Assembly (NCBI RefSeq): GCF_001467585.1
Contig: NZ_LNXY01000020.1
Location: 388,456 to 452,455 of the forward strand
Direction of reading: 5' to 3'
Source of the DNA: Legionella drozanskii LLAP-1
GTDB lineage: Bacteria > Pseudomonadota > Gammaproteobacteria > Legionellales > Legionellaceae
Length of the DNA stretch: 64,000 nt
Of the stretch, positions 1 to 64,000 are shown piece by piece. The position numbers and the translations under genes were made by a program. A model generated the notes under the pieces. It saw nothing but the letters and a program-made list of their open reading frames with translations, did no database searches and was not told the DNA's origin. Each line of letters starts with the position of its first letter. Position 1 is the stretch's first letter.

Positions 1-894
1 AGGATGTTCAACTTGTAGGCGTGTATTCATTTCCATGAAATAAAAATGCTCATTGCCATCCACTAAAAATTCGACAGTACCTGCGCCGCGATAATCAATC
101 GAACGAGCCACTTCGCAAGCTGCTTTAGCTAAACTTTGGCGTAAAGATTCTGATAAATTAGGTGCTGGTGCTTCTTCAATAATTTTTTGGTGACGTCTTT
201 GAATCGAACAATCACGCTCAAAGATATGAACGATTTGCCCGTGATTATCGGCCATAATTTGCACTTCAACATGGCGAGGGTTGCTGATTAATTTTTCGAT
301 GAGCATGGTATCATCGGCAAAACTGGCCATGGATTCTCGTCTAGCACTGGCCAAGGCTTGAGAAAATTCTGTTTCATCATAGACCGCCCGCATGCCTTTT
401 CCACCACCACCGCAGGCTGCTTTTAATAATACCGGAAAACCAATTTGGCGCGCTTCTTTCAGCAAACGCTCATCAGATTGTTCACTGCCATGGTAGCCTG
501 GAGTCAGGGGAACGCCTGTTTTTTCAAGCATTTGCTTAGCTATTTGTTTGGAGCCCATCGCCTCCATTGCCGCGGCTGAAGGGCCAATGAAAACGATTCC
601 TGCCTCCGTACAAGCTTTGGCAAAATGCGGGTTTTCGGATAAAAAACCATAGCCGGGGTGTATCGCTTCTGCACCACTGGATTTTGCTGCAGCAATAATC
701 GCCTCAATGTTCAGATAACTTGATTTTGCAGGCGCATCCCCTACCCAATAGGCGCTATCAGCTTGGTACACATGCTGGCTATTTTTATCCGCGGTAGAAT
801 AAATTGCCACACTGTGAATTCCCAGCTGCTTTGCAGTTCTGATAATGCGGCAAGCAATTTCACCGCGGTTGGCGATAAGAATTTTATTAAACAT
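1..894 (-). CDS. liuD: Methylcrotonyl-CoA carboxylase biotin-carboxylase (alpha) subunit, N-terminal part
   Basis: The gene starts at 894 and runs off the left edge, so only the first 298 codons are visible. They read [18 protein letters not shown], the standard start of acyl-CoA carboxylase biotin-carboxylase subunits, followed by the [19 protein letters not shown] stretch (here [16 protein letters not shown]) and the ATP-grasp glycine loop [12 protein letters not shown]. The subunit carboxylates biotin with ATP and bicarbonate for transfer to 3-methylcrotonyl-CoA in leucine breakdown. It lies 8 bp after the hydratase gene with an AAGGA ribosome site, as the last visible gene of the liu operon. 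The substrate is assigned from context; propionyl- or geranyl-CoA carboxylases share these motifs. Confidence 0.9.
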
Positions 895-902
895 GGAAAT
901 CC

Positions 903-1679
903 TTAGTTCCAGTTAGGTGCTTCTTTATTAAGAAAGGCATGTAATCCTAGCTGCCCTTCGGCAGATACGCGTTTCTTTGCAATTAGAGCAGCGGTGCGTA
1001 GCATAATGGCTTCGTCAATCGTTTTGCCAGAAACTTGATCAACTAAGGTTTTACAAGCACTAACCGCTTGCGGAGCAAGTTTAGCGATTTGTTCTGCATA
1101 ATTGAAGGTGAAAGGCCAAAGTTCTTCGTCAGCCACACAATGTTGTACCAGTTGCAAGCGTTTAGCTTCCTCGCCATCAAAAGTTTCTGCGGTCATAAAT
1201 AAATGTTTCGCGGCGCGCTCACCAATTGCTTTGACCACATAGGGACTGATGACTGCCGGGATTAATCCGAGCTTCACTTCTGAAAAGCAAAAGCGGGCAG
1301 CTGTTGAAGCAATTGCAAGATCACAGGCGGCAGCCAGACCGGCGCCACCACCAAAGGCAGCGCCTTGTATCATCGCAATGGTTGGTTTGGGGCTTTGATT
1401 GAGAGTGTACATCACTCGTGCAAGCACCAGCGCGTCGTTAAGATTCTCTTCTTCACTAAACTCTGCCATGCGCTGCATCCAGGCGAGATCAGCGCCTGCG
1501 GAAAAATGTTTGCCGTTCGCTTTAAGTATAATTGCGCGCACTTGCGGGTGCGCGATGGCTTCATCAAGGGTGTGTTGCAGGGCAGTCAATAAATGATCGT
1601 CAAAGGCATTATGTTTATTAACACGATTTAAAGTGATAACAAAAATTCGGTCCTGCAATTCGCTTAATAAATCACTCAT
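903..1679 (-). CDS. liuC: Enoyl-CoA hydratase family protein, probable methylglutaconyl-CoA hydratase
   Basis: This 258-residue crotonase-fold protein has the oxyanion-hole stretch [11 protein letters not shown] near residue 60 and [16 protein letters not shown] near residue 110, followed by the [14 protein letters not shown] segment typical of the family. In the liu pathway this enzyme hydrates 3-methylglutaconyl-CoA to HMG-CoA. It sits between the two carboxylase subunit genes, 12 bp downstream of the carboxyltransferase gene, with a GGGGGA ribosome site. The specific substrate is inferred from this operon position; from the sequence alone only crotonase-family membership is certain. Confidence 0.88.
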
Positions 1680-1691
1680 TGTTTCCCCCTG

Positions 1692-3299
1692 TCACATGCG
1701 AAAGACGCCAAAATGAGTTGCTTTGATCGGTGCATTTAAGGCGGCTGATAAGCTTAATCCCAAGATCGTTCGTGTATCTTCAGGTGCGATAACCCCATCA
1801 TCCCATAATCTAGCACTGGCGTAATAGGGGTTGCCTTGCATTTCGTATTGCGCGCGCAACTCGGCTTTAAATGCTTCCTCTTCTTCCGCTGGCCAGACTT
1901 TATCGTGTTTGCTGTATTTATCCCGATTCACTTGGGCCAGCACATTGGCGGCTTGTTCACCACCCATCACTGAAATGCGTGAGTTCGGCCACGACCATAA
2001 AAAACGCGGATCATAGGCGCGGCCGCACATCGCATAGTTACCCGCACCAAAGCTGCCGCCAACTATCACGGTAAATTTAGGGACTTGGGCATTGGCCACT
2101 GCGGTCACCATTTTCGCGCCATGTTTAGCGATACCAGCCGCTTCGTATTTACTACCCACCATAAAACCAGTGATGTTTTGTAAAAAAATAAGAGGAATTT
2201 TGCGTTGGCAACATAATTCAATAAAGTGAGTGCCTTTTAGTGCGCTTTCACCAAATAAGATGCCATTATTGGCAATAATTCCCACTGGGTAGCCAAAAAG
2301 GTGAGCGAAGCCGCAAACGAGTGTCGTGCCATAAAGTGCCTTAAACTCATCAAATTCTGAGGCATCGACGATTCGCGCAATTATTTCGCGAATGTCAAAA
2401 GGCTTACGGGGGTCGGTGGGAATGATACCATTCAATTCTTTGACGTCATAAACAGGCTCGCGGTTTGGAATGCGTGTCAGCGTTTCAGGTTTTTGACGAT
2501 TTAAATGGCTGACAGCAATTCGCGCTAAATGCAGGGCATGAGCATCATTTTCAGCATAATGATCCGCGACCCCAGATTGTCGGCAATGCACCTCGGCTCC
2601 GCCTAATTCTTCAGCGCTAATCACTTCACCGGTCGCTGCTTTGACCAGCGGTGGGCCACCTAAAAAAATCGTGGCTTGTTTTTTAACCATAATCGATTCA
2701 TCAGCCATGGCGGGTACATAAGCGCCGCCAGCAGTGCATGATCCCATAACTACAGCAATTTGCGGTATGTTTTCCGCGGAAAGAGTGGCTTGATTATAAA
2801 AAATTCGGCCGAAATGATCGCGGTCGGGGAAAACCTCATCTTGCCTAGGGAGAAAAGCACCGCCCGAATCAACAAGATAGATGCAAGGCAAATAATTTGC
2901 TTTGGCTATTTCTTGAGCGCGCAAATGTTTTTTAACGGTGAGAGGGTAGTAGGTTCCCCCTTTTACTGTCGCATCGTTAACGACAATCATGCATTGAGTA
3001 CCGGAGACTTGGCCAATCCCGGTAATAATTCCTGCTGCTGGAACATGATCTTCATACACTTGATAAGCTGCAAGTTGCGAAAGCTCGAGAAAAGGACTAC
3101 CTGGATCGAGTAATTGCTGTAATCGTTCACGAGGGAGTAATTTTCCATGCTGTAAATGCCTGTGGCGTGCTTTTTCATCACCACCTTCAGCGATTTTTCT
3201 AACGGTACGTTGCAAGCCATCAAGCATATCTTGCATATATGCCTGATTTTCTTTGAATTCATTACTAGCAGGATTTAATTGACTGATGAGTTTAGCCAT
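1692..3299 (-). CDS. liuB: Methylcrotonyl-CoA carboxylase carboxyltransferase (beta) subunit
   Basis: The 535-residue length is normal for acyl-CoA carboxylase beta subunits. The carboxyltransferase N domain holds the [25 protein letters not shown] segment and the [13 protein letters not shown] oxyanion loop; the C domain holds [28 protein letters not shown] and [20 protein letters not shown], which match methylcrotonyl-CoA carboxylase better than propionyl-CoA carboxylase. It moves the carboxyl group from biotin to 3-methylcrotonyl-CoA. It is encoded between the small membrane protein and the hydratase, co-directional and closely spaced. Confidence 0.93.
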
Positions 3300-3308
3300 G
3301 AATAACCC

Positions 3309-3626
3309 TTAAAAACGTATCAATACATTACTTAATACAATGACAAGCCATAAACACCAAGTTAATTCAATAAAATAGGGCATTTCTTTTCCCTTAACTA
3401 ACCTGAAGCTGAGAGCCGGGATGGCCGCAATAATAACGGGTATAGCGACCAAAAGAATCACCTTGCGGAACACTAAGCCTAAACCACCTTGACTAAAAAT
3501 GGGTGTTAATTTGATATTAATGAACGCGTATAACATATCGATATACACGATTAGCATGTGAGCAAACCGAGCGAAAATGACAACCACAATACTGAGTAAT
3601 AAATAGATAAGAGCTGGTCTAAGCAT
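3309..3626 (-). CDS. Small membrane protein inside the liu operon
   Basis: A protein of about 105 residues with three probable membrane segments (roughly 5-30, 50-75 and 85-103) and almost no soluble part. The ATG at 3626 is preferred over the one at 3632 because the AAGGG ribosome site abuts the upstream ATG with no spacing. It lies 9 bp before the carboxyltransferase gene and in the same direction, so it is probably cotranscribed with leucine-degradation genes. No family was recognised. It could be a transport accessory or simply a passenger; nothing in the sequence gives a function. Confidence 0.6.
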   Translation of the reverse strand: MLRPALIYLLLSIVVVIFARFAHMLIVYIDMLYAFINIKLTPIFSQGGLGLVFRKVILLVAIPVIIAAIPALSFRLVKGKEMPYFIELTWCLWLVIVLSNVLIRF

Positions 3627-3672
3627 GTACATCCCTTAGTTTGTTGAAATTTAAATACGGTTTATATTTCGC

Positions 3673-3702
3673 ATCTAGGTTGGGCCTTGGCCCAACCTAG
3701 AT
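3673..3702. repeat. Near-perfect palindrome, GTTGGGCC repeat family (copy 1)
   Basis: Two 14-bp arms, ATCTAGGTTGGGCC and its exact complement, flank a central TT. The hairpin lies 3 bp past the thiolase stop and before the small membrane gene, so it could attenuate or stabilise the operon transcript. No T-run follows on the minus strand. Related palindromes occur at 38666 and, in degenerate form, near 16492 and 39875. Confidence 0.8.
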
Positions 3703-3705
3703 TAT

Positions 3706-4890
3706 TTATACCATTTCAATCGCAATTGCTGTGGCTTCGCCTCCACCAATGCATAAAGAAGCGATACCGCGTGATTTTTGTTGTTGCTTTAAGGCATGCA
3801 TTAAAGTAACAATAATTCGCGCACCAGAAGCACCAATTGGATGACCTAAAGCACAGGCACCGCCGTGAATATTTACTTTGTCCGGATCAAGTTCAAGTTG
3901 AGTAATAGCAGCCATTGCAACCACCGCAAACGCTTCATTAATTTCATACAAATCAACTTCAGAGGAATGCCAACCTGCTTTATCAAGAACTTTACGCATT
4001 GCATCCACAGGAGCAGTAGTAAACCATTGAGGCGCTTGAGCATGACTTGCATGAGCGATAATGCGGGCCAAAGGTTGCAATCCTCTTTTTTTCGCATTTG
4101 CTGCTGTCATGAGAATTAGACTCGCTGCACCATCAGAAATCGAACTTGAATTGGCAGCAGTCACTGTACCGTCGGCTTTAAAAGCAGGGCGCAATTGGCT
4201 TATTTTGCCAAGTTTATTCGCATCGGGGCTTTCGTCTTGTTTAACGATGATTTCACCTTTACGATCGGCAATAATCACAGGAACAATTTCTTCAGCAAAG
4301 GCATTATTTTGCTGTGCTTCTAGCGCACGGGTTAAGGAACGTATTGCATAGTCATCTTGTTGCTGACGAGAAAATTGGAAATGACTAGCTGTTGCCTCTG
4401 CATAACAACCCATTAATTGACCGCGCTCATAAGCATCTTCTAAACCATCTAAAAACATATGATCTTTAAGCTCGCCATGTCCTAAACGATACCCTGCACG
4501 AGCCTTAGCTAATAAATAAGGCGCATTGCTCATGCTTTCCATACCACTGGCAAGAATAACATTGGCAGAACCTGCTTTGAGTAGGTCATGAGCCAGCATA
4601 ACTGCTTTCATACCTGAGCCACACATTTTATTGACCGTTGTGGCATTCGCAGAATTGGGGATACCTGCTTTAATAGCGGCTTGCCTAGCCGGTGCTTGGC
4701 CAATACCAGCTTGTAATACGCAACCACTGATGACTTCGTCGATATCAGCAGGAGAAATTTTTGCCTGAGCAATTGCTGCTTGATGCGCAACAGCTCCTAA
4801 CTCTGGGGCAGATAAAGCAGATAAAGCACCCATCATAGATCCCATGGGTGTTCTTTTTGCTGCAACAATTACAATGTCATTCTGTTCCAT
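3706..4890 (-). CDS. Acetyl-CoA C-acetyltransferase (thiolase)
   Basis: Thiolase of 394 residues from the preferred start at 4890, which has GGGAG about 8 bp upstream; a longer reading frame from 4929 overlaps the preceding gene. The three catalytic signatures are visible: NKMCGSGMKAVMLA with the acyl-carrying Cys near residue 90, GGACALGHPIGASGAR with the catalytic His, and SLCIGGGEATA with the second Cys. It condenses or cleaves acetoacetyl-CoA. In this operon it can convert the acetoacetate branch of leucine catabolism to acetyl-CoA. It is 13 bp downstream of isovaleryl-CoA dehydrogenase. Confidence 0.92.
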   Translation of the reverse strand: MEQNDIVIVAAKRTPMGSMMGALSALSAPELGAVAHQAAIAQAKISPADIDEVISGCVLQAGIGQAPARQAAIKAGIPNSANATTVNKMCGSGMKAVMLAHDLLKAGSANVILASGMESMSNAPYLLAKARAGYRLGHGELKDHMFLDGLEDAYERGQLMGCYAEATASHFQFSRQQQDDYAIRSLTRALEAQQNNAFAEEIVPVIIADRKGEIIVKQDESPDANKLGKISQLRPAFKADGTVTAANSSSISDGAASLILMTAANAKKRGLQPLARIIAHASHAQAPQWFTTAPVDAMRKVLDKAGWHSSEVDLYEINEAFAVVAMAAITQLELDPDKVNIHGGACALGHPIGASGARIIVTLMHALKQQQKSRGIASLCIGGGEATAIAIEMV

Positions 4891-4903
4891 GTTTATTTCT
4901 CCC

Positions 4904-6064
4904 TTAGGCAGTTTCTTTAAAAAGTTCACGTCCGATTAACATTCGTCTAATTTCAGAGGTACCCGCTCCAATTTCATAGAGCTTTGCATCACGTAACAAT
5001 CGGCCTGTTGGATATTCGTTGATATATCCATTACCGCCTAGAATTTGAATGGCTTGCAGCGCCATTTGTGTCGCTTTTTCGGCGGTATATAAAATCACTC
5101 CAGCGGCATCTTTCCTACTGACTTTAGCTAGATCGCATGCACGGGCGACGGCGTAGAGGTAAGCACGTGAAGCACTTAATTCGGTGTACATATCGGCTAA
5201 TTTGCCTTGGATGAATTGGAATTCACCAATGGCTTGATTAAATTGTTTGCGTTCATGGACGTAGGGTAAGACGACATCCATGCAAGCTTGCATGATGCCG
5301 ATCGGTCCTGCAGCTAGTACGGTGCGTTCGTAATCAAGGCCACTCATTAGAACCTTGACTCCTTTGTGGATTTCACCAAGGACATTTTCCGCAGGTATTT
5401 CGCAATCTTCAAATACTAGTTCACAAGTATTTGAGCCTCGCATACCGAGCTTATCCAGTTTTTGGGCTGTATGAAAACCACGAAGTCCTTTCTCAATGAT
5501 AAAGGCAGTAATTCCTTTGCTTTCAGCTTGCTTATCTGTTTTAGCATAAACAACGAGGACATCCGCATCGGGGCCGTTGGTAATCCACATTTTAGTGCCA
5601 TTCAAGATGAACTTATTGCCTTGGGCTTGTGCCTGTAATTGCATACTGACCACATCAGAACCGGAATTAGACTCGCTCATTGCGAGCGCGCCTATGTATT
5701 CTCCACTAATAAGTTTAGGTAGATAACGTTGTCTTTGCTCGGGATTGCCGTTTAGATAGATTTGATTGACACAGAGATTGGAATGAGCCCCATAGCTTAA
5801 GCCAACTGAAGCCGAGGCACGTGATATTTCTTCCATAGCAATGACATGAGCGAGATAGCCCATATTTGCTCCGCCGTATTCTTCACTTACAGTAATACCT
5901 AGCAGGCCCATCTCACCTAGTTTTCGCCATAAATGATTCGGGAAAGCATTTTCTGTATCAATTTTGGCAGCGAGAGGGGCTATTTCTTTTTGGGCAAAAT
6001 GATAAACACTGTCGCGCAACAGGTCATAAGTTTCGCCCAAATGGTGTTGTAAACCAGTGTGCAT
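4904..6064 (-). CDS. liuA: Isovaleryl-CoA dehydrogenase
   Basis: This 386-residue acyl-CoA dehydrogenase has the flavin-site stretch [16 protein letters not shown], the [20 protein letters not shown] segment and a C-terminal [19 protein letters not shown]. The catalytic glutamate of isovaleryl-CoA dehydrogenases lies in a GLDxER context, and [17 protein letters not shown] is present near residue 248, which separates it from short-chain enzymes that use the later Glu. It oxidises isovaleryl-CoA to 3-methylcrotonyl-CoA and passes electrons to ETF. It is the first gene of the minus-strand operon and divergent from the methyltransferase at 6175. Confidence 0.93.
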
Positions 6065-6174
6065 AGATGACTTCCTGTAACTAAACCAAATAGGCTAGAC
6101 TATACCCAATCGAATTGAACTTGCAACATCAATTTAATTTGCTTGACTATAATTGAAGTCGAAAGGAGTGAAAC

Positions 6175-6858
6175 ATGCGTAAACTCGTACTCTGGGGACA
6201 TCATGCTGATGAATATCAGGAAATGTTTGATTTATCCAAAGAAGATATGAAAGCTCGAATATTAGAGTATGGTTGCGGACCCAGTGCAGTAAACGCCGAA
6301 TTAGCAACAACGTCGAAAAATATTATTAGCTGCGACCCTTTGTTTAATTTGGATAAAGATACGCTTTATAGCAAGGTCACCTTGGTTTTTGCTGACATGG
6401 TTTCAAGAGTGCTTAAAGACCAGGAAAAATTTGATTTTAGCCGTTATGGTAGCCCCAAGTTATTGGTCGATGAGAGGCAAGAAGGAATTGCTAAATTTTT
6501 TGCAGATTATGAAAAGGGTAAAAAAGAGAAACGTTATCTAGGGTTAAGTGAATATGCTCTACCTTTTGCTGATTTTTCTTTCGATTTTGCTCTAAGTTCC
6601 CATTATTTATTTGCTGATTTAGATGATCAGGATGTGGATTTTCATTTGCAGGTCATCCAAGAATTAGCCCGAGTTGCCAAAGAAGTGCGCATTTTTCCCT
6701 TGATTGATCGTTACAACCAGCCCTCACCTTTTTTAGGACCCGTGTTACTTGGTTTACAACAGGATAATTTTGGCACAGAAGTTAGGGAGGTCGCTTATCA
6801 TTTGCAGCCAAGTGGCAATGCCATGCTGCGAGTTTGGGCGCAGCAATGCCCCGTTTAA
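6175..6858 (+). CDS. Class I SAM-dependent methyltransferase
   Basis: A 227-residue protein with the SAM-binding motif I as ILEYGCGPSAVNAEL near residue 30, an acidic ISCDP strand end near 54, and a motif resembling LPFADFSFDFALSSHYLF (post-II/III) near residue 130. The ATG at 6175 has AAGGAG seven bases upstream, and TATAAT occurs at 6148-6153. It stands alone, divergent from the liu operon. The substrate is unknown. The insertion between motif I and the second half is longer than in the minimal fold. Confidence 0.75.
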   Translation: MRKLVLWGHHADEYQEMFDLSKEDMKARILEYGCGPSAVNAELATTSKNIISCDPLFNLDKDTLYSKVTLVFADMVSRVLKDQEKFDFSRYGSPKLLVDERQEGIAKFFADYEKGKKEKRYLGLSEYALPFADFSFDFALSSHYLFADLDDQDVDFHLQVIQELARVAKEVRIFPLIDRYNQPSPFLGPVLLGLQQDNFGTEVREVAYHLQPSGNAMLRVWAQQCPV

Positions 6859-7123
6859 GGGGATGCTGGGTCCGTCGCAACTTCTTGAGAACTCTTTCTA
6901 CGTGTGAGGATGCCTGTTCGACGTAAAATGAAATAATATGTATTTTATCATTATGATAAATTAGGCTCTTTTATTTAAAGAGCTACCGATGAGAGATAAA
7001 AACGAAGAAGAGTTGAGTGACCCACAAAAGATGGGCAAAACTGTGGGATTTACCTGCGGAGCAACTGGAGAAATTATCGATGCAAAAATGACGGCTATGG
7101 ATGCGACCTGTCGTGGTTTAAAA

Positions 7124-8140
7124 TCAGGCAGCCGGAGCTGCACCCACTGCGGCATCCATAAAATTGTCGTCCATTGGTTTGTATCCCAGAGGTTCGCTGG
7201 AGGGTTGTTTTGCTGTGGATTGAGTATCTGGCCATTTCACGCCCAGAGCTCTCGCTTGTTCTTCAAAAAGCCGAACGCAGTTTGAACGCTCGTATTTGCT
7301 TTCAGAACTTTGGGTGAATTGAAGAAATTGATTGATCTGGTTTGTAATCAAATCACACAATGGTTTATGCAATAACACAACAAAACGTTCTTTGGTTAAA
7401 TAAAGCGAACCAATTAAAGCTTGCTTAGTAAATGGTTTACTTTGTAAATCTTCGTACAAATTATTCATTTCATGAACCAACTTTTTATTGGTTTTTCCTT
7501 TTCCAAAGAAAGCAAACATGGGGCTAAGTAATTGAGGGTGTAAATTACGCGATAGACGCCATTCAATATGAGAAATGAATTCTAAAATATTCAGTTTTTC
7601 TATTTCCGCCACTTTGGTTTTCAGTACATCTATTTTTTTAGTAAGAAATTTGATTTGTTGCTCATTGTGACCCTGTTTGTTCAAAAGGTTTCTAAAAATA
7701 GTAAGATGCATCTCGATAAAACTTGCGGTTATTTGCCTAACAACCGGGGTAACTTCTTCGGATGGGTTCCGTAATGAAAATAACTCAAGCCTTGATTGGT
7801 TGATTAACGAAGAAAGATAGCCGTCTAAGGTGTCAATTTTTAACAATAAGGTATCTTGCAAAGTTGTTGATAATTCGGAAGGGGTAAATGTTTTAAGTAG
7901 ACCGTAGTAGCTCAGTAAATCAATCCCCTCTTTCTCTTCAATGGATTGCCTAAGAGCAATCACAGAAGGTAGTAATAGCGAATTATTCAAAAGCAGATTT
8001 TCTATGCTTAAATGAAGCGCATCAAGCTCAAAATTTAGCGCTTCGAGCTTTTCTTGAATAGCTATTGCACCGTCTTTGGTAGATAAACGTGTTTTATCTA
8101 ACTCGAGTGCTTCTTTAATTCCTTTTGCAGTATCTGACAT
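7124..8140 (-). CDS. Hypothetical helical/coiled-coil protein
   Basis: A 338-residue soluble protein, rich in Leu, Glu, Lys and Ser, predicted largely helical by eye, with no signal peptide or membrane segment and no recognised family. A tail of about 40 residues rich in Ser, Pro and Ala (QSTAKQPSSEPLGYKP, then GAAPAA) ends it. It is a single gene flanked by about 265 bp (6859-7123) downstream and 448 bp upstream, with an inverted CTCTTT/AAAGAG pair near 6964-6982. Stand-alone coiled-coil genes of this type are often type IVB effector candidates in Legionella, but no PmrA or CpxR box was found upstream. Confidence 0.6.
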   Translation of the reverse strand: MSDTAKGIKEALELDKTRLSTKDGAIAIQEKLEALNFELDALHLSIENLLLNNSLLLPSVIALRQSIEEKEGIDLLSYYGLLKTFTPSELSTTLQDTLLLKIDTLDGYLSSLINQSRLELFSLRNPSEEVTPVVRQITASFIEMHLTIFRNLLNKQGHNEQQIKFLTKKIDVLKTKVAEIEKLNILEFISHIEWRLSRNLHPQLLSPMFAFFGKGKTNKKLVHEMNNLYEDLQSKPFTKQALIGSLYLTKERFVVLLHKPLCDLITNQINQFLQFTQSSESKYERSNCVRLFEEQARALGVKWPDTQSTAKQPSSEPLGYKPMDDNFMDAAVGAAPAA

Positions 8141-8588
8141 AACATATTCCTTATGTTAGCTCAAATAAGTCCGAGTAACTTTTAAACTAAGAACCCCATT
8201 TGCGGCGCTTTATTCTAACGACAAGAAAAGCTTTAAAACTTGTAAAATCGGTCTCTAACCTCTGTTACCTCATTTTATTGCTAAATCCTACATCAGTGTT
8301 TAAGTTAATACTGGCTATTGTTGGCTAATTTAAAGACCTCCAATCATGCATTTATTGCAAATTTTTACTTTTAGGATGCTTTAACTCACAGGTTTTATCA
8401 AAATTTTGTAAAACTCAGAGTGACAATCCCTTATGCAACGATCTTTTTGATCATTTGTCAATATATTATTCGAAATTTATAGTTTTTTTGGTTGAATCCT
8501 CTTCGATTTTTGCTTTCTTATCAGTAAACTCTGTCCTTTCCTATTTTTGCTGTAGTATTTCCCGCTGGGGTAATAGCAGGAGTTTGTT
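8141..8588. other. Intergenic region between divergent genes, no gene seen
   Basis: AT-rich spacer of 448 bp between the coiled-coil gene (minus) and pyrD (plus). The reading frames are short or are shadows of pyrD. TGTAGTAT at about 8552-8559 is a plausible -10 for pyrD, and the pyrD ribosome site is AGGAG. A short GATC-TTTTT-GATC dyad occurs near 8440-8452. No RNA gene or repeat was recognised. Confidence 0.5.
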
Positions 8589-9584
8589 ATGTATTCACTA
8601 ATTCGTCCTTTACTGTTTAAGCTGGATGAAGAAAAAGCGCATGATTTTTCCTTATCGATCTTAGAGTGGATGCCCAAATTGTGCTTTAAGCCACCTGCTG
8701 GCCGAGAAATAACTGCCATGGGATTAACGTTTCCTCATCCAATTGGTTTAGCTGCTGGTTTAGATAAAAGTGGCGAGCACATTGATGCTTTAAGCAAAAT
8801 TGGATTTTCTTTTATCGAACTGGGTACTGTCACTCCCTATCCACAGATAGGAAATCCTAAACCCCGTCTTTTCCGCTTACCCAAAGCGGCTGCAATTATC
8901 AATCGCATGGGTTTTAATAATTTAGGTGTCGATGCTTTGGTCCGCAATGTAGTTAAAGCAAAATATCGTGGTATTTTGGGGATTAATATCGGTAAAAATA
9001 AAGACACCCCTTTAACAAGAGCGGCGGACGATTATTTGCATTGTTTAAAGAAAGTTTATGAGCATGCGTCTTATGTCACCATCAATATTTCTTCTCCTAA
9101 CACCCCAGATTTGCGTTTATTGCAGCAAGAAAAATTTTTTCGTCATCTTCTTGGTCAATTATGCGAAGAGCAAAAGCGGTTGTCGGATAGACATCAGCGT
9201 GCGGTGCCTTTAGTGATAAAACTCTCCCCAGATGAATCGGATGAAGGCTTGAAAGAAATGGCTGAAGTGATTGTCGAACTAGGTATTGCGGGCATTATCG
9301 CAACGAATACGACTTGCGCACGCGATGCAGTGTCTTCTTTAGCTCATGGAACAGAGCAGGGGGGCTTAAGTGGTCGTCCCTTAGCGGAGCGTTCAACGCA
9401 ATGCTTGCGTGTACTAAAACAGGTCGTAGGTAATGACGTGACTTTAATCGGAGTTGGCGGCATTGATAATCCCACGGTGGCTCAGGACAAAATAAAGGCA
9501 GGTGCACAGTTGTTGCAAATTTATAGCGGTTTAATTTATCAAGGGCCGGGTTTGGTTGCAGAGTTGTCTCAAAGGTTACAATAA
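8589..9584 (+). CDS. pyrD: Dihydroorotate dehydrogenase (quinone), class 2
   Basis: At 331 residues this matches class 2 dihydroorotate dehydrogenases, which are peripheral membrane enzymes passing electrons to ubiquinone in pyrimidine synthesis. It has the amphipathic N-terminus ([20 protein letters not shown]), the FMN/substrate region [27 protein letters not shown], the active-site serine stretch [15 protein letters not shown], and the ATNTT and GVGGI segments of the C-terminal half. The ATG follows AGGAG with good spacing. It is monocistronic, with a structured intergenic repeat directly downstream. Confidence 0.96.
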
Positions 9585-9599
9585 TGACAAAAATAATAG

Positions 9600-9755
9600 T
9601 CGCTGTCGCGTCAAGTTTTTATCCCCTCTCCCCTTGGAGGCGAGTGGATTTTAGAAATTACCTCACTTTAACTTTCTCCCTTCGTGGGCGAGTGGATTTT
9701 TAGAAATCCCTCTCCTTTCAAGGGGGAGGGTTTTTAAACTACAACGCGACAGCGA
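9600..9755. repeat. Long inverted repeat element between pyrD and msbA
   Basis: Perfect 12-bp terminal arms (TCGCTGTCGCGT at 9600-9611 and its complement at 9744-9755) enclose about 132 bp. Inside, a CCCCTCTCC tract at 9623-9631 faces GGGGGAGGG at 9722-9730, and GCGAGTGGATTTTAGAAAT occurs directly repeated at 9640-9658 and, with one extra T, at 9688-9707. No coding capacity. The layout is that of a MITE-like or REP-like intergenic element; no target duplication was recognised. Confidence 0.7.
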
Positions 9756-9846
9756 TTACCATCGAATCGCTGCCAATTTTCCTTGGCGTGTAGCTCTATT
9801 TAGCGTTACAATTCAGGCCACCTAATGCCAACCTAATCGCATACTA

Positions 9847-11613
9847 ATGAATAAAAAGCCTCTTGGCAAAACTGGCCCGCTGTATCGGCGCTTGCTGTCC
9901 TATGTTAAACCGTTTTGGCCTGTCCTGTTACTAGGCATATTTGCTAATATTCTTTACTCCGTTATTGACGCGGGTTTTACCTATATGATGCGTCCTTTTC
10001 TTGATAAAGGGTTCATCCATATCGATTTGGATTTCGTTAAAAAAATTCCTTTTATTGTTTTGATAGGTATCACGGTACGTGGATTAGTCAGTTCTTTGGG
10101 TAGTTATTGTATGACCTGGGTGGCTCGCTCGGTCGTCAAAGTGTTGCGTCAGCGTGTTTTCTCCCATATCGTTAAATTACCTGCCGATTATTACGACGAA
10201 GCGACTTCAGGACAACTGCTTTCTAAAATTCTTTACGATGTGGAGCAAGTGGCGCAGGTAAGTGCTGATGCCTTAACTGATTTTGTGCAAAACACCTGTT
10301 TGGTGATTGGTCTGCTCACTGTGATGTTTGTGATTTGCTGGCAATTATCGCTCATGTTCCTGTTAACGATTCCTTTTGTTGGATTCATTGTGGCTTACAC
10401 CAACAAACGTGTGCGTCGCATTAGCCATAAAGTACAAAAATCGATGGGTGAGGTCACTGAAATTGCTGGTGAAGTGATAGACGGTTATCGTGTGGTGCGT
10501 ATTTTTGGTGGTGAGCAGCATGAGGTTGAGAAATTCGATCGAGCCACCGAGATTTCGCGAAAAAATGACATGAAAGTGGCTGTTTCTAAAGCGATTAACG
10601 TGTCGGGTGTGCAATTTGTTATTGCTGTGGGAATCGCGGTAATTATTTTGGCAGCGATTCAATTATCAACCGTCATTACCATTACAGCAGGTTCTTTTCT
10701 TGCCATTATCGCGGCGATGCTGCAGCTCATTAAACCGATGAAAACGTTAACGACCTTGAATGCTCAGATTCAACGTGGGTTAGCAGGTGCTGAGAGTGTA
10801 TTTGATTTGCTTGATAAGCCGGTCGAAAGCAAAAAAGGTAAGCGACTCACGAAAAAAGCAAGAGGTGCCATCGGATTTGAGCAGGTTAGCTATGCCTATC
10901 GCCAAGGCCAACCGGTGCTGCATGAGGTGAGTTTTAACATTGCAGCAGGTGAAACAGTCGCTTTAGTGGGTCATTCTGGTAGCGGTAAAACGACAATTGC
11001 TAGTTTGTTACCACGATTTTATGAACTCAAAAAAGGTCGTATCACTTTAGATGGTGAATCGATTAGTGAAATGGCTTTAGACAGTTTGCGAGAGCAAATT
11101 GCCCTAGTGAGTCAAAATGTCACACTATTTAACGATAGTTTGGCAAATAACATTGCTTACGGCCGTTTTGATGTCAGTCGTGAACAGATTGAGCAAGCGG
11201 CGAGGTTTGCATTTGCAGATGAATTTATTAGACGATTGCCCAAGGGCTATGACACGCGTGTAGGTGAAAATGGAGTACTCTTGTCAGGTGGTCAGAGGCA
11301 GCGAATCGCGATTGCGCGAGCTATCCTAAAGGATGCTCCTATTCTCATTCTTGATGAAGCAACCTCCGCTTTGGATAGCGAATCAGAACGCTATATTCAA
11401 GTGGCTTTGGAGCAAATTATGCAAACGCGGACGACTTTAGTCATCGCCCATCGCTTGTCAACAATTAAAAGAGCAAATAAAATTGTTGTTATGAATCAAG
11501 GACATGTCGTTGAGCAGGGTTCGCATCAGCAATTACTGGACTTGGATGGACACTATGCTCAATTGTATCGAGTGCAGAAATTGGGTGTCGAACACGAAGA
11601 AGTTATCGCATAA
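9847..11613 (+). CDS. msbA: Lipid A export permease/ATP-binding protein MsbA
   Basis: A 588-residue half-transporter. It has an N-terminal transmembrane domain (segments near 25-45, 65-90, 140-185, 250-300) and a C-terminal nucleotide-binding domain with Walker A GHSGSGKTT near residue 376, Q-loop SQNV, signature LSGGQ near residue 482 and Walker B LILDEATSALDSESER. It flips core lipid A across the inner membrane. The assignment rests on the fold, the length and the direct one-base overlap of its stop with the lpxK start, a conserved msbA-lpxK pairing. Confidence 0.95.
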   Translation: MNKKPLGKTGPLYRRLLSYVKPFWPVLLLGIFANILYSVIDAGFTYMMRPFLDKGFIHIDLDFVKKIPFIVLIGITVRGLVSSLGSYCMTWVARSVVKVLRQRVFSHIVKLPADYYDEATSGQLLSKILYDVEQVAQVSADALTDFVQNTCLVIGLLTVMFVICWQLSLMFLLTIPFVGFIVAYTNKRVRRISHKVQKSMGEVTEIAGEVIDGYRVVRIFGGEQHEVEKFDRATEISRKNDMKVAVSKAINVSGVQFVIAVGIAVIILAAIQLSTVITITAGSFLAIIAAMLQLIKPMKTLTTLNAQIQRGLAGAESVFDLLDKPVESKKGKRLTKKARGAIGFEQVSYAYRQGQPVLHEVSFNIAAGETVALVGHSGSGKTTIASLLPRFYELKKGRITLDGESISEMALDSLREQIALVSQNVTLFNDSLANNIAYGRFDVSREQIEQAARFAFADEFIRRLPKGYDTRVGENGVLLSGGQRQRIAIARAILKDAPILILDEATSALDSESERYIQVALEQIMQTRTTLVIAHRLSTIKRANKIVVMNQGHVVEQGSHQQLLDLDGHYAQLYRVQKLGVEHEEVIA

Positions 11614-12584
11614 TGTTATTCAATATCGATAAATTATGGTATAAAAAACACCCATTGCGTTGGGTGCTTTGGCCCCTTGCTTTAGTTTACGCGGTTATTA
11701 CTAAACTTCGTCGTTTTTATTTACAACGCTTTCATCAGCTACAATTTCCCGTGCCTATCATTGTAGTTGGTAACTTAACCATAGGTGGTGTGGGAAAAAC
11801 ACCTTTGGTTATAGCTTTAGCAAAGCAATTACAAGCTAAGGGATTGCGTGTTGGAATCGTAAGTCGGGGTTATGGTGCGGCGATTAAACGATTTCCCCAC
11901 GAAGTTTCTCTTGATGATGCAGTAAACTGGGTCGGCGATGAGCCTTTTTTACTAGCAAAAAAAACGGGCTGTCCCGTGGTTATTGCTCCCAAGCGTGTTC
12001 AGGCAGTGAAGTATTTGTTGAATAAGCACCAAAGCCAAATCATTCTGAGTGACGATGGCTTGCAACATTATGCTATGGGACGAGCTATTGAAATTGTGGT
12101 GATCGATGGCTTGCGTCAATTAGGAAATGGGTTATGCTTGCCGGCAGGACCGCTGCGGGAAAGTGCCCAACGTTTGCAAAAAAGCGATTTCATTGTTGTT
12201 AACGATGGTGAATGGCCGAATGCCCATCGGATGACTTTGCAACCAGGTAAGTTAACGCAGCTTGTAACGGGACTTGAAATTTCGACTGAGAGTTTGTCGT
12301 CGCCAGTTGCTGCTATTGCAGCAATAGGTCATCCGCAACGATTTTTTAATACCTTGCAAAATATGGGATTAGCAATAATAAAATATCCTTTTCCGGATCA
12401 TCATCATTTCCAGGTAAAGGAATTACAGTTCGTAGCAAAAGCCGTAGTAATGACAGAAAAGGATGCGGTTAAATGCCAATCTTTTGCAGCAGACTCTTGG
12501 TATTTTTTACCCGTAGAGGCAAAATTAAGCGACGCATTTTGGCAGGCGCTATGGTCACATGAACAACTACAGGGTTGCATTTGA
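11613..12584 (+). CDS. lpxK: Tetraacyldisaccharide 4'-kinase
   Basis: A 323-residue enzyme that phosphorylates the 4' position of the lipid A disaccharide precursor at the inner membrane. It shows the P-loop VVGNLTIGGVGKTPLVIAL near residue 50, IVSRGYGA, the VGDEPFLLAKKTGCPVVIAPKR segment, LSDDGLQHY, and the C-terminal AIGHPQRFF, FPDHHHF and MTEKDAVKC stretches. The N-terminus has a hydrophobic anchor (WVLWPLALVYAVITKL). It overlaps msbA by one base, so the two are translationally coupled. Confidence 0.96.
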   Translation: MLFNIDKLWYKKHPLRWVLWPLALVYAVITKLRRFYLQRFHQLQFPVPIIVVGNLTIGGVGKTPLVIALAKQLQAKGLRVGIVSRGYGAAIKRFPHEVSLDDAVNWVGDEPFLLAKKTGCPVVIAPKRVQAVKYLLNKHQSQIILSDDGLQHYAMGRAIEIVVIDGLRQLGNGLCLPAGPLRESAQRLQKSDFIVVNDGEWPNAHRMTLQPGKLTQLVTGLEISTESLSSPVAAIAAIGHPQRFFNTLQNMGLAIIKYPFPDHHHFQVKELQFVAKAVVMTEKDAVKCQSFAADSWYFLPVEAKLSDAFWQALWSHEQLQGCI

Positions 12585-12585
12585 A

Positions 12586-13518
12586 ATGAGACATATAGGA
12601 TTGCGCAAGTTGATTGGAAGCTTTGTTTTTTTCGTGGCAAGTATTTGTGCTGCGGAATCAAGTGATCCAACAAAGATTGAACCGCAGAAGATTGAAAATA
12701 ATGTAGCGACCAACAATGCCTCGGAGGCTTATTGGGTATTCTCCGGTATAGTGACTAACGAAAGCGGTGAGCACTACAATTACTATTTCCAAATGCAACG
12801 TAAAAACACGCAATTTTATGCTGCGGCCACCCTCATTGACAATCAAAGTAAAAAAGTTCTGTTATTTGAAGAGAGTAACGCAGTTGTTGAACATCCTGAC
12901 GCAAAAAATTGGCGAGTCGGAAAGGCTTTTATGCAATTTAATCCAATCAATAATAGCTGGGTTTTTGGCGTAAAAACGGATGCAAATAAAGGGTTTAATT
13001 TTAAAGTTGATATGTTAGGACAAGCGATTAGTGCTCCGATTAGCCAAGATTTACGCTCTGGGGTTGAGTTGCTCATTAATCAAACCGGTCGTTTAAATGG
13101 CCATTTACAGACAGGTGCTAACACAAAAGATCAATTTGTTACAGCACCCAAAGCCTGGTTTAAGCAAGTGTGGGTGAGCCAACCACAAGAAAGTTTACAT
13201 CCCTTGACCGGTGTTTTATGTCAATTTAATGATGGATCTGGCTTTTATGCCGTCAATTTACAAGAACCAGATGCCTTAAGAGGGGCCATAGCCGGATGGC
13301 GTGATGGGCAGGGTGCTGCGACTGCTATGTCTCAGTTTGTGTCTGTTAAAGAAACAACACAAGAAGGAATCTGGCGCATTGGTATCCCCTCTCCAAAAGT
13401 TCAGCTCATTTTCCAGGATGCATTGGCAAGAGAAAAAAGAACGCATCAACTGATTGCAGGGGTTACCGAGGGTGAAATGCCTGGATTTTGCACAATAAGT
13501 AAAGATGATATTGGCTAG
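12586..13518 (+). CDS. Hypothetical exported protein downstream of lpxK
   Basis: About 310 residues from the ATG at 12586. This start is preferred over an upstream one at 12559 because it opens a clean signal peptide (MRHIGLRKLIGSFVFFVASICAAES). The mature part is beta-rich by eye, with repeated Trp/Gly/Asp stretches and a central FKVDMLGQAISAP segment. It follows lpxK by one base, so it is probably cotranscribed with msbA-lpxK and may have an envelope role. Its last bases overlap the end of the convergent gene: the two stop codons share CTAG at 13515-13518. No family recognised. Confidence 0.7.
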   Translation: MRHIGLRKLIGSFVFFVASICAAESSDPTKIEPQKIENNVATNNASEAYWVFSGIVTNESGEHYNYYFQMQRKNTQFYAAATLIDNQSKKVLLFEESNAVVEHPDAKNWRVGKAFMQFNPINNSWVFGVKTDANKGFNFKVDMLGQAISAPISQDLRSGVELLINQTGRLNGHLQTGANTKDQFVTAPKAWFKQVWVSQPQESLHPLTGVLCQFNDGSGFYAVNLQEPDALRGAIAGWRDGQGAATAMSQFVSVKETTQEGIWRIGIPSPKVQLIFQDALAREKRTHQLIAGVTEGEMPGFCTISKDDIG

Positions 13519-15404
13519 TTTAGCGTTTTAAAATGCACTATATACTCATGATTCCATTGCCATGATTGGCTTTGGTCTAATGAAATTTGAAACGATTTTA
13601 CCGCTTTTGTATCCAATTCACTTGCTTGATTATATAACAAAGCAAATTCAGCAGTATTTTCTATCAATGGTGATAAAAGAAAGCCTGATTTTGCCATATT
13701 TCTAATAAAGCGGTATTGTTTTTTTATGCCATTTTGCAGCTCGAAACTGATTTGTAATGGAGCGGGTTTGAAGAAAAGAATGGCTAAATATCCTCCCCAC
13801 GTCGGTTTAATCTCAATTTGAGCGAACAAGGGATGAGTCGTTTTAGGAAGCTCTATTGTCTCCCCTAAAAAATGCGTTTCACTGACTAATAATTGCGTAG
13901 AGTTTTCGGTAATCGGATTCCTTTTTTGTAAGAATAAGAAACCATTTTTAAATTCAACAGGTTGATAATTTGCAATTAATAAGGGCCAACTAGAGCCGTC
14001 CTCTAGAGAGGGAATTCTTTCATCGATGGGTTCTATTCTAAAAATAATATTATCCGGTCTGTTGTTCCCCAATAAATGCCTTCTATTTTTTTCGGCTAAA
14101 TTGGCAGTAAACACGGAATAGCTTTGAAATACTGGGCGGGGCGACCAGGTATTAGGAGAAGCGATCAAATAGGATTGATTCGAAGAATAAATATCCGTCG
14201 TTCCTAATAAAGAAGGAAAGGAACTGCGCTGCTGCAGAAAATTCATTGCGAGCTCAAAATCCTTCCTGAAGCTATTTGGGTCATTAATCCTATGTTTAAG
14301 TCCAAACCAGGCAGCCGTATAGGTGGATTTGAAGTTATTAGCTATTGAAATAGGGGTGTAATGGCTGTTGATATAAGACCAAGTATTCAGCGAAAAAAGA
14401 ATAAGAAGGAGCGTTAGCTTGGAATTAAACATAAATGGAAGCATCAGTGCAGCAATGAGAATCGATGAACTCGCGATGAATGCATGCCCGTAATGGCGTG
14501 TGAATCCTGTTTTAAAAGAAAGAAATAAGAAGATAAAAAAAATCCCTAAAATAAATAATCGAGCAGTCGCTGGTAACTGTTTCCTAAAGACAATAAACAA
14601 AAAAATGAGCACAGAATTAACCAGATATAAAATAATTTCATCATGAATACCGTCAACTGACATGGCTTCCGTGAAACTAGAAGCGAGAGAAATAGTGCTA
14701 CTCATATAAGGTAATAAATTATTCACGGATTGCCCTGCGACAAGCCAAAATAACACTAAGGAGACAAGGGGGGAAAGGAGGCAAAGAAGAGCCGATTGAT
14801 TTTTTTTATTGATTAAAAAATACCCTGCGCAAAGAGCTGCAACGAGTGCACACAAAATCAGAAGTGAGCCTTTGATCAAAGGGAGTAAACCAAAAGGGGC
14901 AAAAAATAAGACTAAATAGAATCTGTGAGCTAAGCCAGTTGGTTTTTCACAAGCATTCATTTTAAAGCAAGCTAATCCAACCAGAAGTGGGTAAGAGAAC
15001 AATAATGAATCCCGCACATAAATCATGGTTAACAGCAGACCGCAAAAGAGCAGAGTCCAATGCCATTTAATTCCTCTCATTAAATAAAGAAAACACATCC
15101 AGTAGGATACAGCCAAATAGAAACTCCCACTCATCATCATTAAATCAGTGCTCGGGTGATAAGCTTTGGTATAGATGGCGGAATAAGGGCCGAGAGTAAA
15201 AACGATGTCCTTACCAAAGGCAAGGCCTAGAGCCAGCGCTTGATTTAAGCCAAGAGCCCAGGATGGATCAAGACCTGGAGCAGGCATTTTGGGAGAGAAA
15301 GGCACAAAAACGCTGATGGTGATCACTAATAGGAAGGATTTTAAAAACAGATCAATGAGGGCGTTGAGCTTGAAATGAGTAAAAGGTTTTATTTCCTTAT
15401 TCAA
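13515..15404 (-). CDS. Polytopic inner-membrane protein, GT-C-like
   Basis: A 629-residue protein with about ten hydrophobic segments in residues 20-350 and a soluble C-terminal domain of about 270 residues. The N-terminal loop carries GLDPSWALGLNQALALGLAFGKDIVFTLGPYSAIY, a pattern of acidic and aromatic residues in the first periplasmic loop that recalls GT-C fold membrane glycosyltransferases. That assignment is inference; no donor or substrate can be named. It is convergent with the exported-protein gene (shared CTAG stops) and divergent from oxyR. Confidence 0.65.
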   Translation of the reverse strand: MNKEIKPFTHFKLNALIDLFLKSFLLVITISVFVPFSPKMPAPGLDPSWALGLNQALALGLAFGKDIVFTLGPYSAIYTKAYHPSTDLMMMSGSFYLAVSYWMCFLYLMRGIKWHWTLLFCGLLLTMIYVRDSLLFSYPLLVGLACFKMNACEKPTGLAHRFYLVLFFAPFGLLPLIKGSLLILCALVAALCAGYFLINKKNQSALLCLLSPLVSLVLFWLVAGQSVNNLLPYMSSTISLASSFTEAMSVDGIHDEIILYLVNSVLIFLFIVFRKQLPATARLFILGIFFIFLFLSFKTGFTRHYGHAFIASSSILIAALMLPFMFNSKLTLLLILFSLNTWSYINSHYTPISIANNFKSTYTAAWFGLKHRINDPNSFRKDFELAMNFLQQRSSFPSLLGTTDIYSSNQSYLIASPNTWSPRPVFQSYSVFTANLAEKNRRHLLGNNRPDNIIFRIEPIDERIPSLEDGSSWPLLIANYQPVEFKNGFLFLQKRNPITENSTQLLVSETHFLGETIELPKTTHPLFAQIEIKPTWGGYLAILFFKPAPLQISFELQNGIKKQYRFIRNMAKSGFLLSPLIENTAEFALLYNQASELDTKAVKSFQISLDQSQSWQWNHEYIVHFKTLN

Positions 15405-15512
15405 TGCGCTGTCCTATTATTTGTTATAAATAAGCCCATCCTACTTAAAGAATGGGTATAGAATTCGTCATTGTACTGCAGTACTCACCCTAGGTGAAAT
15501 GTGAGGAAAAAA

Positions 15513-16415
15513 ATGAATTTACGGGATTTACAGTATTTTGTAGTTTTAGCAGAGGTCATGCATTTTGGTGAAGCAGCAAAACGATGCCATGTGAGCCAAC
15601 CTACACTCAGTATGCAGATTAAAAAGCTTGAAGAAGAATTAGGATTGACTCTCTTTGAGCGAAATAACAAACAAGTTATGTTGACTGAGCAAGGGAAGGC
15701 TTTAGTGGGGCGTGTGCAAGAAATCTTAGCGCAAGTGGCAGAAATTAAAGAAATAGCGCGAGCTTCTGCCGATCCTTTTGCTGGCGAGTTACGTTTAGGG
15801 GCAATTCCTACTTTGGCACCTTATTTGTTGCCTCAGATTATGCCAAAAATTCAAACGAGTTTTCCTAAGTTACGTGTGTGGTTAGTTGAGGACAAAACGC
15901 ATCGTTTAATTGATAAATTAACTTCTGGGCAACTAGATGCAGCATTGATGGCGATACCGGTTGAGGGCGAGTTTGATAAGCAAATTCTTTTTGAAGAGCC
16001 ATTTTATTTTGCTGCCGCGACTCACTCATCAATAAAAAACAAAACCGAGATCCAGATCAAAGAATTAGTTGATCAACCAATCCTGCTTTTGGAGGAGGGT
16101 CATTGTTTACGTGAACAAGCGATGTCGGTGTGTCGCTTAGCAAAGGCGGAAATACGTGCTGATTTTACCGCAACCAGTTTAGAAACCTTGCGGTTGATGG
16201 TGCAGTCAGGAATAGGAGTAACTCTTTTACCGGCGTTGGCTATTCAGAATACAGAAGCGAGTAATTTACAAATTCTACCCTTTGCTCAACCCGCGCCTTC
16301 ACGCTCAATTGCTCTCTATTGGCGACCCAGTACAGCCAAGTTGGCGTGTCTAAAAGCGTTAGCACAATTGATTAGCTCGATAATTCAGCCTTTGCTAAAA
16401 GAGACGGGGGTGTAG
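15513..16415 (+). CDS. oxyR: Hydrogen-peroxide sensing LysR regulator OxyR
   Basis: A 300-residue LysR-type regulator starting at 15513, where GAGG sits 7 bp upstream; a GTG four codons earlier is less likely. The N-terminal helix-turn-helix (MNLRDLQYFVVLAEVMHFGEAAKRCHVSQPTLSMQIKKLE) is followed by an effector domain with GHCLREQAMSVCRLA. The two cysteines fall at residues 198 and 207, matching the redox pair of Escherichia coli OxyR (199/208), and ATSLETLRLMVQSGIGVTLLPALA follows as in that protein. It should form a disulfide with peroxide and activate peroxidase genes. No target gene is adjacent. Confidence 0.93.
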   Translation: MNLRDLQYFVVLAEVMHFGEAAKRCHVSQPTLSMQIKKLEEELGLTLFERNNKQVMLTEQGKALVGRVQEILAQVAEIKEIARASADPFAGELRLGAIPTLAPYLLPQIMPKIQTSFPKLRVWLVEDKTHRLIDKLTSGQLDAALMAIPVEGEFDKQILFEEPFYFAAATHSSIKNKTEIQIKELVDQPILLLEEGHCLREQAMSVCRLAKAEIRADFTATSLETLRLMVQSGIGVTLLPALAIQNTEASNLQILPFAQPAPSRSIALYWRPSTAKLACLKALAQLISSIIQPLLKETGV

Positions 16416-16491
16416 GTAAGAGCTAGGCGTCATCAGGCTACAATAATTTTCCCTCCCCACAGTCCCTCGCCCGCGCAAGAAGCTCGATAAC

Positions 16492-16555
16492 TAGGTGGGA
16501 ATAGAACACGGATGTCTGAGAAAAATTTTTGGGCTATAGGCCTTGGCCCCACCTA
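16492..16555. repeat. Degenerate GTTGGGCC-family inverted repeat (copy 2)
   Basis: TAGGTGGG at 16492-16499 faces CCCACCTA at 16548-16555, and the right part reads TAGGCCTTGGCCCCACCTA, close to the half-palindrome at 3673-3702. It lies between the convergent oxyR and csiV-like genes and may serve both as a transcript end. No T-run is present. Confidence 0.5.
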
Positions 16556-17116
16556 CGATAGCTGATGAATCTTAATTAACATCCCCGCTTGCGGATGGTC
16601 AAAATAATAAGTATCTCCCCCTTTTAATCGTTGTTTTTGCGCAAATACAAAGGGAGATTGCTGATTGTCTGGCGTCGAGAACAATAATTCGGTATTCAAC
16701 AAATAATAATTCGAGCGTTGAATGCGCAGAGAGCCTTCGAGTTCCCAACCATCGCGATTAATTTTGGGGAGGGCGATAGCACGTTGATTATTGAGTGGCT
16801 GTAGCCAAGTGTAATGTAACAAAACACGATATTCAGGTTTGCGATGTAAGGCCCAATATTCTTCTCGTAATTGTGAAGAAGAGGAGGGTAGTAAATGATA
16901 AGGGGTTAATTTTTTAGTAGCCTCTGTTTGTAATGGAATAGCCTTAGCACTTTCGGAGGATAGCGTTGAGTGGAGGGATAATTCCGGAGTGAGAGCAGAG
17001 GTTCGTTGATGCGTGAAGATAATCAAATCGACCTGATAAAATGTAGCGGCATTTTCTTCTGCTTGCACTAAGCAAGACATGAGGATGAAAACCATCGTAA
17101 TAGCGATTCTGACCAT
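16553..17116 (-). CDS. CsiV-like periplasmic protein
   Basis: 187 residues with a cleavable signal peptide (MVRIAITMVFILMSCLVQAEE). The mature start YQVDLIIFTHQ is followed by YRVLLHYTWLQPL, the GWELEGSLRIQRSNYYLLNTELLF block and a basic RLKGGDTYYFDHPQAGMLIKI end, the layout of the CsiV family described as a peptidoglycan-associated partner of cell-shape control in Pseudomonas. It is a little shorter than the Pseudomonas proteins. Monocistronic, divergent from the ABC gene at 17237. The family call is by remembered motif pattern. Confidence 0.65.
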   Translation of the reverse strand: MVRIAITMVFILMSCLVQAEENAATFYQVDLIIFTHQRTSALTPELSLHSTLSSESAKAIPLQTEATKKLTPYHLLPSSSSQLREEYWALHRKPEYRVLLHYTWLQPLNNQRAIALPKINRDGWELEGSLRIQRSNYYLLNTELLFSTPDNQQSPFVFAQKQRLKGGDTYYFDHPQAGMLIKIHQLS

Positions 17117-17236
17117 TTTTTATTCTTCTTATTATGAGTTTTTGAGAAATTATACCGAGGTGTTATCAAGGTGTCAGCATTGTTCCTTTGCTCATCTCTT
17201 GTTAGAGTGATCATTCCTTTTGATTCCTATTAGTTT

Positions 17237-19066
17237 ATGAGCAAGTTTGTGGAAATTAAACAGCTAAGTGTTGCTTTTCAAAACAAGGATAAATGGGTTA
17301 CCGCCGTTGACAGGCTAAATTTTATGCTGCATCCCGGAGATACTCTCGCTTTATTGGGTGAATCGGGTTGTGGGAAATCGCTGACTTCGCTAGCGTTAAT
17401 GCGTCTTTTGCCACGCAATGCAGCCTACGGCCGCACCAGTGAAATCAAAATTGATGGGCAAGATATCTTGGATATTCCTGAGTCTGTGATGCGTTCATTG
17501 CGTGGCCGAAGACTTGCTATGATTTTTCAGGAACCCATGACTGCGTTAAATCCTGTGCTCACCATTGGCGAACAGCTTGTTGAAATTTTAGAAAAACATC
17601 AGGGTGGAGTTCGCCGAATGAAACAACGGTTGGTCGAACTGCTTGAAGAAGTAGAAATGCCTAAACCGACATTGCGACTTCAACAATACCCACATCAGTT
17701 ATCGGGAGGGCAGAAACAACGGGTCGTCATTGCCATGGCTTTGGCTGCAAAACCCGAAATATTAATCGCTGATGAACCCACCACCGCATTGGATGTCACT
17801 ATTCAGGCGCAGATTTTAGCTTTATTGAAAAAATTACAACGGCAACATCAAATGAGTATGCTACTCATTACTCATGATTTGGGTGTCGTAAAGGCAGTGG
17901 CCGATCGCGTTTGTGTGATGTATGCGGGTCAAATTGTTGAGCAAGCTGCTGTGGACGATTTTTTTTCTCAAGTGTTGCATCCCTATTCTCAGCAATTGCT
18001 CGCTTCACTACCTAATTTTAACAAACGACAACAGCGATTACAGGCCATCCCCGGTGCCGTGCCGACTTTAGATAGTTTACCTGAGGGATGTCGGTTTCAT
18101 CCACGTTGTGCACATGCTTTCTCACTCTGCGATTTTAAAGAACCGCAATTACAAGTTATTCAGCGGCGGCAGGTACGTTGCCATTTATATCCCGAACATG
18201 AGCAACCGCCAGCGTTAACCGTTCAAGAAATAGAGCGCAGGGTTGTCAAGGAAAGTCATGAGCTATTATTGGAGGTCAAACAGTTGATGGTTCATTTCTC
18301 CACAAAGAGAAAATTATTTCAACGAAAAATAGAACCTATCAAGGCGGTTGATAGTTTGTCTTTTGATTTATATAAAGGGAAAACCTTAGCATTAGTTGGT
18401 GAGTCGGGATGTGGAAAAACGACCACAAGCCGCGCTTTATTGCGCTTACAACCAATCACTAGCGGGGAAATTTATTATCAAGGTCACAATGTGAGGGCTT
18501 TAAAAGGTAGAGGGTTACGCGAGTATCGTAAAAAGGTGCAGATTATTTTTCAAGATCCTTTTTCTTCGATGAATCCGCGGATGACTGTGGGTGAGATCCT
18601 AGCAGAAGGGATGCTCGCTCAAGGATTCAGTACAATGCAGATTCATAAAAAACAACAACTCCTTTTAGAGCAAGTCAATTTACCCCGTAATAGCTTACAT
18701 CGCTATCCGCACCAATTTTCGGGCGGTCAGCGCCAACGAATTTGCATTGCACGAGCCCTAGCTACTGAGCCTGAAGTATTGATCTGTGATGAGCCAACGA
18801 GTGCTCTGGATATTTCGGTTCAGGCGCAAATACTGAATCTATTGAAAGATCTGCAACAAGAATCAGGATTAGCCTATTTATTCATTACGCATAACATGGC
18901 AGTCGTTTCTTACATCGCTGACGAGGTATTAGTGATGCATGACGGAAAAATGGTGGAGCAAGGAAGTTGTGAAAAGATTTTAAAACATCCTGAGCAAGCA
19001 TACACACGTCAGTTGTTAGCCAGCGTGTTACAAATTAACTCAGAACAAAATGAACTATTCGTCTGA
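17237..19066 (+). CDS. Peptide ABC transporter, fused double ATPase (YejF/GsiA type)
   Basis: A 609-residue fusion of two oligopeptide-type ATPases. Domain 1 has Walker A GESGCGKSLTS, signature LSGGQKQR and Walker B ILIADEPTTALDVT. Domain 2 has GESGCGKTTTS, FSGGQRQR and VLICDEPTSALDIS. Between them is the CRFHPRCAHAFSLCDF segment typical of OppD-like subunits. Together they would power import of peptides or similar solutes. No permease or binding-protein gene lies next to it, so the partners must be elsewhere. YejF-like proteins share this length and order. Confidence 0.88.
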   Translation: MSKFVEIKQLSVAFQNKDKWVTAVDRLNFMLHPGDTLALLGESGCGKSLTSLALMRLLPRNAAYGRTSEIKIDGQDILDIPESVMRSLRGRRLAMIFQEPMTALNPVLTIGEQLVEILEKHQGGVRRMKQRLVELLEEVEMPKPTLRLQQYPHQLSGGQKQRVVIAMALAAKPEILIADEPTTALDVTIQAQILALLKKLQRQHQMSMLLITHDLGVVKAVADRVCVMYAGQIVEQAAVDDFFSQVLHPYSQQLLASLPNFNKRQQRLQAIPGAVPTLDSLPEGCRFHPRCAHAFSLCDFKEPQLQVIQRRQVRCHLYPEHEQPPALTVQEIERRVVKESHELLLEVKQLMVHFSTKRKLFQRKIEPIKAVDSLSFDLYKGKTLALVGESGCGKTTTSRALLRLQPITSGEIYYQGHNVRALKGRGLREYRKKVQIIFQDPFSSMNPRMTVGEILAEGMLAQGFSTMQIHKKQQLLLEQVNLPRNSLHRYPHQFSGGQRQRICIARALATEPEVLICDEPTSALDISVQAQILNLLKDLQQESGLAYLFITHNMAVVSYIADEVLVMHDGKMVEQGSCEKILKHPEQAYTRQLLASVLQINSEQNELFV

Positions 19067-19210
19067 GGTTGAGACTTTAGTTTGATTGAAACTCCATTTG
19101 GCTTCATTTCGGTTTCTAAGGTATTTGTTTGTTGAGCGAGTTGCTTGACTCTGAAAACATAGGGATTCAACTCCTAGACAACGGTTCAGACTAAGGCTTG
19201 CAAGAAGCCT

Positions 19211-22200
19211 TTATGCATAAAGGCTGGCTGTCTCTTCCATTTCTTGATTGTATTGCTTTCGTGCCTCTTCTAAGGTTTTAAGCTTGTCTTCGAAAGAAGT
19301 TAGCTTAGCCAGTAATGAATCTTGATATTTTTCCGCACCTTCGCTAGCTCTTGGCGTGAATTTCTTCTTGCCTTCATCAATTGTTTTTTCGAGCTTTAGA
19401 AAACTCTCTTCGTTAGGATTTTCCTGATAAGCATTTAAATCACTTTCTAGTTGCGTCACAAACTCCTCTCTTTCTTGGGCATCGGTTTTATATCTACAGA
19501 AACAACTTAAGGCGATTGACGCATTTCGTGAGATAAAATCTTTGAACCAATAGGTTTCTGCCCGTTTTGCTAAATAAGCGACAAAAATTCCGGGGCTTTC
19601 AGGAGCTTTACTGAAATATGAATCGATTTTATTTTGAATTCTTTGCGAGAAAGCGGGTGTAGAAACTATAGGATCTCGCATAAATTCTAAAAGTTTTTCT
19701 TCTTGCTCGCGGACTATTTCAAGATAATTTAGTATTGCTTGATTCTTTGTTTTTCCAATCATTTCTAGATAATCTGAGTTATTATCCACTGCTTTGGACA
19801 CTGTTATAGCCAAAGCAATAAAATGCTCTCCAGAAGGACCCGAATCTCTTCTAAGATTAAGAGAGTCAATTTTTTCGTTTAATCGAGCATAACGCTCTTT
19901 GATAAGCTTTAATTCTTCTATAGTTGTAAATTGGTTAAGTCCTCCTTCACCATTAATCAAATGACCAATCCGTTGGAGTTGAACTTTAAAAGCCCGATTA
20001 TTTACCTTATAAATTTGAGTCAGGAGATCTGTATTTTTATCGACTACAGAGTGTATTTCTTCATTTAATGCTTTACTATCTTTCGATTCTACTGTCTTTG
20101 CCTTTTCGATGAGTTCTTTGTATTCGTCTTCTATGGAAGTTAGATTACCCTCGAGATAATTATTCAGAGCATTGATATGAATAGCTAATTGATCCTTGAG
20201 TTCTTTACTGCCAGTAGCCGCTATTTTGGATAAATTATCCTCATAATCCAAAAACAGGGTTACAATTTTTTTGGCTAATTCTTGTTTTTGAGCAGGATTT
20301 AATTCCTCTTTCGTCTCTGCGACGAGTTTACGATATTCAATTTCATAGGTTGCTAATACACGAAGCCGTTCAACAATAGCAATATTACTTTCTATTTTTT
20401 TTGCAAAATCAGCAATTCTTGTGCTGCAAGTTTCTCTTTGACCCGTTTTGAGTTTTGCTCTTTTTTCTTGTAATTGTCTAAAGTCATTAACTACGCCTTT
20501 TTGTTGTTCCTCAAGTTCTGGGGGGACTAGCTCTAAATGACTTTTCAGATCATGCAATTCAGCAGACTGTATTTGAAATGCTAATTTAACTTTTTTATGT
20601 TGTAATTCCTTGAGTTCAGCCTCTTGTTCCGGCTGCCTACTTACTTGATTGGTTAGGTCTTGAATAGACTGTGTTAACTTGTTCAACATTTCCTTTAATT
20701 GAATAAAATCTATTGGATTGCTGTCCTCGTCGATTTCTAACGCTTTTATTTGAGCAGAGTAGGAATCATCAATTTGCTTACTGAGCTCTAAGATGGATGA
20801 ATCACGAAAATCTTGCTTGCTCCGGAATAACTGGCTAATTCCTTGTAAAGAAGGAGAGCCTGTTTTTTGTTGAAGTGAAGTTTCTTTATTTTTAATCAAT
20901 TCTAATAATCGAGTGCTATCATTCTCTTTAATAATCTCATCGAGATCTTGTTGCTCGGCTTCAATTCCAATTAATTTATATTCAAATTGACTATAGGCCG
21001 CATCCAATTGCGCATTGACATGGGTGAGTTCTGCAAGCCTGGTCTCTAATTTAGCTATTAAAAGAGGTTGTTTTTCATGCAGTTTTATCTTATCTAACTC
21101 AGCTAATTCTTCTCCTTCTTGTTTTATTATCTTATCTATAGCGGATTGTTGTTGACTTAAGCTTTCTTGATATTGCTCCTGTAAGACATAGAGCTTGGAT
21201 GGAGGAGAGGCATTAGCCTGAACTGATTCGGCAGCTGCTGTGATATCAATAGTTAATTCCCTTTCTATTGCTTTGAGCTTAGTGTCGACAACCTCAATCA
21301 AGTCGTCGGTATCATAATCGAAATCACTAGGTCTGAGGATGGTGGTATAGTGAGATCTCATATTAATGATATTGTCCCAGTTGAAACCACGCCGTTTCTG
21401 GGCAATTTCAGCTGTTTTGTAACACTTATCAATTGCTTCCTTACTCCATTCATCATCAGGATGTTCTAAATAAGTTAATAATTCGTCTTTAGGTACCTGA
21501 GTGGTGGGTATATAGCGACCTGAGCTCGCAAGCGCCTTTCTGTATTCTTCTAACTTTGGTTTTGCTTCTTCTAAAAATTTTATACGTCCGAATGCCTCGT
21601 CTAAAAGTTGGCTTTGTTCATATCCGTAATGATTAATAATTGAGCGTTTAGAATCACTGAAACGTCTGGTCACTTCTGCTACTTGGTCATTGTGTACATC
21701 CCGAAGATAGCCACTAAATTTAGCAGCAACTGGGACCTGTAGTCTGCGGATTTGTTCTAACTGTTCGAAGGCACTAGCGATTTTTTGTTTTTTTTCTTCA
21801 AAACGAGCTTTCATTGTTTTCTCAGACATCCTCGCTAAGGCCAATTCACTGTCATTTTGGTTTTGCTTGATTTGATGAATGTGTCTATCAGTGGTAATAA
21901 TTTCTTCATTAACCAATTTAATTTGTTTAGTTAATATTACTTTAGCCCGCTCAATAACTTGACTATAAAGCTCATTAAGTTCGGCTGCAGGAGCAAGGTC
22001 TGATGCTTCAAAATGATCGTGCAGATACTCTAAATGGGCTTTATAAGCTTGTTGATTTTTCCGGTGGGCATATAACCCTGTTTTTGGGTCTTCTAGCTTG
22101 TTTTTATAAGCTTTAATAGTGAGTTCTAATTGTTTTTCTTTATCCAGCGTTGCATCAGGGAGTTCAATGTTAAGCCTAGCTTCAGGTTTCTGTGCAATCA

Positions 22201-23851
22201 GCTCATCAATCTTTTGCCCAACTAACTTTTCATATTCCACGAATTGCAAGTGACTTTGTTTTTCTTTTACTTGATGAATACGGTTATCAACAACCTCTAA
22301 TTGTTTTGCAGTGGTTTCCTGCCTGGATTTTAATGCTTCGCTAGCCGGAGCGAGTATTTCTTTGCAAAGCTCTAGAAAACCTGGAGTTTTATTATCAGGA
22401 ATAGGATGCGAATGTTCGGGATTTAAAAAGTTTTGGTGAGCGATTAGCTTTGAGCGATATGCTTCCAATTGCTCAATTAATTTACTACAAGCGCCGATAT
22501 CGTCAGGTGCTTCCTCTCCTTTTTCAACGAGGTCAGAGGTTGGAATATCATTCGGGTGAGCTTGCCTATCTTCGAGGAAGTCTTTAATTTGGTCTGGGTA
22601 TGCCTTTAACAACTCAGGTGCGTTTATTCGATCTTGTAATAATCGGATTTGAGAATCGAGTTCTGTCGATATTTTTTCAACCTCCTCAATCCTTTTCTTA
22701 CCGTCTTCAAAGTCAGCGATTAATGCTTTTTTACCCATTTCTTTGTGTAGGTCGAATTCCTCATTAAATTGAAAAGGATCTTTATTGTAGAGGTCAATCC
22801 AGATTTTTTTAATTATTTCCTCTAAGGCCTCTAGATCTTTACTGTTCCCATCCTTTTTTATCTTTTCGGCAGCGAGAATATTTTTTAAAAGATCCGAACT
22901 CGCAAATTCGTCTGGTAAATCTAATTTTAAATTTGTCTCATTCCAATGTTGATTAAACACTTTAAAATTATTAATCACATCTTGGAAGTTCATTTTTAGA
23001 AGCTCTTCTTTTAGCTCCTGTAATTTTTCCAATTGTGTTTCTAAAAATTGTTTCTCTCCCTCGATAGCTTCCGAATCTAAATTTACCGGAGACTTAAGTA
23101 AGTCATCGGATAATGACATCTGTAGTTTGATTTTATTATTAATGAATATATGCAGTTCTCTAAACTTAGCAAATGGCGATCCATCCTTAAATCTCTCTTC
23201 TCTTCTTTCATTTTTTGTTCTTAAATAGCTAAGATTTTGAACATTATGTGCTTCATAAATTTCCATACGAGCGTTTAACGTATGCTGCATGTTAAGTAAA
23301 GTGGGTAGTACTTGACCTTTTAAATAATTTTGGAATAGTGTAGGAAATATTGAAAGCGCTTCTAATTTATCCTCTGTATTCTTTGGAATTAATTTGACTA
23401 AAAATTTCTGTAACGCAATACCAGCATAATAAGTTTTCTCATCAACAATTTTCGGGGTCCAGTTTGAGTCTAAGTAGCTAAAATTTAGCTTAACTTCAAA
23501 ACCTTTTCTCCCTACTGCTATCATGCCATCTATCATTTCAGTCAAATCAGCAATATTATACAGCGCCTGCAATACCTTATCGGAATAGGGAGACTCCTCT
23601 GGAACGACTAAATCCAGGCTAGGGTCTATAGATAGCTTCATATCTTCAGGAAGGAGTGCTGGGTTGACAAAATTTCTTTGACTCTCATCAGTTTTATCCA
23701 TTCCTGCACTGTCACGCTTAAGCGACGACTTGGACGCAACTTTTTCACTCGCATCAATTTCTTTAGGGGAAGATAACAATGGCTTCTTACCCTCTTTGAT
23801 GCGATTTAAGTCTTGTTTAAGTTCATTTAATGCTTCAAGTAGAATAGTCAT
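19211..23851 (-). CDS. Giant coiled-coil protein, Dot/Icm effector candidate
   Basis: A 1546-residue cytosolic-type protein with no signal peptide or membrane segment. Most of it is heptad-like helical sequence rich in Glu, Lys, Leu, Gln, and it contains no catalytic motif I recognise. The extreme C-terminus (KTLEEARKQYNQEMEETASLYA, split here as KTLEEARKQYNQ and EMEETASLYA) is acidic then hydrophobic, like the E-block secretion signal described for Dot/Icm substrates. A near-perfect PmrA box lies 73 bp upstream, and AAGGG precedes the ATG by about 6 bp. Effector status is inference. A hairpin (19193-19211) overlaps the stop region. Confidence 0.72.
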   Translation of the reverse strand: MTILLEALNELKQDLNRIKEGKKPLLSSPKEIDASEKVASKSSLKRDSAGMDKTDESQRNFVNPALLPEDMKLSIDPSLDLVVPEESPYSDKVLQALYNIADLTEMIDGMIAVGRKGFEVKLNFSYLDSNWTPKIVDEKTYYAGIALQKFLVKLIPKNTEDKLEALSIFPTLFQNYLKGQVLPTLLNMQHTLNARMEIYEAHNVQNLSYLRTKNERREERFKDGSPFAKFRELHIFINNKIKLQMSLSDDLLKSPVNLDSEAIEGEKQFLETQLEKLQELKEELLKMNFQDVINNFKVFNQHWNETNLKLDLPDEFASSDLLKNILAAEKIKKDGNSKDLEALEEIIKKIWIDLYNKDPFQFNEEFDLHKEMGKKALIADFEDGKKRIEEVEKISTELDSQIRLLQDRINAPELLKAYPDQIKDFLEDRQAHPNDIPTSDLVEKGEEAPDDIGACSKLIEQLEAYRSKLIAHQNFLNPEHSHPIPDNKTPGFLELCKEILAPASEALKSRQETTAKQLEVVDNRIHQVKEKQSHLQFVEYEKLVGQKIDELIAQKPEARLNIELPDATLDKEKQLELTIKAYKNKLEDPKTGLYAHRKNQQAYKAHLEYLHDHFEASDLAPAAELNELYSQVIERAKVILTKQIKLVNEEIITTDRHIHQIKQNQNDSELALARMSEKTMKARFEEKKQKIASAFEQLEQIRRLQVPVAAKFSGYLRDVHNDQVAEVTRRFSDSKRSIINHYGYEQSQLLDEAFGRIKFLEEAKPKLEEYRKALASSGRYIPTTQVPKDELLTYLEHPDDEWSKEAIDKCYKTAEIAQKRRGFNWDNIINMRSHYTTILRPSDFDYDTDDLIEVVDTKLKAIERELTIDITAAAESVQANASPPSKLYVLQEQYQESLSQQQSAIDKIIKQEGEELAELDKIKLHEKQPLLIAKLETRLAELTHVNAQLDAAYSQFEYKLIGIEAEQQDLDEIIKENDSTRLLELIKNKETSLQQKTGSPSLQGISQLFRSKQDFRDSSILELSKQIDDSYSAQIKALEIDEDSNPIDFIQLKEMLNKLTQSIQDLTNQVSRQPEQEAELKELQHKKVKLAFQIQSAELHDLKSHLELVPPELEEQQKGVVNDFRQLQEKRAKLKTGQRETCSTRIADFAKKIESNIAIVERLRVLATYEIEYRKLVAETKEELNPAQKQELAKKIVTLFLDYEDNLSKIAATGSKELKDQLAIHINALNNYLEGNLTSIEDEYKELIEKAKTVESKDSKALNEEIHSVVDKNTDLLTQIYKVNNRAFKVQLQRIGHLINGEGGLNQFTTIEELKLIKERYARLNEKIDSLNLRRDSGPSGEHFIALAITVSKAVDNNSDYLEMIGKTKNQAILNYLEIVREQEEKLLEFMRDPIVSTPAFSQRIQNKIDSYFSKAPESPGIFVAYLAKRAETYWFKDFISRNASIALSCFCRYKTDAQEREEFVTQLESDLNAYQENPNEESFLKLEKTIDEGKKKFTPRASEGAEKYQDSLLAKLTSFEDKLKTLEEARKQYNQEMEETASLYA

Positions 23852-23910
23852 TACAACCCTTCATTGGTTGTTAAAAAGTTGGGAGTCAAAAATTACTTTT
23901 AGATAGTTTA

Positions 23911-23943
23911 ATTGTATCTAATTAATATTAACGAAATATTAAC
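23911..23943 (-). promoter_or_regulatory. PmrA-type box and -10 upstream of the giant coiled-coil gene
   Basis: On the minus strand two direct copies of TTAATATT, each preceded by G, are separated by two bases (23924-23943, 11-bp period). This matches the Legionella PmrA element (two cTTAATatT half-sites two bases apart) at every core base; only the weakly conserved first C of each half is G. TACAAT at 23911-23916 follows 7 bp later as a likely -10. Confidence 0.75.
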
Positions 23944-23963
23944 AAATGGTCAGGCTGCTTGAT

Positions 23964-23988
23964 AAAAAGACACTCCATTGCGGAGTGC
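23964..23988 (-). terminator. Rho-independent terminator of proS
   Basis: CACTCC (23971-23976) and GGAGTG (23982-23987) form a stem with a 5-base loop; on the minus strand it is followed by TCTTTTT. It lies 20 bp past the proS stop and before the PmrA-box promoter, separating the two genes. Confidence 0.8.
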
Positions 23989-24007
23989 CTTTGAGTTCGA
24001 TTGGGCG

Positions 24008-25714
24008 TTAACTGAGTCGAGCACTAAGAAAATTACTGAGCTCGGGTAAACCGACGCTGTTTATCTCATCGCTATTTCTTGCTTTGTATTCAAGAGCATT
24101 GTTTTGCAAATTGCGCTCACTGACTACAATACGATGAGGAATTCCCATTAAATCACTATCTGCAAACAACACACCAGGGCGCTCGTTTCTATCATCGAGT
24201 AATACATCATAACCTTGCTGAAGAAGTTGCTGATAAATGGATTCTGCGGTTTCCTTTACTAAGGGTGAGCGATGACCATTGATTGGCACAATAACTAATT
24301 GAAAAGGAGCAATATTTTGTGGCCAAACAATGCCCCGTTCATCGTGATGTTGCTCAATGGCAGCTGCAACAACACGTGAAATTCCTAAGCCATAACAACC
24401 CATAATCATGGTTTGCAATTGACCTTCTTCATTAATAACAGCTGCATTCATGGCGCGAGCATATTTGTCACCTAATTGAAAGACGTGGCCTACTTCAATT
24501 CCGCGGCAAGAACGCAAATGCCCTTGACTATCAGGGCTAATATCGCCTTCTTTCACTTTGCGGAGATCATAAGCTTCTTGATACTGCGCGTCTCGTCCCC
24601 AGGCGGCATGGAGATAATGTTTATCGACTTGGTTTGCGCCACAGATGAATGCACTGTGAGCAAGTGCATGATGATCGACAACGATTGGAATATTTAAACC
24701 AACAGGTCCTATATAGCCCACCGGGGCTTTTAAGGTTTGCTGAATTAGTTGATCATCGGCGAAGCATAGAGGGGATTTAACGAGAGGGTGTTTACTTGCT
24801 TTGACTTCATTCAGTTCGTCGTCGCCGCATAAAACTAAAGCGACTAATGGAACTTCTTTTCCTTGTACAATTAAAGTTTTTACTATCTGCTTGTTATCCA
24901 CGCCCAAAAACGCTGCAGCCTCAGCGATTGTTTTCTGATTTGGAGTATCAACAAGGGTCATCTCTTCTTTAGGAAGCGAAGTTGCTTTTTTTGGTAGTAA
25001 AGAAGTTGCTTGCTCCACATTGGCTGCATAACTGCTGCCATCGCTATAGAAAATTAAATCTTCACCTGAGTCAGCCAGTACTTGGAATTCATGAGAAGCT
25101 GAGCCGCCAATCGCACCGGTATCTGCTTCTACTGCTCGATAACGTAAGCCGAGTCGATCAAAGATTCGGCAATAAGCTTCATACATATCATCATAGGTTT
25201 GTTGTAAGCTTTCTTGCGATAAGTGGAAAGAGTAAGAGTCTTTCATAATAAATTCACGAGCTCGCATCACCCCAAAACGTGGTCTAATTTCATCGCGAAA
25301 TTTAGTCTGGATTTGATAGAAATTTACAGGTAATTGTTTATAAGATTGCAATTCATTACGCATTAAATCGGTAATCACTTCTTCATGCGTGGGGCCAAAG
25401 CAATATTCGCGCTCATTGCTGTCACGCATTGTTAAAAGTTGGTCGCCAAAAGTTTCCCAACGTCCGGTTTCCTGCCAAAGCTCAGCAGGTTGCACTGCGG
25501 GCATGAGTACTTCCATTGCCTTAGCATGATTCATTTCTTCGCGCACAATTTGTTCAACTTTACGCAAAACTTTAAGGCCAAGAGGTAGCCAAGTGTATAG
25601 TCCTGAGCCTAATTTACGAATCATACCTGCTCTTAACATGAGCTGATGTGAGACAATCTCCGCATCATTAGGAGTTTCTTTTAGAGTAGTTATTAGCCAT
25701 TGAGATGCACGCAT
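24008..25714 (-). CDS. proS: Prolyl-tRNA synthetase, bacterial type with editing domain
   Basis: A 568-residue class II synthetase that charges tRNA-Pro. It starts [46 protein letters not shown], the standard beginning. Motif 2 is [25 protein letters not shown] and motif 3 is the [16 protein letters not shown] stretch. The inserted YbaK-like editing domain occupies roughly residues 230-385 and hydrolyses misacylated Ala-tRNA-Pro. The C-terminal anticodon domain contains the [10 protein letters not shown] to [21 protein letters not shown] region. Monocistronic with its own terminator and divergent from a LysR gene. Confidence 0.97.
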
Positions 25715-25940
25715 GCCAGCTCCTGAGGGGGGTAAAAATCAATACCGATAATAGAATGGGTAAGAAATTATACCCAAGCTACTTCGAAATGCTAGATTTT
25801 AACGATTTGCTTTTTTGTCTGGTGTCTACGCGAATGAATAGAGCCAAGTCTTACTTACTCTTACCAGAGTCAGATCTACTTTCTTATTGAGCAAACAAAA
25901 GAATTCCTGTATTTTGAAAGCCCGCATAGGAGATCAGCAA

Positions 25941-26822
25941 ATGAATACCATTGCTCTTATTCAGACCTTCTGCAAAGTGGTGCAATGCCGCAGTTTTACA
26001 GGAGCAGCTAAACAATTAGCGATCTCGCCAGCTGCTGTCAGTAAGCAAGTGAGTTTACTGGAGTCTGAGTTAGGAGTTTCCTTGTTGGAGAGAACGACAC
26101 GCAAAGTCTTATTGACTTCTGTGGGACAAGTCTATTATCAAGAGGTGCAAACGGTGTTGCAGGCTTTAGAGCAAGCAAACTCTGTCGTCAGCGCATCGCA
26201 AACTGAACCGCATGGATTATTACGGGTAAAAAGTTCACGCTATTTTGCCGAAACAATTATTTTGCCACGATTACCAGCTTTTTCTGCGCGATATCCTCAA
26301 ATTAATTTGGATCTCCAAATTGCAGAACAAGTTCCCCATTTACTTGATGAAGGACTTGATGTGGTTTTTGGAATGTCAATTTCAGTGGCCTCAAATTCAA
26401 TACAAAAAAAAATCACCACCACTCGATATGTATTTTGTGCCTCGCCAGAGTATCTAGAACGATTTGGTACCCCAGAAAAACCGAGCGATTTACAGGATCA
26501 TCATTATTTAACTCATAGTATGCGAAATCCCAACGATCAATGGATTTTTCCTTCAGGTGAAACGGTTTATCTAAACCCTCGGCTTTATTTGAACGATGCT
26601 GAAGCACTTTGTGATTCCGCTTGTCGAGGTTTGGGTATAACTGCACTGCATCATTATCAAGCTGCTGAGGCATTAAAAACAGGCAAGCTTGTTGAGGTCT
26701 TGTCAAAGTATCGCATGCCGATTATTCCTGTTTATCTTTTTTATCATCCCGCACGATTCATACAACCTAAGCTGCGGGTATGGATAGAAATCATGACCGC
26801 TGATTTAGATTCGTTCATGTAA
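25941..26822 (+). CDS. LysR-family transcriptional regulator
   Basis: A 293-residue regulator. The start at 25941 is chosen because GGAGA lies 8 bp upstream and the helix-turn-helix begins right after it (MNTIALIQTFCKVVQCRSFTGAAKQLAISPAAVSKQVSLLE); a longer frame begins at 25887. The effector-binding domain has LRVKSSRYFAETIILPRLPAF and the LYLNDAEALCDSACRGLGITAL stretch typical of the DsdC/CrgA-like branch. The target and ligand are unknown. It is divergent from proS, and the next gene starts about 80 bp downstream. Confidence 0.88.
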   Translation: MNTIALIQTFCKVVQCRSFTGAAKQLAISPAAVSKQVSLLESELGVSLLERTTRKVLLTSVGQVYYQEVQTVLQALEQANSVVSASQTEPHGLLRVKSSRYFAETIILPRLPAFSARYPQINLDLQIAEQVPHLLDEGLDVVFGMSISVASNSIQKKITTTRYVFCASPEYLERFGTPEKPSDLQDHHYLTHSMRNPNDQWIFPSGETVYLNPRLYLNDAEALCDSACRGLGITALHHYQAAEALKTGKLVEVLSKYRMPIIPVYLFYHPARFIQPKLRVWIEIMTADLDSFM

Positions 26823-26900
26823 TCTACATTAGAAACAATAATAACTTTTTTTTTGTATTATTTATGGTATGATTGGACATTTTTTGATTTTGGTTTTTAT

Positions 26901-27782
26901 ATGGCACTTGATTTTGATGAAATTAAAAAAAATCAGAATAGACTCAATCAACATATCATAGATTGGAATTCTGTGGTTGCGAGAGGGGAGTTATTTAGGG
27001 AACGTCAAAAGCATTTTGATCGGCAAAAAAATCAAATTTTGAAACTAGATACTCTCAATTCAGCTTCTGATTGGTTTGCTTATGAGAATGTATTAATTGC
27101 ATTAAAGCTCAAACTCGAGTCTTTAGTTAGAGATGTACAACTTCTTGATGCTACAGCCAAAATCGATCTTCATCTTTATTTATTGGTAGTACTCCCCTTA
27201 TTAAATGAGAAGAGTCTCACTGATCGCAAGTCCCAAATTGAACTTAGAAAAACCGAACGTTTAGCCGTCATCTTGCGGCTTCAGCAAACAGTTGATTCAG
27301 CACTTATGGTGCTTGCTCCTAATAGAGAAAGAGTCTTCGCCATTAACTTAGCTGAGTTTAGAGTCGATTATGAGAAAGCTTATGTTACTCAACATGGCCA
27401 GGGTTGTTGGGGTTTTTTTGCCTTGCCTTTCAAATACTATTATCGCAAAAGTTCGCGCTCAGAAGAACTTAGATTTCTTGAAGACGTCAATATTTATTTG
27501 CAAAGCGGTGCTGGTGCTACACTTTTTCCGCTAGCTAAAGAAAGGTTTAAATTAAGTGCTTTGAATTTAGTGCGGATTAAGATAAATACGGAAGAGCATG
27601 GTAAGACTAGTCAGCTAAAACGTCTCATTGAAACTCGATTAGAAGATGCTGGTTTATCTGGTAATAAGAATACTGAGATTATTAAAAATTTTATTGATTT
27701 GTGTCAAAGCTGCAACATTAATGTTCCAGAGTGTCTTGTTACTAATTTTGAAAATAACTATAGACCTATTCCATCAATGTAG
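26901..27782 (+). CDS. Hypothetical helical protein
   Basis: About 293 residues from the ATG at 26901; a TTG start at 26853 would add 16 hydrophobic, aromatic residues and is less likely, but no good ribosome site marks either. Largely helical, charged sequence, no signal peptide, with one aromatic Gly-rich patch (GCWGFFALPFKYYYRK) near residue 175 followed by a compact segment (LRFLEDVNIYLQSGAG). No family recognised. It is AT-rich and isolated between a LysR gene and a convergent transporter, resembling accessory Legionella genes. Confidence 0.55.
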   Translation: MALDFDEIKKNQNRLNQHIIDWNSVVARGELFRERQKHFDRQKNQILKLDTLNSASDWFAYENVLIALKLKLESLVRDVQLLDATAKIDLHLYLLVVLPLLNEKSLTDRKSQIELRKTERLAVILRLQQTVDSALMVLAPNRERVFAINLAEFRVDYEKAYVTQHGQGCWGFFALPFKYYYRKSSRSEELRFLEDVNIYLQSGAGATLFPLAKERFKLSALNLVRIKINTEEHGKTSQLKRLIETRLEDAGLSGNKNTEIIKNFIDLCQSCNINVPECLVTNFENNYRPIPSM

Positions 27783-27824
27783 CTATTGTCTGCACTACCT
27801 AAGAATTTCCACCAATTTTTCACG

Positions 27825-27867
27825 TTCCCGCGAAGGAAATCATACTAATTGAAAACATTCGCGGGAA
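27825..27867. repeat. Inverted repeat between convergent genes
   Basis: Perfect 10-bp arms TTCCCGCGAA (27825-27834) and TTCGCGGGAA (27858-27867) with a 23-base spacer. It is GC-rich against an AT-rich background and placed between converging genes, so it may limit read-through. No T-run follows on either strand. Confidence 0.6.
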
Positions 27868-27892
27868 TCCTATAATTTATGGGTATAAGCGG

Positions 27893-30208
27893 TTACTTAG
27901 GGGCATCCAACCCAGATGAGCTCAGTACTTTCTGTACTTTTTCAGCCAAATTATTATCCTTTGCGTGATCAAGATGTTCTAAGGTCGATGAGTAATCTTT
28001 GAAAGTCACTTTACCTGTATTGACATCGTAAAGAGCGCCTACTAAGCCTACGCTTTCTTGTTCAATCATTAGTTTTAAAATCTGACTATCGTGATAAATT
28101 TGTTGCAGGGTATTGGCTATATTAAGCTCAGTAACATTCTTTACGAAATGATCGTTTTTAGATGTTCTATCGCCGGTGGTTTCCGTTTCAGCCGAGACGG
28201 CAGGCTGAATCTTAGCAAGCAATTGAGTAATATGACCTTTTTCAACGTGATCACAAGCTGCTTGAATAGCACCGCAACGAGTATGGCCTAAGACGACAAT
28301 TAATTTTGTCCCCACAACGTGACAAGCATATTCTATACTGGCTAAAACATCTTCATTAACAACGTTTCCTGCAATCCGTACGCAGAAGATATCACCAAAA
28401 CTCATATCAAAAATAGTCTCTACGGGCACACGCGAATCAATACATCCTAATACCACAGCAATTGGATGTTGTGTTTTAGCGGTATATTTAATATCAATGT
28501 TGGTAATTCGATGAATACGTCTGTCTTTAAGAAAGCGCTGATTACCTTCTCGCAAGATAGCAAGCACCTGATGAGGCATTAAGTTAGATTGAACGTCATA
28601 GGTGGTTACATTGATAAAATCAATAAAATTGTGAATATCATACTTATCTTGGAAACCAACTAAATTGAGTGAGATTTGTTTTAAGGGTGCTTGCTCATGC
28701 TGGAATTCTTTAATAAATTCAATGATTTCTTTATCAATATAATCGGAATACCTTGCATCGATAATAAGCTGAGAATTTTTAGGTATTGAACTAAGCTCAG
28801 CGACTAAAGATGCTTTATTTAAAAAGGTAATTTGTTGCGGTAAAACTAAACGGTTTGTTTCACCTGTGGTGTAAATTTCTTTGATAATATCCAAACGAGC
28901 GGTTGAGTTGGATTTTAAAATATAAAACAGACTTATCGCCAAACCTATAAGTATGCCCGTTAAGAGATTAAAAATGACAATACTAACAACGGTTGCAATA
29001 AAAGGGATAAATCTATCCATGCCCTGTTGGAAAATAGTACGATAGATGGAAGGTTTAGTTAGTTTATATCCGGTAAAAATTAAAATAGCGGCTAATGAAG
29101 ATAAAGGTATTTTATTGAGCCAATCTTCAATGAGGAGTACGGCTAAAAACAGAAATATCCCATGCAAGATGGTAGACATTTTTGTTTTTGAACCTGCTTG
29201 GATATTAACAGAAGTTCGCACAATCACGGAGGTCACTGGAATGCCGCCAATTAACCCAGCAGCTAAATTTCCAAAACCCTGAGCAACCAATTCTTGATCT
29301 TTGGAACAATAACGGTGTTTCTTATCCAGCTTTTCACCTGCTTTGACGTTGAGAAGGCTCTCCATTGAAGCGACAATAGCAATGATAACGGCATAGAGAT
29401 AAATTTTAGGATTGGACCAAGCTGACCAGGCGGGGTACTGCAATTGGCTTAATAAATCCGTAAAACCATTGTGGCTGGGAATATTAACAAGATGAGGGTA
29501 ATTTTGGGCAAAAGAGGAATGCGTAAATTGAAAGGCTTCATTCATTAAAATACCGGCAACAACAACAATAATTGGCGCTGGAATTCCTTTAATCCATTTT
29601 ATTTGTGTTTTTTCAAAGAAAATCAATAAAGCAAAAGAAATAAGCGAAATAATCGACGCCCCAGTATTAATATGCTGGGATAGTTCATAGAGAGGATTAA
29701 GTGCAAGACCTTCAGTGGATTCTAAAAGATGACCTTCAAGTTCTTTAAGATCCGTTGATAAAGTGAAGGCCAAAGGCAGTTGTTTAATAATTAAAAGAAT
29801 TCCAATTGCACATAAAAGACCTTGTACAACATTCGAGGGAATATAATCAGCCACAAAACCTGCCCGCAAGCTCCCAACAATGATTTGGAGAATTCCTGCA
29901 AGTAATAAGGCTAGAAGAAAGCTATTAAAATCTCCTAACTGAGAAAGTGCGGCTAAGACCACCGCAGCCATACCTGCTGCAGGACCACTCACACTCACCT
30001 GTGATCCACTCAACGCTCCAACAACAACCCCACCAATTATTCCGCTTATTATTCCAGAGAATAGTGGAGCTCCTGAGGCAAGAGCGATGCCTAAACAGAG
30101 GGGGACTGCAACAAGAAAAACAACGATACCTGCAATAAAATCAAATTTTAACTGGCGCTGTTGGTAAATACGTAATTTACGAAAACGAGTATTCATTGTT
30201 TCAATCAT
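27893..30208 (-). CDS. SulP-family transporter fused to a beta-carbonic anhydrase
   Basis: A 771-residue fusion. Residues about 15-450 are the SulP membrane core with a dozen hydrophobic segments (GIVVFLVAVPLCLGIALASGAPLFSGI at the start). Residues about 455-560 resemble a short STAS domain (SQLIIDARYSDYIDKEIIEFIKEF). Residues 575-771 are a beta-carbonic anhydrase with zinc ligands C589 (CIDSR), H642 and C645 (HTRC). Such fusions are thought to couple bicarbonate or anion transport with CO2 hydration; the substrate is inferred. It starts MIETMNTRF; the second Met is possible but has no ribosome site. Confidence 0.92.
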   Translation of the reverse strand: MIETMNTRFRKLRIYQQRQLKFDFIAGIVVFLVAVPLCLGIALASGAPLFSGIISGIIGGVVVGALSGSQVSVSGPAAGMAAVVLAALSQLGDFNSFLLALLLAGILQIIVGSLRAGFVADYIPSNVVQGLLCAIGILLIIKQLPLAFTLSTDLKELEGHLLESTEGLALNPLYELSQHINTGASIISLISFALLIFFEKTQIKWIKGIPAPIIVVVAGILMNEAFQFTHSSFAQNYPHLVNIPSHNGFTDLLSQLQYPAWSAWSNPKIYLYAVIIAIVASMESLLNVKAGEKLDKKHRYCSKDQELVAQGFGNLAAGLIGGIPVTSVIVRTSVNIQAGSKTKMSTILHGIFLFLAVLLIEDWLNKIPLSSLAAILIFTGYKLTKPSIYRTIFQQGMDRFIPFIATVVSIVIFNLLTGILIGLAISLFYILKSNSTARLDIIKEIYTTGETNRLVLPQQITFLNKASLVAELSSIPKNSQLIIDARYSDYIDKEIIEFIKEFQHEQAPLKQISLNLVGFQDKYDIHNFIDFINVTTYDVQSNLMPHQVLAILREGNQRFLKDRRIHRITNIDIKYTAKTQHPIAVVLGCIDSRVPVETIFDMSFGDIFCVRIAGNVVNEDVLASIEYACHVVGTKLIVVLGHTRCGAIQAACDHVEKGHITQLLAKIQPAVSAETETTGDRTSKNDHFVKNVTELNIANTLQQIYHDSQILKLMIEQESVGLVGALYDVNTGKVTFKDYSSTLEHLDHAKDNNLAEKVQKVLSSSGLDAPK

Positions 30209-30665
30209 AATTTATACACCCATGGTTTGGTGGCTGCAATAGTAACCTAAGTCACATTATCTTTACAAGAAAGATATATTTCTTAACCTTTTTGTAAATA
30301 TATTAGTAGTCTAATAGAGCTAAAGGATAGATTCTAGAGTCGAGTTTTATTGATAGGAAAACAAGCCTTATCAAACTTAACTTCTTATTTATCCAGGTTA
30401 TTTATATTGATAAAGACTGATTTTTTCATAGTTTTCTTAAGGAAATATTAGTATGAAAAAATTTTGCAGTTAGTGATTCTTTTGATCAGAATGTTGTCCT
30501 GCGTTGTGCAGGATAGAGTTATGGATTGGGCCTACATTCCACCTAGCCTTGAGGCAGCGAAGCGGTCAAGCTTTATAAGCTTTCTAGTCTAACGAAGGAA
30601 CTCCGTTGATAGAATGAACCTTGATTTCGCCTTGCGGAATCAAGGTTATGCTTCGGAAAGAGAAG
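30209..30665. other. Intergenic region with a strong hairpin, no gene seen
   Basis: 457-bp gap between ttcA and the SulP-carbonic anhydrase gene, both minus strand. AT-rich at 30240-30470 (the likely transporter promoter). A hairpin at 30617-30647 has perfect 10-bp arms AACCTTGATT/AATCAAGGTT extended by CGC/GCG around a CTT loop, lying 18 bp past the ttcA stop, which suggests an RNA end without a T-run. ATTGGGCCTACATTCCACCTAG near 30524-30545 looks like a decayed GTTGGGCC-family repeat. Confidence 0.55.
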
Positions 30666-31523
30666 CTATAGCAAGGGCTCTTCCTCTGTCAATTCTGGTA
30701 TTTCCTCTTCAAATAATACTGACTCAAGCTCATCCCTTGTATTAATTAGCTGATTTTCCAAATTTTTAAATTGCCATAAACCTTGATCCATCAATTGGCT
30801 AGGTTTAATACTTTGTAAAGCATGCAAAATATTACTTGGAACTTTGGGATTCTCTTCGGCAAGCTGGTCAATGAGCCTTCCAATCCGCTTGCGAGCTAGG
30901 TTTTCCTGTGAGCCACATAAATTACAAGGAATGATAGGAAAAGCTTGTTCTTCTGCAAATTTAATGATGTCACGTTCTTGAGCATAGCAAAGAGGACGAA
31001 TAACGATGTGTTTTTTATTGTCGCTTAATAACTTAGGCGGCATAGAACGTATATCTCCATTGTAAAGAATAGACATCATTAAGGTACGAATTAAATCATC
31101 GCGATGGTGGCCTAGAGCAATTTTTGTATATCCATGCTCTTCAGCATAGCGATAAATAATGCCCCGTCTCAATCGAGAGCAAAGTGAACAATAGGTTTTG
31201 CCTTCAGGTATTTTTTCTTTAACGATAGTATAAGTGTCGCGAGTTAAAATCTCATGAGGAATATTTCTTTGATGAAGCCATTCTCGTAATTGACTATCGT
31301 CCCAACCAGGTTGAGCTTGATCTAAAGTAAAAGCAAACACTTCAAATTTATTATTCGAGCGTTTTCGTAAATGATGCAATAAAGTGAGCAGAGTAAACGA
31401 ATCTTTTCCGCCGGATAAACACACCATTACTCGGTCGCCACGTTGAATCATATTGAAATCGGCAATGGCTTTACCCGTATAGTGTAAGAGTTTTTTTTCG
31501 ATTATAGAGGGGTTCGTAGACAT
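30666..31523 (-). CDS. ttcA: tRNA 2-thiocytidine(32) synthetase TtcA
   Basis: A 285-residue PP-loop ATPase. SGGKDS at residues 37-42 is the ATP-binding loop, and the iron-sulfur cysteines are in [11 protein letters not shown] near residue 113 and PCNLCGSQ near residue 200, the family's CxxC plus later Cys arrangement. It adds sulfur to C32 of certain tRNAs. [34 protein letters not shown] and an acidic C-terminal tail follow, as in other TtcA proteins. About 80 bp separate it from the end of tolC upstream. Confidence 0.93.
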
Positions 31524-31601
31524 AATTACAACCTAATAAAATGAAATTTAACGGATGAAAAAATAGATTTATTAATCGATAAAATTCGTCCGCGATGAGA
31601 G

Positions 31602-32990
31602 TTATTTAGTAACATTATTCGAAATTTGAGGCGGGAAGCTAGTGATACGAGTGGTTTCTAACCAAGAATTAATCTCTTCAATATCATTGACATTCAAAGT
31701 TCCTGCCAGATATTTTAAATTTAAAAAGGCATTGATTAGATTATATTGATCACTCGCAAGTTGTTCTTGAGCTTCAAACAGCCGTTGTTGCGCATTAACT
31801 ACATCAACCATGGTTCGTGTTCCCACCTGAAACTGGGCTTCTGTGCTTTCTAACGAATTTTGTTGAGAAATAATGGTTTGCCTGTCGGCTTTTACTTTTG
31901 AAATACCATCGATAATTGTATTAAAGGCAATACGGCTGTTGACCTCCACATCGCGATAAGTCTGCTCTAACTGTTGACTTGAAGTCTGAAAATCATATTG
32001 TGCTTGTCTAGTTTTTGCTTCAACCAATCCCCCTTGAAATATAGGAAAGTTCATCGCAACTGCTAAACTGGCAGTCGTTTGCTTGAAGGGAACGAAAAAT
32101 GAGGTTGTGCTGTCTGTTGCATTTACATTGGATTGGATATGAGTTTGTAGCGCATTCCCTTGCAAGGCAAAAGTCGGCCAGCTTGCAGATGATTGTGTTT
32201 TAATGTTTTCACGTGAAGAAAGCAAACGATATTTAGCCGAAAAAAGCTTATAATTTTGTCTTAGCCCTGTATTAACCCATTCAGTGACATTATCAGGTTC
32301 AGGTTTAACTAAGGGGATGCGGCTATCTCGAAGAGGCGAGAGGTGCTCGTACACATGATTGGTCAATTTACGTAGATTTTCATTTTGATTAATCTGGTTA
32401 TTTCTCGAGGAAATAACTTGAGCAACGGATTGGTCATAAGCTGCTTTGGCTTCATACACAGAGGTAATGGCATCTAAGCCCACTTTAAAACGCTGTTCTG
32501 CCTGATCGAATTGGCGTTTATTAGCCCGTTTTTTTGCTTCCGCAAAGTTGAGTGTATCTTTGGCTAGTAAGATCTGGAAGTAGGCACTGGCAGTGCGTAG
32601 AATTAAATTTTGTGCTGCATCATTAAAGGTGGCTTGCGCCGCTTTAACTGAGGCTTTGGCTTGTTGAACCTGAGACCAGGCTTGGTAATTAAAAAGTGCT
32701 TGTGATGAGTTAACCTGCCAGTAATTACTATTATAAGTACTCACCAAAGAACCATCTGCAGTCACCACGTTCTCATAGTTACGAGCAATTTGTGCTTTTA
32801 TACCCATTTGCGGGTATAAAGCGGAACGAGCTTGAGGAATTGCCTCAGAGCTGGACATATAAGTGCTATAGGCTTGCTTAAATAGAGGATCATTATCCAG
32901 CGCTTGCTGGTAGATATCCATCAAATCGGTTGCGTGCGACATGAAAGGTACGCCGAAAGCGAACAGCAAGCATAATAGCGTTTTTTTCAT
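31602..32990 (-). CDS. tolC: TolC-family outer-membrane efflux channel
   Basis: A 462-residue protein with signal peptide MKKTLLCLLFAFGVPFMSHA and the TolC opening TDLMDIYQQALDNDPLFKQA. Two long helical hairpin halves repeat the fold (RTASAYFQILLAKDTLNFAEAKK; and VEVNSRIAFNTIIDGISKVKADRQTI with QVGTRTMVDVVNAQQRLFEAQ). It would form the trimeric outer-membrane exit duct for type I secretion and RND pumps. It begins 11 bp after the pcm-like gene and the two are probably cotranscribed, a pairing also seen in other gammaproteobacteria. Confidence 0.94.
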   Translation of the reverse strand: MKKTLLCLLFAFGVPFMSHATDLMDIYQQALDNDPLFKQAYSTYMSSSEAIPQARSALYPQMGIKAQIARNYENVVTADGSLVSTYNSNYWQVNSSQALFNYQAWSQVQQAKASVKAAQATFNDAAQNLILRTASAYFQILLAKDTLNFAEAKKRANKRQFDQAEQRFKVGLDAITSVYEAKAAYDQSVAQVISSRNNQINQNENLRKLTNHVYEHLSPLRDSRIPLVKPEPDNVTEWVNTGLRQNYKLFSAKYRLLSSRENIKTQSSASWPTFALQGNALQTHIQSNVNATDSTTSFFVPFKQTTASLAVAMNFPIFQGGLVEAKTRQAQYDFQTSSQQLEQTYRDVEVNSRIAFNTIIDGISKVKADRQTIISQQNSLESTEAQFQVGTRTMVDVVNAQQRLFEAQEQLASDQYNLINAFLNLKYLAGTLNVNDIEEINSWLETTRITSFPPQISNNVTK

Positions 32991-33001
32991 ACAAAATTGT
33001 C

Positions 33002-33658
33002 CTAGAAAACAAATTCTTTGCGTTTTAACTTATCAATCAAAGGTGGGATGCATGTTTCAAACAGTACATGACCATGCCAGCTCCCATCGTGATCTAATTG
33101 ATGCAATTGACCTTGCATGACGGGTGCTTGACCGACGATAGCAAATAATTTGCCGCCAGGTAAGATTTGTAAGCGGTGCGTTTCGGTTATTGCTTCAACT
33201 GCTCCCGTCAAGATCACCACGTCATAAGGTGCTTTATCGAGCCAGCCTCGGCAAGCATCGCCAGTAATGAGTTCCACATTAGTGCAGTGATGTTCATTGA
33301 GCTTACGTCGCGCGTAGCTAGTAAAATCAGAGAAGTAGTCGATGCTCAATACTTTTTTACTTAATCGGCTTAGGAGCGCTGTTAAATAGCCGGTTCCTGT
33401 GCCTACTTCTAAAACTGTTTCATGACCTTGAAGAGCAAGTTCTTGCAGAAGTATGCCTTCTTCTAAAGGCGTCAGCATTCGTTGATCGTGCATCAAAGGA
33501 ATTTGCATATCTGAGTAAGCAAATTGCTGCATAGCATTGGGTACGAACTCTTGGCGTGGGATTTCATCGAAAAGAGAGAGAATTGTTTCATTAAGAACAT
33601 TACCAGTACGAAGTTGCTGTTTGAGCATGTTAATTCGTGCGTTTTGACTTGTAGTCAT
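33002..33658 (-). CDS. pcm: Protein-L-isoaspartate O-methyltransferase family protein
   Basis: A 218-residue SAM-dependent methyltransferase. It has NARINMLKQQLRTGNVLNETILSLFDEIPRQEFVP at the N-terminus, LTPLEEGILLQELALQ, the SAM motif VLEVGTGTGYLTALLSRL near residue 80 and the YDVVILTGAVEAITE motif. Family members repair isoaspartyl residues. The usual T-x-SQP-x-IVA motif is replaced here by MLTPLEEGILLQEL, so activity on isoaspartate is less certain, as in the shortened homologues found next to tolC. Confidence 0.82.
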   Translation of the reverse strand: MTTSQNARINMLKQQLRTGNVLNETILSLFDEIPRQEFVPNAMQQFAYSDMQIPLMHDQRMLTPLEEGILLQELALQGHETVLEVGTGTGYLTALLSRLSKKVLSIDYFSDFTSYARRKLNEHHCTNVELITGDACRGWLDKAPYDVVILTGAVEAITETHRLQILPGGKLFAIVGQAPVMQGQLHQLDHDGSWHGHVLFETCIPPLIDKLKRKEFVF

Positions 33659-33922
33659 CAGTTCACCATCACATTAAAGATCCGCTTATGCTAATCATTC
33701 AACTCTACATGGCATCGTAGGAACAATTATAAGCATAACCTAGGTTAAAACGTTGCGACGATTTTAGCAAGAATTGAGAAAAGGTGCGATCGATTCCATA
33801 ACGATTAGGTCATTTAAATGTTTTTTTTAAATTGATCGGTGAAATTAAAGCATTTGCGTAGTGGACTTGTGTAAAATTTGTTATCATCGGCCCATTTTAT
33901 TTAAGACCCAAAGGAGAGGATT

Positions 33923-35107
33923 GTGCGCGAGCGATTTACTGAATTCTTAAAAGATGAATTGAATACACTCAAGGACGAAGGCTTATATAAATCAGAACGT
34001 ATAATAGCAAGTCAACAACAAGCTGCGGTGCAAGTAAAAGAAGGCGAAGTAATTAATTTATGTGCTAATAACTACTTGGGACTAGCCAATCATCCTGTTT
34101 TAATCGGGGAAGGGCAAAAAGCTTTAGAAAAATACGGCTATGGCATGGCTTCTGTGCGTTTCATCTGTGGTACACAAACAGTCCATAAAGAATTAGAACG
34201 TAAAATAAGTAATTTTTTGGGGACTGAGGATACTATTCTTTATTCCTCTTGCTTCGATGCAAACACGGGCTTGTTTGAAACGCTTTTAGGGCCCGAGGAT
34301 GCCATTATTAGCGATGCCTTAAATCATGCCAGCATTATCGACGGTGTACGTCTCTGCAAGGCACAACGTTTTCGTTATGCCAATAATGATATGAGCGACC
34401 TAGAAGCTCAACTTAGAGCGGCTAAAGATGCACGATTTCGTTTAATTGCCACCGATGGTGTATTTTCCATGGACGGCATCATTGCCAATTTAGCGGCTAT
34501 TTGTGAATTGGCCGATCGTTATGATGCCATGGTGATGGTTGATGATTCACATGCAGTTGGCTTTATGGGGGAAACAGGACGAGGAACACCTGAGTATTGT
34601 GGTGTCGCTGATCGAGTGGATATTCTCACCGGAACCTTAGGTAAAGCGCTTGGTGGTGCATCGGGCGGGTACACTTCGGCCAATGCGGTCATTGTGGATT
34701 GGTTGCGCCAGCGCTCAAGGCCTTATTTGTTTTCAAATACCTTAGCACCTGTCATTGCTCACAGTTCAATTGCCGTCTTAACTATGCTTGAGAATAGCAA
34801 TGAATTATCGCAAAAATTAAAGAGAAACAGTCAATATTTTCGCAGAGGTATGACGCAACTTGGATTTAATTTGGTTCCTGGCGAACACGCAATCATTCCA
34901 GTTATGCTGGGAGATGCCGCTTTAGCGGGTCGTATGGCTGATCGTTTATTAAAAGAAGGGATTTATGTGGTTGGTTTTTCTTATCCCGTTGTACCTAAAG
35001 GAAAAGCAAGAATTCGCACGCAAATGTCAGCTGCTCATGAACTAGAACATTTAGATAAAGCTATCAATGCCTTTGGCAAAGTGGGCAAAGAGCTTGGGGT
35101 CATTTGA
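33923..35107 (+). CDS. kbl: Glycine C-acetyltransferase (2-amino-3-ketobutyrate CoA ligase)
   Basis: A 394-residue PLP enzyme that cleaves 2-amino-3-oxobutyrate with CoA to glycine and acetyl-CoA, the second step of threonine breakdown. The start is a GTG at 33923 with AAGGAG 8 bp upstream. Recognisable stretches are [10 protein letters not shown], the [22 protein letters not shown] aspartate region, and [18 protein letters not shown] carrying the Schiff-base lysine. tdh follows 60 bp downstream, forming the kbl-tdh pair. Confidence 0.96.
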
Positions 35108-35167
35108 TAAAATTTTAAGAGCTATTTTTAATACCCCTAAGTTAGCGGGTCGTTTTTGGGAGGTTGT

Positions 35168-36193
35168 ATGAAATCATTAGTGAAAGCCAAGCGTGAGCCA
35201 GGAATTTGGATGCAAGATGTACCAGTTCCTGAATATGGCGTTAATGATGTGCTGATTAAAATTCATAAAACCGCCATCTGCGGAACTGATATTCATATCT
35301 ATTCTTGGGATGATTGGGCTCAGGCAACTATTCCTGTGCCGATGACGGTAGGGCATGAGTTTTACGGTGAAATTGCGGAAATTGGTCGTGAAGTGCAGGG
35401 ATTGAAAGTCGGACAGCGTGTGTCTGGAGAAGGACATATTACTTGTGGAGTATGTCGTAATTGTCGTGCTGGTAAACGACATCTTTGCCGTAATACGGTT
35501 GGAGTGGGTGTGAATCGTCCAGGTTGTTTTGCGGAATATCTAGTAATGCCTGCAACGAATGTCATTGTTTTACCGGATAACATTAGTGCTGAACAAGCAG
35601 CTATTTTCGATCCTTTTGGTAATGCAACTCACTGCGCTTTAGCCTTTGATGTGGTCGGTGAAGATGTATTGATCACCGGCGCAGGCCCCATAGGCATCAT
35701 GGCGGTAGCAATTGTACGTCATATTGGTGCCCGTCATGTGGTTATTACTGACGTGAATGAGTGTCGGCTTGAACTTGCCAAAAAAATGGGCGCTACCCGC
35801 GCTGTCAATGTGAAAAATCAAAACCTCAACGAGGTGATGGATGAATTAGGCATGCTTGAAGGATTCGATGTTGGTTTGGAAATGTCAGGAAATCCGACAG
35901 CATTTAACGACATGGTCAAAGCAATGAACAATGGTGGACACATTGCTATGTTAGGTATTCCACCTAAAGAAACGCTCATTGATTGGAACCAAGTCATATT
36001 CAAAGGACTTGTGATCAAAGGAATTTATGGTCGCGAAATGTTTGAAACTTGGTATAAAATGATTGCGATGTTACAAAGCGGTTTGAATTTAGAGCCAGTA
36101 ATGACGCATCATTTCCCCGTCGCTGAATACCAACAGGCGTTTCAAATTATGGCATCCGGTCAATCAGGAAAAGTTATTCTCGATTGGTCTTAA
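35168..36193 (+). CDS. tdh: L-threonine 3-dehydrogenase
   Basis: A 341-residue zinc-dependent, NAD-linked medium-chain dehydrogenase, exactly the usual Tdh length when started at the ATG at 35168, which follows GGGAGG; a TTG four codons earlier opens the frame. Catalytic zinc site [14 protein letters not shown] and GHEF, structural zinc site [15 protein letters not shown], and the NAD fold [20 protein letters not shown] are all visible. It makes 2-amino-3-oxobutyrate, the substrate of the adjacent kbl product. Confidence 0.97.
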
Positions 36194-36283
36194 CTGAGAT
36201 ACTTAAGATACTTGAGTATGCGCTTGAGTAATCCAGTCATATGGTTTACCTTCTGCGCCTGCTTTTAGTGAGTTGGAGCATTT

Positions 36284-37957
36284 ATGTCGCAATACATTTT
36301 TACGATGAATCGGGTATCGAAAATTGTCGATAACCAACGTTTTATTTTAAAGGATATTTCCCTGAGCTTTTTTCCAGGGGCAAAAATAGGTGTCTTGGGC
36401 TTAAATGGCTCCGGTAAGTCCACTTTATTACGCATTATGGCTGGAGTAGACAAGCAACATGAAGGCGAGGCGAGGCCGCAACCAGGCATTAAAATTGGTT
36501 ATTTAGAGCAGGAACCTCAGCTTGATTTTGATAAGACAGTGCGTGCTATTGTCGAAGAAGGTGTAGCAGAAATAAAAGGCAAATTGGCCGAATTTGATGA
36601 AATAAGTATGCGCTTTGCCGAGCCAATGAGTGATGAGGAAATGAATTCATTACTAGAGAAGCAAGGCGAGCTGCAAAATGACATTGAAACGCATGGTGGT
36701 TGGGATCTTGATCGACGTCTAGATATTGCCGCAGATGCGTTAAGGTTACCGGAATGGGACGCCAAAATATCTTTACTTTCAGGGGGAGAGCGACGTCGTG
36801 TAGCGCTTTGCCGTTTACTGTTATCAAGCCCAGACATGTTATTATTGGATGAGCCGACTAACCATTTAGATGCAGAAAGTGTTGCCTGGCTAGAGCGTTA
36901 TCTGGAAGAATTTTCTGGAACCGTGGTTGCAATTACCCACGATCGTTATTTCTTGGACAATGCTGCTGAATGGATATTAGAGCTCGATCGCGGAGAGGGT
37001 ATTCCTTACAAAGGAAACTACACCGCTTGGCTTGAGCAAAAAGAAGAGCGTTTGGCTATGGAAGAGAAGCAGCAAGCGTCTCATGAACGGGCGATTAAAG
37101 CAGAACTTGAATGGGTTCGCACTTCACCGAAGGGACGTCATGCTAAGTCTAAGGCAAGACTTGCTCGCTTTGAAGAAATGAATTCTAAAGAATTCCAAAA
37201 ACGTAATGAAACCAATGAGTTATATATACCACCTGGTGAGCGTTTGGGTGATTTAGTCATCGAAGGAAAAAATATCTGCAAATCATTCGGCGATCGTTTA
37301 TTGATTGATAATTTAAATTTCCAATTACCCAAAGGCGGCATCCTCGGTATTATTGGTCCGAACGGTGCTGGTAAGTCGACTTTCCTAAAAATGATCACCG
37401 GCCAAGAACAACCTGATCAGGGTGAAATTCGTATTGGTGATACTGTTCATTTAGCTTATGTTGACCAAATGCGCGATCACTTGGCGGATAATAAAACAGT
37501 ATGGGAGGAGATTGCTGATGGTCACGATATTATGCAGGTCGGCGCCTTCCAGATGCCGTCACGAGCTTATGTTGGACGCTTCAATTTTAAAGGTGCAGAT
37601 CAACAAAAGAAAATAGGTCTGTTATCCGGTGGGGAACGAAACCGGGTGCACTTGGCCAAATTACTTAAACGCGGTGGCAATGTCTTACTACTCGATGAGC
37701 CCAGTAATGATCTGGATGTAGAAACGCTGAGAGCTCTCGAAGGCGCTATTTTGAATTTTCCTGGCAGCGCCGTTGTTATTTCCCATGATCGCTGGTTTCT
37801 CGATCGAGTCTGTACTCATTTAATGGCTTTTGAAGGGGATTCTCAAGTTGTTTACTTTGAAGGCAACTACAGTGACTATGAGGAAGATAAGAAAAAACGA
37901 TTAGGTGATGCAGCCACTAAGCCTTCACGAATTAAATATCGTCGCTTGAAAGGTTAA
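36284..37957 (+). CDS. ettA: Energy-dependent translational throttle protein EttA
   Basis: A 557-residue ABC-F protein with two ATPase domains and no membrane part. Domain 1 has GLNGSGKSTLLR, LSGGERRRVALCRLL and DEPTNHLD; the linker has the arm and basic region (SPKGRHAKSKARLARFEEM); domain 2 has GPNGAGKSTFLKM, LSGGERNRVHLAKLL and DEPSNDLDVETLRALE. EttA binds the ribosomal E site and gates elongation according to ATP/ADP. A GGAG site precedes the ATG. A 26-bp palindrome follows the stop. Confidence 0.96.
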   Translation: MSQYIFTMNRVSKIVDNQRFILKDISLSFFPGAKIGVLGLNGSGKSTLLRIMAGVDKQHEGEARPQPGIKIGYLEQEPQLDFDKTVRAIVEEGVAEIKGKLAEFDEISMRFAEPMSDEEMNSLLEKQGELQNDIETHGGWDLDRRLDIAADALRLPEWDAKISLLSGGERRRVALCRLLLSSPDMLLLDEPTNHLDAESVAWLERYLEEFSGTVVAITHDRYFLDNAAEWILELDRGEGIPYKGNYTAWLEQKEERLAMEEKQQASHERAIKAELEWVRTSPKGRHAKSKARLARFEEMNSKEFQKRNETNELYIPPGERLGDLVIEGKNICKSFGDRLLIDNLNFQLPKGGILGIIGPNGAGKSTFLKMITGQEQPDQGEIRIGDTVHLAYVDQMRDHLADNKTVWEEIADGHDIMQVGAFQMPSRAYVGRFNFKGADQQKKIGLLSGGERNRVHLAKLLKRGGNVLLLDEPSNDLDVETLRALEGAILNFPGSAVVISHDRWFLDRVCTHLMAFEGDSQVVYFEGNYSDYEEDKKKRLGDAATKPSRIKYRRLKG

Positions 37958-37965
37958 GATAAAAA

Positions 37966-37991
37966 TAGGTAAACCAAATTTGGTTTACCTA
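37966..37991 (+). terminator. Palindromic hairpin after ettA
   Basis: A perfect 26-bp palindrome whose half is TAGGTAAACCAAA, starting 8 bp past the ettA stop. It would form a strong hairpin at the 3' end of ettA mRNA, but the following bases lack a T-run, so it may be a processing or stability element instead of an intrinsic terminator. Confidence 0.55.
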
Positions 37992-38032
37992 AGCATTTAT
38001 AAAATTAATAATAAAAGAGAGAAATTTTTACC

Positions 38033-38617
38033 ATGAAAAAGTTGTTGTGGGCTGGCGCGCTGTGCCTTGGTCTGGCGGGTTGTATGGAATATTATGATGA
38101 ATCAACATTAATCACCGACGATGTTGGTGTTGTACATCGCACGACTCATTATCTTCGTGATAAACGAGGACGTGAATATTTCCCTGTCAAAGCGCCAGCA
38201 ACAGGCAAAAAGCAATTTATTTTTGATCCTAAGGCTTATGCTTGGGCTGCCTATGATCCAGAAGGCAATCGCTTAATGACAGGTAGTGCTTCAGGTGGTA
38301 AGGATGTTTGCGATGAAAATTCCGGTCAATCCTGTCGGACAGTTACCGGCAGTTTCCGTGTTTATAATAAACGTGGCCTTGAATGTCGTTCAGGCGAATA
38401 CCCTGTAGAAACGACTGGCGGCGCAAAAATGCCTTATTGCATGTACTTCTTTAGAGGGTTTACTATTCATGCAGCGTATGAGGTTCCTTTTGCAAATACT
38501 AGCCATGGCTGTGTGCGTGTTCTTCCTAGTGCCGCTAAATGGTTAAACGAACAGTTTATTACGGTAGGAACTCAAGTGACTATATTGCCTTATCCAGACG
38601 AGAGCAGCACCTCATAA
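38033..38617 (+). CDS. L,D-transpeptidase (YkuD domain) lipoprotein
   Basis: A 194-residue exported protein with a lipoprotein signal (MKKLLWAGALCLGLAGC, lipid-bearing Cys at residue 17). The C-terminal YkuD catalytic motif is present as FTIHAAYEVPFANTSHGCVRVLPSAAKWL, with the conserved His and the catalytic Cys in SHGCVR. It would cross-link peptidoglycan stem peptides or anchor proteins at the periplasmic side of the membrane. The EnhA-like proteins of Legionella have a related domain. Monocistronic. Confidence 0.9.
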   Translation: MKKLLWAGALCLGLAGCMEYYDESTLITDDVGVVHRTTHYLRDKRGREYFPVKAPATGKKQFIFDPKAYAWAAYDPEGNRLMTGSASGGKDVCDENSGQSCRTVTGSFRVYNKRGLECRSGEYPVETTGGAKMPYCMYFFRGFTIHAAYEVPFANTSHGCVRVLPSAAKWLNEQFITVGTQVTILPYPDESSTS

Positions 38618-38665
38618 AATGGTCGTTGTGTCTTCCAACAAATTCCTTATTTTCCATTTGGTGAA

Positions 38666-38687
38666 AGGTTGGGCCTAGGCCCAACCT
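38666..38687. repeat. Perfect 22-bp palindrome, GTTGGGCC repeat family (copy 3)
   Basis: The half-site AGGTTGGGCCT followed by its exact complement, 48 bp past the L,D-transpeptidase stop. Its core is the same as the palindrome at 3673-3702. Confidence 0.8.
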
Positions 38688-38819
38688 ACAACTAATCACA
38701 ATATTCTATATAAGATTTAATTTCCTTATTCCCAGAGATTACAAAACTAGTTATGCTAGCAATCAACTGATTTTTAATTGATTTTGTCTCGCTACTGCTG
38801 ACTTAAGGGTAAACAATAT

Positions 38820-39770
38820 ATGATAGGGAATAGATTATTGTGTGGTGTTCTTAGTTTTGCTTGCATTATCTCATCGACGGCCTTTGCTTATGACCAGCCG
38901 GTAGTTAATTTAGGCTACACTAGCTTTTTGGATGGTGGTCCACCTTCTGGACCAGGATTGTACGTACAAAATTATTCTCAATATTATACGGTTAAAAAAC
39001 TCACTGATAAAAGAGGAATGAAGCTGCCTTTTCCTCGTAACGATTTGAATGTAACTGCGGACATCCTTCAGCTCGTTTATGTTTCTACGAAAAAAATATT
39101 AGGTGCTAATTTAGGTATGTCGGCACTCTTGCCATGGCTTATCCGTGCTAGGGTTCATGATGGCCTACAACAACCTGTGCTAAGAGCTGCCGATGGCTCT
39201 GGCGATCTGTTTATTGGTCCTGCATTACAGTTTGATCCAATTATGCGTAAAGACGGAAAAGGCCCGAGATTTGTACAACGTTTTGATTTAGATGTTATAG
39301 TTCCCGTTGGTCATTTCGATAAAAAATATGCTGTTAATCCCAGTTCTAATTTTTGGTCATTGGCTCCCTATTGGGCAGTAACCTATTGGTTCACTCCAAA
39401 ATGGGATCTTTCATACCGTCTACATTATTTATGGAATGCTATAAACCATAGACCTAACGCGTCCTTTGGGTCAACAGTCTATGCAACACAAGCAGGCCAA
39501 GCCGTTTATGCAGATATTGCAACGGATTATGCAGTCACTGAAAAACTTCATCTCGGTTTAAATAGCTATTTCTTTTACCAGTTTACAGACACCCGAGTTA
39601 ACGATGTGAGTGTTCCGGGAAGGCGTGAGAAAGTTTGGGCTCTTGGACCAGGAATGCTCTATGGGTTTACAAAAAACCAATTTTTATTCTTTAACTTATA
39701 CTTCGAGGCCGATGCGAGAAATCGCGCACAGGGTACGAATTTCATACTCCGTTATGTCATTCATTTTTAA
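38820..39770 (+). CDS. MetA-type outer-membrane beta-barrel protein
   Basis: A 316-residue protein with a signal peptide (LCGVLSFACIISSTAFA) and alternating beta-strand sequence ending in an aromatic residue pattern (GTNFILRYVIHF), typical of outer-membrane barrels. GDLFIGPALQFDP, RFDLDVIVPVGHFDK and NFWSLAPYWAVTYWFTPKWDLSYRLHYLW match the family annotated as phenol-degradation meta-pathway (MetA/SphA-like) proteins, thought to take up hydrophobic compounds. The substrate is unknown, and no aromatic-degradation genes are nearby. Confidence 0.8.
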   Translation: MIGNRLLCGVLSFACIISSTAFAYDQPVVNLGYTSFLDGGPPSGPGLYVQNYSQYYTVKKLTDKRGMKLPFPRNDLNVTADILQLVYVSTKKILGANLGMSALLPWLIRARVHDGLQQPVLRAADGSGDLFIGPALQFDPIMRKDGKGPRFVQRFDLDVIVPVGHFDKKYAVNPSSNFWSLAPYWAVTYWFTPKWDLSYRLHYLWNAINHRPNASFGSTVYATQAGQAVYADIATDYAVTEKLHLGLNSYFFYQFTDTRVNDVSVPGRREKVWALGPGMLYGFTKNQFLFFNLYFEADARNRAQGTNFILRYVIHF

Positions 39771-40153
39771 ATAGCATAGCATTGCTCTATGAATTTTTGT
39801 TCGTAGTTTGGTCCACCGTATGTGGAGCAATTAGATAGGCTTTGTTAGGAAGACCTCTTTGTGGCAATGAATTTGTTGGGCCGAGACCCTGAGGTATGGT
39901 CACTTTTTTTTAAACAAAAATAGCTTTTGCTCCAATCAGTAGCTCGCTCCGTTCGGGCTGAGTCCTTCGAGGGCCTCAGGACAGGCCTTCGAGACGTCGC
40001 TGGCGCTCCTCCTCAGGCTGAACGGTTCAGTAAAACACTGGATTAGGCTTGTAATATTATTCAAAAAAAAATGAAGATACCTCAGGCCAAGACCCAACCT
40101 GCACGAGGTATGCAATCAGAGGAGCCCCCGCGGCTTCGACCGCGGGGCACATT
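39771..40153. repeat. Intergenic region with nested palindromic repeats
   Basis: No gene. An outer inverted repeat (39875-39897 GTTGGGCCGAG to GAGGTAT; 40077-40098 ATACCTCAGG to CCCAAC) encloses a GC-rich palindromic element (left arm CCGTTCGGGCTGAG 39949-39962; right arm CTCAGGCTGAACGG 40012-40025, 12 of 14 complementary). A separate GC-rich hairpin (CCCCGCGG/CCGCGGGG, 40126-40147) lies just after the stop of the minus-strand gene at 40154 and could end its transcript. Confidence 0.7.
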
Positions 40154-41326
40154 TTATGGTTGATGGCTTTCTGGAGTACCCGTATTTTCTTGAGTTGATT
40201 GTGCTGCTCCCGTATTATTGTTAGCCGGGCTTGTTGTTGTCTGGCGAGGAATGGCAATCATTTGCATAATACCTAAATCGCCGGATATCTTTCGACCGAC
40301 AACTAAATTAATGGTAAGTGGTTGGGTTAATTTTTCTTTATCATTTTGATATACCACTTGCATAGGAATGACGACCTTCCATTGATTGTCCTTAATTTCT
40401 ATTACTTTACTTTCTCCATTAACCATTGAACTCACCATCAGTTGCTGTGATTTAATTGCATTCAGGTTACCGGATTTTTGTAGAGCATCGTTGAAACCTT
40501 GCCAACCTTGCTCTGTGTAACAGGATTTTAAGGAGGACAACTGATTGTCAATCGTATTATGGTCAAAATCAAAAGATTGTTCTGCAGCATTTTCAGCCCA
40601 TTTCATTACAATAGTCTGTTCAATGTGAGTTGTTTCTGCAGGGATACGGTAGTTGCAATTTAGTGGTTGAGGTGGTGTCACCGTGGCTGTCGCTGTGCCG
40701 CCAACTGCAGGGATTGTTGCACCTGTAGCAGGTGTTGCCGTATCAGCAGCCGGTGTTGCAGTACCAGTAGCAGGCGTTGTTGTACCTGTGGCCGGTGTTG
40801 CAGTACCAGTAGCAGGCGTTGTTGTACCTGTGGCCGGTGTTGCAGCACCAGTAGCAGGTGTTGTTGTACCAGTAGCAGGCGTTGTTGTACCAGTAACAGG
40901 CGTTACTGTAACGGCAGCAGGCGCTGTTGTATTAGTAGTAGTCGGTTGCGCGGCATCACTAACTGGCATTGTAGTTGTGGCTGATGCATGTCTACTGGCC
41001 TTAATGGTTTTTTTTGCAGCGTTAGCTGGATTTCGCTTCTCCAGAGATGAAGATTTTGCTCCAGGGTTACTGGATGTTGGCGTCGTTGGAGCGATATTTG
41101 ATGGCGTTTTTGTACCTTTATCATTAGGCCTTTTGGGTGAAGGGGTAGGTACATTATCAGAAGCGACGTTTTCGACTCCTTGTGAGGTGGAACTATTTGA
41201 TTGAGCATTTGCAGAGCCAGACATTGTTTGTCCAGGGTTTACATTCATTGATTTGCTACTATCTTCAGCATACACTGTTGTACTTAAAATAGTCATTAAT
41301 CCTGCGCATAGCATGGATTTTTTCAT
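40154..41326 (-). CDS. Exported DotI/IcmL-family protein with a Pro-Thr repeat tract
   Basis: About 390 residues from the ATG at 41326, which has AAGGAGTG upstream and opens a signal peptide (MKKSMLCAGLMTILSTTVYAED). Residues 25-135 are low-complexity Ser/Thr/Pro; then come nine heptads of the PATGTxT type; then, at residues 222-361, a domain with MKWAENAAEQSFDFDHNTI, LSSLKSCYTEQGWQGFNDAL and SGNLNAIKSQQLMVSSMVNG, which matches the periplasmic domain of DotI/IcmL, a component of the type IVB secretion core. Unlike DotI it has a cleavable signal, not a membrane anchor. The role is inferred as an accessory or paralogue. Confidence 0.8.
   Translation of the reverse strand: MKKSMLCAGLMTILSTTVYAEDSSKSMNVNPGQTMSGSANAQSNSSTSQGVENVASDNVPTPSPKRPNDKGTKTPSNIAPTTPTSSNPGAKSSSLEKRNPANAAKKTIKASRHASATTTMPVSDAAQPTTTNTTAPAAVTVTPVTGTTTPATGTTTPATGAATPATGTTTPATGTATPATGTTTPATGTATPAADTATPATGATIPAVGGTATATVTPPQPLNCNYRIPAETTHIEQTIVMKWAENAAEQSFDFDHNTIDNQLSSLKSCYTEQGWQGFNDALQKSGNLNAIKSQQLMVSSMVNGESKVIEIKDNQWKVVIPMQVVYQNDKEKLTQPLTINLVVGRKISGDLGIMQMIAIPRQTTTSPANNNTGAAQSTQENTGTPESHQP
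40712..40900 (-). repeat. Nine 21-bp tandem repeats coding PATGTxT heptads
   Basis: Nine exact 21-bp units within the DotI/IcmL-like gene encode PVTGTTT, PATGTTT, PATGAAT, PATGTTT, PATGTAT, PATGTTT, PATGTAT, PAADTAT and PATGATI. Near-identical 42-bp double units suggest recent duplication. Copy number is likely to vary between strains. Confidence 0.9.
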
Positions 41327-41560
41327 TGATAACACTCCTTGCATTAAATAGTTATCTAACATACTCAAGACTTATCACTTTGCCAGTTTGTGGGATGTAT
41401 TTCAACAGGGCTTTTGTCTGTTTGTTAATCTAAAATCGTGCGAATTGAGTTTAGGTCTGATATTATCGCCACAATTTTAATAAGGTCAATCAACAATTCA
41501 ATGAGATTGAAATTTACCGTTAATTGAGCTTATTGTCTGATTAGTTTAATGAGGAATACG

Positions 41561-42325
41561 ATGTTTCTAATTACGGGTGGTGGATCAGGGATAGGTCGCG
41601 CTTTAGCTCATGCTTTGGCTGCTCGCAACGAAGAAGTAATCATCGTAGGCCGACGCGAACAGGCACTCGCGGAAACAGCAAGCTTTTCACCGTTAATTAG
41701 TTATTTTTGTGCAGATGTATCAAATGCTGAAGGTCGTCAACAAATTACTTCCTACGTGCAAAAATTCCCAGCGATGGAAGGACTAATTCATAATGCCGGT
41801 ATTATCGAACCGATGGATCCTGTTGCTTCTATTGATGAAGCATCTTGGCAAAAAATAATCGCCACGAATTTAAACGCGCCATTATTTTTGACGCAAGCGC
41901 TCATGCCTCAAGTACAGCAAGGACGCGTGCTTCATATTGGTTCAGGTGTGGCTTATTTTCCTGTGACTGGTTGGTCTGGATATTGTGTTTCGAAAGCAGC
42001 TTTAGCAATGCTGACACGCTGTTGGCAACTCGAAAACCCTCATTTTTCGGTGGCCAGTGTAATGCCTGGTATTATTGATACGGATATGCAAAGTGTAATT
42101 CGTCACGCTAAGTTTATGGATCTTGAAAAACGTGATTTCTTTCAGGCTTTACATCAGAAAAACAAATTATTATCCCCAGCGACAGTGGCGTTGTTTCTCA
42201 GTTGGTTACTATTAGATATTGAGAAAGATCTCTATGTGTCTAAAGAATGGGATATTTATGATAAAAGCCACCATCAATCATGGCTCATTGCCCCACATCA
42301 AGTGCCAGATTGGGAGTCAATATGA
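41561..42325 (+). CDS. Short-chain dehydrogenase/reductase
   Basis: A 254-residue SDR. The ATG at 41561 is chosen because GAGG lies about 6 bp upstream and the NAD(P) motif begins at once ([14 protein letters not shown], then VGRREQAL); an ATG at 41549 would overlap that ribosome site. NAG appears as LIHNAGII and the catalytic pair as [12 protein letters not shown] (Tyr-x3-Lys), with Ser in HIGSGVAY. Substrate unknown; the closest theme is the sepiapterin-reductase-like SDR group. Its stop overlaps the hutI start (ATGA), so the pair is coupled. Confidence 0.88.
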
Positions 42326-43533
42326 ACTTCTGCGAACGATTATTAATTAATGCAACGACCATCACGGCTGAAGGCACGCAATTAGAGAATCAAGCTATCG
42401 CCATTGCTAGGGGGAAAATTGTATGGTGTGGGGCTCATGAAGCGTTGCCTTCGGAGTATCAACAACAGGCTAAAGTTATTGATGATTGTCGAAATCAATT
42501 AATCACACCGGGTTTGATTGATTGCCATACTCATCTTGTTTACGCAGGTGAGCGCGCCAATGAATTTAAGCAACGCCTTGAGGGAGTAAGTTACGCTGAG
42601 ATTGCCAAGGCCGGGGGTGGTATTTTATCAACGGTCAGACAAACTCGCGCCGCTTCAGAAGAGGATTTATTACAGCAATCCTTACCTAGAATTTTAGCCA
42701 TGCGCGCTGAAGGGGTGACCACTGTTGAAATTAAATCGGGCTATGGTCTTGATTTAGAAACTGAACTTAAAATGCTGCGCGTGGCCAGACGCCTAGGTGA
42801 GCTGAGTGGTTTGAGAGTGAAAACCACGTTTCTGGGGGCGCATGCAGTACCTCTGGAATACTTGAATAATAAACAAGGCTATGTGGATTTTCTATGTTCG
42901 GAGATGTTGCCTGCTGTTGCAGATACTGGTTTGGCGGATGCAGTCGATGTGTTTTGCGAATCCATTGGATTTAGCCTGGCACAGACAGAACAGGTTTTTA
43001 TCAAAGCTAAAGAATTATCGTTAGCGATCAAATGTCATGCGGAGCAGCTATCTAATCTTGGAGCTAGTGAATTAGCAGCTAATTTGCAGGCGCTGTCAAG
43101 CGATCACTTGGAGCATTTGGATCAATCCGGCGTGGCAGCTATGTCGCGCAGTGGAACGGTTGCAGTTCTATTACCCGGTGCCTTTTATTTTCTGCGCGAA
43201 ACAGTTAAGCCGCCCGTGGATCTTTTACGTGAAATGGGCGTGGGAATGGCGATTGCTACTGATACAAATCCCGGCACTTCTCCCACAACTTCTTTGCTAC
43301 TCATGTTAAACATGGCTTGTCAATTCTTCTCCCTCAAAGTACAGGAAGCATTGGCTGGTGTTACTTATCAAGCAGCAAGAGCTCTAGGTGTGGAGAAAGA
43401 AACTGGAACGATTGCTGTAGGCTTAGCAGCTGATTTGGTGCGTTGGTCTGTGAAGGATAGCGCAGCGCTTTGTTATTATTTTGGTTATCCTCTGCCTCAC
43501 AGTACAATGGTGGCAGGTGAATGGTTGAATTAA
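42322..43533 (+). CDS. hutI: Imidazolonepropionase
   Basis: A 403-residue amidohydrolase that opens the ring of imidazolone-5-propionate in histidine degradation. The start at 42322 overlaps the SDR stop by 4 bp. Metal and substrate motifs are visible: [21 protein letters not shown] near residue 70, [35 protein letters not shown] and the [22 protein letters not shown] loop. Other hut genes are not in the window, so the pathway is split or coded elsewhere. Confidence 0.95.
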
Positions 43534-43543
43534 GGGGTTGTCA

Positions 43544-44221
43544 ATGAAAAGATTGATTTACGCGACTATCTTACTGTGCTTTTCCCTGGGTTCATGGGCC
43601 TTAGTTCCAAAGACAGTTGAGATTAAAAAAGAAACTGCTGAAATGGACCTGCAAATTAAATACCCTCAAGGTTTTGCAGACAAATCGATTGATACCGCTG
43701 TCCTTACTCTTATCGAAGCATTGCAAAAGGTAGATACCCCGAAAAATGAGGCAAAATTGCCTGCGGATGTGCCGGGAAAAAATAGTCTATATATCGATTA
43801 TAAGACCCAGTTTCAGAACAAACAGGCTCTAAGTTTGTTGTTTTCAATTTCCACTTACTCTCGGGGCGCAGCTCATCCTGCGAATCAGGTCAAATCCTTA
43901 AATTTTTTAAAGGGTTTGGTTGTAAATTTGGAGCAACTATTTAAACCAAATAGTGATTATTTAACTAAAATCGCAGCGTTGAGTCGCGAATCGATTATGA
44001 AGAAAAAAATCTCAGATAAAGATTGGGTCACTAAAGGAACTCAACCTACCGCTGAGAATTATAAGAATTGGTTTTTTACTAAAAATGGCCTTGCCATTGT
44101 GTTTGATACCTATCAAGTAGCCGCTTATGTTTACGGTCCGCAAACGGTTGAAATTTCTAAAGTTGAACTTAAAAATTTCTTGCGTCCAGAAGTAGTGAAC
44201 GCTGTCTGGGGTAACCGATGA
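43544..44221 (+). CDS. Exported protein with a DUF3298/RsiV-like domain
   Basis: About 225 residues from the ATG at 43544, which has AAGGGG upstream (a TTG two codons earlier opens the frame). It has a signal peptide (MKRLIYATILLCFSLGSWA). The mature part has YKTQFQNKQALSLLFSISTYSRGAAHPANQVKSLNF and LNFLKGLVVNLEQLFKP, then NWFFTKNGLAIVFDTYQVAAYVYGPQTVEIS, the two blocks of the DUF3298 fold seen in RsiV and lysozyme-inhibitor-like proteins. Function unknown. Its stop overlaps the next gene's ATG by 4 bp, which suggests translational coupling with the OPT transporter. Confidence 0.78.
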   Translation: MKRLIYATILLCFSLGSWALVPKTVEIKKETAEMDLQIKYPQGFADKSIDTAVLTLIEALQKVDTPKNEAKLPADVPGKNSLYIDYKTQFQNKQALSLLFSISTYSRGAAHPANQVKSLNFLKGLVVNLEQLFKPNSDYLTKIAALSRESIMKKKISDKDWVTKGTQPTAENYKNWFFTKNGLAIVFDTYQVAAYVYGPQTVEISKVELKNFLRPEVVNAVWGNR

Positions 44222-46218
44222 GTGACTCGATTCCGTTTATCGCCGCGGATAAAAAAGTCGCTGAACTAACAGTGCGTAGCATTGTGTTAGCGATAATACT
44301 GACTGTGTTATTGGCGCTATCGAATGCGTATTTAGCACTTAAATTAGGTATTTTAACCTCCGCTTCGATTCCGGCTGCGATTATATCCATGGGAATTTTG
44401 CGCTTATTTAAGGATCCAACCATCCTTGAAAATAATGCGGTACAAACTGCAGCGTCTGCGGGAGAGGCTGTTGCTGGAGGAATTGTTTATACGATACCTG
44501 CTCTCATTATTATTCAATACTGGGATGGATTCGATTATTTAACTAATTTCTTTATTGCAGCCTGTGGGGGAATTTTAGGTGTTTTATTTTCAATTCCTTT
44601 GCGACGTGTTCTCGTTAATGAGCCTGTACTGCGTTTTCCTGAAGGTCGAGCAATAGCAGAGGTACTGAAATCGTCCGCTGAAAAAGCAGGTATTCGCGAT
44701 ATTTTTCTTGGTGGTGCAATTGGCGCATTAATCGAGCTATTCCAATCAGGTTTTAAAATAATTGCCAGTACTTGGACTTTTTGGTTTACCGCTAAACGAT
44801 CTTTATTTGGTTTTGGTGTGGGTTTTTCAGCGACCATGATCGGAGCTGGTTATTTAGTCGGTCATGAAATGGCGATCAGTATTTTTCTGGGTGCTGTCAT
44901 TTCTTGGTTAATTGCTATGCCAATTGTTAGTCAATTTTACCCCCATTACCTCATTCATTATCCCCCTGAGAAAGCGGCAGTTTTTTTATGGAATAGCGAA
45001 ATGCGCTATTTGGGAATTGGAGCGATGCTGTTTGCAGGGACTTGGACTTTTATCAAATTAATAAAACCATTGGCGAAAAGTATGAGTGTTTCATTTAGCG
45101 CTTTTATGACTAAAAGTCGCCAAGACAAACAATTACCTCGTACAGATCGAGATATTCCCATGCCCTTTATTTTAATAGGGGTTCTCTTAATGGGTGCTAT
45201 CTTGTTTTTGTTCTTTCAATTCATTTTTCCCTTATCACAAGTTGGGCTTGATAAAGTTTATGGACCTAGCTTAGTTTTTGCGGCGGTGCTTTATGTATTA
45301 GTGATTGGCTTTTTATTTTCAGTCATTACCGGATATTTTTCCGGTATGGTTGGAGTCACTGCAAGCCCAGGAAGTTCTGTAGTAATTGCCGGGATGCTCT
45401 TTGCTGCCTCATTACTACTGACTTTAATTAATCATTCCTTACCATTACCCTTGACCGATGAGCAAATCAAGGCCGCAGAGGCAATCACGATTATTATTGG
45501 TTCGGTAGTTACTGGAATCGCGGCGATTGCTAATGATAACACCCAGGATTTAAAAGTCGGCCAATTAGTGGGAGCTACTCCTTGGCGTCAGCAAGTGATG
45601 CTGTTACTGGGCGTGGTGATTTCCTCTTTAGTCATTCCTCCAGTGATGCAATTACTGTTTGAAGTGTATGGAATAGCAGGGGTTATGCCGCATGAGGGCA
45701 TGGATGTTAGTCAATCACTGCCTGCTCCTACCGCAGCTTTAATGGCAGCGATCACTGAAGCAGTTTTTCGCAATGCACTGCCTTGGACAATGATGTTCAT
45801 TGGCGCAGGGGTTATTTTGTTAATTCTGGTAGTGAATTTTCTGTTTAAGGGTGATCGTTATTTTAGACTGTCAATTCTAGGTGTCGCCATTGGCATGTAT
45901 TTACCTATTTCTTCATCCTTTCCACTGTTTTTAGGAGGAATGATTGCCATGGTCGTTCATCGTCGTATCAATAAACGAGCTATACCTAACGAAGAAAAAC
46001 ATTCGAGCAAACAAAAAGGAATTTTAATTGCCTGTGGTTTGGTTGCTGGCTCTGCTTTAATGGATGTGCTACTCGCTATTCCTTTTTCCATTCTACACTC
46101 TCCTGATGCTTTAACTTTAGTAGGACCAGACTGGCAAAGTTATAGTGTTGTTCTTGCCGTCATATCAACCTTGGCCTTAGCTGTTTGGATTGGCCAACGC
46201 GTTTGTGGGAAAAAATAA
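44218..46218 (+). CDS. OPT-family oligopeptide transporter
   Basis: A 666-residue protein with about fifteen hydrophobic segments. The N-terminus (ELTVRSIVLAIILTVLLALSNAYLALKLGILTSASIPAAIISMGILR) and the SSVVIAGMLFAASLL, IANDNTQDLKVGQLVGATPWRQQVMLLLG and PAPTAALMAAITEAVF segments match the bacterial OPT (COG1297-type) family, which imports oligopeptides using the proton gradient. It is coupled to the DUF3298 gene upstream by a 4-bp overlap. It could also carry siderophore-like or glutathione substrates. Confidence 0.92.
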   Translation: MSDSIPFIAADKKVAELTVRSIVLAIILTVLLALSNAYLALKLGILTSASIPAAIISMGILRLFKDPTILENNAVQTAASAGEAVAGGIVYTIPALIIIQYWDGFDYLTNFFIAACGGILGVLFSIPLRRVLVNEPVLRFPEGRAIAEVLKSSAEKAGIRDIFLGGAIGALIELFQSGFKIIASTWTFWFTAKRSLFGFGVGFSATMIGAGYLVGHEMAISIFLGAVISWLIAMPIVSQFYPHYLIHYPPEKAAVFLWNSEMRYLGIGAMLFAGTWTFIKLIKPLAKSMSVSFSAFMTKSRQDKQLPRTDRDIPMPFILIGVLLMGAILFLFFQFIFPLSQVGLDKVYGPSLVFAAVLYVLVIGFLFSVITGYFSGMVGVTASPGSSVVIAGMLFAASLLLTLINHSLPLPLTDEQIKAAEAITIIIGSVVTGIAAIANDNTQDLKVGQLVGATPWRQQVMLLLGVVISSLVIPPVMQLLFEVYGIAGVMPHEGMDVSQSLPAPTAALMAAITEAVFRNALPWTMMFIGAGVILLILVVNFLFKGDRYFRLSILGVAIGMYLPISSSFPLFLGGMIAMVVHRRINKRAIPNEEKHSSKQKGILIACGLVAGSALMDVLLAIPFSILHSPDALTLVGPDWQSYSVVLAVISTLALAVWIGQRVCGKK

Positions 46219-46352
46219 AAACTGTCATTTCCATTTTGAATGGCAAAAATTTCCTTACGCAGAGAGTTGAGAAATTCTCCTGGTTCGTGGCTAAGTAGGC
46301 TGTGCACTATACTTATTAGGATGGCAATCAACGACGTACTAAGGAGGATGCC

Positions 46353-46628
46353 ATGGAAACACATTCTATATCATTTTCAGAGTTATTACGGTTAGTAGCT
46401 ACAGCGGGTTTGTTATCTTTAGCAGCTGGCTACCCTTCTAGTGCTAATGCAGAGGATGGATGTGGGTGTGGCTATCATAGGAGTTTTGAAGGTGGTTGCA
46501 TTCGAAGCTATCAAGGCTCATCATTTGTAACACCTACCGTCTATTATTCTAACTATTACCCGGCAAGTTATTACTCAGTAGGATATTCCCCAACTTGTTG
46601 GAATAATGATCTTGGCTATTGTTATTAA
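46353..46628 (+). CDS. Small exported Cys/Tyr-rich protein
   Basis: A 91-residue protein with a strong AAGGAGG site eight bases before the ATG. It has a probable signal sequence ending near GYPSSANAED, then a mature part of about 58 residues with GCGCGYHRSFEGGC and many Tyr, Ser and Pro residues (YYSNYYPASYYSVGYSP). The cysteines suggest disulfides in the periplasm or outside. No family recognised. An intrinsic terminator follows 42 bp past the stop. Confidence 0.65.
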   Translation: METHSISFSELLRLVATAGLLSLAAGYPSSANAEDGCGCGYHRSFEGGCIRSYQGSSFVTPTVYYSNYYPASYYSVGYSPTCWNNDLGYCY

Positions 46629-46669
46629 GCGATAACATTAACAACTAAACCTAGAACAATCTTCTCATT

Positions 46670-46697
46670 TCCTCCGATTTAATCGGAGGATTTTTTT
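46670..46697 (+). terminator. Rho-independent terminator
   Basis: CCTCCGAT and ATCGGAGG form an 8-bp stem with a tiny TTTA loop, followed by seven T residues. It ends the small Cys/Tyr-rich gene on the plus strand and faces the end of the minus-strand gene at 46705. Confidence 0.9.
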
Positions 46698-46704
46698 CTT
46701 TGAG

Positions 46705-47631
46705 TTAAGCATGAATTGACATTGCTGCTGGAGAATTGCCATCCTCCTTCTCTGTTTGCACAGCGAATTTTCTACTCTTAATTTGTTCACCCTCTGCTGT
46801 TTGAAAAATCAACTTGCTAGACCTTGCAAGTTGTAGAGCAGCTTTCTCATCTAGAAATGATCCAACATGGTCACCCATTTCAGCGGGGAGCTCTAAACTA
46901 CAGAAGAAGCCTATTCCTGCTCCACGAGCAAAGGCTAGATTAGGTAGTTCTAAATATCCTTTCTTTATCTCCTTACATTTTTTTTCTTTCCAATTTTCTG
47001 TCGTTTTAAAATCTTCCTCATCCAAAGTTAAGTTGGTTAAAAACGGGTAATGAGAAAAGATTTCCTGCAAGGTCTTTAAATCAGATGGTTTTTTTACCAG
47101 GCTATCCAAAATTTTATGTTTAACTATTAGCTTAAATAGCTCATCTTTGCAGCCAGGAAAAGCTTCGACAATCAATTTAACATTGTAAGTACTATTCATT
47201 ATTTTTTCTAAATTAGCAGTACAGATAAGATGCTGATACAAGTTACTTTGATAGAGAGGAAATAGGTTAACGAATTTTTTAATGTATTCTGGACTAAGGG
47301 ATACATTGTTCGAGTAGGCGGGATTCGCAATGAATTCAAATAAGCGTTTTCGTCCCTCAGGACACCATAAACCTAATTTCTCGACATCATAACCACAGGT
47401 CACTATTGTTTTCAGGTATGGCGGTAAGAATATGTTATCAATTAATTTCGTTTTATTCTCAGGAAAAGTTGTAAGTAAATCAAAAAAAGCAAAGGTATTC
47501 CCTAAAAACTTAGACAAAACGCTTGGGTCCATAATGTAGTCGAATAAATTCTGTTTATTTTCCACATCTAATTTTATAGCAAGCTGTCTTACCTCATTTG
47601 CAGATGTTAATTTGTCAAAGATTTCTTTCAT
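46705..47631 (-). CDS. Helical-repeat protein with a C-terminal F-box-like motif
   Basis: A 308-residue cytosolic-type protein. Residues about 20-210 contain degenerate 30-40-residue helical repeats with an FP-x5-L-x3-I pattern (TFPENKTKLIDNI; LFPLYQSNLYQHL; AFPGCKDELFKLI). Residues 247-278 read LPAEMGDHVGSFLDEKAALQLARSSKL, which aligns with the F-box core (LPxE, then SFLD, then L-x-L-x2-SK). F-box effectors such as AnkB recruit host SCF ubiquitin ligase; here that role is inference. The C-terminus is hydrophilic with a Glu patch. A good sigma-70 promoter lies upstream. Confidence 0.6.
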   Translation of the reverse strand: MKEIFDKLTSANEVRQLAIKLDVENKQNLFDYIMDPSVLSKFLGNTFAFFDLLTTFPENKTKLIDNIFLPPYLKTIVTCGYDVEKLGLWCPEGRKRLFEFIANPAYSNNVSLSPEYIKKFVNLFPLYQSNLYQHLICTANLEKIMNSTYNVKLIVEAFPGCKDELFKLIVKHKILDSLVKKPSDLKTLQEIFSHYPFLTNLTLDEEDFKTTENWKEKKCKEIKKGYLELPNLAFARGAGIGFFCSLELPAEMGDHVGSFLDEKAALQLARSSKLIFQTAEGEQIKSRKFAVQTEKEDGNSPAAMSIHA

Positions 47632-47659
47632 AATTATCTAGTAAAATTAAATGTCACTG

Positions 47660-47688
47660 ATTATACAAGTTGTGATTATTTAATGCAA
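47660..47688 (-). promoter_or_regulatory. Sigma-70 promoter of the F-box-like gene
   Basis: On the minus strand TTGCAT (47683-47688) and TATAAT (47660-47665) are separated by exactly 17 bp, 29 bp before the ATG. The -10 is consensus and the -35 matches four of six. Confidence 0.65.
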
Positions 47689-47714
47689 AATTAAATGCAG
47701 CTTTCATCATTCCT

Positions 47715-48899
47715 TCAAAATGCGATATGACTTTCTTCAAGCAAGATTTTATTCGCCAAATTAATTAAGGCACCACTTGAAGGGGTGAAACGATTAATCA
47801 TGATCGCAATGCCTGTACCTTTTGCAGGAATAACAGCGAGATAAGCTCGAAACCCATCAGTGGCTCCTGTTTTTCCGATTAGTGCATTGGGATTGAATTC
47901 TGATTTTTTTATTTTCTTTATTTGATAAGGAATAAATTGATAATGGGCTGGTTGATGAGTTAACTTTTGGATGGCGCTTGCTTTATTCAGCGGTGTAATA
48001 AGCCAACCTAAACCAAGCTGCGTTTCCTCATGAGGCATATCATAGTAAGCTGTTTGAGTTAGCAGCATAGCCTGATGTATTTTTATCGGGGTAGAGCGTT
48101 CACCCAGCGCTGCATTTAAATAAGAACGAATGTCTTTAACAGAAGCTCTCATTGCCCATGAACCACCAAATAAGCCGGATGGATGATAAGGAATGGGTTT
48201 TCCATGTTCGGTAAAGCCTTGCGCAAGGTATTTTTGATTTTCATCACTGAGATCTAAACCCGAGGAATTCATGTTTAGCGGAGATAAAATTTCAATCCTC
48301 ATGAGTTCAGTTAAGGAAGTTTGTTCGTTTTTAGCCAAAATTTGACCTAAAAGCCCAAAACCAACATTTGAATACAGCATGTAACTTTTAGGCTTGAAAG
48401 GGGGAACATAGTGTTTTAAATAATTACGAAACTTAATTTGGTTTTGTGAAGAGGATGAGGCATTGTAAGCTAAGTTTTCAACATTGAAAGCTAAGCCTGA
48501 GGTATAGCTAGCAAGATCCAAATAGGATATTTTTCCAATGTTAGCAGAATGAGGTATTTTAAGATCAGGGTGAATTGCTTGGTCTAATCGTATTTTGCCT
48601 GAGATGACTTCTTTAGCAAGTATTAACCCAGTAAAGGTTTTAGTAATCGACCCTAATTCAAAAATTGTTTTTTCGGAAACTGGAACATGTTTTTTAGGAA
48701 CAGCTTCTCCAAATAGACAGGTTCTTAATTTCCCATGATTGGCTATAACCACAGCGGCACCCGGAATATGAAATTTGCCCATGAAATTTAATATTCGTTT
48801 TTTTAAACGCTGATCAGTACAGGATACTGTGGCATTAGAAAATATCGGAATACAAAGCAGAAACCCCATAAAAATAATTCTTTTAAACCCTAATTGCAT
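47715..48899 (-). CDS. Class C beta-lactamase-like serine hydrolase
   Basis: A 394-residue exported enzyme with signal peptide MQLGFKRIIFMGFLLCIPIFSNA. The class C triad is intact: nucleophile motif S84-I-T-K87 in FELGSITKTFTG, Y176-S-N178 in YSNVGFGLLG, and K343-T-G345 in IGKTGATDGF, with GLGWLITPL and MNRFTP further on. It is about the right length for AmpC. Chromosomal class C enzymes hydrolyse cephalosporins, but esterases and DD-peptidases of this fold look alike, so spectrum cannot be stated. No AmpR-like LysR gene is adjacent. Confidence 0.85.
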   Translation of the reverse strand: MQLGFKRIIFMGFLLCIPIFSNATVSCTDQRLKKRILNFMGKFHIPGAAVVIANHGKLRTCLFGEAVPKKHVPVSEKTIFELGSITKTFTGLILAKEVISGKIRLDQAIHPDLKIPHSANIGKISYLDLASYTSGLAFNVENLAYNASSSSQNQIKFRNYLKHYVPPFKPKSYMLYSNVGFGLLGQILAKNEQTSLTELMRIEILSPLNMNSSGLDLSDENQKYLAQGFTEHGKPIPYHPSGLFGGSWAMRASVKDIRSYLNAALGERSTPIKIHQAMLLTQTAYYDMPHEETQLGLGWLITPLNKASAIQKLTHQPAHYQFIPYQIKKIKKSEFNPNALIGKTGATDGFRAYLAVIPAKGTGIAIMINRFTPSSGALINLANKILLEESHIAF

Positions 48900-48973
48900 G
48901 AAGTCATCTCTATGAATTGATGTAAGAGGTCATCGAAACTGGCTTTATCTAGAATATTTCCAGAAGTTTTTAT

Positions 48974-50029
48974 TCACGATGAGCTTGCCTTAATAATACC
49001 TTGAGTTTCAAATTTTTCGTTAAAAAATTTAACGAAAAAGGTCTTACTCAACTTGGGATTTTTTTTATTTATTCTCGTAAACTCTGCTATGAAGCCGCAT
49101 TTTTTATAAAATTCTGGCGCTTGGAAAGCACTGGTCACTAAATTGATATTATTAAATCCCTGATCTTTAAAGTGATTTTCAAGAGCAAGCAATAACTGTT
49201 TGCCATAGCCTTTACCACGATAAGCACTGTCTACCCAGATATCATCCACGTAAATTTCCGAGAAAGCTGTAAAAGCATTAATTACTCCAAAAATTACTCC
49301 TTGTTCATTGGAGATCGTTAGAGAAAAGCGACGATAATTGACGTCTATACCATGCTGAGCCTCATAGTCAACAAAGCCTTTTGTCATTCTTTTTTCTGTG
49401 GTTTCATCAAGTTCGTCAACAAATTGGATTAAATATTCTTTTTTATTTTCTAAAGTCTCATTATAACCTTGTGTACTACTATCAAAACGAAAAATAACTC
49501 GATTGGATTGATGCGTATCATAATTTATCGGTTTAATTGCTTCCTGATAATTGCCGGCTGTGATACTTGAAATAGACTTACGCCAAAAGCTAAGTCCACG
49601 CTTGTTTTGCGGTATCACTGAAACTTCCCATAACCCTGGATGCATTTTCCATAGTTCAGAAGCAGCCAAATAAGCCAACCCTTTGCCTTGAAACTTGGCA
49701 ATAATGAAAAATTCCCCCATGTTCCATACAGTATCAGAGTAATGTCCTGCTTGATTTAACAGAGCAAAACCTGCCAGTTCATTGCCTACCTTGATAAGAA
49801 ACGCTTTTCTTGTCGGTTCTTCAAAATAATTTTTAAAATCAAAGCTCTCATAAAGTCCATCTGCAGGAAAAGCCCAATCGTCTGAAATAAAACCACAGTC
49901 ACGCGAGAGATCGTAGACATAAAACCTTGCCATGTTTTGGATAGTAGGATAATCATCCAACGTTGCTTTCTTAAGGTTTAAAGCGGCTTGTAATTCTTTG
50001 ATGTTCACAGCAGTTTCCTTCATTTTCAA
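48974..50029 (-). CDS. Tandem GNAT acetyltransferase
   Basis: A 351-residue protein with two GNAT folds. The first (residues about 10-170) has FIIAKFQGKGLAYLAASELWKM, the acetyl-CoA loop Q/R-x-x-G-x-G/A; the second (about 190-335) has IYVDDIWVDSAYRGKGYGKQLLLALENHF and ends with FYKKCGFIAEFTR. The substrate is unknown; the second half resembles amine or aminoglycoside-type N-acetyltransferases. A GTG start at 50008 with AAGGA upstream is possible instead of the ATG at 50029. Transcribed toward the class C lactamase gene, 74 bp away. Confidence 0.85.
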   Translation of the reverse strand: MKMKETAVNIKELQAALNLKKATLDDYPTIQNMARFYVYDLSRDCGFISDDWAFPADGLYESFDFKNYFEEPTRKAFLIKVGNELAGFALLNQAGHYSDTVWNMGEFFIIAKFQGKGLAYLAASELWKMHPGLWEVSVIPQNKRGLSFWRKSISSITAGNYQEAIKPINYDTHQSNRVIFRFDSSTQGYNETLENKKEYLIQFVDELDETTEKRMTKGFVDYEAQHGIDVNYRRFSLTISNEQGVIFGVINAFTAFSEIYVDDIWVDSAYRGKGYGKQLLLALENHFKDQGFNNINLVTSAFQAPEFYKKCGFIAEFTRINKKNPKLSKTFFVKFFNEKFETQGIIKASSS

Positions 50030-50147
50030 CAGTGTCTATAGTTTTTCTCGAACCGTTTGTTAATCAAAGCATTTATTCCAAATTGTTGTGGCAATTACTC
50101 ATAAAATTCTGCTTCGTCCATCGTTTAGACATCGAACTATTGACTAT

Positions 50148-52178
50148 CTATATCGAAGATCGTGGTACGTTGATTGCGTCGGGATCAGGACTTACCATTG
50201 TTTGGTCATTACTTGATGGTGCAATAGTGGGTCGTCGTTGCAGTCTTATGTTTTGAAAAAATTGCGATAAATGGGCAGAGGATTTCTGTGTTTGATCTTC
50301 AGTCAATAAATCGGGGTTAGTTACTTTGACTAAATCTCTTTGAATTTGCTTGGTTATTAGAATACCCGTAGCGACATAATTCCCTAAAAGTTTTTGCCCT
50401 GTTTGTTTTAACTCTTCTGGTAAGTCACCATGAAGTAACGATAATTCATCATAAGTCCAAAAAGCAAACAAGCTAGTTGATAAAAAACTCTGGCGAGAAT
50501 CGCAACGAACAATGGCCTCTTTTAGATCGCTAATCAATTGCTCTAAAGATCGATAAGCATCTATTTCTGAAATTTTTTCATGACTCGCTAACTGTGCTTG
50601 GGCTTTTATATTAATGGGCAACTGTTTAATAAATTTTAATAGATTTTCTAATTCATTGGCCAATTGCACTGGCGTCATCAAATCTGAGGCTTCGGGTTGT
50701 TTTAATAAATTCCTATATTGCTCAAAACGAGTTGCCAATCTTTCCGGTTTCATTTCGCGGATACGATTTCTAGCCCATTTACGAATTTCTTCATGCCCGT
50801 CACCATAAAGGATTAAATCCAAGGGTCCATGCTTATCAAAAATCATCATTTTGTTCACGATAATATCGAAAAATTCATCATTGCTAACTGATGCACCAAT
50901 TATCGGATAATGATTTTTGTTAATTTTTAATTGTTCAAGCGTTGGGGCACCTACTACAGTTTTTTTCCAAGCAGTAAATTGAATTTCATTCAATACCTTA
51001 GATTCAAATTTGATAATTTCCGCACTATTTTTTTCATCATTAATTTCTAAAATTTTATTGGCTATAGCCGCACAATCCTTCGCAAGGACTGTAATAAAAC
51101 CCTCATCATTATTGTCGGTGCTTTTATGACTTAGTAAATGGAAAAGTTTATTTTCAGAGCTGTCTTCTTTTTGGCTTAAAAGTTGTCCGGGATTATCCTC
51201 TGCGCGGTGGAAGGCAACAATAATACAACTCCGTGGTATATTTTTTTCTTCGGTGCGATACCGATGATGCACCAAAGCTCCTGCTTCAAATACGGTCGTG
51301 GTTGGTTTGTCTGGATTATGAACTTCTACCACGAGAGGATGCTCAGTATTCAAGACCTTTTTTTGGATTTCAAAAGCTTGTTCTACTGTGTTTTCTTGTA
51401 TAAAAATAGAGGCATCTTCTGTGGACCAATACCCTTTATCTTCCGAATAGAAACAATCTCTAACCCCTTTATGAGTGCCGGGAAGGTAGACAAAATTTTG
51501 CCCTTTGGGCCCACTCGCATGACCTCTTTCCCAAGTCACAATTATTTTAAATTCTCTGCGAAAGGGCGTGTTATCAATATGCAGCATATTATCTTGCGCC
51601 CGGACTTCCAATGGTTCCGCATCTTTAGCCCTAGCATCGACTATTCGAATAGCTCCCCCGCATGCGTGAGCAATTAGTGCAATCAATAAAGGATGTAAAA
51701 AGGCTTGATTAAATTCTTTATTGCTTAAAAAATCAGGATGATTTCCTAGATTTAAATAGGAGTGAATCCAACTTTTACTCCCATTCTCACCTAACAACTT
51801 ATCGTAGCAATTAACTAATCCTTGAAATATCTCTTTATTAATTAATCCGCCAAAAATAAGACCGCCATCGTGATCTATAGTTTCTGTATAGGAAACAAAT
51901 AATTTTATTAATTCTGCAGTGACTTCCGGCGAATAAATTTTAGCCCATTCCGTTTCTAAGGCCATTAGTAATTTTCTTCTAAACTGTTCTTTCTTATCCA
52001 AGGCTTGAAACCGATTATAGGAAAGTTGTTTTTTAGAATCATCGGTGACTCGATGAGTTGGAACGAGTTGCGGTTTGATAGAAGGAGCGCCAGCTCGATA
52101 GCTTATGAGCTCATCAATCTGAGAATCTTGAATATTAGTAACATCGATAATAATAGGGCACATAAGGTGAGCGTACAT
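50148..52178 (-). CDS. Putative Fe(II)/2-oxoglutarate dioxygenase-like large protein
   Basis: A 676-residue protein with no signal peptide. Residues about 95-330 resemble a PhyH-type jelly roll: H200-x-D202 in MLHIDNTPFRREF, a NFVYLPGTHKG strand-loop, then H304/H305 in ALVHHRYR and R316, matching the metal triad HxD-(about 102)-H and the 2-oxoglutarate arginine 11-12 residues later. Residues about 340-640 are helical and unassigned; the tail is polar. It looks like a eukaryote-type enzyme with a helical extension and could be an effector; that is inference. No PmrA box was seen. Confidence 0.6.
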   Translation of the reverse strand: MYAHLMCPIIIDVTNIQDSQIDELISYRAGAPSIKPQLVPTHRVTDDSKKQLSYNRFQALDKKEQFRRKLLMALETEWAKIYSPEVTAELIKLFVSYTETIDHDGGLIFGGLINKEIFQGLVNCYDKLLGENGSKSWIHSYLNLGNHPDFLSNKEFNQAFLHPLLIALIAHACGGAIRIVDARAKDAEPLEVRAQDNMLHIDNTPFRREFKIIVTWERGHASGPKGQNFVYLPGTHKGVRDCFYSEDKGYWSTEDASIFIQENTVEQAFEIQKKVLNTEHPLVVEVHNPDKPTTTVFEAGALVHHRYRTEEKNIPRSCIIVAFHRAEDNPGQLLSQKEDSSENKLFHLLSHKSTDNNDEGFITVLAKDCAAIANKILEINDEKNSAEIIKFESKVLNEIQFTAWKKTVVGAPTLEQLKINKNHYPIIGASVSNDEFFDIIVNKMMIFDKHGPLDLILYGDGHEEIRKWARNRIREMKPERLATRFEQYRNLLKQPEASDLMTPVQLANELENLLKFIKQLPINIKAQAQLASHEKISEIDAYRSLEQLISDLKEAIVRCDSRQSFLSTSLFAFWTYDELSLLHGDLPEELKQTGQKLLGNYVATGILITKQIQRDLVKVTNPDLLTEDQTQKSSAHLSQFFQNIRLQRRPTIAPSSNDQTMVSPDPDAINVPRSSI

Positions 52179-52677
52179 TAATTAAGCAGTTGAAACATAA
52201 TACAATAGTTTGATTAACAAAATAACCAAATATTGACAAATTGGATTAAAATTTGTAGCGGGGGCAATTAAACCGATTTCTAACACAAAGCAGTTCAAGA
52301 AGGTAAGCTCGCTATTTGTATTATTATGCAAGGTCGACCTATCAATGACTTATCTGTTTATTAAAAAGAGTCAAACAGAAGTACCTTGTAACTAGGGACT
52401 GTTAACATTTGCTCCTCCCCGCCGTCCCGCGGCATGTCCTTCCAATAGACCCTAAGTATTTGTTGAAAAATGGAATTTATATGTTTCTAATCCGTTCGTC
52501 CCGCGGAGGCGCATTAGCGCCGTCTCGAAGCATTATAGTCCAATACTACAAAGGAGTTCAGCGTGTTTTTTATACATTCTTCAATCATTTAACTGTTGAT
52601 GATTACCCAATTCTAACTTATCCCAGCCTAACAATTTCATAAGCTTTAAAAAATTAATCTTCCGAACTATTTCAACT
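52179..52677. other. Intergenic region before blaI, with a GC-rich repeat copy
   Basis: No convincing gene; a 77-residue plus-strand frame at 52409-52642 crosses repeat sequence and lacks a ribosome site. CGTCCCGCGG occurs at 52423-52432 and 52497-52506. The complement of 52494-52531 matches 39986-40023 at 28 of 38 aligned positions without gaps, so this is a second copy of the GC-rich element; it contains a GGCGC/GCGCC hairpin. Confidence 0.55.
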
Positions 52678-52718
52678 CTACTATTTTTATAGTAGCATCT
52701 ACTAAAAATATAGTAGAT
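52678..52718 (+). promoter_or_regulatory. Twin BlaI-type operators overlapping the bla promoter
   Basis: Two dyads, 52678-52695 (CTACTAT-4-ATAGTAG) and 52697-52718 (ATCTACTA-6-TAGTAGAT), each have the core TACTA-N6-TAGTA, the geometry of BlaI/MecI operators. Their centres are 21 bp apart, two helical turns, so two dimers would bind the same face. A weak promoter (TTTATA 52686, TATAGT 52709, 17 bp spacing) overlaps both. Confidence 0.9.
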
Positions 52719-52744
52719 CATGTTTTATTTAGTTTGGAGAAAAA

Positions 52745-53167
52745 ATGTCAACAAAAAAAGGATCTAACGCGTTTACTCACGATCGCCTCCTTACAGAGGT
52801 AGAACTTGAATTAATGAATATTATTTGGAGCCTTAATAAGGTAACTATTAAAGAGATTGTTTCACATCTGCCCAAAGAAAGACCTTTAGCTTATACCACT
52901 GTGGCAACCGTAGTAAAAGTGCTTGAACAAAAGGGTTTTCTTGAATGCCAAAAAAGCTCTTTTGCCCATGTTTTTGTACCTATAGTTACAAAAGCTGAAT
53001 ACGAAGGGACCTGTATCGAGCATATGGTAACTAATGTTTTTGATGGCGAGCCTGTGGCGCTGGTGCAAAGACTTTTGATGGCCAAAAAGTTAGAACAGGA
53101 TGATATTCAAGCCATTGAGGAAGCGCTTAAGCAATTGTTAACTTCTGCAAAAAAAATCGAGGCCTAG
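52745..53167 (+). CDS. blaI: BlaI/MecI-family transcriptional repressor
   Basis: A 140-residue winged-helix repressor: LTEVELELMNIIWSLNKVTIKEIVSHLPKERPLAYTTVATVVKVLEQKGFLE is the DNA-binding half, followed by the dimerisation half with HMVTNVFDGEPVALVQRLLM. It starts 27 bp after the twin operators with GGAG upstream. It should repress its own operon until cleaved after the receptor senses a beta-lactam. It is separated from the receptor gene by two bases. Cleavage-site residues cannot be assigned reliably from the sequence. Confidence 0.95.
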   Translation: MSTKKGSNAFTHDRLLTEVELELMNIIWSLNKVTIKEIVSHLPKERPLAYTTVATVVKVLEQKGFLECQKSSFAHVFVPIVTKAEYEGTCIEHMVTNVFDGEPVALVQRLLMAKKLEQDDIQAIEEALKQLLTSAKKIEA

Positions 53168-53169
53168 CC

Positions 53170-55086
53170 ATGTTATTTCTAGAAATTTTATTGAGTATTC
53201 ATTGCTTACTCTTAGTAAGCTCGTGGGTGATCGGGGGTCGTTGGCTTGCGAATCAACCGTCTTTTAAACTCAAATTAGCTCGTCTTTTATTAGTTAGTTG
53301 TGTGATTTCTCCATTAATCGTCCATTGCATAAACCGATCTCCTGAACTTGAGCAACAGCACTATGTATCCTTTGATGTGCAAGAGTATGTGAATCAACCC
53401 ATCTTAAAGGCTGAATCTTCGCTAAGAGCTCCTGAATCAACCGCTACTTTGTTAATGAATAATATGAGTTATTGCCAGCTCATTTATCTAGTGTTTGCTT
53501 TGCTTATCTTGTTACGCAGTTATCAAGTACTGTCAGCTATGAGGCACTTAAGAACTCTATTAGCTGAAGCAGTTCCTTATCGAACATCCGGTAAACTAGT
53601 TATTAAAGTCTCTCACCGCTGCCATATCCCTTTCTCAGTATTTCTATTTAACAAAGCTTATATCGTATTACCTCTATCCTTATTGTCTTCTGCCAAGAAT
53701 GTGAAGATTGCGATTGCTCATGAAGGCCAACATCATCGTAATGGTGATTGCCTATGGGCCTATTTTATTGAGGTTCTGCGGATCATTTTCTTTGCAAATC
53801 CAGGTGTTTCGCGATGGGCTCGTATCTTAAGCCAATTACAAGAATTTTCATGTGACGAAGTATTGGTTGGCCAGCCAAAAATTTCGACCTATGACTATGG
53901 CCACTGTCTGTTTGATGTTGTACAGACAGCGGCTCAAAATTCCAAGCTATCTCACCGAGAAATTGCATGCACGGTAGGTATGGCGTTGGGCAAAGACAAC
54001 GAAGACCGTACTTTTATTATCAGGAGAATTTCAATGTTATCAGCTTATCCACTTAATACAGCAAAATCCTTATTGTTAGGGGGAGTTTTTGCGGGAGTGG
54101 CTATTTTGGCCCAAATCTCTGTTGCCTATTCAGCAGTAGGAGCCTTGACTAATTCTAAGGGAAAAGAAGTCGATATCTCCCATTTAGATCGAAAAATTCA
54201 AAACATTGCAGAGAAAGAAATTAAAATCGCTGTGCAACGATATCATGCAAAATCGGGGGTTATTGCTATCGCCAATGCCAAAACCGGGGATATAATTGCT
54301 TTTGCTGAATCGGGCAAGAATCAGCGCAGTTGGAAGTCACGTGTTTTTGCCCCTGGTTCTACGATAAAACCTTTTATTGCAGCCGCAGCGATTGATTCCG
54401 GGAGCAGCTCTGAAACAAAAAACTATGATTGCCGTTCCCCCTATTCGATAGAAGGTAGAACCTTTACAGATTACTACGTCAATAAGGGCCCCATTTCATT
54501 GGCAGAGGCTATCGCAAAATCAAGTAATTTATGCCTTATTAAGGTTTCCCAGGAAGCTGGAGCAGCAGTGATTCGTAAAAAACTCTCTGAATTTGGTTTT
54601 GACATGAACAGTTGGTGGCAAGAAGCAAATCAAAGTGACGAATTACAATTGGCAATGGTTTCGGTGGGTGAGAATATACCCGTTACGATTGACTCCTTAA
54701 CAAAATCCTACGCCATTCTTGCTAACAAAGGACGTTCATTCAAAGGAGGAGAGCCCCCTATTATTTCAGCAACAACGCTAAGCTCAATTAATCATATCCT
54801 TGAGAACGTTGTTATTAATGGAAATGGAAAACTAGCTGCGATTCCTGGTGTTAGCGTCGCTGGTAAAACAGGAACAGTTGCAGAAAATACGGATGTTGCT
54901 CAGGGTAAACAACTTTCCTTGTTTGCTGGATATCTACCAGTAAATTCCTCAGGTTACGCCATGGTGGTCGTGATTGAAGACGGTCATTTAAGCAAAAATG
55001 GCGAGACCTTGACCTCCGGTGGAGAGTTAGCGGCCCCTGTATTTCGCAAGGTCGCAATGAATAGTCTAAATAGTACCAATCAATAA
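53170..55086 (+). CDS. blaR1: BlaR1-type antirepressor with a PBP-like sensor domain
   Basis: 638 residues. Membrane segments near 1-25, 37-55, 95-120 and 300-320 enclose an M56 metalloprotease with HEGQH at 184-188 and the downstream EFSCDE glutamate. The extracellular domain from about residue 345 has S397-T-I-K400 (PGSTIKPF), S451-S-N453 and K566-T-G-T569, with AGYLPV and GGELAAPVFRKV, the signature order of FtsI/PBP2 transpeptidases; BlaR1 of Gram-positives uses a class D lactamase fold. Binding of a beta-lactam to S397 should activate cleavage of BlaI. It follows blaI by two bases. Confidence 0.9.
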   Translation: MLFLEILLSIHCLLLVSSWVIGGRWLANQPSFKLKLARLLLVSCVISPLIVHCINRSPELEQQHYVSFDVQEYVNQPILKAESSLRAPESTATLLMNNMSYCQLIYLVFALLILLRSYQVLSAMRHLRTLLAEAVPYRTSGKLVIKVSHRCHIPFSVFLFNKAYIVLPLSLLSSAKNVKIAIAHEGQHHRNGDCLWAYFIEVLRIIFFANPGVSRWARILSQLQEFSCDEVLVGQPKISTYDYGHCLFDVVQTAAQNSKLSHREIACTVGMALGKDNEDRTFIIRRISMLSAYPLNTAKSLLLGGVFAGVAILAQISVAYSAVGALTNSKGKEVDISHLDRKIQNIAEKEIKIAVQRYHAKSGVIAIANAKTGDIIAFAESGKNQRSWKSRVFAPGSTIKPFIAAAAIDSGSSSETKNYDCRSPYSIEGRTFTDYYVNKGPISLAEAIAKSSNLCLIKVSQEAGAAVIRKKLSEFGFDMNSWWQEANQSDELQLAMVSVGENIPVTIDSLTKSYAILANKGRSFKGGEPPIISATTLSSINHILENVVINGNGKLAAIPGVSVAGKTGTVAENTDVAQGKQLSLFAGYLPVNSSGYAMVVVIEDGHLSKNGETLTSGGELAAPVFRKVAMNSLNSTNQ

Positions 55087-55093
55087 ATCACCT

Positions 55094-55124
55094 TAGGGGT
55101 ACAGTCGCTTTTGCTGTACCCCTA
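55094..55124. promoter_or_regulatory. Intercistronic hairpin between blaR1 and the class D gene
   Basis: Perfect 11-bp arms TAGGGGTACAG and CTGTACCCCTA with a 9-base loop, starting 7 bp past the blaR1 stop. Without a T-run it is better read as an mRNA processing or attenuation element than as a full terminator. No second BlaI-type operator lies between the genes. Confidence 0.65.
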
Positions 55125-55151
55125 GCAATGACATCGAAGTTGGAGTTTTTT

Positions 55152-55952
55152 ATGAAGAAAATATCTACAATTCTAGGTATGACGCTATTATATTGTGTGA
55201 GTACTTGGGCTCAAGGCTCTTGCTTTTTGATCTATGAAGAGCAAACCCTGCTTAAGCAGGAAGGCAAGGATTGCAACCAGCGCTTTGCGCCGCAATCGAC
55301 CTTTAAAATTGCCTTGAGTCTTATGGGTTTCGATTCAGGAATATTAAAAGATGCGCTACATCCTGAATGGCCCTACAAAAAAGAATATGAACTTTACCTC
55401 AATACCTGGAAATATCCTCATAACCCGCATAGTTGGATAAGAGATTCCTGTCTGTGGTATTCGCAAGTGTTAACGCAACAATTAGGCATGAAACGTTTTA
55501 AAAACTATGTTGATGCATTTCACTACGGTAATGGGGATGTCTCTGGCGACAAAGGTCAGAATAATGGCTTAACCCATGCCTGGCTTTCAAGCTCGCTTGC
55601 TATCTCACCCCTAGAGCAAATTCTGTTTCTCCAAGAAATAATCAATAAAAAATTACCTCTGAGCCAAAAAGCGTTCACTATGACTAAAGATATTCTTTAT
55701 ATCCAAGAATTAGCGGGCGGTTGGAAACTCTATGGAAAAACAGGTAATGGTCGACAGTTAACGAAGGACCAAAACCAAAAACTATCGCTGCAACACGGAT
55801 GGTTCGTAGGCTGGATTGAGAAGGATAATCGGGTGATTACTTTTGCGAATCATATTGCCGATAGTAAGGAAAAAGCGACCTTCGCGAGTTTCAGAGTGAA
55901 AAACGACACCTTGAATAAATTATTTTATTTGATCAATGAGTTAGAAAAATAA
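55152..55952 (+). CDS. Class D (OXA-type) beta-lactamase
   Basis: A 266-residue exported enzyme from the ATG at 55152 (GGAG 7 bp upstream; an ATG at 55128 lies before that site). Signal peptide MKKISTILGMTLLYCVSTWA. Class D motifs are S49-T-F-K52 (PQSTFKIALSLMG), Y125-G-N127 (FHYGNGDVSG) and K196-T-G198 (LYGKTGNG), plus QHGWFVGWIEK. The lysine of the first motif is the carbamylated general base in this class. Overall pattern and length resemble OXA-29/LoxA of Legionella. Induced, by inference, through the adjacent blaI-blaR1. Confidence 0.95.
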   Translation: MKKISTILGMTLLYCVSTWAQGSCFLIYEEQTLLKQEGKDCNQRFAPQSTFKIALSLMGFDSGILKDALHPEWPYKKEYELYLNTWKYPHNPHSWIRDSCLWYSQVLTQQLGMKRFKNYVDAFHYGNGDVSGDKGQNNGLTHAWLSSSLAISPLEQILFLQEIINKKLPLSQKAFTMTKDILYIQELAGGWKLYGKTGNGRQLTKDQNQKLSLQHGWFVGWIEKDNRVITFANHIADSKEKATFASFRVKNDTLNKLFYLINELEK

Positions 55953-55980
55953 TAACGCAAATTTTTGAATGGAGCTTATC

Positions 55981-56271
55981 GTGCGACACCTTATCCTAGG
56001 GGCAGTCTTATTTTTTTGCAGCTATAGCGCAATTGCTCAATGTGAGTTACGCCTAAATAACCTCACTGATAAACCGGCTTTAGCATGGATTCAATATGAC
56101 CAAAGATTAGATGATCAAGTAAATATTGCACCTCATCGCTCTTTATTCGTTGATTTACACTATGGTGGCTATTGTCATGATAAAGCTTATTTCAAGTTGT
56201 ATCGTTATGCTCATGAATTATATTTTTCCGGGGTATTAGCCTCCGGACAAGTATTTGATATCCATCCTTAA
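55981..56271 (+). CDS. Small exported protein after the class D gene
   Basis: About 96 residues from a GTG at 55981, chosen because TGGAG lies 7 bp upstream and the peptide then opens with a signal sequence (MRHLILGAVLFFCSYSAIAQC). The mature part is about 77 residues, with a Cys near each end of its first half (CELRLNN and GGYCHDKAYFKLYRY), so one disulfide is possible. No family recognised. It lies 28 bp past the lactamase stop and may be the last gene of the bla operon. Confidence 0.65.
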   Translation: MRHLILGAVLFFCSYSAIAQCELRLNNLTDKPALAWIQYDQRLDDQVNIAPHRSLFVDLHYGGYCHDKAYFKLYRYAHELYFSGVLASGQVFDIHP

Positions 56272-56290
56272 CCAGCTAGGAAAAATTCTT

Positions 56291-59233
56291 ATGCTAACTA
56301 TTTCCGTATCCAGCACGCTTCCTAGTAGAAATGCGGGCGAGATAGACATTGAACTTAGTGATAACCATGATTCCACAATTCATATTAAAGGCTCTCATGA
56401 TGCCACTATCCCTGTTGACGAAAAGCTATGCTTATTAGCAGTAGGTGGCAATGGTATTGATGGCAAAATAGGTGCAGATGGCTATGATGGCACTTCCGGC
56501 GTTGATGGATGCGATGCGGGTATGTACCGTTCTGGAGGTAATGGTGGCTCGGGCGGAGATGGGGGGCAGGGGGAAGCTGGCTCTAATGGTGATCCAGCAG
56601 GCAACGGCGGCAAAGTTGACGTTTGGGTGAAATATGAGGATTTAGCGCTTTTAGATACAATTTCTTCAATAAATGTATCGGCTGGTATACCAGGAAAAGC
56701 AGGAAGGCATGGTGCCGGCGGGCCTGGTGGTCGAGGGGGGCGCGGAGGAGCATCTTATTCATGGAGTGAACCCTATACGGCGTATCGTACTGAACATTGG
56801 ACCGATGCTGACGGTAATAGCCATAGCCATGTAGTCAGCGATACCCATTATAATTATCATTATTCTTCAGGAGGTATAGATGGTCCTGATGGTTCGGATG
56901 GGGGGACTCATATCTACCCTTTATATCCTGGAGCAGTAGGTAAAGTAGGCCAAATTCATTTTCATGTTATACAAGATACTTCGGCGGCGCTTCACAAAGA
57001 ACCCTATCAATTAGTGACTCGAAATGTTTGTTTTCAGTCTATGGAAGAGGGTGGATTATGGGAGCCAGGAGATGTCGTTAAAGCCTATTATGGAATTGAA
57101 AACACCGGAACCACTATGATATCTCCACCAGAATTAATTCCATTAGTTTTAGAAAATAAGGAACATTTGGAATTAGTGCAAAGTGGTGAAGTTAGCGGCT
57201 GCATTCAGGCTGGGACAAGTCATTTTAGTGATTCAACTCCTTTGCTATTTCGCATCAAAGAACCACAAAGTCACACTGGAAGTGAGCCATATAAACTTGT
57301 TACTGCGGTTATGGTCACAGCACAAAATACTCGCCTTAATCAACCCTATCAACACAGTGGCACTAGAAATAACTTAACTATACAATATCCCGTATTGCTA
57401 GAATCTCAACCTACTCAATTCTCTATTGCAGAGAATGAATCACAGTTGTTACAGGCGACGATAAAGAATATCGGGACTAAAGATCTAGGAGAACTTGCTG
57501 GACGGGAGTTATTTGTAGAAATCACAGCAGCTGATACTTCTTCTTCCTTAGTTTCAGAACATATTTCATTATTAGAGCCTCAAAATAAACACCAACTCAC
57601 CTATAGTGAACAATTTAAACCAGGGGCTGAGTTCGGTGAGCAACAAACTTACTATATGAGTCTATTTTTACAGCCAATTAATAGAAGCGATACCAAGGTT
57701 CTTATTCAAAGACAAACTATAATAGGTCAGCTCACTCCTAAATATTCTCCTACTAAAAACAAATTTACACTGGTTATTAATGGCAATACGACAAAAGAAC
57801 AAATTAAATATTGGACTAACTTTTTAAGTCAATTGTCAGGGAATAGCGAAGTAGCAATTTGGAATACCTCTTACTATCAAGAACTGGATTTGGATGGAAG
57901 CCCTTGCTTATTGGAAGATAGTACTCATGGAACCGTAATTATTTTGGATGACTTATTCCCCAAAAATACATCAAATAAGCTACAACATAATACTCAGTAC
58001 ATCACTCAAGAACAGTTATTAAAAGCTTCACAGCAATACGATGTCTCGTTAGTGGCTTTAGGCACAAAAGTACTAACTAAACCTTATACGCATAGCGATG
58101 TTCTATCCTGGTCAGACCCCTTGAAAGAACATGACTCACTGAAACTATTAATGGCAGAATTGTTACATGAAGTGGATCAACCCATGTTATTACATCAGGT
58201 TACAATACCCTTAGAACAAGGGTTTTGTAGGGGAAGAGAAAAAGCGGATGAGGCTCTTAGATTAGTAATAGATAACCTGAATAAAGTGTTTCCTAATCGA
58301 ACTTATCATGTAAGTATCGCAGGCGCTGATGAGCAGCAGCTCACTATAAATGTCCGTCGCTTAGCCGATACATTAGAGCAAAATATACTTCAAATACCTT
58401 TATCTGACGAAGAATTAGCTCATCCGGAAAATAACCATGAAATCATTCAATCAGGGATAATAGCTGCCTTACCTTTTTCACAAAAATTAGGTCTATTTAT
58501 TCAAAAAAGTAATCCCTATCATAAGCATTTGGCGCAAGCAATTACTAAGGATTTATTAGACGAACAAAACATAGTCATGCAGACAGAAGCCTATGGCTCT
58601 TGGCTAGAGCGGATAGTACGAAAAAATCAGCGTGATTTTGCTGTAGAATTAAAAAGATTGCGTCAATTGGACAATTTATTAGAGCAATTCGTTCTGAAAG
58701 GAGATTTTGAGAATGTTCGCATATGGTCTCCCTTGATTATTCGCATGATTGCTCAAGTACAATATCATGCAAAACAACATTCTTCCTTTTGGACTCGCTT
58801 CATTCATTGGTTTCTACCTCAGACAAACGAGCAAATTATAGAGAGCTATGATGCGTTAGGTAATAAAATTTTAGATTTACAAAGCAGTTATTCAGGCACT
58901 CCTATTCTAGAAATCAAAGCATTTGCTCAAAGTGAGGAAGAAATTCTTACACTTGCTTTTCAGCTGAAAATATTTTTGAAAGAATACGATACAATCAATT
59001 CGAGCCGCTGTTTTTGTTTCTTTAACAAATCAGAAATAAGTGATATGGAGCGAAAAGCAGTGCAGCAGTTATTGTGTGTATGTACCGAAGATGTTGCCTT
59101 AGATACTTTGGATATTTACAGACAGACGTTGAGTGAAAGCACTAAGCTTAAAAAGTTTGTTACAAAATTTGAACGATTATTCCCTGAATTTGTATCCGAT
59201 AAAATAACAGATAATTTAGCTCTACCCAATTAG
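56291..59233 (+). CDS. Large protein with collagen-like Gly-rich region and beta domains
   Basis: 980 residues from the ATG at 56291 (AGGA about 10 bp upstream); no signal peptide. Residues about 45-165 are Gly-rich, with GxxG runs such as GGNGIDGKIGADGYDG and GAGGPGGRGGRGG broken by polar turns. A His/Tyr/Asp stretch (WTDADGNSHSHVVSDTHYNYHYSS) follows. Residues about 250-500 look like two CARDB/Ig-type beta domains (IENTGTTMISPPE; IKNIGTKDLGELAG). Residues about 510-720 contain a mixed fold, and the last 240 are helical. No family recognised; secretion by the type IVB system is possible but unproven. Confidence 0.65.
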   Translation: MLTISVSSTLPSRNAGEIDIELSDNHDSTIHIKGSHDATIPVDEKLCLLAVGGNGIDGKIGADGYDGTSGVDGCDAGMYRSGGNGGSGGDGGQGEAGSNGDPAGNGGKVDVWVKYEDLALLDTISSINVSAGIPGKAGRHGAGGPGGRGGRGGASYSWSEPYTAYRTEHWTDADGNSHSHVVSDTHYNYHYSSGGIDGPDGSDGGTHIYPLYPGAVGKVGQIHFHVIQDTSAALHKEPYQLVTRNVCFQSMEEGGLWEPGDVVKAYYGIENTGTTMISPPELIPLVLENKEHLELVQSGEVSGCIQAGTSHFSDSTPLLFRIKEPQSHTGSEPYKLVTAVMVTAQNTRLNQPYQHSGTRNNLTIQYPVLLESQPTQFSIAENESQLLQATIKNIGTKDLGELAGRELFVEITAADTSSSLVSEHISLLEPQNKHQLTYSEQFKPGAEFGEQQTYYMSLFLQPINRSDTKVLIQRQTIIGQLTPKYSPTKNKFTLVINGNTTKEQIKYWTNFLSQLSGNSEVAIWNTSYYQELDLDGSPCLLEDSTHGTVIILDDLFPKNTSNKLQHNTQYITQEQLLKASQQYDVSLVALGTKVLTKPYTHSDVLSWSDPLKEHDSLKLLMAELLHEVDQPMLLHQVTIPLEQGFCRGREKADEALRLVIDNLNKVFPNRTYHVSIAGADEQQLTINVRRLADTLEQNILQIPLSDEELAHPENNHEIIQSGIIAALPFSQKLGLFIQKSNPYHKHLAQAITKDLLDEQNIVMQTEAYGSWLERIVRKNQRDFAVELKRLRQLDNLLEQFVLKGDFENVRIWSPLIIRMIAQVQYHAKQHSSFWTRFIHWFLPQTNEQIIESYDALGNKILDLQSSYSGTPILEIKAFAQSEEEILTLAFQLKIFLKEYDTINSSRCFCFFNKSEISDMERKAVQQLLCVCTEDVALDTLDIYRQTLSESTKLKKFVTKFERLFPEFVSDKITDNLALPN

Positions 59234-59508
59234 AGATTGAATAGTCTTATGTTTTTTATTTCGATTATGCGGTTGCTCCTCAATTATTACGAAAATTAAC
59301 TAATTTAAAGTTAGGCTTAGAGAGAGAAGAAACTTGCATTATAAGTCTGACTACTCAAGATAATCAGACCTATTTCTATTTCCATTTAGAATGAGATTGG
59401 ACTTGTCTTCAAGAATAGGTTCTATGCAATAAAGCCAAAACAATGATTAGCACAGCATTTTAGCTTTTGTTCCACAGAACCTATTTCTAACTACTTACTG
59501 TACAGCAA

Positions 59509-59763
59509 TTATAGTCCTAGAAGTAATGAGCCCCTTCCTGTTACTGGTGGAGCATAGCTTCCACTACTATATTGCTGCCAGGTTGTAGCGCGGGGAAGAA
59601 TAGTATTACAAGGAACCATATGCCATCCTGTTCCTGTAAATTCTGAAGGAACTGCCCAGACTCCACATGTCGATGTTGTACACACCGTACGTGCTTCGCT
59701 TGCTCCCGCAGCAATCATGGATGTAGCAACTATTACCCCAGCTACTGTTGATTTGATATTCAT
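59509..59763 (-). CDS. Small exported protein
   Basis: 84 residues from the ATG at 59763, which has AAGGAGA 6 bp upstream (a longer frame starts at 59802). Signal peptide MNIKSTVAGVIVATSMIAAGASEA, then a mature part of about 60 residues with CTTSTCGVWAVPSEF and GWHMVPCNTILPRAT, giving three cysteines, and a Gly/Ser end (GRGSLLLGL). No family recognised. It is isolated, with 275 bp of AT-rich sequence on its 3' side in which nothing was identified. Confidence 0.65.
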   Translation of the reverse strand: MNIKSTVAGVIVATSMIAAGASEARTVCTTSTCGVWAVPSEFTGTGWHMVPCNTILPRATTWQQYSSGSYAPPVTGRGSLLLGL

Positions 59764-59949
59764 ATAAATCTCCTTATTTCTCGTTGCATAATGATGATGC
59801 ACAATCCATCGTTCTAATTATAGCCTAGTCAACTTTCACATTAGGCCAATGATAAGAGTAAAGATTTAGTTAATTGGAGCATAGCCTTAGTGGGACAAGG
59901 GCAGTTTGGGGTAGAATTATTTGATAAAAAATTGTACAAGGCGGGAAAA

Positions 59950-62106
59950 ATGTCCAAATGTGGTCAATGTAGTAACGAAAAAATAAGGTGCATTTGTCCT
60001 AAAGGCTTAGTTGGTGGCGCCAATACAGAAGAAGACGAGGCTTATAGTGACAAAGTAGAGCAAGTTGCCACAGCGATTTTAGAGCAATATGCTGTTATTT
60101 ACAGGCAAGATCGCGATAAATTGTCTAATTTTATCAATAGTGTGCGACAAATTTTAAATGATGAGTCTGATGAAGATCTTATTAATCTATTAGAAGAAGG
60201 TATTTTTTTAGAGTCGGAAGCTGCTGCTTTTAAAGAAGAATTCATGAATCTAGGCCCTAATCGAGCAATGCTCGTCGATCTCTCAAATAAACTAAATTTA
60301 GAAGTATTCCCTAGCCCAGGAACTCAACTGAACACAGGCATTATAGAAGCCTTATCAGTATTAGATAAATGGCCCCCCTATCCAGATAATAGCGGTGATA
60401 ATTTCCAGCAAGCCCTTCGATCCTATACTGACTATTTTAAGGATCTCTCTCCTGAGCCTGAGCGACAGCTAATTTTGTCTGATATTTTTTGGAAACAAAT
60501 CGAAAAATTAGGTACGCCAATTATAGAGTCAAATCCTGAAAAACCCTCTGAATGTAACGTTTATTTTCTACTAGCTAAAGATGAGCTTGATGAAAGTACA
60601 GAGGAGCCTGGTACTAAAAAAGACCTCTATCTTCAAGGTGATTTTCATGGTTATGACACAAGTGATGGGCGTCAAAAATTAGAAGAGATTGCTAATACCG
60701 GAATTATGATCCAGAAAGACACTATATTAAGGGATGCAATTATCAATTATCGATATATTCAGCTAGAACCCAGCCTGAGAGGTAGAATCCCTCTATTTGA
60801 TCTGCCTCCATTTTTTGGTCTTAGCGCAAAAGAGGAGGCAACCAGATTGATGAAAGATGTGCATAAAATTCTCTATGAATCGGGTCAAGAATATCCTCCC
60901 ACACTGTCTGAGCGTTATGAAGAATTGGTTAAGGAGTTTGAAACCTTGAATCGCCATGACAGTTCAGATGTAGCCTATCAAAGATTCCTCGATGGCAATC
61001 CTCCTGGATTAGGTCTTACTGATTTAACTATCAACTTATGTGGCCTTGAGGGAGATCCATTCTGGTTCCTAGACAATCAATGCCCTGATCAATACAGTAA
61101 GCACAGAACCGCATTTTTGGGCCCAGGCCCTCAAGTCAAAGAAACTGTTTTTCGAGTCAATGAAAATCCAAAACTCGCTCGCCTACCTGGAAAAGCAGTG
61201 GTATGGTCAGACTTACTATCACCTCCAGAACCACAAAGTGACCCAAAAACGAAATTTGTCTATCATAATACATTCTATTCAAAATTAGACGGCAAGTTAC
61301 ATTCGAGCGATGAAACCATGAAACGAGATGCGTCGAATATCGATCTGTTTCATGGTAATGATGATTCACCCTATTCTGATTGCACCCGAGCTATCCATGT
61401 TTTTAAACCAATCGATGGCCTGATAGAGAAGGTTGTTGTGGTGAATGATGGCATGAATTATTTGTCAATTGGAATCATGGAAGAACTAGAGAAGATGGCA
61501 GGCTTATCGCCTAATACTGCCTTTGTGTTCATTACAACATTGCCAGGATTGGAAAAAACGCTTTCTCAAACCAACTCAAGGGCAAAATTACAAGGTTTAG
61601 GAGCTGGGAGAACCGTTGATTATGAGTTACAGATAGATGATTATGCTACATTTATTCGTGACGTACTGTTTCCTGAATTAAATGCAACCGGCGTTTTGCT
61701 GCCAAAGGACCCAAGCCATAGAGTAATGATAGGAGCAAGTTTAAGCGGGACGGCCGCAATTAAAATAGGATTCAAACACCCCGATCTCTTTGGTGGCATC
61801 ATTGCGCAATCGCCATCACCTAGCAACAAATCCTGCTTAAACGATCTGATTGCATCTAATAATACCAAAAAATCAAATGTTCAACTGCATTTAAGCTGTG
61901 GTTTGTTTGAACAACCGAAGTATGCTGCTGCTAATGCTAATTTAATGTTTGCTCAAGAATTATCAGCTAGATTTGGTGTTGAGCCACTTCATATTGGTGC
62001 GAATGGCCATTACTTTTTAGCTTGGAGTAAAGCATTAGAACAATCGTTACCTGAAATTTTAAATAAAATGTGTAGTACTCATGAGCTTGGAGCTACACTC
62101 TCTTAG
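59950..62106 (+). CDS. Fes/esterase-D-like hydrolase with a long N-terminal extension
   Basis: 718 residues from the ATG at 59950 (a longer frame starts at 59890). The N-terminus has a possible zinc-binding cluster (KCGQCSNEKIRCIC). Residues about 20-420 are unassigned and mixed-helical. Residues about 425-700 are an alpha/beta hydrolase of the esterase-D/Fes type: strand PIDGLIEKVVVVNDG, nucleophile S597 in GASLSGTAAIKIGFKHPDLFGGIIAQSPS, and catalytic H687 in GHYFLAWSKAL. Such enzymes cut siderophore esters or acyl esters; the substrate is unknown. No signal peptide. The architecture is unfamiliar. Confidence 0.7.
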   Translation: MSKCGQCSNEKIRCICPKGLVGGANTEEDEAYSDKVEQVATAILEQYAVIYRQDRDKLSNFINSVRQILNDESDEDLINLLEEGIFLESEAAAFKEEFMNLGPNRAMLVDLSNKLNLEVFPSPGTQLNTGIIEALSVLDKWPPYPDNSGDNFQQALRSYTDYFKDLSPEPERQLILSDIFWKQIEKLGTPIIESNPEKPSECNVYFLLAKDELDESTEEPGTKKDLYLQGDFHGYDTSDGRQKLEEIANTGIMIQKDTILRDAIINYRYIQLEPSLRGRIPLFDLPPFFGLSAKEEATRLMKDVHKILYESGQEYPPTLSERYEELVKEFETLNRHDSSDVAYQRFLDGNPPGLGLTDLTINLCGLEGDPFWFLDNQCPDQYSKHRTAFLGPGPQVKETVFRVNENPKLARLPGKAVVWSDLLSPPEPQSDPKTKFVYHNTFYSKLDGKLHSSDETMKRDASNIDLFHGNDDSPYSDCTRAIHVFKPIDGLIEKVVVVNDGMNYLSIGIMEELEKMAGLSPNTAFVFITTLPGLEKTLSQTNSRAKLQGLGAGRTVDYELQIDDYATFIRDVLFPELNATGVLLPKDPSHRVMIGASLSGTAAIKIGFKHPDLFGGIIAQSPSPSNKSCLNDLIASNNTKKSNVQLHLSCGLFEQPKYAAANANLMFAQELSARFGVEPLHIGANGHYFLAWSKALEQSLPEILNKMCSTHELGATLS

Positions 62107-62381
62107 GCCATGACTGGAAAACAGCTTTTATAACTTAATAGGAACGACTGATTATAGACCTTGCAAAAATGGAAAATAATAATATCTACTTAATGATATA
62201 TAAAACTTATTTTTCAAATGAATAAACCTGCCCTGAAAACACAGTCAGCTCATCTTTTTCTGTAAAAAAATAGATTTAGCTATTAATTACTTTCAAATTG
62301 ATCGCAGCGCTTAGATACTTAATATTAAAATAAGAAAATTAGATTATAATTTAAGATAAACAATTCTTAAGAGTAGAATTT

Positions 62382-63611
62382 GTGGCAGGCGAACCCAATT
62401 TTTTTGATTTTTTGCATAATCAAAAGGGAATGACCCAAAAGGAAGCAGGCCTTGTTATATCTAAGGCTCAATTTCTTTCAAAGGAAAAATTTGTTGAGCA
62501 GCTGCTGGATTTTTTACAAACTGCCAATGATAAATCCATAGGAGAGTTAGGTAATTTTGCTTTTTGGATGAGAGAACTTGCTCACTTTCAATTTCAAATG
62601 TCATTATTAAAAGATAACTCGCCTACGCATGTTGCTGCTTCTCAACCCCAATTTCATCCAATACTTTTAGCTGGATTCCATTTGGATGACCTATTATCAG
62701 TTCAACAGGCTCTTCGAGATAAAGAAATTGGCGAGATAGTCAAAAGGAAGCTATCTGCTATTTTAATTGAGACGACTGAAAATTCAATGAAAGAATTGCA
62801 AAATGATAGCCTTTATTTCTTAGATATCTTAAATTGTAAAGTGCAGCAAGTAAAAAAGGGAATAGCTAACCTTATTGAGCAGTACAATACATTAAAGGAA
62901 CAAGCAGAGAATTCGCCACCGGCGACCTATCAAATATTCTCTAATAAGCCCAGGTTCGAAGATATGGGCCGAAGTTTTTCTTCTTTTGCTAATGCCAAAA
63001 AATTTATATTCGAGGCTAGGAGCCAAAAAAACGATAATGATAATAAAGGCTTAAATTCCGAAGAGCCCGATTTTTTTGTTGTGGAAATACAGGCTAAAAA
63101 TCCGCAAGAGCTAGACGAAGCGAAACAAGCGTTTGTTAGTAATTACTCTTCTTTAAAGGACCAAAGCCCCTCGTGGCCTAATGCAAAAATTAATAGCATC
63201 GCTTTTTTTACTCAAGGAAAAGAAGAAGAGCGACAATATAATCCTGATGGTTCAAATGATATCGCACGCACAATAAAACAATTAGACCTGATGATAAATC
63301 GCTTGCAACAAACCAATTGGTTGTGGAAATTACTTGAAGCTGTCACGGGCAGAAGTGGTTTAACAGATAAAAAAATTCAGGCTTTAAAAGAAATTAAAGA
63401 TGAAGTTTTTATGCAAAAATCTGATATTGAAACCAAAGCTGTTTCTCTACGGGATGTCTTAAAAAATCAATTTGCACAACAAACTACGCAAGAAAATCAA
63501 ATAACTACTTATAGGACTTTACTAAACCAACATCGATTTGGTTTTAGTCAAAAACCTACGAATACCGATGAGAGGGTTGATGAATTGATTCAAGGAATTA
63601 AACCAAAATAA
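62382..63611 (+). CDS. Hypothetical coiled-coil protein
   Basis: A 409-residue protein starting with GTG and AAGAG about 10 bp upstream. It is mostly helical and charged: MAGEPNFFDFLHNQKGMTQKEAG, a central VKKGIANLIEQYNTLKEQAEN stretch, and a mixed alpha/beta patch around residue 230 (FFVVEIQAKNPQELDEAKQAF). No signal peptide or family. A single PmrA-like half-site (CTTAATATT, 62318-62326) lies 56 bp upstream but has no second half, so effector status is only suggested. Confidence 0.55.
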   Translation: MAGEPNFFDFLHNQKGMTQKEAGLVISKAQFLSKEKFVEQLLDFLQTANDKSIGELGNFAFWMRELAHFQFQMSLLKDNSPTHVAASQPQFHPILLAGFHLDDLLSVQQALRDKEIGEIVKRKLSAILIETTENSMKELQNDSLYFLDILNCKVQQVKKGIANLIEQYNTLKEQAENSPPATYQIFSNKPRFEDMGRSFSSFANAKKFIFEARSQKNDNDNKGLNSEEPDFFVVEIQAKNPQELDEAKQAFVSNYSSLKDQSPSWPNAKINSIAFFTQGKEEERQYNPDGSNDIARTIKQLDLMINRLQQTNWLWKLLEAVTGRSGLTDKKIQALKEIKDEVFMQKSDIETKAVSLRDVLKNQFAQQTTQENQITTYRTLLNQHRFGFSQKPTNTDERVDELIQGIKPK

Positions 63612-63773
63612 TATTTCAAAATGGTAAAAAATTCATGGAGAATGCCTTGAATTTACTGAAATGCTCTAAATGACAAAAATCTACTCCATAACCGATTGAA
63701 TCTAAATAGGTAATTTATATTTCAACCAAAAAGCTTAAAAATTACCTGACAATGCCTGCTATTTTATTCTATT

Positions 63774-63793
63774 ATTGATTTATGTACATCAAT
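63774..63793 (+). promoter_or_regulatory. Candidate operator dyad upstream of the umuD-like gene
   Basis: ATTGAT and ATCAAT arms frame a central TTATGTAC, making a 20-bp imperfect dyad 16 bp before the ATG. Repressors of LexA/phage type bind such dyads; this is inference. Confidence 0.45.
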
Positions 63794-63809
63794 CATAGAA
63801 TAAAAAATC

Positions 63810-64000
63810 ATGGTGCGAGGCGGGTTACGACCTGGTGCTGGACGACCAAAAGGGCAGAGCAAATACGGAGAACAAACCAAAGCGATACGCATTCCTCTTT
63901 CACGTATAAACGACGTGATGCATTTCATTACGCATCCAAGTTTAACCTCTTATCAAATTCCGTTGTATTCAAGTACTGTAAGAGCAGGCTTTCCGTCTCC
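63810..64000 (+). CDS. umuD: UmuD-like SOS mutagenesis protein, N-terminal part
   Basis: The gene runs off the right edge; 63 codons are visible. It reads MVRGGLRPGAGRPKGQSKYG, a basic Gly/Arg/Pro tail, then TKAIRIPLSRIND, and ends at VRAGFPSP, which matches the UmuD segment CGFPSPAADY where self-cleavage occurs in the family. The RGGxRPGAGRPKG leader is typical of UmuD homologues on plasmids and integrative elements; canonical UmuD lacks it. A umuC partner would be expected outside the window. Legionella pneumophila lacks a classical LexA-controlled SOS response, so such genes usually arrive with mobile elements. Confidence 0.75.
   Translation, partial: MVRGGLRPGAGRPKGQSKYGEQTKAIRIPLSRINDVMHFITHPSLTSYQIPLYSSTVRAGFPS

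What the first reader, a model, noticed from the sequence alone, without database searches (positions are those of the whole stretch)
52678..55952. Inducible bla operon whose BlaR1 sensor is an FtsI/PBP-like transpeptidase domain
blaI, a BlaR1-type receptor and a class D lactamase are consecutive behind twin BlaI operators. In classic BlaR1/MecR1 the sensor is a class D lactamase-like fold; here motif order and sequence (PGSTIKPF, SSNLC, AGKTGTV, GGELAAPVFRKV) are those of class B penicillin-binding proteins. A PBP welded to an M56 protease would be a different way to sense beta-lactams in a Gram-negative bacterium.
Basis: partly seen in the sequence, partly recalled or inferred. Interest (0 to 1): 0.75.

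Follow-up and report, generated by a model that had tools for sequence, protein, structure and literature searches.

The report
Penicillin target turned penicillin alarm receptor
This operon from a Legionella-type bacterium encodes a repressor of the BlaI family, a membrane protease fused to a penicillin-binding transpeptidase domain, and a class D beta-lactamase; the fused protein likely senses penicillins by being acylated itself and then would cut the repressor to switch the beta-lactamase on, using the drug's own target fold where the best-studied receptors use a beta-lactamase-like sensor.

Summary
At 52677-55952 lie two palindromic operators, a BlaI-type repressor, a 638-residue protein and a class D beta-lactamase. 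The protein is a BlaR1-type M56 protease (residues 1-325) joined to a class B PBP (FtsI/PBP3-like) transpeptidase domain (335-638). Profiles, PDB sequence search and fold search all place the sensor with FtsI: a class D profile scores the Staphylococcus aureus BlaR1 sensor at 115 bits and this one at 2.6. The nearest solved structure, 4ZTK, deposited as 'FtsI4' of L. pneumophila, matches the C-terminal half of an orthologue of this receptor. The architecture is a family: 35 of 143 Legionellales genomes (39 copies) and 8 of 290 genomes of a Bacteriovoracaceae relative's phylum. The tandem operator occurs in the same 35 genomes, 39 sites, and in none of the other 108. HExxH, ExxxD, SxxK, SxN and the KTG lysine are kept in 121 of 121 Legionella-type proteins. 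Acylation, BlaI cleavage and induction are inferred, not shown. The listings of ten searches of an open-access library showed no paper describing this receptor. A related surprise: BlaI-linked M56 proteases carrying a lytic transglycosylase domain.

The parts
52677..52695 (.). operator 1, dyad TCTACTATTTTTATAGTAG (core TACTA-N6-TAGTA)
   Evidence: two perfect core dyads in 33 of 33 upstream regions examined (several nearly identical)
52698..52717 (.). operator 2, dyad TCTACTAAAAATATAGTAGA, start 21 bp after operator 1
   Evidence: tandem found at one place in the genome
52686..52714 (+). promoter-like hexamers overlapping both operators (TTTATA-17-TATAGT, 9 of 12); weak, such sites are no commoner than in shuffles
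   Evidence: 10 found, 11.3 expected
52745..53167 (+). BlaI/MecI/CopY-family repressor, 140 aa
   Evidence: PF03965 1.8e-28
53170..55086 (+). M56 protease-PBP transpeptidase fusion receptor, 638 aa
53332..53937 (+). M56 metalloprotease domain match, residues 55-256
   Evidence: PF05569 4.1e-15; a profile of residues 1-325 matches only BlaR1 in the PDB, E 7e-4
53719..53733 (+). HEGQH zinc-binding motif, residues 184-188
   Evidence: 121 of 121 keep H, E, H
53842..53856 (+). EFSCD (ExxxD) motif, residues 225-229
   Evidence: 121 of 121; aligned with E242xxxD of S. aureus BlaR1
54070..54126 (+). fourth hydrophobic segment, residues 301-319, joining protease to sensor
   Evidence: hydropathy; helix 301-322 in the model
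54256..55053 (+). class B PBP-type transpeptidase (sensor) domain, residues 363-628
54358..54369 (+). SxxK motif S397-K400 (STIK), predicted acylation site
   Evidence: 121 of 121
54520..54528 (+). SxN motif S451-N453
   Evidence: 121 of 121
54865..54876 (+). KTGT motif residues 566-569
   Evidence: K 121, T 120, G 120, T 120 of 121
55093..55125 (+). 13-bp RNA hairpin between receptor and lactamase genes (no U tract)
   Evidence: -20.5 kcal/mol; similar hairpins in 11 of 18 relatives looked at
55128..55952 (+). class D beta-lactamase, related to OXA-29
   Evidence: NF000270 353 bits; solved relatives 6whl, 9ltk; 82% identical to a plasmid OXA-29

Best explanation
The operon encodes a BlaI-type repressor, a receptor made of a BlaR1-type M56 protease fused to an FtsI-type penicillin-binding domain, and a class D beta-lactamase, and it likely works as an inducible beta-lactam switch in which a beta-lactam would acylate S397 of the penicillin-binding domain in the periplasm, the change would pass through the fourth membrane helix and activate the cytoplasmic protease, and the protease would cut the repressor off the twin operators and free the operon. 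Shown here: the gene order, the domain make-up, the intact active-site residues, the operators and their one-to-one link with the fusion gene. Inferred from the BlaR1 literature: acylation as trigger, BlaI cleavage, induction. A PBP domain needs no separate device for a long-lived acyl-enzyme, since PBPs as a class deacylate slowly (general knowledge, recalled), so such a sensor would read the drug with the drug's own target fold.
Against: No beta-lactam binding, proteolysis or induction was tested. Some operons lack an adjacent lactamase (2 of 22 loci; 4 of the 30 loci L029-L058, with 1.5-kb flanks), and 0 of 8 Bdellovibrionota-type fusion regions have a class D match, so the output there is unknown. 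In that second lineage 1 of 8 proteins lacks the SxxK serine, 1 of 8 has SSD for SSN, and 7 of 8 have KTA or KTS for KTG, odd for a conserved beta-lactam reader. The M56-alone model failed (pLDDT 44), so the protease fold rests on sequence. The promoter call is no better than chance. In one search none of the 14 control genomes passes the BlaR1 cut-off either, so that control has no positive. The M56 tree rejects one clade of all PBP-type proteins (AU p 0.0007), although one of the two intruding rows is a gene cut by a contig end; a first transpeptidase tree with more distant PBPs held the sensors together in only 18% of bootstraps, with one long-branched row, P0133, unsettled.
Confidence: 0.74

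Rival explanations
1. The transpeptidase domain is a sensor, but its natural signal is a peptidoglycan stem peptide or the state of the cell wall, and beta-lactams act only as mimics of it.
For: The same BlaI-M56 chassis carries a lytic transglycosylase domain in Bdellovibrionota, a domain class not known to be acylated by beta-lactams (recalled); fusions without an adjacent lactamase exist; the second lineage's KTG motif drifts to KTA/KTS. PMC3305447 (passages) reports a peptidoglycan dipeptide as BlaI coactivator in Bacillus.
Against: In Legionella-type operons a class D lactamase gene follows in 20 of 22 loci, and the PBP motifs are intact in 120 or 121 of 121.
Confidence: 0.15
2. The fusion is itself an inducible D,D-transpeptidase, a spare PBP that takes over when FtsI is inhibited (the reading implied by the deposited name FtsI4), with the protease as an autoregulatory part.
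For: Intact SxxK, SxN and KTGT motifs; closest fold is FtsI; PDB and NCBI names call it FtsI / D,D-transpeptidase; in the Bdellovibrionota regions BlaI and the fusion stand without a lactamase.
Against: No PBP dimer (pedestal) domain PF03717 in the window's protein; the genome has a separate full-length FtsI and further PBPs (I read them as MrdA, PBP1A and PBP1C types from their sequences); 25 sensor domains form one side of a branch against 27 free-standing FtsI-type PBPs, 100/97; the same chassis with a lytic transglycosylase argues for a receptor.
Confidence: 0.08
3. It is an ordinary BlaR1 whose class D-type sensor was misread from sparse motifs.
For: Both folds share SxxK and KTG and both match PF00905.
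Against: Two-way profiles differ by over 100 bits; NCBIfam blaR1_generic matches only the M56 part, 33.5 bits against a cut-off of 400; PDB and fold searches are led by FtsI/PBP2.
Confidence: 0.01

Closest known systems
BlaR1/MecR1 with BlaI/MecI (Staphylococcus aureus, Bacillus licheniformis)
   Same: BlaI-family repressor, M56 protease with HExxH and ExxxD and the Asp/Tyr/Arg residues, four hydrophobic segments, C-terminal penicillin-binding domain after the fourth, palindromic operators upstream (PMC9834060 passages).
   Different: Sensor is a class B PBP transpeptidase domain, not a class D lactamase-like domain; the lactamase gene follows on the same strand, not on a divergent unit as described for S. 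aureus and B. licheniformis (PMC3305447 passages); Gram-negative hosts.
Class D-sensor BlaR homologues of Oxalobacteraceae (PMC9045261, section 6 read)
   Same: M56-linked receptors in Gram-negative bacteria.
   Different: That survey collected OXA-domain proteins and reports a class D active site there; a PBP-sensor receptor would not be in its set.
4ZTK, 'Transpeptidase domain of FtsI4 D,D-transpeptidase from Legionella pneumophila' (PDB, 2015)
   Same: Same domain: 64-72% identity to the window's in the structural alignments, residues numbered 334-632; it aligns over residues 323-636 of a 636-aa L. pneumophila cluster representative that has the M56 part.
   Different: Named as a cell-division enzyme; the match places it as the C-terminal half of an M56 receptor.
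PbpP of Bacillus thuringiensis (PMC8092216, passages read)
   Same: A PBP that acts as the beta-lactam sensor for beta-lactamase induction.
   Different: PbpP acts on sigma-P through RsiP cleavage and is reported as likely not the protease; here the PBP domain is fused to the protease.
FtsI/PBP3 and PBP2 (class B PBPs)
   Same: Transpeptidase fold and three motifs.
   Different: No PF03717 dimer domain, fused to M56, separate side of the tree from free-standing FtsI.

Membership tests
BlaR1/MecR1 receptors (M56) | M56 gluzincin motifs HExxH and ExxxD | tested here: met
   121 of 121 Legionella-type and 8 of 8 Bdellovibrionota-type
BlaR1/MecR1 receptors (M56) | Conserved D210, Y261 and R294 (S. 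aureus numbering) | tested here: met
   D193, Y243, R286 aligned and invariant in 57 of 57
BlaR1/MecR1 receptors (M56) | Four membrane segments, sensor after the fourth | tested here: met
   hydropathy peaks 3-21, 36-54, 104-122, 301-319; prediction only
BlaR1/MecR1 receptors (M56) | Cognate BlaI repressor and palindromic operators | tested here: met
BlaR1/MecR1 receptors (M56) | Class D beta-lactamase-like sensor domain | tested here: not met
   class D profile 2.6 bits against 115 for S. aureus BlaR1; NF000326 matches the M56 part only, 33.5 of 400 bits
BlaR1/MecR1 receptors (M56) | Acylation by beta-lactam and cleavage of BlaI | not testable with these tools
   residues needed are present; no assay
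Class B PBP (FtsI/PBP3) | Transpeptidase fold with SxxK, SxN, KTG | tested here: met
Class B PBP (FtsI/PBP3) | N-terminal PBP dimer (pedestal) domain PF03717 | tested here: not met
   absent from the Pfam scan of P0002 at E up to 0.1
Class B PBP (FtsI/PBP3) | Is the cell-division FtsI of the genome | tested here: not met
   separate FtsI-type gene at C27:180902-181792; sensors split from free-standing FtsI types 100/97
Class D beta-lactamase (P0003) | Curated family cut-off and class D motifs | tested here: met
   NF000270 353 bits, cut-off 280; STFK, YGN and KTG visible in the sequence

The most novel reading that the evidence does not exclude
BlaI plus an M56 membrane protease is a general plug-in receptor: cell-wall enzymes themselves (a penicillin-binding transpeptidase in Legionella and Bdellovibrionota, a lytic transglycosylase in Bdellovibrionota, a class D lactamase-like domain in Firmicutes) have been swapped in as sensors, each with its own operator code (TACTA-N6-TAGTA with PBP sensors, AACTA-N6-TAGTT with transglycosylase sensors), so bacteria read antibiotic or wall damage with the very enzyme class that is attacked.
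Probability: 0.5. Interest if true: 0.82.

Novelty: new variant of a known kind. Interest (0 to 1): 0.7.

Why it matters
The mechanism of BlaR1 signalling is argued around a class D-like sensor. A natural receptor with a PBP sensor on the same protease would show which parts of the signal path are generic, and would extend BlaI/BlaR-type induction as a receptor class to Legionella and Bdellovibrionota. It also re-labels a deposited crystal structure and many 'cell division protein FtsI' database entries as receptor domains, and it would mean that the induction spectrum in these bacteria follows PBP affinity and not lactamase affinity.

Tried and rejected
Tried and of no use: the M56-alone model (pLDDT 44) was too poor to search with. 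BlaR1 or other class D sensors are not among the 50 rows shown by Foldseek or VIA-align; as PBP rows fill those lists I rest the class D comparison on profiles. The sigma-70 scan finds no more sites than shuffles. Plasmid hit H6 (Neorhizobium) looked like a distant fusion but is a plain FtsI-type protein. Rhodobacteraceae loci L024 and L025 match the transpeptidase part only. Phage records show no fusion (0 of 14 matching records cover 80% of the query). The two other M56 matches of the window's genome (weaker) are short proteins of 345 and 285 aa without a sensor part.

Considered and rejected: class D misreading; the genome's own FtsI; a chance palindrome. A self-cleavage site (aligned near residues 271-273) is too loosely aligned to claim. 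The S. aureus BlaI piece in the fetched plasmid was a 37-residue frame, so the BlaI cut site was not placed.

Literature: ten searches of an open-access library; their listings showed no paper on a PBP-sensor BlaR or an M56-SLT receptor. Several listings were capped (25 of 3,816; 20 of 44; 8 of 238; 15 of 251; 10 of 31), and subscription papers are not held, so this is weak evidence. Read: passages of PMC5324141, PMC9045261 (and its section 6), PMC8092216, PMC3305447, PMC9834060, PMC9879626 and PMC7593790. One apple-orchard metagenome paper was not held; that the name AOCefta1 comes from it is my recall. The older OXA-29 and LoxA papers are known to me by name only.

Row handling: one search listed 120 of 182 proteins; alignment A1 used P0002 and 56 of these, picked for spread. 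One search used the 120 proteins of at least 560 aa among P0005-P0132 (counted) plus P0002; one of them, P0005, is a near-copy of the window's own protein (634 of 638 positions). The 33 regions were picked from the 100 loci then held and include near-identical copies (for example L004-L007, L021, L089). One search scored only three candidates a genome, so its negative for the other 397 Pseudomonadota genomes is soft. One search's genomes are those. The tree used 18 of the free-standing PBP domains and nine, and left out the distant MrdA and PBP1-type rows that the tree held. Lists were cut by the tool; the output was cut and its counts were completed.
Full report
What is there. On the + strand, two palindromes at 52677-52717 precede a BlaI/MecI-family gene (52745-53167), a 638-residue fusion gene (53170-55086) and a class D beta-lactamase gene (55128-55952, with a likelier start at 55152), spaced by 2 and 41 nt. 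The window lies in a 3.56-Mb genome whose named close relatives of the fusion are Legionella, the closest L. nautarum at 84%.

A relabelled structure. 4ZTK is titled 'Transpeptidase domain of FtsI4 D,D-transpeptidase from Legionella pneumophila'. Its chain aligns over residues 323-636 of a 636-residue L. pneumophila cluster representative that has the M56 part, and its residues are numbered 334-632. So the sensor domain of an orthologous receptor appears to have been solved and named as a cell-division enzyme. NCBI names of relatives split between 'cell division protein FtsI', 'penicillin-binding transpeptidase domain-containing protein' and 'M56 family metallopeptidase'.

A family, not a freak. 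Of 143 Legionellales genomes, 35 carry the fusion, in 39 copies. One of the 39 matches is partial (positions 4-549 of 641) and 9 are marked with one stop inside the matched stretch; of the 30 copies held as loci, 6 of them so marked, the frame runs on to the conserved C-terminal end in 30 of 30, so in those six the stop is the natural one. The tandem operator TACTA-N6-TAGTA, N3-12, TACTA-N6-TAGTA occurs in exactly the same 35 genomes and 39 sites, with 0 in the other 108 and 0 for the reversed control; in the six cases measured it lies 481-620 bp before the matched start of the fusion. No genome of the 143 has a protein over the curated BlaR1 cut-off, though none of the 14 control genomes does either; the class D matches of 98 bits or more sit in frames of 184-322 residues, too short to hold an M56 part as well. 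In a sample of 398 Pseudomonadota genomes only the window's own showed a full-length match among the listed rows (three candidates a genome were scored). Copies also lie on plasmids of L. hackeliae, L. sainthelensi, L. longbeachae (two) and L. anisa: 5 of 72,556 plasmid records cover 80% of the query; in the two that I opened, both typed conjugative, blaI, fusion and class D gene are in the same order, with blaOXA-29 in one. Of the 22 Legionella-type loci, 22 have blaI and 20 have the class D gene; L020 and L022 lack it. Of the 30 loci L029-L058, 4 show no class D match within their short flanks.

A second lineage. A Bacteriovoracaceae protein found (L023, 29% identical) led to a search of 290 genomes of its phylum (Bdellovibrionota, as I recall the taxonomy): 8 have full-length M56-PBP fusions, and a ninth has the two halves at the ends of two contigs (not joined). 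Named protein records of this type are Bacteriovorax, Pseudobdellovibrionaceae, Bdellovibrionaceae and Bdellovibrionota MAGs. All 8 have blaI directly before the fusion and none of the 8 regions has a class D match. The operators are there too: two perfect dyads in 5 of 8, one perfect and one imperfect in 1, one only in 1, and two TACGA-N6-TCGTA variants in 1. The core with one more base on each side (CTACTA-N6-TAGTAG) occurs only at the system's own operon in the window's genome and in 7 of these 8 genomes, and nowhere in the eighth; reversed-pattern controls gave 0-2 sites per genome, so single sites alone would prove little. In the tree of transpeptidase domains the 25 sensors of both lineages form one side of a branch against 27 free-standing FtsI-type PBPs (100/97), which speaks for one capture of the PBP domain; an earlier tree with more distant PBPs and long branches held them together in 18% of bootstraps only, with P0133 (the L023 protein) unsettled. 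The M56 tree is less tidy too: the Legionella-type rows are one group (100/98), but a sensor-less M56 protein (L077) joins them (88/92) and one clade of all PBP-type rows is rejected (AU p 0.0007).

Another sensor on the same chassis. Bdellovibrionota also hold M56 proteins of some 530-540 residues whose C-terminus is a lytic transglycosylase domain (PF01464, 3e-12 to 2e-23 in 5 of 5 scanned). In 6 of 6 regions fetched a BlaI gene stands directly before, and AACTA-N6-TAGTT dyads stand in tandem: two perfect ones in 5 of 6, one perfect and one with a changed base in 1. This makes the reading of the C-terminal PBP domain as a sensor more likely, and opens the question of what is sensed.

How it most likely works. 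By analogy with BlaR1: acylation of the sensor by a beta-lactam, signal through the fourth helix, proteolysis of BlaI, release of the operators, expression of receptor and lactamase. The anatomy, active sites and operators are shown; the signal, the proteolysis and the induction are inferred. The chief rival, that wall fragments are the natural signal, is not excluded. PbpP of B. thuringiensis shows that a PBP can serve as a beta-lactam sensor, through a different pathway (PMC8092216, passages).

Against what is known. A survey of OXA-domain proteins found BlaR homologues in Firmicutes and in Oxalobacteraceae, with class D active sites in the latter (PMC9045261, section 6). A review describes the BlaR1/MecR1 sensor as class D-like (PMC7593790, passages). 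The present receptors fail that defining feature and meet the others that I could test, so I file them as a new variant: a BlaR-type receptor with a PBP sensor, not a member of BlaR1 in the strict sense.

Noticed in passing
L130, L131, L137, L138, L139 (scanned), L136, L140; regions L152-L156, L159: BlaI-linked M56 proteases with a C-terminal lytic transglycosylase SLT domain in Bdellovibrionota, behind AACTA-N6-TAGTT twin operators: a second murein enzyme in the sensor position.
   Followed up: partly
window 55093-55125: A 13-bp hairpin without a U tract between the receptor and lactamase genes; a similar GGRTRC...GTAYCC hairpin stands at this place in 11 of 18 relatives looked at (for example L001, L002, L008, L014, L016, L088), by eye with paired changes (pairs not counted formally). 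Possible differential expression or mRNA processing element.
   Followed up: partly
L088, L089 (plasmids NZ_LN681226.1, NZ_CP025492.2): The operon is carried on 130-150 kb conjugative Legionella plasmids next to a large serine hydrolase domain gene and two alpha/beta hydrolase genes.
   Followed up: no
L020, L022, L055 (also L032, L052, L054): Fusion operons without the class D gene downstream; twin operators are present in the four of them read (L020, L022, L054, L055). What they control is unknown.
   Followed up: no
L077 / L158 (G241): A Pseudomonadota BlaI-type gene followed by an M56 protein of 366 aa with no sensor domain, which joins the Legionella type in the M56 tree.
   Followed up: partly
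P0096: An Oligoflexales MAG protein falls inside the Legionella-type clade: transfer or mis-binned contig.
   Followed up: no
P0183, P0240, P0253: Further M56 partners by precomputed Pfam: PF03544 (named TonB family protein), PF09992, and repeat domains such as PF12796.
   Followed up: no
L121 (G798): One Bdellovibrionota fusion has Pro in place of the SxxK serine while its close relative L123 has Ser.
   Followed up: no
window 56255-59233: 992-residue ORF just downstream with a glycine-rich repeat-like N-terminal part.
   Followed up: no
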